Assembly: GCA_021299265.1 (NCBI GenBank)
Contig: JAJTGP010000071.1
Span: forward strand, 1-34,166
DNA length: 34,166 nucleotides
Source: Hyphomonadaceae bacterium
Lineage (GTDB): Bacteria; Pseudomonadota; Alphaproteobacteria; Caulobacterales; Aquidulcibacteraceae
Reading direction: 5' to 3'
Shown here: positions 1-34,166 of the stretch, piece by piece
Layout of the letters: the number at the start of each line of letters is the position of its first letter
How positions within the stretch are numbered: the first letter of the stretch is position 1
The notes under the pieces: model-generated
What the model was told of the DNA's origin: nothing
What the model saw: the letters and a program-made list of their open reading frames with translations, nothing else
Databases searched by the model: none
Translations under genes and position numbers: made by a program

Positions 1-1198
1 ACAAGGAAGCACCTAAGCCGATGTTCACCAAAACGCTGATCAAGGCAAAATTCATCGGCCTTTTGGTGTCGCCCCGCGCGAAGAAGGGTGGGGCCAGAAT
101 GCGGATCAGGACAAAGGCGGGCACGCCCCAGCCATAATGGAACAAGGCATCTGCGGTGGCGCGCGCATCGGCCTCGGTGAACTGGCCACCCGCCCAAAAG
201 CCCTGCATCAAGAAAAAGGGCACCACGACCAAAGCCGCCGCCGCTGGCAAGGTAAAGGCCATGGACAGAACAAAAGCTTCGTCCAAAGCCTTGGTGTCGT
301 CACCCGTTTCAGGGCTGGCAACAGCGCGCGCCAAGCGCGGCAATAAAGCGACCCCAATCGCCACCCCGATCAGGCCCAAGGGCAGCTGAAACAAGCGGTC
401 GGCCGCATAAAGCCAGGACTTGGCACCCACTTCAAAGCTTGAAAGCGACTGGCTGACCAGCACGTTCAAATGCGTGGCACTGCCCGCGATCACCGACGGA
501 CCCATGACGGTCACAATGGCCTTCACCTCTGGCGTTAAGCGCGGCACGCGAAAGCCGATGCGAACTCCTAAGCGCCGACAGCCAATATAAAGGGCTAAGG
601 CCTGCAACACCCCGGCAATCGTAATGGCCACCGCCGCATTGATCGCCGCTTGGGTTGGCTCCCGCACAAAGATGACGGCACCGAGGATGGTTAGGTTCAA
701 AAGTGTCGGCGCGGCAGCTGACAGAGCAAACTTGCCAGCGGTGTTCAACACGCCCGAAAACAACGAACTCATGGCCATGCCGACGAGATAGGGCATGGTG
801 ATCTGGGTCAGCAGAATGGCAAATTGGAACGCTTGCGGCTTATCGGCATAGCCCCCGTGGATCACCAGCATGATCCAAGGCATGGCCAATTGCGCCAAGA
901 TGGTGACCATGGCCGCAACCAAAGTCAGTACCGAGAAAGCTTGGCTCGCCACTTCGGCGGCTTTATCCTTGCCAATCTCGGCCTGTGTTTTGGCATAGAG
1001 CGGCACAAAGGCCTGACTAAAGGCACCCTCTGCTAAGATCCGCCGGAACAAATTAGGGAAAGTTTGTGCGGTTGCAAAGGCGTCGCCCACCCAGCCTGCA
1101 CCCAAAAGATTAGAGATCGCCCGATCACGGGCATAGCCCAACAGGCGGCTCAATAAGGTGAAACCAGCTTGAACAAGGGTATTGCGGGCAAGCGACAT
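1..1198 (-). CDS. murJ: Lipid II flippase MurJ (MviN family), 3' end beyond window
   Basis: Reverse strand from ATG at 1198 reads MSLARNTLVQAGFTLLSRLLGYARDRAISNLLGAGWVGDAFATAQTFPNLFRRILAEGAFSQAFVPLYAKTQ, the classic MurJ N-terminus. The frame runs off the left edge, so it is missing from the ORF track. Confidence 0.93.
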   Translation of the reverse strand, partial: MSLARNTLVQAGFTLLSRLLGYARDRAISNLLGAGWVGDAFATAQTFPNLFRRILAEGAFSQAFVPLYAKTQAEIGKDKAAEVASQAFSVLTLVAAMVTILAQLAMPWIMLVIHGGYADKPQAFQFAILLTQITMPYLVGMAMSSLFSGVLNTAGKFALSAAAPTLLNLTILGAVIFVREPTQAAINAAVAITIAGVLQALALYIGCRRLGVRIGFRVPRLTPEVKAIVTVMGPSVIAGSATHLNVLVSQSLSSFEVGAKSWLYAADRLFQLPLGLIGVAIGVALLPRLARAVASPETGDDTKALDEAFVLSMAFTLPAAAALVVVPFFLMQGFWAGGQFTEADARATADALFHYGWGVPAFVLIRILAPPFFARGDTKRPMNFALISVLVNIGLGASL

Positions 1199-1325
1199 CG
1201 ACAGATTAGCTCCAGTTGCTGCACCACTAACCTGTGCGGATCAATTCCGGGAGGGTGGCTGCTGACATTGACCAAATTCAGGCAATTATCTTGCGCAAAC
1301 AAGGTTTTTTCACCATGGTTGGGGC

Positions 1326-2075
1326 ATGAATATGCCCGCACCTCGTTCGTCTGCCCCTCTCCCCACCGATATGACGGCCCTGCGGGAGGCGATTGACGCG
1401 ATTGACGGGCAATTGGCGCGCCTGATTGCGCAACGTTCTGGCTTGGCACGCGCCATTGCCGAAGCCAAGAAAGCGGCAGGCGATTCGGGCTTTGGGTGGC
1501 GACCCGCGCGCGAGATCGACATCTTGCGCGGGTTGATTGCGCGGGAGCCTGACCTAGACCCGGCTTTGGCTGCCGCCGTGTGGCGGGCCCTGATCTCCGC
1601 CAATCTCGCGGCTCAAGGTGGGCTGGATGTCGTCACCACATTAGAAGCAGCCCCTTGGGCGAAACTGGCCTTTGGATCAGCCAGCGAGACGCGCATCTTA
1701 TCCGCCTCTGAGGCTTTGATGGCTGCCAAGCAGGGGGCCAGAACCATTGCGTGCCTGCCTTGGCCCGCAGAGAATGAAAGCTGGTGGGTTGACTTGTTAG
1801 ATGTGAGCTTGGCCGGCGTACATGTCTGTGCGGCAAGCCCACAGATTGTCGCGCATGACGCGCCAGCTTCGCTGCTACTTGCCCATCGAGCGCCTGAAGC
1901 ATCGGGTGGAGACATCAGTCTTTTGGCTGGCCCTAAAGCAGCCTTGGCAGGCTATCAGGGTCATGTCCTCAGCCAGCAGGGCGACATGGTCCTTATCCAA
2001 ATTCCGGGCTTTATCGACCTCGATGAGCCTTTGGAGGCGGGCGTCCGCCTGATTGGTAGCTTCGCTTTGGCTTAG
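1326..2075 (+). CDS. Chorismate mutase domain protein with an extra C-terminal region
   Basis: N-terminus ALREAIDAIDGQLARLIAQRSGLARAIAEAKK..REIDILRGLIAREPDLDPALAAAVWRALISANLAAQ resembles AroQ-type chorismate mutase. The remaining ~140 aa are not recognised. Confidence 0.8.
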   Translation: MNMPAPRSSAPLPTDMTALREAIDAIDGQLARLIAQRSGLARAIAEAKKAAGDSGFGWRPAREIDILRGLIAREPDLDPALAAAVWRALISANLAAQGGLDVVTTLEAAPWAKLAFGSASETRILSASEALMAAKQGARTIACLPWPAENESWWVDLLDVSLAGVHVCAASPQIVAHDAPASLLLAHRAPEASGGDISLLAGPKAALAGYQGHVLSQQGDMVLIQIPGFIDLDEPLEAGVRLIGSFALA

Positions 2076-2401
2076 GAAGCGAACGCTGCCTCGATCACAG
2101 GCAGAAAATGCGTTCGAATGCGGGCTGCCCTCATCCGCTTTTCTGCCCAGGGTCTATAGGCTGCTGAGGCCTGCCAATCGAGATAGGTCTGCGCCGTGGG
2201 CCAGTAAGAAACAACCATATTGATGGCTTCGGTTGTGCCCTGATGCAGGTGCCATCCCGAGGTGAGATTACGGGCGCCGACCTCGGCCATCTGCGGCGCA
2301 ATCGCAGCAACATAATCCCGCATCGTCTCAGAATCCAAAACATCCAAAACTTCGACGAGCACCAAGACGGCCTGATCGGCACGAAAGGATTGCTGGAACA
2401 T
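2072..2401 (-). CDS. DUF1330-like / dimeric alpha-beta barrel small protein
   Basis: 109-aa ORF (LVLVEVLDVLDSETMRDYVAAIAPQMAEVGAR...VVSYWPTAQTYLDWQASAAYRPWAEKRMRAA); DUF1330-like pattern and operonic position after GST. Confidence 0.6.
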   Translation of the reverse strand: MFQQSFRADQAVLVLVEVLDVLDSETMRDYVAAIAPQMAEVGARNLTSGWHLHQGTTEAINMVVSYWPTAQTYLDWQASAAYRPWAEKRMRAARIRTHFLPVIEAAFAS

Positions 2402-2412
2402 TTGGGCAGATC

Positions 2413-3051
2413 CTATGGTTGCTGTGGCTGCGGATAGGCCCGCTGTACAGCCGGACGGGTTTGCAGCCTCTCAACCCATTCTTGAACGTGCGGATAAGGT
2501 GTGAAATCCACTGACAGCAGGGGCGGGAGGGCGGCCACCCAAGGGAAGATGGCGATATCAGCAATCGTATAATTGGCACCTACCACATACGCATGCTGGC
2601 TCAACTGAGCGTTCAATACAGTCAAGAGCCGATGCATTTCGCGTTGATAGCGGGAGATTGGATAGTCCAGCTTTTCCGGCGCAAGGGCAGTGAAGTGGAA
2701 ATATTGCCCGATCATGGGTCCAATGCCTGCCATTTGCCACATAAGCCATTGAAACGTTGTGGACCGATCAGGCTCTTGCCGAGGGAGCAGGTCAGAACCC
2801 GCCTTCTCCGCCAGATAAATGAGAATGGCTCCACTTTCGAAGACGGTGTGGGGCAGCCCAGTCGGGCCGTGCTCGTCGACGATGGCAGGAATTTTGGCAT
2901 TCGGACTGGCAGCAAGAACCCCGTCGCTGCGCACAGCATCGGACAGGGGATCAATCATAATCTCCTGATAAGGCAAGCCCAATTCCTCAAGCAGGAGGAT
3001 CACTTTCTTCGGGTTAGGCGTTTGCCAGCTATAGACGCGGATCATGGTCAA
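2413..3051 (-). CDS. Glutathione S-transferase family protein
   Basis: Thioredoxin-fold N-terminus (MIRVYSWQTPNPKKVILLLEELGLPYQEIMID...NAKIPAIVDEHG...VFESGAILIYLAEKAG) and all-alpha C-terminus (YTIADIAIFPWVA). Confidence 0.9.
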   Translation of the reverse strand: MTMIRVYSWQTPNPKKVILLLEELGLPYQEIMIDPLSDAVRSDGVLAASPNAKIPAIVDEHGPTGLPHTVFESGAILIYLAEKAGSDLLPRQEPDRSTTFQWLMWQMAGIGPMIGQYFHFTALAPEKLDYPISRYQREMHRLLTVLNAQLSQHAYVVGANYTIADIAIFPWVAALPPLLSVDFTPYPHVQEWVERLQTRPAVQRAYPQPQQP

Positions 3052-3914
3052 TTCCCCTGTTCGCCGAATAGAGCGGCGTGACGCGCCATGAAGGCATCAA
3101 AAGATGTGGCAGGACGACCCAACAGACTCTGAACGTCAGGCGTGGTGGCCGCGAAGGCACCCGTGGCAACAGCACTATAAAACTCCACCAGCGTGTGGGC
3201 CATCCAAGCGGGCATGCCCGCCGTGAGCATCGATTGTTCTGCAGCCACACCGGGGACCGCGACATAGTGGACGGGCTTGCCAATCGCGGATGCAATTTTA
3301 TCGGCGACCATATCGAAGCTGAGGGATTCTGGCCCCGTGAGCACATAGGTCTGGCCCAGATGACCGTCTTCGGTTAGCGCTTTGACAACGACAGCCGCGA
3401 CATCTGCAATGTCAACAAGGCTTTGCTTTGCATCGCCCGTGGGCTGGTAAAATGCCCCTTGTGATCGGATCGTCTCCACACTCCAGAGCAGGTTTTGCAT
3501 AAATGAATTCGGCTGAATGATCGTGTAGCCTATACCCGATTGGCGCAAATAGGCATCGGTTTGTCCGTGACTGCGGATAAGGGCGGCGGGCGAGTTGGCT
3601 CCGGCGGTCATGCCGGAAAGTTTGACAAAGCGGCGCACCCCACAGCTCTGCGCCACATCTACCAAGCGCTGCATCCATTCCGCACTCTTGGGGTTTACGG
3701 GGGTCAAGGCATAAGCGGCTTCCACTCCATTAAAAGCCGCGGCTAGCGCCGAGGCATCGTCGAAATCACCCATCTGGATCTCCACCCCATCGGGCAGTTT
3801 CGCGGCGGAGTCCGCACTATGGGCGAGGACTCGCACGGCATGGCCCGCGGCGAGAAGTTGGCGCGTGACTTCGCTGCCCGTATTGCCCGTGGCACCTGTG
3901 ACAAGAATTTTCAT
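3048..3914 (-). CDS. NmrA-like NAD(P)-binding / SDR a-type protein
   Basis: MKILVTGATGNTGSEVTRQLLAAGHAVRVLAHS: GxxGxxG Rossmann motif; NmrA/QorB-like length. Start-stop overlap with the downstream GST gene. Confidence 0.88.
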   Translation of the reverse strand: MKILVTGATGNTGSEVTRQLLAAGHAVRVLAHSADSAAKLPDGVEIQMGDFDDASALAAAFNGVEAAYALTPVNPKSAEWMQRLVDVAQSCGVRRFVKLSGMTAGANSPAALIRSHGQTDAYLRQSGIGYTIIQPNSFMQNLLWSVETIRSQGAFYQPTGDAKQSLVDIADVAAVVVKALTEDGHLGQTYVLTGPESLSFDMVADKIASAIGKPVHYVAVPGVAAEQSMLTAGMPAWMAHTLVEFYSAVATGAFAATTPDVQSLLGRPATSFDAFMARHAALFGEQGN

Positions 3915-4009
3915 CTGTATGTTTGCTCCTGTTCGTCAGCAACAGGGCTAAGATGGACTTTGCCGAGGAATGAATAAATAATGTGACAAACAACTAATCG
4001 TTGCTGAAT

Positions 4010-4906
4010 ATGACAACAATCGAACTCTCCGAGCTTCAGGTGCTGGTGAAAGTCGTCCAGACCGGCAGCTTCACCCGAGCGGCTGAACAAATGGGCGCGC
4101 AGAAGGCACACCTCTCACGCGTGATGAGCAAGCTCGAGCGCAAGCTGAACGCGCGCCTGTTGGAGCGCAGCACGCGCGCCCTCACGCTAACCGAAGTCGG
4201 ACGGGACATTTACCACCGCGCCATCGGTGTTCTAGATGCCGTTGAAGACACTGAGCGCGCGGCTCAGCGATTTCTCGGTGAACCCCGTGGTGTTCTGCGT
4301 TTGAGTTGTGGTGTTGAATTTGGCATGCTGGCCGTCAGCCAATGGATCGGGGCCTATTTGGCGAAATATCCCGAGATGCGAGTTGACGCCGATTATTCAG
4401 CGCGCCTTGTCGACATCATCCATGAGGGCTTCGACCTGGCAATCCGAATTGGGCAATTACAGGATTCCCAATTCGTGGCGCGCAAACTTGGGGAAGTCCA
4501 CTACGGTCTATTTGCAAGCCCATCCTATCTTGAACGCCACCCCCGGCCAGAAGAACCAAAAGCCCTGACCGACCACGACCTGCTTGTGTTCACGACAAGT
4601 GGCCAGAACAGAGAATGGCAACTCAAAAGATCCAAGGGTGAAGTCCGACGCATCGCCTTGTCTCCCCGCATGAGCCTCAATAACAGCTTTGCGATACGGG
4701 ATGGGGCACTTGCAGGCCTTGGCATCGCACAACTCCCGTGGATCCTCGCCAAAGACCAAGTTGATGCAGGTACTTTAGTGCAAGTGCTTCCCGATTGGCA
4801 GCGAGAGCCAGAGCCCGTGCATGCCATTTTCCCGAGTAGCAGCTACTTGACGCCCAAAGTCCGGGCCTTCATTGATCTGGCCGTTGCCCGTTTCCCGGAT
4901 CGATAA
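4010..4906 (+). CDS. LysR-family transcriptional regulator
   Basis: ELSELQVLVKVVQTGSFTRAAEQMGAQKAHLSRVMSKLERKLNARLLERSTRALTLTEVG HTH and a substrate-binding domain; divergent from the NmrA-like gene. ATG at 4010 preferred over TTG at 4001. Confidence 0.9.
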   Translation: MTTIELSELQVLVKVVQTGSFTRAAEQMGAQKAHLSRVMSKLERKLNARLLERSTRALTLTEVGRDIYHRAIGVLDAVEDTERAAQRFLGEPRGVLRLSCGVEFGMLAVSQWIGAYLAKYPEMRVDADYSARLVDIIHEGFDLAIRIGQLQDSQFVARKLGEVHYGLFASPSYLERHPRPEEPKALTDHDLLVFTTSGQNREWQLKRSKGEVRRIALSPRMSLNNSFAIRDGALAGLGIAQLPWILAKDQVDAGTLVQVLPDWQREPEPVHAIFPSSSYLTPKVRAFIDLAVARFPDR

Positions 4907-4970
4907 GCCGTCCGGCTTGTGCCGTCACGGCGCTGAGTTGGCCGATTGTCCCTCAACATCAACCAAAAAC

Positions 4971-5729
4971 TTAGGCCTCGTAATAGACGTCGGTGAGATA
5001 GAGCCCGTCACTTGGGGCGACTGGGCCACACCGCTTACGGTCCCTGGCCCCTAAGGCGTCGAGCACATCATCCGGGCTCCATTTCCCCCGACCGACTTCC
5101 GACAATGTCCCCATCATGGAACGGACTTGGCGGTGCAGGAAGGAACGGGCCTGAACGCGTGCTTGAATCTCTGGCCCGAACACGCCCTCAACCCGGCGCA
5201 GTTCAAACCGGCTCAAGGTCTTGATCGGGCTTTTGGCCTGACAATCGGCATCCCGGAACGTGGTGAAATCATGCGTGCCGAGAAAGTGATTGGCCGCTTC
5301 TTGCATGCGCGCGACATCATGATCTTGCGACACGCGCCAGACCCGACCTAATTCTAAGGTCAGAGGCGGGCGGCGGTCGACCATGCGGAACAAATAGCCA
5401 CGGGCTTGCGCCGAAAAGCGCGCATGAAAGCTATCGGGAACAGCTTCCACTTGACGGATCGCCACCGGGCCGTAATCGCGCAGCCACGCATTCAACGCCT
5501 CTTGCAAGCGAAACGGGGCCCAATTCTTGGCCAGATCAACATGGATGACTTGGCCTGTCGCATGCACGCCCCGATCCGTACGCCCCGCGGCATGGGTGCG
5601 GCGCAATTCGCCTTCAATCGCCACAATGGCGCGCTCTACCGTGTCTTGCACGCCTTTCCCGTCTGATTGGCTCTGCCAACCAGCGAAATTGGTGCCGTCA
5701 TACTCAAGGGTTAGTTTCCAACGCTGCAT
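4971..5729 (-). CDS. truA: tRNA pseudouridine(38-40) synthase TruA
   Basis: KLTLEYDGTNFAGWQSQSDGKGVQDTVERAI...AAGRTDRGVHATGQVIH motif with catalytic Asp; RSFLHRQVRSMMGTLSEVGRGKW C-terminal motif. Confidence 0.96.
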   Translation of the reverse strand: MQRWKLTLEYDGTNFAGWQSQSDGKGVQDTVERAIVAIEGELRRTHAAGRTDRGVHATGQVIHVDLAKNWAPFRLQEALNAWLRDYGPVAIRQVEAVPDSFHARFSAQARGYLFRMVDRRPPLTLELGRVWRVSQDHDVARMQEAANHFLGTHDFTTFRDADCQAKSPIKTLSRFELRRVEGVFGPEIQARVQARSFLHRQVRSMMGTLSEVGRGKWSPDDVLDALGARDRKRCGPVAPSDGLYLTDVYYEA

Positions 5730-5823
5730 CAGAAGCGTTTAGCGCAGCATTTAGCCGCTTGCGAACCCCCTTGCTGCGTTGACCTTTTGGCTTCGTCAGC
5801 CTAGCGCAGAGAAAAATGAAAAT

Positions 5824-6888
5824 ATGGAACTTATGCTCATGAAAACTCCCCGCGCTTTCTTCAAACCCCTCGCCATTGGTGCGCCTGCGCCATACCGTGA
5901 TCTACCGATTAAGGTGGAGCGGATGATCCACTTTGTGCCGCCGCATTTGGAGAAGGTGCGCGCCAAAGTGCCCGAGATTGCCAAGGGCGTAGACGTTGTT
6001 TTGGGCAATTTGGAAGACGCTATTCCGGCAGACGCGAAAGAAGCCGCTCGCGCAGGCTTTATCGAGATGGCCCGCGAGACCGATTTTGCCGCTTTAGGGA
6101 CAGGTCTATGGACCCGGATCAACTGCCTGAACAGCCCATGGATGCTGGACGATGTGATGGAAATCGTCGCCGCCGTCGGCGACAAACTCGATGTCATCAT
6201 GGTGCCTAAGGTCGAAGGCCCTTGGGACATTCACTATCTCGACCAAATACTGGCCCAATTGGAAGCCAAGGCTGGCGTCACCCGTCCGATCCAATTGCAT
6301 GCGATTCTGGAAACTGCTGAAGGCGTGGCCAATGTGGATGCGATTGCCTTGGCCAGCCCACGTATGCAGGGCATTAGCCTTGGTCCCGCCGATTTGGCAG
6401 CCAGCCGCGCAATGAAGACCACCCGCGTTGGCGGTGGCCATCCGGGCTATCGCGTGGTCGAAGACCCCCATGCCGATGGACGGGCGCGCGTCAGCGTTCA
6501 GCAAGATTTGTGGCATTACACCTTCGCGAAAATGGTCGATGCCTGCCAAACCGCTGGCATCAAACCCTTTTATGGCCCGTTTGGCGACATCAAGGACCTT
6601 GAAGCCTGCGAGCAGCAATTCCGCAATGCCTTCATCATGGGCTGTGCAGGCGCTTGGTCTCTGCATCCAGACCAAATAGCGATCGCCAAAAAAGTCTTCA
6701 GCCCTGATCCGGCCGAAGTGGCTTTCGCCAAGCGCATCCTAGAAGCCATGCCCGATGGCAGCGGTGTCGCCATGCTGGACGGCAAAATGCAAGATGATGC
6801 CACGTGGAAGCAGGCGAAAGTTATGGTCGATAGCGCCAAATTAGTTGCCGCCAAAGACCCCGATATGGCCGCCGCTTACGGCTTCTAA
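5824..6888 (+). CDS. mcl: HpcH/HpaI-family CoA lyase, L-malyl-CoA / beta-methylmalyl-CoA lyase-like
   Basis: [68 protein letters not shown]...[18 protein letters not shown]...[27 protein letters not shown] matches malyl-CoA lyase-type CitE-like enzymes. ORF opens at 5779; ATG at 5824 or 5839 is the likely start. Confidence 0.85.
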
Positions 6889-7004
6889 GCCCACTTGCCT
6901 GTGAGGCGGGCAGGCATTGCCCGCTGGACGGGCGGGTGCAGCTGTACCGACAGGCAACACAGTCACGCCCTTGCCCTTAAGGAAACTTGCCGTCAAATGG
7001 CGCC

Positions 7005-9686
7005 ATGCCCGATACCAATCCTGCGTCCGCCCGCGATTTAATCAAAGACTTAGGTGCCCTGTTAGGGGAAGTGATCAAAGATCAACACGGCGACGCCCTG
7101 TTTGATGCCATTGAGTCCATACGTTCTGAATCGGTGCGCGAATATCGCGGACAAGCCCCTCGGGGTGCGACCGTCAGCTTGTTGGACGGGTTAGAACTGG
7201 ATGAAACCTTGGTCTTCATCCATGGCTTCTGCGTGTTTTCGCAATTGGCCAATCTGGCCGATGATTATGTCAGCCGAACCCAAGCCGTCCGCCAAGACCC
7301 GCTGGCTTTACTGAACACACGGCCAGACCTGACGGCGGAGCATGTCTCTGACGTTCTCGCCAAAATGGTGATCGCGCCCATCCTGACGGCCCACCCTACC
7401 GAAGTGCGCCGCAAAAGCGTGCTGGACCGCGAAGCCGCGATTTCGGATACATTGGATGCGCGCATTGACCTTGTTGATGGACGCGACATGCGCGTTGAGC
7501 GGCTGCGCCGTGAAATCCGGCTTTTGTGGCAAACCCGCGTGCTGCGTGGTGAGCGTATTGAAGTGGCCGATGAGATTGCTAATGTCGCTAGCGTTCTTGG
7601 CCGCTCTTTCCTGAAAGAAATGCCCAACCTCATTCGGCGGCTGGAGCGTCGCTTGGGCAAGGAGTTGCCGGGCATTTTGCGCGTCGGCTCTTGGGTCGGT
7701 GGCGACCGTGACGGCAATCCTTTCGTGAATGCCCAAACCCTGACCCATGCGGTGATGTCGCATGCCAGCCTGTTGCTCAGCTCTTTCCTGGAAGAATTGC
7801 ATCAGTTGGGCAGCGAATTATCGATTTCGACTGAACTGACAGCCGTTTCGCCAGACTTGGCGCGCTTGGCAGAGGCCGGACACGATGCCTCGCCCCATCG
7901 GGCGGACGAGCCTTATCGGCAAGCCATTCGGGGCATGTATGCCCGTCTGGCCGCCACCTATCAGGCCATTACCAAGAAGCCCCCTGCCCGCGCAACGGAT
8001 TTGGAGGCCTTAGCTTATCATGGCCCAAATGAATTGATTGCTGACCTAGAGATCGTCGGGGAATCGCTGCGCACCCATGCTGCAGGCGATGTCGCCGATG
8101 GACGGCTGGAACGCTTGATTACGGGGGTGAAGGTCTTCGGCTTTCACTTCGCCCAAATGGAATTGCGCCAAAACTCAGACGTGCATGAGCGCACAATTGG
8201 CGAATTGCTGGCTGCTGCCGGCCTAGAGACCGATTATGCCAGCCTATCTGAAGAAGCGCGGATGGAGGTTTTGCTCGCACAATGGCGCTCTCCCCGTAAT
8301 CTGACCACGCCTTATGCCAATTATGGCCCAGAAACACTCAAAGAGCTGGAAGTTTTTTGGCAGGCTGCGGCCATTCGCACTGCCGTAGGCGGGGAGGTGT
8401 TACGCCGTGTGATCGTCTCCAAGACCGACAGCGTCTCAGACCTTCTCGAAGTCGCCTTACTCCTCAAGGAAGGCGGTCTTTTCGCTCAATCGCCCGACCC
8501 CAGCCCGCAAATTGCGATTGCGCCTCTGTTTGAAACCATTGCGGACTTGCAGGCGAGTGAAGCCATCATGCGCACTTGGCTGGCCTTGCCAGAGGTCGCT
8601 CGTGCGCGCGCTGCGACCAATCCCGTGCAAGAAGTGATGATTGGCTATTCCGACAGCAATAAGGATGGCGGCTATCTGACGGCCAATTGGGAAGTGCGCG
8701 GCGCGATTGGTCGTTTGGTCGCTTTGGGCAAGGAATTAGGCGTCACCATGCGCTTCTTCCATGGTCGCGGTGGCTCCATTGGTCGGGGCGGCGGCTCTTC
8801 CCGCGATGCGATTGCCGCCTTACCTGCTGGGAGCATAGAATCGGGCCTGTCGGTGACCGAGCAAGGTGAAGTCATCTCCTCAAAGTATGGCCATCCAGAT
8901 AGTGCGCGCGTATCTCTGGAGACTTTGGTAGGGGCGAGCCTTGAAGCAGCCCTCCACCCAGTTGACCACGCGCAAGAGGAAGCCCTTGCGCGGATTATGC
9001 CGCGCTTGAGCGATCTGGCCTTTAAAGCCTATCGCAGCCTAGTCTACGACACAGCTGATTTCGCACGCTATTTCCACCAGTCGACGCCTTTAAAGGAGAT
9101 TGTGGACCTGAAGATCGGCAGCCGTCCTGCCGCCCGTACGGCTTCGGGTCGGATTGAGGATTTGCGCGCCATTCCTTGGGTGTTCAGTTGGTCGCAAGCC
9201 CGCGTCAATCTTCCAGGCTGGTATGGCTTTGGTAGTGCCATTGCGGGCTATCAGGAAGCCGTGGGGCCATCGGCGATCGAAGAGCTAAAGGCGCTCTACC
9301 AATCGAGCCCTTATTTTGCGAATCTCGTCTCCAACATCGAAATGGTGTTGGCCAAGGCCAATCTGGAGATTGCGCGCCGCTATAGTGAGTTGGTGGACGA
9401 CCAAGACATGGCGAAAGCCATCTTTGCCCGCATCGAGGCCGAATGGCAGAAGACATTGGACGCCTTGCAGCTTGTCACCGGGCGGGCGGAACTTGTCGGC
9501 AATAATCCGGCCTTGGCCCATTCCATCAGCCTTCGCATGCCCTATCTCGACCCACTGAACTTGCTGCAAGTGAAATTGATCAAGCAATTGCGCGCAGGCC
9601 CCGAGGGAGCACAGGCCGAAACCGTCAAAAAAGGCATTCAATTGACGATCAACGGCATTTCCGCCGGCCTGCGCAATACGGGCTGA
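7005..9686 (+). CDS. ppc: Phosphoenolpyruvate carboxylase
   Basis: VIAPILTAHPTEVRRKSVLDRE, GSWVGGDRDGNPFV, MIGYSDSNKDGGYLTANWEV, FFHGRGGSIGRGGG signatures. ORF track starts at TTG 6987; ATG at 7005 is an alternative. Confidence 0.97.
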   Translation: MPDTNPASARDLIKDLGALLGEVIKDQHGDALFDAIESIRSESVREYRGQAPRGATVSLLDGLELDETLVFIHGFCVFSQLANLADDYVSRTQAVRQDPLALLNTRPDLTAEHVSDVLAKMVIAPILTAHPTEVRRKSVLDREAAISDTLDARIDLVDGRDMRVERLRREIRLLWQTRVLRGERIEVADEIANVASVLGRSFLKEMPNLIRRLERRLGKELPGILRVGSWVGGDRDGNPFVNAQTLTHAVMSHASLLLSSFLEELHQLGSELSISTELTAVSPDLARLAEAGHDASPHRADEPYRQAIRGMYARLAATYQAITKKPPARATDLEALAYHGPNELIADLEIVGESLRTHAAGDVADGRLERLITGVKVFGFHFAQMELRQNSDVHERTIGELLAAAGLETDYASLSEEARMEVLLAQWRSPRNLTTPYANYGPETLKELEVFWQAAAIRTAVGGEVLRRVIVSKTDSVSDLLEVALLLKEGGLFAQSPDPSPQIAIAPLFETIADLQASEAIMRTWLALPEVARARAATNPVQEVMIGYSDSNKDGGYLTANWEVRGAIGRLVALGKELGVTMRFFHGRGGSIGRGGGSSRDAIAALPAGSIESGLSVTEQGEVISSKYGHPDSARVSLETLVGASLEAALHPVDHAQEEALARIMPRLSDLAFKAYRSLVYDTADFARYFHQSTPLKEIVDLKIGSRPAARTASGRIEDLRAIPWVFSWSQARVNLPGWYGFGSAIAGYQEAVGPSAIEELKALYQSSPYFANLVSNIEMVLAKANLEIARRYSELVDDQDMAKAIFARIEAEWQKTLDALQLVTGRAELVGNNPALAHSISLRMPYLDPLNLLQVKLIKQLRAGPEGAQAETVKKGIQLTINGISAGLRNTG

Positions 9687-10415
9687 TCAGGGCTGCAGCA
9701 AAGCCGCAAGTTCGGCCTTTGTCGCCTCATAATCCGCCTTAAAGGCCGGATCCTTTTGCAATTGCGCCAATAGCGCGGCGCTGAGGGCTTGCCCTGCCGC
9801 GACATCGCTGGGGTAATGCACGCCGCACACCGCCCGGCTGAGGCCATAGTCCAGACCGCGCGCTTTAAGGGCATCCGCCTTCGCGGGGACAAGTTCTGCC
9901 AAGAGCGTGCCTGCCATGGCACCCCACATGGCATGACCGGAGGGGTAAGAATTCAGGCCGTTTTCTGGCAAGCGCACACAAACCGTCACCGCCGCATCCG
10001 CCAAGGGTGGACGGGGGCGCTTATAGAGTTCCTTGAATGGCAATACGGTTGCACCCACATCGCGCAAGGAGCGGGCCATCAAGCGGGAAAGGCTTGGCGC
10101 GCTCGCTTCCGTCACCTTTGGGCCAAGAACGGAACCGAAAGCCGAAAAGACGTCGAGCTTTTGATCGGCTTGGGCGAGGGCGACGCGTTCGGGCGTGCGC
10201 TTGGCTTGAAGGTCCAAAGCGGCGGCGCGGTCATCCTGATCTGCCTTAGAACCGGGGGCCGGAGCCGCTGGAAAATTGGCCACCGAAACAGCTGCTGGCA
10301 AATAGCCTTTGATCTCATCTGCCTGCGCACCGCTGATGACAGCCGACGTCAGCATGAAGCCGGCAAATACCCAACCTAAGGAAGGGCGGGCAAAGGATGG
10401 GAAACGCATGAACAT
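9687..10415 (-). CDS. Class A non-specific acid phosphatase (PAP2 superfamily), secreted
   Basis: Signal peptide-like N-terminus; KRPRPPL, YPSGHA, SRAVCGVHYPSDV reproduce the KxxxxxxRP / PSGH / SRxxxxxHxxxD phosphatase motifs. Confidence 0.92.
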   Translation of the reverse strand: MFMRFPSFARPSLGWVFAGFMLTSAVISGAQADEIKGYLPAAVSVANFPAAPAPGSKADQDDRAAALDLQAKRTPERVALAQADQKLDVFSAFGSVLGPKVTEASAPSLSRLMARSLRDVGATVLPFKELYKRPRPPLADAAVTVCVRLPENGLNSYPSGHAMWGAMAGTLLAELVPAKADALKARGLDYGLSRAVCGVHYPSDVAAGQALSAALLAQLQKDPAFKADYEATKAELAALLQP

Positions 10416-10454
10416 GAAAGCTCCTTTGGGTTCGATTTTTGCACCCTGACCGCG

Positions 10455-11975
10455 CTAATCCTGCTCAATCCGGCCAACCCGAAACGCACCAAGATCGGCA
10501 TAAACCGCCTTATCGGCAAAGGCGAAGGCCGCATCATCGACCCGAACATCGGTCCGGCGCAAGTGACGCGACAGCGTTAAGCCTTCCAAGGTGCGGCAAC
10601 GCGATAGCGCGACATAGGTCTGACCATGGGCAAAGGCACCGCGTCCAAAATCGACATGGACAGCATCAAAGGTCAGGCCTTGGGCTTTGTGGACCGTCAG
10701 CGCCCAAGCGGGCCGCAGCGGCACTTGGCGGAAGACGCCCACTGCTTTGCGCTGGGGCACACCTTCGGGATCGGGCTCGTAAATATAGCGCTCCCAATCG
10801 GCCGGTTCGATCTCATGCACACGGCCACCGATGCGGACGAAGACCGACGTCTTACCCAGATCAACCACCGTCGCCAAGGTGCCATTGACCGAGCGTTTGT
10901 CTGGATCATTGCGCAACAGCATGACCCGCGCGCCCACCCGCAACAAAAGGTCGCTGTCGGTCGGGAAAATGCGCTCGTCAAACTGGCCTTCGACTTTGGC
11001 ACCATAGGAGGCTTCTGGCCCCGATAGGCGCGCCATCTCCAGATCATTGATCCGGCGGGCGGCTTCATTGGTGGTGGTCAGAACGATGGCCCCATCCCCA
11101 TCCTTGTCGGAAAAGGGCGGGGGTTCACCCACCACGCGAGAATCTAAAAGCTCCGCATCTTCCATCGTCGGCCGTCCGCGTCGCATCCGGTCCAACAGAC
11201 CCAAGAAGGCCGCGTCAGATTGGCGAAACACCTGACACAACTCAATCGACGTCCAAGACAGTGACTTTACCGACGGCGCATCAAAGAAGTAAGGCCCGCC
11301 AAACCATTGTTCGAGGATCGGCTCATCCTCGCGGCTGACGACGGGTGGCAATTGCGCACTATCACCAACGCACAAAAGGCGGACGCCACCGAATGGCCGG
11401 GGCACACCTCTGTGCAAGCGCATGGACCGATCAATCGCGTCCATCAAGTCTGAGCGCACCATGGAAATCTCGTCAATCACCAGAAGATCGAGTGTTTTCA
11501 ACATGCGGCCTTCGCGCACGCGGCGGACGTCCTGCGGTTGGATCATGGCGGGCGGTAATTTGAACAAGGAATGGATCGTCTGACCACCGGCGTTTAATGC
11601 CGCAATGCCCGATGGGGCGACGATGGCAGCTTTGAGGTCGGTCTCGTCCATAAAGGCTTTGAGGAAGGTGGTTTTGCCGGTACCGGCGCGGCCTGTCAGG
11701 AACACCCCGCCTTCGGCCTTCTCAATCCGCTCCGCCACTTCACGGTAAGGCCCGTCGTCGAGCGAGAGGGCGACTGCCTTCGCCGGGCCTTCGATCCGCC
11801 CATGGCCACCTTGCAAGCGCGCCATCGCCATGGCCCCATCGGCATCATCGACTTTGGCGACGACGGTACCATTGCGGATCAGCACAGCCGAAAAACCGCT
11901 TCCGGTATCCACCAGACGCGCAATTCCGCCCCGCAATGCCATTTCCCGCACTGTTTTCACGTGTGACCTTTTCAA
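10455..11975 (-). CDS. PIF1/RecD2-like superfamily 1B ATP-dependent helicase
   Basis: Walker A FLTGRAGTGKTTFL, Walker B LLVIDEISMVRSDL, GDSAQLPPVV, C-terminal ALTVHKAQGLTFDAVHVDFG and TYVALSRCRTLEGL. About 75-aa N-terminal extension before the motor. Confidence 0.9.
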   Translation of the reverse strand: MKRSHVKTVREMALRGGIARLVDTGSGFSAVLIRNGTVVAKVDDADGAMAMARLQGGHGRIEGPAKAVALSLDDGPYREVAERIEKAEGGVFLTGRAGTGKTTFLKAFMDETDLKAAIVAPSGIAALNAGGQTIHSLFKLPPAMIQPQDVRRVREGRMLKTLDLLVIDEISMVRSDLMDAIDRSMRLHRGVPRPFGGVRLLCVGDSAQLPPVVSREDEPILEQWFGGPYFFDAPSVKSLSWTSIELCQVFRQSDAAFLGLLDRMRRGRPTMEDAELLDSRVVGEPPPFSDKDGDGAIVLTTTNEAARRINDLEMARLSGPEASYGAKVEGQFDERIFPTDSDLLLRVGARVMLLRNDPDKRSVNGTLATVVDLGKTSVFVRIGGRVHEIEPADWERYIYEPDPEGVPQRKAVGVFRQVPLRPAWALTVHKAQGLTFDAVHVDFGRGAFAHGQTYVALSRCRTLEGLTLSRHLRRTDVRVDDAAFAFADKAVYADLGAFRVGRIEQD

Positions 11976-12114
11976 CCTCTTCCTTCGGTGGGTGCGCCTT
12001 CTGCGTCAAGCAGCGGCTGCGCGAATATGTATCGATTAGAAATTCTAACTTGTATCTCGCAAGCCGAAGTCGCACCTGATGTGTTATACGCACGGACACA
12101 AGTGAGGATGAAAC

Positions 12115-13089
12115 ATGACCCAGGACGCCCAAAGCCCAGCGATACGCGCACAAGGCCGGATTTTCTCGAACATTACAGAGACAATTGGCGCAACGCCTTT
12201 GGTACGCCTAGACAAGATCGCTGCCAAGTATGGTGTGAAGGCAGAACTTTTGGGCAAGCTGGAATTCTTCAACCCGATCGCTTCGGTGAAAGACCGGATC
12301 GGGGTTTCCATGATTGAGGAATTGGAAAGCCGCGGCCTGATCAAGGAAGGCTCTGTCTTGGTCGAGCCGACTTCGGGCAATACGGGCATTGCCTTGGCCT
12401 TTGTGGCGGCCCAGCGTGGCTATCGCCTGATCCTTGTCATGCCAGAGACCATGTCCTTAGAGCGCCGCAAAATGCTGGCCTTCCTTGGGGCTGAGCTAGT
12501 GCTGACGCTCGGTGCGGAAGGCATGAAAGGCGCTGTCGCCCGCGCCAAGCAATTGGTCGAAGAAACGCCAAACGCCTTGATTCCGGGCCAATTTGTGAAC
12601 CCAGCCAATCCAGCTGTGCACCGTCGCACGACGGCTGAAGAAATCTGGATCGATACGGAAGGCAAAGTGGGTGCCTTTGTGGCAGGTGTCGGCACTGGCG
12701 GCACCATCACCGGGGTTGGCCAAGTGTTGAAGCAGCGCAATCCCGGCATTCAGATCGTAGCGGTCGAGCCAGCGGGCAGCCCCGTTTTGTCCGGCGGCGC
12801 ACCCGGGCCGCATAAGATCCAAGGCATTGGCGCGGGCTTCATTCCAGAAGTGCTGGATCGGTCGGTGATTGATGAAGTCATCACCGTGACCAATGAAGAG
12901 GCCTTTGACTTCAGTCGCGATCTGGCCCGCACCGAAGGTGTGCCCGGCGGGATCTCGACCGGAGCTAATTTAGCCGCCGCGATTAAGCTGGGCCAGCGGC
13001 CTGAATATGCTGGCAAGCGGATCGTCTTTATCGTCCCCAGCTTTGCAGAGCGCTATATTTCCTCGGCCTTGTTCGACGGGATCGGCTAA
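12115..13089 (+). CDS. cysK: Cysteine synthase A (O-acetylserine sulfhydrylase)
   Basis: [77 protein letters not shown] fold-type II cysteine synthase motifs. Confidence 0.95.
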
Positions 13090-13179
13090 ACCATCTGGCG
13101 GTCTGGGACCTGGACTTCGTGTCGCAGGCCGCCCTTGTCATAATCTTGCGATTGACAAGCAGGCCTCAAACAGCCAGAT

Positions 13180-14637
13180 GTGGCCATGTTCCCATGCAAA
13201 TCTCCACAAGAAGCGATTGATAGGCTTCAAGACATCCACGCAGCATCCGTTCAGGCCCTGCACGATGCCCTCGCCCGGTTTGTTCAAACCCGGGTTCCCC
13301 CCACTCCAGAAGAGCGCACACGCTTTCGCTATCCCGAAATCCGCGTGACCTATGCGCCGGACGGTCCACCGCCCGTATCCCAGCGTGCTTATGCGAAGTT
13401 CAACGCGCCGGGTGTTTACACCACGACGGTCACCCATCCGGCGCTGTTCACCGACTATCTGCTTGAAAATCTTGAGCCCTTGGTTGGCGAATATGGCGCA
13501 ACCGTTGAAGTCGGCCTGTCCGATGCTGAGATGCCTTATTCCTACGTCATCGACGGCGTAACCGACCTTGGGGTCGGCGATGTGCCGCCGCAGGAATTGG
13601 CGCGCTGGTTCCCGACGCCGCAACTGACCGCTGTCGGCGACGAAATCGTCGATGGTGAGTTTGAAATCCTGCAGGGCCAACCTCGACCGCTCGCTTTGTA
13701 TGATGGGTTGCGGGTGGATTATTCGCTGAAGCGCCTGACCCATTATTCAGGCACGGAATGGCGCTCCTTCCAGCCGTGGATCCTATTCACCAATTACGCC
13801 CGCTATGTCGACGAATTTGTGCGCTGGGCGATTGATCAGATCCGCCAAGGTGGGCGCTATGATTCCTTGATCTGCTCTGGCGGGGTAACGATTGACGCCT
13901 CTAATCTGGATGATGATCCAGAAGGGCGCGTCGCGGCCAGCCCTTGGCGCAAGTATCAAATGCCAGCCTATCACCTCACCACCAAGGACGGGCAAGGCAT
14001 TACCTTGGTCAATATTGGTGTGGGGCCGTCTAACGCGAAGAATATTACCGACCACTTAGCCGTTTTGCGTCCGCACTGTTGGCTGATGGTTGGCCATTGC
14101 GGTGGGCTGCGGCAGAGCCAGCGGATTGGCGATTACGTGTTGGCGCACGCTTATTTGCGCAAGGACGAAGTCCTCGACCGGATTCTGCCAGCGGATGTCC
14201 CCATTCCGCCGATCGCGGAAGTGCAAATGTCGATCCAGCAGGCCGCGATGGAAGTCACGGGTGAAAGTGGGGAAGCCCTCAAGCGCCGTCTGCGGACCGG
14301 AACGGTGGTGAGTTTCTCGGACCGGAACTGGGAGCTTTATTGGGGCCGAGAGCGTCGCTTGATCAATATCTCACGCTCCATCGGCGTCGATATGGAAAGC
14401 TGCATGATCGCCGCCCAAGGGTTCCGCCACCGCGTGCCCTATGGCACGTTGCTCTGCGTATCGGATAAGCCGCTGCATGGCGAGATCAAACTGCCCGGCA
14501 CCGCCAACATCTTTTATGAGCGCGCCATTGGTGAGCATTTGAAGATTGGCATCGCAGCGATTGAAAAGATGCGCTTGGACGGGGTTGTGCTGCACTCACG
14601 CAAGCTGCGCAGCTTTGATGAGCCGCCCTTCCGCTGA
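13180..14637 (+). CDS. amn: AMP nucleosidase
   Basis: N-terminal AMN domain (YPEIRVTYAPDGPPPVSQRAYAKFNAPGVYTTTVTHPALFTDYLLENLEPL) and C-terminal nucleoside phosphorylase-like domain (GPSNAKNITDHLAVLRPHCWLMVGHCGGLR...VDMESCMIAAQGFRHRVPYGTLLCVSDKPLHGEIK). Start may be GTG 13180 or ATG 13186. Confidence 0.94.
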   Translation: MAMFPCKSPQEAIDRLQDIHAASVQALHDALARFVQTRVPPTPEERTRFRYPEIRVTYAPDGPPPVSQRAYAKFNAPGVYTTTVTHPALFTDYLLENLEPLVGEYGATVEVGLSDAEMPYSYVIDGVTDLGVGDVPPQELARWFPTPQLTAVGDEIVDGEFEILQGQPRPLALYDGLRVDYSLKRLTHYSGTEWRSFQPWILFTNYARYVDEFVRWAIDQIRQGGRYDSLICSGGVTIDASNLDDDPEGRVAASPWRKYQMPAYHLTTKDGQGITLVNIGVGPSNAKNITDHLAVLRPHCWLMVGHCGGLRQSQRIGDYVLAHAYLRKDEVLDRILPADVPIPPIAEVQMSIQQAAMEVTGESGEALKRRLRTGTVVSFSDRNWELYWGRERRLINISRSIGVDMESCMIAAQGFRHRVPYGTLLCVSDKPLHGEIKLPGTANIFYERAIGEHLKIGIAAIEKMRLDGVVLHSRKLRSFDEPPFR

Positions 14638-14658
14638 TCGCAACATCCATCACAATGA

Positions 14659-14690
14659 AAAAGGGGCCACAAACGGGGCCCCTTTTGTTT
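14659..14690. terminator. Intrinsic terminator, probably bidirectional, between amn and the RND pump gene
   Basis: AAAAGGGGCC (14659-14668) / GGCCCCTTTT (14677-14686), 8-nt loop, A-tract and T-tract flanks, between convergent genes. Confidence 0.88.
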
Positions 14691-14706
14691 TGTTCGACAG
14701 GCTGGC

Positions 14707-17700
14707 CTATTCGGCGGCGGCTTGGCTGGCGCGGCGTTCGACTTCCTCTTTCAAGGCTATCGCTTTGTCTTCACTGGTAACGGTTGGCACCTTCGAGAAG
14801 AAGCGCTTGATCTTCTGATCGAGGTCATCGATCAGCGTGTAGACGGCAGGCACGAAGATCAGGCTCAACACGGTCGACAAGGTCAAGCCGCCGATCACCG
14901 CAATCGCCATCCCATGCCGGAATGCACCAGCGCCAGCTGTTGTCATAGCGGCAGGCACCATGCCCGCGATCATCGCAATCGTGGTCATAATGATCGGGCG
15001 CGACCGCTTGCGAGCTGCATCAATCAGGGCCTCATGACGCGGCACACCGCGATGCTGGGCTTCGATCACAAAGTCGACCAGCAGGATCGAGTTCTTGATC
15101 ACAATCCCAATCAGCATCAACAGACCAATCATCACCGGCAGGGATAGCGGCTCCTTCACCAGGCCCAGCGCAATGAACGCACCGGCTGGGGCCAAGAGAA
15201 TAACGGACAGAATGGTGATCGGATGCAGGAAGTCTTTGAACAACAAAACCAGCACACAATAGATGAGCAGGACGCCTAGGCCGATTGCGCCGCCGAATTG
15301 GCCGAACATGTCGCCCAATTCTTCAGCATCACCGTCCGGCTTCACTTTCACGCCAGGACCTGGATTTTTGTAGAAGTCTTCCTTCTGCAATTCTTCCAAG
15401 GCGGGGCCAAGCTGCTTGCCGGCGGCTAAGCCCGACGAGATTGTCACAACGCGCTGACGATCTTCCCGCGTGATACGGGCTTCACCACCACCGAATTGAA
15501 TGTCGGCAACGGCACTCAAAGGCACGGTGTCACCCGTTCCAGTGTTCACGCGCAACGCACCAATGGCTTCAATGTCGGCCCGGTTTTCCCGCGCCAAGCG
15601 TACGAGGATCGGGATTTGACGCTCGCCCGCATTAAACTTGGCGAGGTTGAGCTCGATATCACCCGTTGTCGCCAAACGTGAGGCGGTGGCGATTTCAGCG
15701 ATTGACACACCCAAGCGCGCAGCTTCTTCCCGCTTTGGCAGGATGTGTAGTTCGGGGCGAGTTAAGTCAGCCGAGGAACGCAAGTCCACGGCCCAGGACT
15801 TTTTCCGCATTTCACTCATAACGCGCTGTGTTGCAGCGGCCAAAGCGTCTGGGTCGTCCGAGGTCAAATTGATCGATAAACCACCAGAGCCCCAGCCACC
15901 GCCAAACCGCGCCCGAATGCCTGGCACTTTGCCAACGGATTTACGGAGTTCGCCTTCATAATCTTGCTGAGAGATGTCGCGCTTCTTTCGGTCCACCAGC
16001 GAGATGAAGTAAGTGGCACCGGTCAAGTCACCATTGACGCTCTGCACGACAGACTTGGTTTCAGGCCGATCCATGACAATGCCTGCGACTTCACGCGCGC
16101 GCGCATCTGCTTCGTCCGGCGAGAGCCCCGGTGGCAAGTCGATGCGCATTTGCACAAAGCCTTGGTCAATAGTCGGCGTGAAAGTCTTAGGCGCTAAGCC
16201 CAACATCAAGACCGACACGATCATCACCGAAACCCCAACAGCAACCGTTTTCCAACGGTTCCGCAAGGCCATTTCAAGAAAGGCGATATAACGTTTACCT
16301 GCTTCACCTTCATGCTCTGGCGGTGAACGTGTGAGGATAAAGGCCGCCAATAAGGGGGTGATTAAGCGGGCGACCAAAAGCGAGAACAGCACCGCGACAG
16401 CTACAGTCAAACCAAAGCTCTTGAAGAATTGTCCAACGATGCCCGTCATGAAGGACACAGGCGCAAACACCGCGACAATCGTCGCCGTGGTCGCAACCAC
16501 CGCCAGACCAATTTCGTCGGCCGCTTCCAAGGCTGCCGAATAGGGCGATTTGCCCATCCGGATATGGCGGATGATGTTCTCGATTTCCACAATCGCGTCG
16601 TCGACCAAGATACCGGCCACCAGCGCAAGCGCCAAAAGCGTCACATCATTCAAAGTGAAGCCCAAAAGGCTCATGACCCAGAAGGTTGGAATGGTCGACA
16701 ACGGGATGGCAATTGCCGCTAAGAAGGTCGCTCGCCCATCTTTGATGACGAAGGTCACAATGCCGAGAATTACGGTCCCGATGGACAATAATACGGTCTT
16801 GGAAATGTGAACCCCGGTCGTCGTTTCGAGCACCCAAGCAAGGCCAACCAAGGTGACACCAATAATGGCTGCCGCGGCAATAACAGGCCGCCATCCGCCC
16901 AAGAAGACAGCAACCACCAATGTCGCTAACAGCGCACCTTCAAACAATGTCTCCATCGACATGTCGAAGCTTTCTTGGACATAGTCGGTAGGGGTGAACA
17001 CCGGTTCGATGATGAGGTTTGGATAGGCTTTGCGTAACTCTTCGATTTTCAGCTTGACGGCCTCATAGGCCTTCAAGGAACTTGCGGTTTTGGAACGCAG
17101 GACTTGGAACATCACGACAGGTTGGTCGTTGAAACGGCCAATGCCGCGCAATTCGCTCGACCCGTCCCGGACGTCGGCAATATCAGAAAGGCGGACAACA
17201 CGACCACCGCTCAAGACGATGGGCGTTTTGCGCAATTCTTCGACGGTCTTAGCAGAACCCAAGGCGCGAATGGTTTGCTCGCCCGCGCCAGATTCTGATT
17301 TGCCGGCAGGCAAGTCGATGTTCTGGCTACGAAGCGCGCGACTGACCTGCGATGCTGTCGCGCCAAAAGCAGTCAAGCGGGCTGGGTCCAAATCAACGGT
17401 GATTTGACGGCTGGCACCGCCCCAACGTTCCACGCGGCCAACGCCTTTAACTGCCAACAATTGACGGTTAAATTCACGGTCAATCAACCAAGAAACGTCT
17501 TCGGCCGGCATGTCAGGGCCGCGAACCGAATAAATCGCCAAGGGCTCTTGGTCATTGAAGTCGATGCGTGCGACTTGCGGCTCATTAATTCCATCGGGCA
17601 AGTCTGACCGGATTTGCGAGACCGCGGCCCGTGCATCATCAACCGCCTTGGAAATGTCGGTGCCAATTTGCAATTCCACGAAGGTGGTTGAACCACCTGT

Positions 17701-17958
17701 GACCAAGGTGGTCGTCATTTTCTTGACGCCCTCAATCGAGGCCAACGCGCCTTCGACTTTGGTCGCAATTTGGTTTTCAAGCTCACTCGGTGCCGCGCCT
17801 TGAAGGCCGACCGAAACCGTAAAGGCCGGGAACTCAATATCGGGGTTTGAGTTGATCGGCAGCTTGAAGAAGGCCCCGATCCCCATGATCGTCAACATGA
17901 AGAACAAGAGGATTGGGGCAATTGGGTTTTTAATGGCCCAAGAAGATATATTGCGCAT
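14707..17958 (-). CDS. RND-family efflux pump inner-membrane permease (AcrB/HAE-type)
   Basis: 1083 aa; MRNISSWAIKNPIAPILLFFMLTIMGIGAFFKLPINSNPDIEFP, tandem-repeat RND topology, GILVDDAIVEIENIIRHI proton-relay Asp pair. Confidence 0.96.
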   Translation of the reverse strand: MRNISSWAIKNPIAPILLFFMLTIMGIGAFFKLPINSNPDIEFPAFTVSVGLQGAAPSELENQIATKVEGALASIEGVKKMTTTLVTGGSTTFVELQIGTDISKAVDDARAAVSQIRSDLPDGINEPQVARIDFNDQEPLAIYSVRGPDMPAEDVSWLIDREFNRQLLAVKGVGRVERWGGASRQITVDLDPARLTAFGATASQVSRALRSQNIDLPAGKSESGAGEQTIRALGSAKTVEELRKTPIVLSGGRVVRLSDIADVRDGSSELRGIGRFNDQPVVMFQVLRSKTASSLKAYEAVKLKIEELRKAYPNLIIEPVFTPTDYVQESFDMSMETLFEGALLATLVVAVFLGGWRPVIAAAAIIGVTLVGLAWVLETTTGVHISKTVLLSIGTVILGIVTFVIKDGRATFLAAIAIPLSTIPTFWVMSLLGFTLNDVTLLALALVAGILVDDAIVEIENIIRHIRMGKSPYSAALEAADEIGLAVVATTATIVAVFAPVSFMTGIVGQFFKSFGLTVAVAVLFSLLVARLITPLLAAFILTRSPPEHEGEAGKRYIAFLEMALRNRWKTVAVGVSVMIVSVLMLGLAPKTFTPTIDQGFVQMRIDLPPGLSPDEADARAREVAGIVMDRPETKSVVQSVNGDLTGATYFISLVDRKKRDISQQDYEGELRKSVGKVPGIRARFGGGWGSGGLSINLTSDDPDALAAATQRVMSEMRKKSWAVDLRSSADLTRPELHILPKREEAARLGVSIAEIATASRLATTGDIELNLAKFNAGERQIPILVRLARENRADIEAIGALRVNTGTGDTVPLSAVADIQFGGGEARITREDRQRVVTISSGLAAGKQLGPALEELQKEDFYKNPGPGVKVKPDGDAEELGDMFGQFGGAIGLGVLLIYCVLVLLFKDFLHPITILSVILLAPAGAFIALGLVKEPLSLPVMIGLLMLIGIVIKNSILLVDFVIEAQHRGVPRHEALIDAARKRSRPIIMTTIAMIAGMVPAAMTTAGAGAFRHGMAIAVIGGLTLSTVLSLIFVPAVYTLIDDLDQKIKRFFSKVPTVTSEDKAIALKEEVERRASQAAAE

Positions 17959-17969
17959 AACGACTTACC

Positions 17970-19346
17970 TTATTTCTTGGGCGGGGTTGCAGGTTGAGCG
18001 GGGGTGGCAGCTTTAGCCGTAGGCTTGATTGGATTGATCTTTTCGCCTTCCGCCAAGAAGGCAGAACCAGCGGTGACAACCATGGCCCCAGCCGGAGGAC
18101 CACTGACCAATTCAACCATCGACCCTTCCCGCGCACCAATGGTGACTTTCACCTTAGTGACGGAATTATCGTTACGAAGAACAAAGACCGAAGCCCCTTC
18201 GCGACCATAAACCAAGGCGGACGCAGGCGCTGTAGTCACGCCACGTGGCTGAGACGAGGCGCTACCTGTCAAAAACACGCCGGACTTCACCGCCGGATTG
18301 GGAGCCAATGTAAAGCGGGCCAGACCCGTGCGACGTTGCGGATCAATTTGGGCTGGCAAGCGACGCAGAGAACCTGTCACCATGGAGCCATCCGGTGCAG
18401 TAAATTCAGCTGGCATGCCGAGGCTTAAACGGCTGATCTCAGACTCTGGCACTTCGGCGGCAACTTCTAAGGCATCATTAGCGACGATGACGAACATCGG
18501 CTGGCCGGTAGATCCTGCGATCTCACCCACATTGACGGAGCGCGAAATGACTTGGCCGCCCACCGGAGCGGTGATCAAGCCATTATTCTGACGCGAATTC
18601 GACTGGGCTTGCTGGGCAATTGCCACTTCAAGGTCAGCACGCGCGGCACCGACGCGGGCGGCGGCTTGGGCAACTGCCTGACGACGGCCATCAAGCAAGG
18701 CGTTGATGTCGCCTTTTTGCGTGCGCAAGCGCGCTTCAGCTGCTCGGGCTGCCGCGCGACGGCCTTCCAATTGCTCAACCGAGAGAGCGCCTTCGCCCTT
18801 GATCGACAGAGCGCGTTGATACTCCGCTTCAGCTTGTTCGAAAGCGATCTGGGCAGAGGCCGTGTCGAGGGCGGTTTCGCGTGGCCCGGTCTCAGCCCGC
18901 GTTAGGTTTTGTCGGGCGGCTGTCAGGCCGACTTCGGCTTCCGCTAAGGACGTGCGAGCGCGGCGGACTTGCGCGGCCAATAATTCGCTATCGGCATTGA
19001 CTTGACGACCGTCGAGGCGGGCCAAGGCTTGACCGGCGACAACGCGGTCACCCGCATCGGCCATAATCTGAATGACGCGGGCCCCGGACGAGGTTGGGAA
19101 GACGCGGGCTTCTTGCACGGCTTGGACTTGGCCTGCGACCACCAGACGGCCAGTGAAGTTTTTGACTTCAACTGGCGCGACCGACACGGCCTGTGGCATA
19201 CGCCCGCCGTCTTTGCCTTTGGCGTCAGCGCCTGCCTTTTTCGCGCCCTCGCCTTTTTTTGCGTCACCAGATTGGCCGCACGCAGAAAGGCCGAGCGTGG
19301 TGGCAAGGATAAGCGCCAAGGATACAGCTTGGATTTTACGCGTCAT
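17970..19346 (-). CDS. RND periplasmic adaptor (membrane fusion protein), lipoprotein
   Basis: TRKIQAVSLALILATTLGLSACGQSG lipobox; VVAGQVQAVQEARVFPTSSGARVIQIMADAGDRVVAGQALARLDGRQ barrel-hybrid and coiled-coil domain. ATG 19346 preferred over 19358. Confidence 0.94.
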   Translation of the reverse strand: MTRKIQAVSLALILATTLGLSACGQSGDAKKGEGAKKAGADAKGKDGGRMPQAVSVAPVEVKNFTGRLVVAGQVQAVQEARVFPTSSGARVIQIMADAGDRVVAGQALARLDGRQVNADSELLAAQVRRARTSLAEAEVGLTAARQNLTRAETGPRETALDTASAQIAFEQAEAEYQRALSIKGEGALSVEQLEGRRAAARAAEARLRTQKGDINALLDGRRQAVAQAAARVGAARADLEVAIAQQAQSNSRQNNGLITAPVGGQVISRSVNVGEIAGSTGQPMFVIVANDALEVAAEVPESEISRLSLGMPAEFTAPDGSMVTGSLRRLPAQIDPQRRTGLARFTLAPNPAVKSGVFLTGSASSQPRGVTTAPASALVYGREGASVFVLRNDNSVTKVKVTIGAREGSMVELVSGPPAGAMVVTAGSAFLAEGEKINPIKPTAKAATPAQPATPPKK

Positions 19347-20007
19347 TAGAAGCTCCAATCGGCTTTTTCGCCGAGTTTTTGGTAGGGGAGGGAATTTGAA
19401 TTGGGGTTGAAGCCGGATTGAGATAGCGCAGAACCAAATTCTTCAGCGCCTTTGCGGCTTCTTCGGCGGTAAAGTCGTTCATAAAGGTCATGCGCAGGCC
19501 AAGGCCGTCGGCCGCGGCCATCAAAACGGCAGAAGCCTCAGCGGGGTCTAGAGTTGGCTCAACATGGCCCAGCTCTTGGCCGGCCCGCAACAAAGCGGTG
19601 ATTTCTGTGCGAATCTTGCTTTCGGCTTCGCGTGCCACGGCGGCAAATTTGGGATTGCGGACGGCTTCGGCCATCAACTCCGCCGCAAAGGCCGCACGAT
19701 TAGGTTCAGCATAGGCTTCAGTGAACTTTTCACACAGCTCGGACAAGGCAACGAGAAAGTTGTCGGAAGCCCGCACCTCGTCAAAGGCCAAGGTAGCCGT
19801 GCGACGTTCATCGTCGGCCATAGCGGCAATGATCGCCTCCTTGGAGGGGAAATAGCGATAGAGACCGCCGGGGCTGATATTGGCCTCGGTGCAAATCTGA
19901 TCCATCGAAGTCGCATGAAATCCCCGCCGCTCAAAGCATGCTTGAGCTGCATCCAAGATCTCCCGACGTCTAATCTCAGCTTTCAACGGGTTGACGGTGC
20001 GCGACAT
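19336..20007 (-). CDS. TetR/AcrR-family transcriptional regulator
   Basis: KAEIRRREILDAAQACFERRGFHATSMDQICTEANISPGGLYRYFPSKEAIIAAMADDE TetR HTH; overlaps the adaptor gene start by 11 bp. Confidence 0.94.
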   Translation of the reverse strand: MSRTVNPLKAEIRRREILDAAQACFERRGFHATSMDQICTEANISPGGLYRYFPSKEAIIAAMADDERRTATLAFDEVRASDNFLVALSELCEKFTEAYAEPNRAAFAAELMAEAVRNPKFAAVAREAESKIRTEITALLRAGQELGHVEPTLDPAEASAVLMAAADGLGLRMTFMNDFTAEEAAKALKNLVLRYLNPASTPIQIPSPTKNSAKKPIGASNDA

Positions 20008-20023
20008 AAGTCCTATTCCGATA

Positions 20024-20039
20024 GCGAACGTTCGTTCGC
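20024..20039. promoter_or_regulatory. Candidate TetR operator between tetR and the divergent outer-membrane factor gene
   Basis: Perfect inverted repeat GCGAACG-TT-CGTTCGC at 20024-20039, 17 bp upstream of the tetR start. Confidence 0.65.
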
Positions 20040-20103
20040 ATTATGCGGCCTTGCTCCCGAGGTCAAGCGGTCGAGCGAAAAAACATCATTTTGTGGAGAC
20101 AAC

Positions 20104-21588
20104 ATGTCTACGTCGGCACTTGGGTTTCGGATGTCAGCAAACAAGAAAAATCTCCGCAGGCTTGGCCTAAGCGGAAGTCTGGCAGTCCTGACTTTATTGG
20201 GCGGTTGCGCGACCGGCGGCTCGGTCGGTTTTCCAGGCATGGGCGCACCCAAGGTTAAGAATCCGGTTAGCGCATTGCCGGATGCTTTCCGCGACATGCC
20301 GCCTGCCCCCGCAGGTGAAAGTGCCGCTTGGTGGTCGCAATTTGCAGACCCTGTTTTGGACAAGCTGGTGCGCGAAGCCCTTAGTGAAGGTATTTCGGTT
20401 CAACTGGCCAATCAGCGCTTGATCGAAGCGCGCAATAATGGCCGCGCGACGATTGCAGGCTTTGCGCCACGCCTGACTGCTGTTGGCTCTGCCGATACCG
20501 ATTACGCGATGGGCGATACCAAGCTCACGTCGGCAACTGGAACATCCGTTGAGCAGCAAACCACTGGAACAGGGATTTTGCGCGCTACGTGGGAAATACC
20601 CCTGTTTGGCCGGTTTAGCTCTGCCGTTTCTGGCGCGAAGGCGAATGAGGCCGGCGCGCGCGCTTCACTGGAAGCCGCCAAAATCGCGATTATTGCAGAT
20701 CTCGCCGCCGCTTATATCGATCTGCGCAATGCTCAGCAAAGCCTAGCCTATCTGCAAGAAGACTTGGCGCGTGCGGACTCTTTGGCCGCAATTGCGCAAG
20801 CGCGCGAAGCAGCTGGCCTGATTTCTTTGGCGGATAAGGGTCTGTCGCAAGGTCAAGCGGCGCAGATTCGTCAACGCGTACCCGATGCCGAATTACGGGT
20901 TCGCGGTGCCTTGGACAGGATTGCAATCCTGCGCGGCGTGGTACCTGGTTCACTCGACCAAACTTTGGCCCCCGTGAAGGATTTTGCCTTCCGCTCAGAA
21001 GCCCCTTTGGTTGATGCTGTTCCTGCCAATTTCGTCCGTCGCCGATTGGATGTGGCGCGCGCGGAACAAGATGCGGTGCTGCAAGCGGCAGGCGTTGGCA
21101 TCGCGCGTGCCGATCTTTACCCCAGCCTGTCGATTGTTGGCACGATCACCAGCCTCTCGTCCCTAGCGGGCAACCCATTGGCGCAAACGATCCAGCGCGG
21201 CAACGCAACTCCCGCTATTTCAATCCCGCTGTTTGACTTCGGGCAAAGACGCGCAAGCTTGAAGACTGCCGACGCTCGGTTCCAGCAAGCGCTGTTGGGC
21301 TATCGCTCGACCACGCTGAACGCGATTGCAGAAGGCCAAAATGCATTGACCGCTTATGAACAGGCGCAAGCGCGCGCCAAAGCGGGCGTGGATGGCGAGC
21401 GCGCGGCGCAAGTGCGCTTTGACGCGACCTTAGCGAGCTTTAACGTAGGGCTGGCGTCGTTCAAGGACCGTCTGGAGGCCGAAAGTGCCCTGGCCAGTGC
21501 CCGTCAGGCCCGTTTGGCCAATCAGGCACAACTGAGCGACGCGGCGATTGGCCTCTATCGGACGTTCGCAGGCTCGCCGGGGATTTAG
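20104..21588 (+). CDS. Outer-membrane efflux factor lipoprotein, NodT/TolC family
   Basis: From ATG 20104: MSTSALGFRMSANKKNLRRLGLSGSLAVLTLLGGCATGG (lipobox); AWWSQFADPVLDKLVREALSEGISVQLANQRLIEARNN and repeated OEP helices. The track's 19564 start is an antisense extension through tetR. Confidence 0.92.
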   Translation: MSTSALGFRMSANKKNLRRLGLSGSLAVLTLLGGCATGGSVGFPGMGAPKVKNPVSALPDAFRDMPPAPAGESAAWWSQFADPVLDKLVREALSEGISVQLANQRLIEARNNGRATIAGFAPRLTAVGSADTDYAMGDTKLTSATGTSVEQQTTGTGILRATWEIPLFGRFSSAVSGAKANEAGARASLEAAKIAIIADLAAAYIDLRNAQQSLAYLQEDLARADSLAAIAQAREAAGLISLADKGLSQGQAAQIRQRVPDAELRVRGALDRIAILRGVVPGSLDQTLAPVKDFAFRSEAPLVDAVPANFVRRRLDVARAEQDAVLQAAGVGIARADLYPSLSIVGTITSLSSLAGNPLAQTIQRGNATPAISIPLFDFGQRRASLKTADARFQQALLGYRSTTLNAIAEGQNALTAYEQAQARAKAGVDGERAAQVRFDATLASFNVGLASFKDRLEAESALASARQARLANQAQLSDAAIGLYRTFAGSPGI

Positions 21589-21596
21589 TTTGCCAA

Positions 21597-22766
21597 TCAG
21601 GCAGACAGGCGCTTCACCAGTCGCTCCATGAACACACACCCGGCCGCGAGCTGGGAGATTTCGATGAATTCATCGGGCTGGTGGGCTTGCAGGATAGAGC
21701 CTGGCCCGCAGATAACCGTCGACAGGCCTCCGCCTTGGAAAATGCCGCCTTCGGTCGCATAAGCTACGGCGCGGGTCGTGTTATCGCCAGTCAAAGCCCG
21801 AGCTAAAGCCTCGGCGGCTCCTTGTGTCTCGGGGGCCATTGCGGGTGAGAGCGAGCGGCGCATCATGCTGGCCCCGCCTTCTGGGGCCCGCGCCTTAATC
21901 GATGCATCGACCTCTGCCACCCAAGCAGCCACTTTGGCTTCGTGCACCTGGGGGTCGTCACATACCTCAAACCGCATGTCCCACGTGATGTTGCAGGACT
22001 GGGCGAGGATGTTGGAAGCGGTGCCGCCATCAATCAGACCGATGGTGAGGGTGGTGCCGGGCGGCTCAAACGGGCTGTTGGCTGGTGCTTTGGCCCGAAC
22101 GTCTTCTGCCAATGCACGGAGATTAGCCAAGAGCGGCACCGCCTCCATAATGGCGGAGACGCCTTGTTGCACTTGGCTGGAGTGGGCGGCCCGCCCCGTG
22201 ATTTCGATCTGGAAAGTCGACAGACCCTTTTGCCCGGAAACCACACCCATGTCACTTGGTTCTCCAATGATGACGGCTTCAGGCTTAGCGTAATGCTGAT
22301 TGAGCACCTCGACGAGGGACGGCGCGCCCAGACAGCCAATTTCCTCGTCATAGGACAGCGCAATATGAATCGGTGCGGTGAGATTTGCCTGTGCCATCGC
22401 AGGGGCCAATGCCAGCGCACAGGCTGCAAATCCCTTCATATCGCAGGTTCCGCGACCGTAAAGTCGGCCATCCCGCTCGGTCAATATCCACGGATCGGTC
22501 GCCCAATCCTGTCCATCAACGGGGACAACATCGGTATGGCCTGACAAAACCACCCCACCTGACGCATCGAGCGGTCCAAAACTGATGATCAAATTGGTCT
22601 TGGTACCATCCGCATTAGGAACCCGCCGCAGCTGCGGCTTTAGAGGCGCAACATAGGCCTCAACCCATTCAATTAACTCTAAATTTGAGTTGCGCGAGGT
22701 GGTGTCAAATCCCACAAGTCGCGTCAAAATCTCGATGGTGTCTATCAGGTTCTTGGTTCTGGTCAT
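21597..22766 (-). CDS. argE: Acetylornithine deacetylase (ArgE-type M20 peptidase)
   Basis: VVLSGHTDVVPVDGQDWATDPW, GRGTCDMKGFAACALALAP, SYDEEIGCLGAPSLVE, CGPGSILQAHQPDEFIEISQL M20 metal-ligand motifs. Start ATG 22766 preferred over GTG 22775. Confidence 0.9.
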   Translation of the reverse strand: MTRTKNLIDTIEILTRLVGFDTTSRNSNLELIEWVEAYVAPLKPQLRRVPNADGTKTNLIISFGPLDASGGVVLSGHTDVVPVDGQDWATDPWILTERDGRLYGRGTCDMKGFAACALALAPAMAQANLTAPIHIALSYDEEIGCLGAPSLVEVLNQHYAKPEAVIIGEPSDMGVVSGQKGLSTFQIEITGRAAHSSQVQQGVSAIMEAVPLLANLRALAEDVRAKAPANSPFEPPGTTLTIGLIDGGTASNILAQSCNITWDMRFEVCDDPQVHEAKVAAWVAEVDASIKARAPEGGASMMRRSLSPAMAPETQGAAEALARALTGDNTTRAVAYATEGGIFQGGGLSTVICGPGSILQAHQPDEFIEISQLAAGCVFMERLVKRLSA

Positions 22767-22829
22767 GTGGAACACTCTGCCATGGCTGCAGCGTTTAGGC
22801 CAATTCTTTCGGTCGTCAAGTTGATTTCA

Positions 22830-22853
22830 AGATATAAACATGTATTTATATCT
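22830..22853. promoter_or_regulatory. Candidate operator palindrome upstream of metK
   Basis: Inverted repeat AGATATAAA (22830-22838) / TTTATATCT (22845-22853), 6-nt spacer, just upstream of the likely TTG start of metK. Confidence 0.55.
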
Positions 22854-22878
22854 CGGAATTTCATCCCGGAGTAGACCA

Positions 22879-24075
22879 TTGGCCCGAGCGTCATATCTTT
22901 TCACATCTGAAAGCGTTTCTGAAGGACATCCAGACAAAGTCTGTGACCGGATTTCAGACGAAGTTGTTGACCTGTATTTCCGCCACACCATCGCTGAAGG
23001 GTTGGACCCTTGGGCCCTGCGCTGCGCAGCTGAAACCTTGGCCACGACCAACCGCGTTGTCATCGCCGGTGAATTCCGTGGCACCGACACCGTCACTGAA
23101 GATTTGATCGCGCATACCGCGCGCATGGCCATCAAAGACATTGGCTACGCTCAAGATGGCTTCCATTGGCAATATGCCGATATCGAAGTGTTGTTGCATG
23201 GCCAGTCTGAACATATTGCCATGGGCGTGGACGCCAGCGGCAATAAGGAAGAAGGCGCGGGCGATCAGGGTATCATGTTCGGCTATGCCACGAATGAAAC
23301 CCCAGAACTGATGCCAGCCCCAATTCAATTCAGCCACAAGATCCTGAAAGATCTAGCCGATGCACGCAAAAGCGGTGTGCTCGCCATGTTGGGCCCAGAT
23401 GCGAAGAGCCAAGTCACGGCGCGCTATGAAAATGGCAAACCCGTTGCAGCAACTTCAATCGTTTTGTCGACCCAGCACCTCGACGAGAGCCTGACCAGCG
23501 AAGACATTCGCGCGATTGTAGAGCCCTACATTCGCAATGCTTTGGGCGACATCCTGCCAATCGACCGGGATTGCGTGTGGCACATTAACCCAACCGGCAA
23601 GTTTGTTGTTGGCGGTCCTGATGGCGATTGCGGTCTGACCGGTCGCAAAATCATCGTCGATACCTATGGCGGCGCAGCCCCCCATGGCGGTGGTGCATTC
23701 TCTGGCAAAGATCCCACGAAAGTGGACCGTTCGGCCGCTTATGCCGCACGCTATTTGGCAAAGAACATCGTCGCTGCCGGTCTGGCGGATCGCTGCACCC
23801 TGCAGCTGTCCTACGCCATCGGCGTCGCAGAACCTTTGTCCATCTATGCAAACTGCGATGGGACGGAGCGTTGCGATCTCGACAAGCTGGAAGCCCGTTT
23901 GCCACAGCTGATGAAGTTGACCCCGCGCGGCATTCGCGGCCACTTGGACCTTAACAAGCCCATCTATGCCCGCACGGCGGCTTACGGCCACTTTGGTCGC
24001 GCACCTGAAGCCGATGGCGGCTTCTCGTGGGAGAAGACCGATTTGATCGATGGCTTGAAAGACTTGCTGGGTTAA
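22879..24075 (+). CDS. metK: S-adenosylmethionine synthetase
   Basis: [79 protein letters not shown] at 22879 preceded by CCGGAG gives the usual N-terminus; the track's 22840 ATG adds 13 atypical residues. Confidence 0.95.
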
Positions 24076-24093
24076 GCCACCAGACAGAAACAG

Positions 24094-24129
24094 AAAAAGG
24101 CTGTCGGGTGGGACCCGACAGCCTTTTTT
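24094..24129. terminator. Strong intrinsic, bidirectional terminator between metK and phaB
   Basis: AAAAAGGCTGTCGGGT / ACCCGACAGCCTTTTT perfect 16-bp inverted repeat, 3-nt loop, T-run, between convergent genes. Confidence 0.95.
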
Positions 24130-24147
24130 CATGGTCGCTCTCGCGCT

Positions 24148-24870
24148 TTAGCCCGCGATATACTGGGCGCCATTGATAGTGAGCGTTGAGCCATTGATGA
24201 AGCCAGGATCTTCCACCAAGAACACAACCGCGCGTGCAATTTCTTCGCTTTCGCCCAAACGTCCGCAAGGAATGCCAGCCTTTACCTTCGCCAATGCGTC
24301 TGGATGCATAGCCGAGACCATCTCAGTGGCAATATAGCCCGGCGCGACACAATTGACGGTGACGCCTTTGGCGGCACCTTCTTGCGCTAGCGCTTTGGTA
24401 AAGCCGATCACCCCGGCCTTGGCCGCGGAATAATTGACTTGGCCAACCTGGCCCTTTTGGCCATTGATCGACGAGATATTGATGATGCGGCCATAGCCAC
24501 GTTCCCGCATGCCATTGATGACAGGGCGGGTGCAGTTGAACAAACTGTCGAGGTCAACATTGATCACACCACGCCATTGCTCTGGCGACATTTTGTGGAA
24601 GAAGCCGTCTTTGGTGATGCCGGCATTATTGACGAGGACGTCGACCGGACCAAGGTCAGCTTCAATTTTGGCCATGGCCGCAGCGCAAGCTTCATAATCC
24701 CCGACATCGAATTTATAGGTTGCGATACCTGTTTCCGCGGAAAATGCTGCAGCGGCTTCATCATTGCCGCCATAATTGGCCGCAACTTTAAAGCCAGCAT
24801 CGCGCAAGGCGATCGAAATAGCCGCGCCAATACCGCGTGACCCACCTGTAACAACTGCAACTTTAGTCAT
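24148..24870 (-). CDS. phaB: Acetoacetyl-CoA reductase (SDR)
   Basis: MTKVAVVTGGSRGIGAAISIALRDAG, LVNNAGITKDGFFHKMSPEQWRGVINVDLDSLFN, INGQKGQVGQVNYSAAKAGVIGFTKALAQE: PhaB-type signatures. SD GAGGA before ATG 24870. Confidence 0.92.
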   Translation of the reverse strand: MTKVAVVTGGSRGIGAAISIALRDAGFKVAANYGGNDEAAAAFSAETGIATYKFDVGDYEACAAAMAKIEADLGPVDVLVNNAGITKDGFFHKMSPEQWRGVINVDLDSLFNCTRPVINGMRERGYGRIINISSINGQKGQVGQVNYSAAKAGVIGFTKALAQEGAAKGVTVNCVAPGYIATEMVSAMHPDALAKVKAGIPCGRLGESEEIARAVVFLVEDPGFINGSTLTINGAQYIAG

Positions 24871-25010
24871 GTTTTTCCTCACCACCCTGATGTGTTTGTT
24901 TTATCGGCACCCTAACCAAACTCAGTCTGCTTGGAAGTTGTTTTTATGTCGCACTGCAGTCTAATGTGATTGGCCACCACCTTTCGGATTTTTGTGAGAA
25001 AGTAGAGCCC

Positions 25011-26711
25011 ATGTCGAAGATTTCCCGTCGTGAAACCTTAGGGGGCCTAAGCCTCGGACTGACCGGGGCGATGATGTTGCCGGACGCGGGGCTCGCCAAA
25101 GGGCGCCGTGCGCTAAAGACCGGTGCTGTGGCAACCGCCGATACCCCGTCCGCAGAGATTGGGGCGCAGATTCTTGAAGCGGGTGGAAACGCGGTAGATG
25201 CCGCTGTCGCCATCGGCTTTGCCTTAGCGGTGAGCTATCCAGAGGCGGGCAATATCGGCGGCGGTGGCTTCATGACTTTGGTCATGCAAGGCAAGCCCTA
25301 TTTCCTGGACTATCGCGAGACGGCTCCGGGCAAGGCCAAGGCCGATATGTATTTGAACGCGCAGGGCGATGTGCGCTCCGGCAGTACCGTTATTGGCAAT
25401 TTGGCTGCGGGAACGCCCGGCACGGTCGCGGGCCTGTTTGCTGCCCATCGCCGGTTTGGCAAATTACCTTGGGCCAGAGTGGTTGCACCTGCCGTCCGAC
25501 TGGCGCGCGACGGCTTTGCCCCGCCGGCACAAATGATCCGGATTTATCAAGAAGCCTTTGCGGAGTTGGGGCGAGATACCAATTTTGGCAGTTACTTTGG
25601 ATCAATGGCGGAAGGTAAGGCCTTTATCCAGCCAGATCTTGCCAACACGCTGGAGGCGATCGCGCAGCGGGGGCCTGCTGCCTTTTATCAAGGGCGCGTT
25701 GCGACCCAAATCGTGGCGCAAATGAACCGAGGCGTCGAGAAAGGCCTAATCAGCCTATCCGACCTGGAAGCCTATCGCCCAGTTTGGCGCACGGCACTCA
25801 CGTCAAAATGGCGGGGCTATGACGTCGTAAGCGCTCCACCGCCTAGCTCTGGCGGGATTGCCTTGCTGCAATTGTTGGGCATGAAGGAAGCGCGTGCGGA
25901 TTTGTTTGCAGGCGTGGCGCATAATTCGGCTGACTATATTCATTTGTTGGCGGAACTGGAGAAGCGCGTCTTTGCCGATCGCGCCGTCTATTTGGGCGAT
26001 CCAGATTTCGTTGAAGTTCCAGTCGCGAAACTGCTAGCTGCTGACTACATCAAGGCGCGGGCAAAAGGCGTGCAAGCAGAGTTCCCTTCGCCAACTGATC
26101 AAATTCAGCCAGGCCTCGAAAAGCCGCAGACGACGCATTATTCGGTTGTTGATTCAGATGGAAACGCCGTTTCCAACACCTACACGCTGAACGGATGGTA
26201 TGGATCGGGCGTTGTGGTGGAGGGGGCCGGCTTCCTTCTTAACAATGAAATGGATGATTTCTCGGCCAAGCCAGGAATTGCGAATCAATATGGCGTTGTC
26301 GGCGGTGACGCCAATGCCATCCAGCCTTTCAAGCGACCGCTGTCATCCATGACCCCCACGATCCTAATGAAGAATGGCCTGCCTGCCTTGGTGCTGGGCT
26401 CACCTGGTGGGTCGCGCATCATCACGACGGTCTTCCAAGTCCTGATCAATTCGCTGGACTATAAGATGCCCTTAAAGGCTGCGGTGGATGCTCCCCGCTA
26501 TCATCACCAGCTGCTGCCCGAGAACACGATTTTTACCGAACCCTATGCACCAGCAAGCGCGGAATTGCGGCAAGAGCTAGAGCGCCGTGGCTATCGAATT
26601 GAGGCGCAGAATTACAATGGCGATATTGCCGCAATTCAGGTGCAGGACCGTCTGCCCATCGTGGCACCCGATCCACGCGCGCGCGGAGCTGGTCAAGTCA
26701 CGCGGCGCTGA
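25011..26711 (+). CDS. ggt: Gamma-glutamyltransferase (Ntn hydrolase), exported
   Basis: SRRETLGGLSLGLTGAMM Tat-like signal; NAVDAAVAIGFALAVSYPEAGNIGGGGFMTL; catalytic region QTTHYSVVDSDGNAVSNTYTLNGWYGSGVVVEGAGFLLNNEMDDFS; GSPGGSRIITTVFQV. Confidence 0.94.
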   Translation: MSKISRRETLGGLSLGLTGAMMLPDAGLAKGRRALKTGAVATADTPSAEIGAQILEAGGNAVDAAVAIGFALAVSYPEAGNIGGGGFMTLVMQGKPYFLDYRETAPGKAKADMYLNAQGDVRSGSTVIGNLAAGTPGTVAGLFAAHRRFGKLPWARVVAPAVRLARDGFAPPAQMIRIYQEAFAELGRDTNFGSYFGSMAEGKAFIQPDLANTLEAIAQRGPAAFYQGRVATQIVAQMNRGVEKGLISLSDLEAYRPVWRTALTSKWRGYDVVSAPPPSSGGIALLQLLGMKEARADLFAGVAHNSADYIHLLAELEKRVFADRAVYLGDPDFVEVPVAKLLAADYIKARAKGVQAEFPSPTDQIQPGLEKPQTTHYSVVDSDGNAVSNTYTLNGWYGSGVVVEGAGFLLNNEMDDFSAKPGIANQYGVVGGDANAIQPFKRPLSSMTPTILMKNGLPALVLGSPGGSRIITTVFQVLINSLDYKMPLKAAVDAPRYHHQLLPENTIFTEPYAPASAELRQELERRGYRIEAQNYNGDIAAIQVQDRLPIVAPDPRARGAGQVTRR

Positions 26712-26743
26712 GACCAAGCTGGTCTAGCGCGCAACGCGCTTTT
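26711..26743. terminator. Two tandem small hairpins between convergent ggt and the 97-aa ORF; likely terminator
   Basis: AGACCA-AGC-TGGTCT (26711-26725) followed directly by AGCGCG-CAA-CGCGCT (26726-26740) and TTT. Confidence 0.55.
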
Positions 26744-27017
26744 AAAGCTGTAAGACTTCAGCCAATTCCTTGGCATGGTCGATGGCAACGACAACACCAT
26801 CGTCGCTCTCAATCTCAAAGAGGCGTTTGAGCATCCGCGACAAGACCATTGCGTCGCTGGGGCCGAGCGGTCCGAGGCATTGAAGCGCTGTCCGCATCAC
26901 CCGCAACACTGGCTCACTCGGCAGTTGCGGCGTGCTGCTTTCAGTAGAGGTTTGCCCAGACCCGGAAGTCGTGCGGCGGTTATCATTGAGGGTGGAAGCA
27001 ATGGAAAGAATAGTCAT
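26742..27017 (-). CDS. Small hypothetical protein (about 91-97 aa)
   Basis: Same-strand ORF directly downstream of the cysteine hydrolase gene; helical C-terminal half (PSDAMVLSRMLKRLFEIESDDGVVVAIDHAKELAEVLQL). No family recognised; start 27035 or 27017. Confidence 0.55.
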   Translation of the reverse strand: MTILSIASTLNDNRRTTSGSGQTSTESSTPQLPSEPVLRVMRTALQCLGPLGPSDAMVLSRMLKRLFEIESDDGVVVAIDHAKELAEVLQL

Positions 27018-27018
27018 A

Positions 27019-27588
27019 TCAAGTTCCGGAAACAAATAGACTTAGGCTAGATTGAAGCTGCAACAGCTTCGCAGTGCTGGTCATGGTGGCAAATTGTGGG
27101 ATCAAGTGCATGGCAGCATGGGCAATCGAGCGCGATGACTCCTGCGCATCAGCTATTGGGTGGGATACGGCATCCGCAACCAAAGTGACCGACGCACCCA
27201 GATCGGCTGCAGCGACTGCAGTCGCCAAACAGCTTGGCACCAAAGAGCGACCAATCAGAATAATTTCCTCTGGCTCACTCATGACCAAGAAGTCGCGAAG
27301 GGCCGAGGAGGACAAGGCAGAGGGGCCCCGGCATTGAAAGACCGGCTCCTCGGGTTGGGGGCGTAAACTGGCAATCGGATTGGGTGCCCGATCTTGACGA
27401 TAAGCGTGAATGATCTGCCAACCCTGCTTGCGCGCAGCATCAAGGATGAGCGCGCTATTATGAATGCAGGTGCGCCAAGAGGCCGGCTCTTCCGACAAGT
27501 GACCATCTACAACGAGGTCATTGCAGATCAGAAGCGGTGGAGCCTGGTTCTTTGGACCCGGATACGCATAACTGTGGGAATACATCAT
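27019..27588 (-). CDS. Isochorismatase-like cysteine hydrolase family protein
   Basis: LLICNDLVVDGHL..., WQIIHAYRQDRAP, IILIGRSLVPSCLATAVAAADLGASVTLVADAVS: isochorismatase fold with Cys in the PSCLATAVAA segment. Confidence 0.8.
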   Translation of the reverse strand: MMYSHSYAYPGPKNQAPPLLICNDLVVDGHLSEEPASWRTCIHNSALILDAARKQGWQIIHAYRQDRAPNPIASLRPQPEEPVFQCRGPSALSSSALRDFLVMSEPEEIILIGRSLVPSCLATAVAAADLGASVTLVADAVSHPIADAQESSRSIAHAAMHLIPQFATMTSTAKLLQLQSSLSLFVSGT

Positions 27589-28211
27589 TAGGCTTGCCTT
27601 GCTGCTCGCAATTGAATCAATCTTTCATTGGAGCGGTCCAGCACGCCTGGGTGGTCCCATTCGCCTTCTGGCCGCAACAAAATCATCGGGTCGGTATTCA
27701 CGTGAATCGCATCGGGGCGTTCGGGAATGAATTTTTCGACTTCGACATATTCATGGTCTGAAAAGGCCAGATTAGCGCGTTCGGGCCTTGGATTCACGCC
27801 ACAAGCCCGCTGCCAGAGGCCAACAATTGACGGCTCAACATGGCCCAGGGCATGGCCATAGCCTTTTTGGGCACCCAGTTCGAACGATGCATCTAAAAGC
27901 GCGGCACCTAAGCCAGATTTGCGATAACGGGGAAGCACGGCGACCCGCTCAACCTTGAAGAATTGCGCAAACCAACGAAGCCGGACGCAGCCGACTGGTT
28001 CTCCGTTCAATCGGGCGATGAGGTGTGTCGCGCCTGCAAAATCATTCCCGTCAATTTCTTCATCATACGGGCAAGATTGCTCGTGCATATAGGCTATCGC
28101 CCGCAGCGAAATGACTTGCATGATTTCATCGAGACGATGCGCAACCCGAATTTCCCATTTGGGCCCATTACTCGGGACGAGCCGCTCTGGAACACTTGTT
28201 GTCGGAATCAT
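27588..28211 (-). CDS. GNAT-fold N-acyltransferase
   Basis: HLIARLNGEPVGCVRLRWFAQFFKVERVAVLPRYRKSGLGAALLDASFELGAQKGY: GNAT acyl-CoA-binding Rxx(S/G)GxG/A motif. Confidence 0.85.
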   Translation of the reverse strand: MIPTTSVPERLVPSNGPKWEIRVAHRLDEIMQVISLRAIAYMHEQSCPYDEEIDGNDFAGATHLIARLNGEPVGCVRLRWFAQFFKVERVAVLPRYRKSGLGAALLDASFELGAQKGYGHALGHVEPSIVGLWQRACGVNPRPERANLAFSDHEYVEVEKFIPERPDAIHVNTDPMILLRPEGEWDHPGVLDRSNERLIQLRAARQA

Positions 28212-28864
28212 GCGGCACCTCTGGTTTGCAAGAAGAAAGCTTCAGCTTTCTGATGGGAGGGCATCCTTAGGGTGCCAATCTTGCTCCCCTCCACCACGGT
28301 CAAGTTCATGCGCCCTTTAAGAAGTCTCGCGCCATCATCGGTGACCGCGCGCATGTACCAGTCTGCTGTCGGGATGATATGTTCCGAGATGAACATGCCG
28401 AGATTCACCAAGAGACGGGCTGCCTCGTGCCGTGACACAGCAATACCCCATCCGAATATGCCGGCTGGCTCCTCTTCTGAGGTACAAATATGGGCGGGTG
28501 CCGGGCTGATTGCATTGAACGCATCTTCAAGGACGGCCTGATTGCCCGCGATCGTGAGGGGCACCACACCCAAAAGGCCGCAAAGAGGACTAGAATCCTT
28601 AGGGTCTGGCTCGCCGTTTAGCCCGGCATAGGTCACACCTAGAAGGCCAAGCTTTGTGCGGTCATAGACCCAAGCCATAGTTTCAAGGCTTGCGAGTGGC
28701 TCTCCCACCAACCCAACGGCCAAGGAACGGGCCTCAATTAACCGTGAGCCAGATAGGGCGTGGACGTCGAAATCAGCCGCCGCGCGCGCAATGCGCTCAA
28801 GTGTAGTGCGGCCCTGCATTGGACTTCTGACTTCGAGATTGGTGCGCGTGAAGCTTTGAGGCAT
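28208..28864 (-). CDS. Hypothetical protein, first gene of the four-gene operon
   Basis: 218-aa ORF with 4-bp overlap with the GNAT gene; no family recognised. Confidence 0.75.
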   Translation of the reverse strand: MPQSFTRTNLEVRSPMQGRTTLERIARAAADFDVHALSGSRLIEARSLAVGLVGEPLASLETMAWVYDRTKLGLLGVTYAGLNGEPDPKDSSPLCGLLGVVPLTIAGNQAVLEDAFNAISPAPAHICTSEEEPAGIFGWGIAVSRHEAARLLVNLGMFISEHIIPTADWYMRAVTDDGARLLKGRMNLTVVEGSKIGTLRMPSHQKAEAFFLQTRGAA

Positions 28865-29053
28865 AGGATCTTACGTAACGGCCTTTCCAGTGATCCAATT
28901 GGGAAGCCCGAATCCCTCGCGAATGGCCTCTTTTCCAGCCTGATGCTCAAGTTTGGCTACCAATCGGTCGCGGAAATAGACTTACTCAGCAAAAAAAGCT
29001 TGGGGAGCCAGAAAAATTGCAATAGAGTGGCCGCTTACTTGAGGGGACCCTAC

Positions 29054-30103
29054 TTGAAGGAAGTCGTCCGCCACCGATCAGATCTATCTGATCTGCACGT
29101 TTTTTACGCGGTCGCAGTCTGCGGCGGGCTAAACGCGGCCGCTCGTAGCCTTCGGGTTGACCCATCCACTGTGTCTCGCGCGCTCGATCAATTGGAAGCC
29201 CGGCTGAATACCCGATTGGTGCGACGGACCGCTCAAGGCGTGGTCCTGACTAAGGCGGGGGAAATGGCCTTAGCTCGGGTGCGTACGATCGAGAGCCAGA
29301 TTGAGGAGATGGAGCGAGAAGTTTTTGATTCAGAAGCAACTTCTCCCATCGGAGCGGTGACATTGTCTTGCTCAGACGGTGTCGGAGCCTATCTTCTGAC
29401 TCCAGCGCTAACTCACTTATTGCGGGAAAATCCAAAGTTGGACGTTCGGTTGGATTGCGGGCTTTGGCCGAATAATCCGATGGAAGCAGACGCTGAAATT
29501 GCCCTTGTTTTTAATGCTGAGCCCATTCCTGGCTATGTGTCGAAGCCGATAGCCTATTTCCATTATGCCCTGTTCGGCACGCAGGCTTTCTTTGAGCTGT
29601 ACGGGATACCCGAGAACATTGAAGACGCGTTGCGGCATCCCTTCCTGCACCATACCGCGCAAAAACTGACTGCAAATATGCCACGAAAGGTTCCTGCGTT
29701 TCAGGATTTGGCGCGCCGACGGGTCGAAACCAATTCAAGTGCGGCCGTTGTTGAGGGTGTTTTGTCAGGGATCGGGCTGGCGGCAATGCCAACCGTGCTC
29801 GCGTCGGTTTATCCAGAACTGGTCATGGTGGGCGAGGCTGTCGAACCATTGGAAATGAGCCTTGTTTATCATCGAGATATTGAACGAATTCCTCGGATCA
29901 AAGTTGTCCTAAAGTGGTTGGAGGCGGTCTTCGACCAAAAAACGAAGCCTTGGTATCGCAGAGAATTTGTATCACCGCACGAATTTGCACCCTTCATTGG
30001 GGCGCAAAGCACTAACCTGCCACTCGGAGCAGGCAAAGTTACCGAGAGGGCACCTGCGGAAACACAGGTGCCAAAACGTCGTAATGCCACATCTGGTGCC
30101 TAA
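29054..30103 (+). CDS. LysR-family transcriptional regulator
   Basis: SDLHVFYAVAVCGGLNAAARSLRVDPSTVSRALDQLEARLNTRLVRRTAQGVVLTKAGEMAL HTH plus effector domain. Start uncertain: the 28760 start overlaps the divergent gene; TTG 29054 has GAGGGGA upstream. Confidence 0.85.
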   Translation: MKEVVRHRSDLSDLHVFYAVAVCGGLNAAARSLRVDPSTVSRALDQLEARLNTRLVRRTAQGVVLTKAGEMALARVRTIESQIEEMEREVFDSEATSPIGAVTLSCSDGVGAYLLTPALTHLLRENPKLDVRLDCGLWPNNPMEADAEIALVFNAEPIPGYVSKPIAYFHYALFGTQAFFELYGIPENIEDALRHPFLHHTAQKLTANMPRKVPAFQDLARRRVETNSSAAVVEGVLSGIGLAAMPTVLASVYPELVMVGEAVEPLEMSLVYHRDIERIPRIKVVLKWLEAVFDQKTKPWYRREFVSPHEFAPFIGAQSTNLPLGAGKVTERAPAETQVPKRRNATSGA

Positions 30104-30127
30104 GTCTGTAGTAATGGAGTATGTGAA

Positions 30128-30550
30128 GTGTCCGCAAAAGAGAATGTAAACCCCCGCAAGGCCGATGACCTCGATCACTTTGTTGCCCAACGGGTTCGTC
30201 GGCAACGCGATGCTGTCGACATGACACAAGACCAACTTGCCCAAGCATTGGGCATTTCTTTCCAGCAGCTTCAAAAGTACGAACGCGGCGTCAACCGGAT
30301 CTCTGCGTCGCGTCTTTTCCAGATTTCCTGCGTTCTGGGTGTTGGCCCTGAGTATTTCTATGAAGGCGTGGATTGCTCGCAATATGGGCTGACGCCTAAG
30401 TCTGAACGCGCTGAAGGGCCACAATCTTCGATCCTCAGCCTGATCGCTCAAAATCCAGATGCGACGGATTTGGTGATCGCTTTTGCAGCGATTAAATCTT
30501 CCAAGCAGCGCCAAAAGGCGATTGATCTGGTTAAATTGCTGGCCGACTAA
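30128..30550 (+). CDS. XRE-family helix-turn-helix regulator
   Basis: GTG start; VAQRVRRQRDAVDMTQDQLAQALGISFQQLQKYERGVNRISASRLFQISCVLGVGPEYFYEG. Confidence 0.9.
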   Translation: MSAKENVNPRKADDLDHFVAQRVRRQRDAVDMTQDQLAQALGISFQQLQKYERGVNRISASRLFQISCVLGVGPEYFYEGVDCSQYGLTPKSERAEGPQSSILSLIAQNPDATDLVIAFAAIKSSKQRQKAIDLVKLLAD

Positions 30551-30659
30551 TACCTATCCCGTGGCGTTTGGAATGCACCTGTTCCAGCGCCACTGGCAGG
30601 GCTAGACACAACTTTGACGTGACATCATACTAACCCCTATTGAAGCGAGGTTAGTTGCT

Positions 30660-31205
30660 ATGTTTGAGTCTCCTGAGTCTCCTGCGCCCGAGAAGTCATC
30701 TTCGTTCGGACGTATTTTTCCCATTCTGATCGCGTTGGTCGCCACGGGCGGTCTGATTTACTGGTTTGTGAAGCCCAAGCCAGACATTCGCTATGCGCGG
30801 GCTGCTTCCGTCGTCATGAGTCAGATTGAGCCGGGCGGCAAGGTGTTGGTGAAGCTGGAGCGCGGGGCAGAAGTCAGCGTTTTATTGACCAAAGAGCTAA
30901 ATGGCTGGGCTACAATTATGGTCGGACCCTCGGATGCAGGTTTCATCCGCTTGGCGGAGATTGATAGCGATCGCCGGCCGGTTCTGACGGGGGCCTACAA
31001 AGCCAAAGCGGTTCAGAAGTCCATATCACTGCGGGACGAGCCGAATCCCACCGGTCTAAAGGTCGATGACATTCCCGCCAAGACCATGATTCAGGTGTGG
31101 GGCTACACCGAAACGCCTACTGGAAATTGGGCCGAAATCACCCGCTATAACGAAAAAGGGGTAGGCTATGTGCCACGGGAGGAATTGGAAGCCGCCTTCG
31201 AATAA
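30660..31205 (+). CDS. SH3-like (SH3b) domain protein with N-terminal TM anchor
   Basis: TM segment IFPILIALVATGGLIYWFV then two SH3b-like repeats (SVLLTKELNGWATIMVGPSDAGFIRLAEI; SISLRDEPNPTGLKVDDIPAKTMIQVWGY...WAEITRYNEKGVGYVPREEL). Confidence 0.75.
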   Translation: MFESPESPAPEKSSSFGRIFPILIALVATGGLIYWFVKPKPDIRYARAASVVMSQIEPGGKVLVKLERGAEVSVLLTKELNGWATIMVGPSDAGFIRLAEIDSDRRPVLTGAYKAKAVQKSISLRDEPNPTGLKVDDIPAKTMIQVWGYTETPTGNWAEITRYNEKGVGYVPREELEAAFE

Positions 31206-31225
31206 GGCGGCCTCCCTCAGTCTGT

Positions 31226-32206
31226 CTAGCCACGGGGCAACAAAATAGTGGCACCCGTGGTTTGCCGCCCTTCCAAGGCGCGATGCGCGTCGGCTGCCTG
31301 CTCTAACGGATAACGGGCACCAATGACGGGCCGTATAACCCCTTTTTCGACAAGGTCGAATAGGTCCTTTGCCGCTTGATCGAGTTCAGGCGTTGTCGCC
31401 ACATAGTCGAACAAAGTCGGGCGAGTTAGAAAAAGCGATCCGCGACGGGAGAGATCGAGCGGCGAAACTGGTGCTGGCGGACCCGAAGCGTTGCCAAAGC
31501 TCACCACCAAGCCACGCCGCGCCGCACTGTCTAGGGACGCCACTAACGTATCGGCGCCGACGGAATCATAGACGATCTCACAGCCCTTACCATTCGTGAG
31601 CGCTTTGACCCGTTCGGCAATAGGCTCGGAGCGATAAAGGATGATTTCTGAGCAGCCATGTTCGAGCGCCAATTCAGCTTTTGCTTCACTACCCACCGTG
31701 CCAATGACACGAACGCCCAAATGCGCCAGCCAAGAGCAGGCAATCAACCCAACCCCACCCGCTGCGGCATGGAAAAGCACCGTATCCCCAGCCTTTAAGG
31801 GTCTTAGGCGCTGGATTAGAAATTCAGCGGTTAAGCCCTTCAAGAGGAGCCCGGCGGCAACATCCAGTCCAATACTGTCAGGAACTTTTACGGCCCGCCC
31901 CTCTGGCACTGCCGCATAGTCGGCGTAAGCGCCCAAGGGGCCAGAGGAAAAGGCAACGCGGTCGCCAATCGCGAATCGGGTCACGGCTTCGCCAATTGCG
32001 GTGACAACACCAGCCCCTTCAAGCCCGAGGCCGGAGGGCAAAGGAATCGGATAAAGGCCCGTGCGTTGATATGTATCAATGAAATTGAGGCCACAGGCCG
32101 CCATCTCAATCAGAATCTCATCGGGCTTAGGGGTTGGGATCGGGACTTCGCGCAGTTCAAGTACTTCTGGTCCGCCAAGCCGAGACAGGCCAACTTGGCG
32201 CATCAT
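31226..32206 (-). CDS. NADPH:quinone oxidoreductase (zinc-independent MDR family)
   Basis: MRQVGLSRLGGPEVLELREVPIPTPKPDEILIEMAACGLNFIDTYQRTGLYPIPLPSGLGLEGAGVV; VLFHAAAGGVGLIACSWLAHLGVRVIGTVGS. Confidence 0.93.
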   Translation of the reverse strand: MMRQVGLSRLGGPEVLELREVPIPTPKPDEILIEMAACGLNFIDTYQRTGLYPIPLPSGLGLEGAGVVTAIGEAVTRFAIGDRVAFSSGPLGAYADYAAVPEGRAVKVPDSIGLDVAAGLLLKGLTAEFLIQRLRPLKAGDTVLFHAAAGGVGLIACSWLAHLGVRVIGTVGSEAKAELALEHGCSEIILYRSEPIAERVKALTNGKGCEIVYDSVGADTLVASLDSAARRGLVVSFGNASGPPAPVSPLDLSRRGSLFLTRPTLFDYVATTPELDQAAKDLFDLVEKGVIRPVIGARYPLEQAADAHRALEGRQTTGATILLPRG

Positions 32207-32889
32207 GACAGCGTCTCAGCAAAGAAGGCCATCGTCCGATCACTCGCCAGCGTGGCTCCTGCAGCGTCATAATGTTGCCCACCGACGCGCGCGAAAGCGT
32301 GATCGAGCCCCTCATAAACATGCATCTGAATTTGCCGGTTTCCAGACAGGCCGGCCTTCATGGCGGCTTGAGCTTCCTTGTTCACAAAGGAATCTTCTGA
32401 CGCGACATGCATTAGCAACGGCTTGGTCTCTGCATTTGCCTCGGTCAAGCGATCTTGAATACCCACACCATAATAGCTGACGCTGGCATTGATGCTCGTG
32501 CGGGTCGCGGTCAGATAGGCAAGAAGCCCGCCTAAGCAATAGCCGACGGCCCCAACAGTAGCGTGGGTCTGGCGAATGTGATCAATTGTGGCCTGAATAT
32601 CGACGACACCCATGTCGACGTCAAACTTACCAAAATAGTCAAAGGCTTGCTGCCACTCTTCTGGGGTTTGGTCGGTAATGTCGATCCCCGGCTGAATGCG
32701 CCAGAACAGGTCTGGAACCACCGCATAATAGCCTTGAGCGGCATAGCTGTCGGCCAAGTCGCGCATGACTTTATTGACGCCGAAAATCTCTTGGATCACC
32801 ACCAAAGCGCGGCCATTGGCTTGCGCTGGCTTGGCAATATACGCCGTGAATGCGCCATCTGGTCCGTTGATCGTGACATGCTCGCCCAT
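32203..32889 (-). CDS. Dienelactone hydrolase family protein
   Basis: RALVVIQEIFGVNKVMRDLADSYAAQGYYAVVPDLFWR, VGAVGYCLGGLLAYLTA nucleophile Cys, YEGLDHAFAR His. ATG 32889 preceded by GGAGG; ORF opens at 32943. Confidence 0.93.
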   Translation of the reverse strand: MGEHVTINGPDGAFTAYIAKPAQANGRALVVIQEIFGVNKVMRDLADSYAAQGYYAVVPDLFWRIQPGIDITDQTPEEWQQAFDYFGKFDVDMGVVDIQATIDHIRQTHATVGAVGYCLGGLLAYLTATRTSINASVSYYGVGIQDRLTEANAETKPLLMHVASEDSFVNKEAQAAMKAGLSGNRQIQMHVYEGLDHAFARVGGQHYDAAGATLASDRTMAFFAETLS

Positions 32890-33090
32890 ATGTGTATCCT
32901 CCGAAAGATCAGAATTGATTGCCGCCTCGCTTGACCTAGCCAAAGTCGAGCCCCAAGTGAGGGGTTGTTACGGCTATGACCTAGTCGCAAGACCACGGGA
33001 TGACAATCGGTTTTGTTATCTTTCGGGAAAGCCACGATCGGTGATCATTGCGGTCATTGATATGTGGTCGCCAATTTGGAGATCGGTAGC

Positions 33091-33384
33091 ATGAAAGTCA
33101 GTATTGAAGTGGATTTGACGCCAAGCGAGGCGCGTGAGCTTTTGGGCATGCCGAACCTAACCTCCATTCAAGAGGCCTTTGTGGGGATTGCAAAGGATAA
33201 GATCGAGAAGACTGGCAATATGGTCGATGTAGAGCCGATGTTGCGGACTTGGACGGGCCTCGGCGGCGCGGCGACCGAAGCATTTGGGGCCCTAGTCGGC
33301 GCAGCCTTGAAAGTGGCGACCAGCGACGTCGGCACGAAGCCCACCTCCACCCCCGATAAGAGCGCCAGCGACAAGACCTCGTGA
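33091..33384 (+). CDS. Small DUF6489-like protein upstream of mnmE
   Basis: [40 protein letters not shown]...; family name recalled, not searched. Confidence 0.65.
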
Positions 33385-34166
33385 CAGCCTCGACTATTGT
33401 GGCCCTCGCGTCGGGGCCAGGGCCAGCCGGGGTCAGCATTATCCGTTTGTCCGGGCCGGCTTGTGAGCATGTAGCCCAACGCCTGATCGGCAGCACGCCA
33501 TTGCCGAGACGTGCCAAACTGGCCAGAATTGTTGATCGGGTCGGTGAGCCTATTGATAATGCACTGGTTCTTTATTTTCCCTGCCCACATAGCTTTACAG
33601 GCGAGGACGTGTTGGAGCTGCATGTCCACGGTGGCCGGGCCGTGGTTCGCGACACGCTTGAGGCTTGTCTTGGTATCCCAGACGTTCGTCTCGCTGAGGC
33701 AGGGGAGTTTAGTCGGCGGGCCTTCCTAAGTGGAAAGATGGACCTCACTGCAGCCGAAGGCTTAGCTGATCTGGTTGAGGCCGAAACGGCAGCGCAGCGC
33801 CGCCAAGCTCTGCGTCAGATGGAAGGCGAATTGGCCGATGAAGTTGGCCGGTGGCGCGAGGCCGTGATTGATTGCCTCGCTGATGCCGAGGGCGATATTG
33901 ATTTCCCCGATGAGGATTTGCCGCCAGGTCTCAGCGAACGGGCGCGTCAACGCATTGAGAGCCTGAAGGGTCGCTTGGAGGCCTATTTGGCAGAGTCTCG
34001 CCGTGCAGAGCGAGTTCGAACCGGCTATCAGGTTGCGATAGTCGGCAAGCCAAACGCAGGAAAATCCAGCCTAGTCAACCAATTGGCGCGTCGGGATGCG
34101 GCGATTGTGTCGCCAGTTCCAGGAACGACCCGCGACATTGTCGATGTGCGCCTGGTTCTTGGGGGC
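33381..34166 (+). CDS. mnmE: tRNA modification GTPase MnmE (TrmE), 3' end beyond window
   Basis: From GTG 33381: [27 protein letters not shown]...[19 protein letters not shown]...[32 protein letters not shown]...[39 protein letters not shown]. Runs off the right edge. Confidence 0.95.

Follow-up and report, generated by a model that had tools for sequence, protein, structure and literature searches.

The 98-nt gap between the co-directional genes mcl and ppc of a Hyphomonadaceae bacterium raises the question of whether a structured RNA is encoded between them and, if so, what such an RNA would do. The DNA analyzed (34,166 nt, referred to here as the window) is one contig from a genome of 3.4 Mb, and the named members of its genus are Aquidulcibacter, Hyphomonadaceae bacterium UKL13-1 and Candidatus Phycosocius. 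The product of mcl (5779..6888, + strand) is an HpcH/HpaI aldolase of the (beta-methyl)malyl-CoA lyase family (Pfam HpcH_HpaI, 4.9e-27), the best solved relatives of which (PDB 6kin, 2.5e-165; 4l7z, 4e-164) give alignments that begin at residue ∼21; alignments with homologues of the family mostly begin at ∼10–21, and the true start probably lies ∼19 codons downstream of the TTG at 5779. The downstream gene, ppc (6987..9686, + strand), encodes phosphoenolpyruvate carboxylase (NCBIfam PRK00009.1, 3.5e-299) and starts at TTG 6987 or at the in-frame ATG 7005; the choice is ambiguous, with AGGA only 3 nt before the TTG and no ribosome-binding site near the ATG. The truA gene upstream of mcl and a PAP2 phosphatase gene that abuts ppc both lie on the opposite strand, and mcl-ppc therefore looks like a two-gene unit. 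The linkage is present in all nine genus genomes examined, which is only consistent with co-transcription. In other inspected genomes of the family, no sequence resembling the gap was found 3′ of mcl, and ppc itself was often not found. Elsewhere in the window, 10455–11975 (minus strand) encodes a PIF1-like helicase that contains a UvrD_C_2 domain and falls far short of the cut-off scores for the RecD2 and TraA families.

A first-pass annotation had read the gap as a three-way junction formed by an outer and two inner stems, with a pseudoknot-like option and no U-tract. The three stems can all be found in the sequence, the outer one (6895–6902/6950–6957) being recovered at 100% by repeat search, and the absence of a U-tract was confirmed. 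Across the eight species compared, however, the junction shows no pairs changed on both sides, and its pairing is that of shuffled sequences (78.1% versus 78.2%). The outer stem is paired in 71.9% of cells with no compensatory change, is complete only in the window and UKL13-1, and has an ensemble probability of ∼0. The second inner stem (70% of cells paired) and the pseudoknot are likewise devoid of covariation, each being broken in several of the eight species. The first inner stem (6906–6912/6918–6924) is real, but not as a junction arm, since it is the tip of a longer hairpin. The junction is thus a misreading of a sequence in which the TGCCTGT of the 5′ arm has several complementary copies downstream with which it can pair.

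The longer structure is an extended stem-loop at 6895–6935, separated from the mcl stop codon by 6 nt. It comprises a 5′ arm (6895..6912, + strand; TTGCCTGTGAGGCGGGCA), a terminal loop of 5 nt (6913..6917, + strand; GGCAT) that alignments indicate to be 1 nt shorter in P. bacilliformis, and a 3′ arm (6918..6935, + strand; TGCCCGCTGGACGGGCGG) that is not followed by a U-tract. The arms are defined by mutual covariation and by the minimum-energy fold, and repeat search detected an inverted repeat at 6892–6912/6918–6938. The minimum-energy fold of a 67-nt stretch is this single hairpin (−35.8 kcal/mol; z −3.4, with 3 of 200 shuffles folding as well), which in the window is 4–5 kcal/mol more stable than the three-way junction (−30.6 kcal/mol, or −31.7 if extended). 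A longer stretch of 117 nt shows no exceptional stability as a whole (z −0.87), and the signal is therefore the hairpin itself. The probability of the extended hairpin is 0.86–1.0 in the sequence contexts of the window and, for six of the eight species, approaches 1 in most contexts; the two exceptions, LE19-59.1B and P. bacilliformis, have a weak version of it, and the former can instead close an alternative hairpin within the 5′ arm, at the same place.

Covariation was assessed in an alignment of the mcl-ppc gap from eight species of the Aquidulcibacter/Phycosocius genus (Hyphomonadaceae), several of which are closely related. The extended hairpin is paired in 84.7% of cells, compared with 34–43% in slid registers, and 5 of its 18 pairs have changed on both sides, namely 6895–6935 (U-G, G-U, C-G, A-U), 6902–6928 (U-A, A-U), 6903–6927 (C-G, G-C), 6904–6926 (G-C, U-A, A-U) and 6905–6925 (G-U, G-C, C-G). 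Its covariation score was reached by none of 500 shuffles, it ranks first in both compensatory score and pairing among all 18-pair helices in the alignment, and the same helix is proposed, unprompted, by RNAalifold. Because plain shuffles ignore relatedness, a tree-based null was also used, in which substitutions were reassigned along each branch of the ppc tree to give 2000 null alignments. None of these reached the observed values, either for compensatory score (76, against a null mean of 14.3) or for paired cells (122, against a null mean of 73.5), whereas simply counting the pairs that changed on both sides, a cruder measure, gave a value that 52 of them reached. In the middle of the stem it is the structure that has been kept and not the sequence; the counterpart arms in C4_MAG_00010 (GCCTGAGACG and CGTCTCAGGC), for example, form ten perfect pairs with a partly different sequence. 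Absence of covariation, which the first-pass annotation had named as grounds for rejection, therefore tells against its junction and its pseudoknot, while the wider proposal, that the mcl-ppc gap encodes a structured RNA, is borne out by the extended hairpin.

A covariance model of the hairpin matched eight of the nine genus genomes strongly, each of them once and in the mcl-ppc gap (E values from 1e-10 to 3e-7). The exception is P. spiralis, which has the most diverged ppc and retains the mcl-ppc linkage and part of the leader that precedes ppc. Apart from the same hairpins as seen on the opposite strand, no second copy was found below E 0.18 in the nine genomes, and there was no convincing match near mcl or ppc outside the genus. 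Spacing is invariant, with the TGCCTG of the hairpin located 91 nt before the TTG in all seven Aquidulcibacter-type genomes, and TGCCTG and GGCAG are themselves invariant in the alignment. On this comparative evidence, 6895–6935 is a real, selected and genus-restricted RNA stem-loop. The first-pass annotation had recognized no known riboswitch, and a search of Rfam families, riboswitches included, similarly returned nothing at the gathering threshold (searched to E 5, the best match had E 2.9, far below the gathering score). A literature search for a hairpin in an mcl-ppc operon also yielded no match. The element was not found described, although elements of this kind are already known.

Among the roles suggested in the first-pass annotation, the one preferred here is RNA processing at a site within an mcl-ppc transcript. 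The hairpin would be an intercistronic stabilizing or processing stem-loop in a putative mcl-ppc transcript, a reading in which confidence and doubt are about evenly balanced. It would require mcl and ppc to be co-transcribed, the stem-loop forming once ribosomes leave the mcl stop codon and then blocking 3′-to-5′ exonucleases. Cleavage of the transcript in the leader would leave the stem-loop to define and stabilize the mcl 3′ end, and the mcl and ppc messages could thereby accumulate to different levels. A stable stem-loop does lie directly 3′ of the upstream gene of a co-directional pair, and compensatory change indicates that its structure is under selection. Stem-loops at the 3′ ends of upstream genes act in the proposed manner in operons subject to selective RNA processing and stabilization (SRPS), such as the cip-cel operon of Clostridium (Ruminiclostridium) cellulolyticum (PMC4423207, PMC8219983), with which mcl-ppc shares a stable stem-loop in that position, a putative operon and the lack of a canonical U-tract. 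However, mcl-ppc consists of two genes only, the products of which are not known subunits of one complex, it belongs to a different phylum, and its processing is predicted from sequence. Intercistronic hairpins in the alphaproteobacterial puf operon of Rhodobacter capsulatus are described as setting differing degradation rates for segments of the message (Klug and Cohen, 1990, as cited in PMC7509114). The puf hairpins thus resemble that of mcl-ppc, which would likewise lie within a polycistronic message, but they are multiple and accompanied by cleavage sites that have been studied experimentally, whereas mcl-ppc has a single hairpin. Against the stabilizing role, mcl and ppc are also linked in P. 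spiralis, where the hairpin is missing, and only a weak extended helix is predicted for LE19-59.1B and P. bacilliformis; the comparison draws on only eight sequences, several of them from close relatives.

The main rival, which is possible but on balance unlikely, is that the hairpin is a U-less or Rho-assisted, perhaps partial, terminator of mcl, with ppc expressed from its own promoter in the leader, possibly as a leaderless mRNA or one with a very short leader. As in intrinsic (Rho-independent) terminators, a stable GC-rich hairpin directly follows a gene; in contrast to them, it lacks a U-tract, lies 6 nt from the stop codon and is situated between co-directional genes 98 nt apart. In E. 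coli, ribosomes strongly repress terminators located a few nt after a stop codon (PMC4824070), which is where the mcl-ppc hairpin is placed; taken together with the missing U-tract, this excludes a U-tract-bearing terminator. Gene ends were surveyed in 400 kb of the close relative UKL13-1, a simple script based on codon usage serving to predict the genes. Of 127 post-stop hairpins, that of mcl-ppc was the most stable, and the U-tract that it lacks was present in 18 of the 35 stable hairpins in gaps of up to 400 nt and in 10 of the 16 stable convergent-gene hairpins in short gaps. Most terminators between convergent genes in this genome thus carry a U-tract, but a U-less terminator has some probability, since a minority of convergent pairs (e.g., at 253501 and 167513) possess stable U-less hairpins. 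The former, at 253501–253555, is very stable (GCCCGACCTCTGTGCCC/GGGCACAGAGGCTGGGC), and such cases hint at a class of U-less 3′-end hairpins in the genus.

The promoter half of this rival draws on the leader (about 6936–6986, + strand; CAACACAG, CTTGCCCTnAAGGAAAC), a candidate ppc ribosome-binding and/or promoter region without well-supported structure. Its length is constant in seven species, and its identity to the window (70–100%, compared with 42–79% at ppc 4-fold sites) exceeds the conservation of the hairpin. It could represent either a ribosome-binding region or a promoter from which ppc is transcribed as a leaderless mRNA (TTGCCC, 16–17 nt, YCAAA(T), 5–6 nt, ATG), a spacing that recurs in most members. 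A promoter scan nevertheless found nothing, and 156 upstream regions yielded no genus consensus and no two-box signal beyond that of shuffles, although these searches lack the power to decide the matter. Were a ppc promoter present in the conserved leader, the hairpin would simply be the end of mcl. The two Phycosocius species each have a six-codon ORF (MTFNVA* and MRPNKV*; about 1480–1510, + strand, in L009, and on the minus strand in L010) whose terminal TGA overlaps the ppc ATG (ATGA), which suggests translational coupling of this ORF and ppc; in the other species, the matching stretch is in frame with ppc from a TTG.

It is improbable that the hairpin region is instead a cis-regulatory leader of ppc, whether a riboswitch, a protein-binding leader or a start-site switch in which CGGGCA in the 5′ arm pairs with TGCCCG at the ppc start. 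The leader sequence is conserved, but there is no Rfam match and the three-way junction does not covary; the ligand-sensing leader raised in the first-pass annotation gained no positive support, the hairpin being fixed to the mcl stop codon and lacking a conserved pocket-like loop or bulge. For the start-site switch, CGGGCAGGC (6907–6915) can pair with 7002–7011, one of these pairs changes compensatorily between two clades when read by hand, and the resulting fold is the minimum-energy structure for one of the stretches tested. The extended hairpin dominates the other contexts and is transcribed first, some of the extra pairs are lost in MiE, C4 and LE19, and the ppc side is coding (Met-Pro-Asp). 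Pairing of the hairpin with the ppc start was rejected as unstable across species and contexts. The narrower proposal of a genus-specific switch, in which the 5′ arm would alternate between the stem-loop and the ppc start and translation or decay at the mcl end would set PEP carboxylase synthesis, is very doubtful; if true, it would couple glyoxylate/acetyl-CoA metabolism to anaplerosis.

There is also little to recommend action of the dyad as DNA, either as a regulator-binding site or as a cruciform. It is a near-palindrome with the invariant motifs noted above, yet the mid-stem sequence changes freely while pairing is kept, which a protein-binding dyad would not need, and several of the kept pairs are G-U on the + strand, which can be formed by the RNA of that strand but not by DNA. 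A REP-like repetitive element, also suggested initially, can be dismissed for the genomes examined, since despite a palindromic, intergenic sequence and a loose 17-mer pattern from the 5′ arm that is commoner than its reversed control (77 versus 28), the hairpin occurs no more than once per genome, a 151-nt stretch has one match in its own genome, and those 1-mismatch sites that were inspected do not adopt the fold of the mcl-ppc hairpin.

The leader immediately before ppc is under stronger constraint than the hairpin and may hold expression signals of ppc itself. If the hairpin does stabilize mcl mRNA, it would offer a simple example of how stoichiometry is controlled in an operon of an alphaproteobacterium, by means of a covarying intercistronic stem-loop whose place between two genes of carbon metabolism is kept in most members of a bloom-associated freshwater genus.
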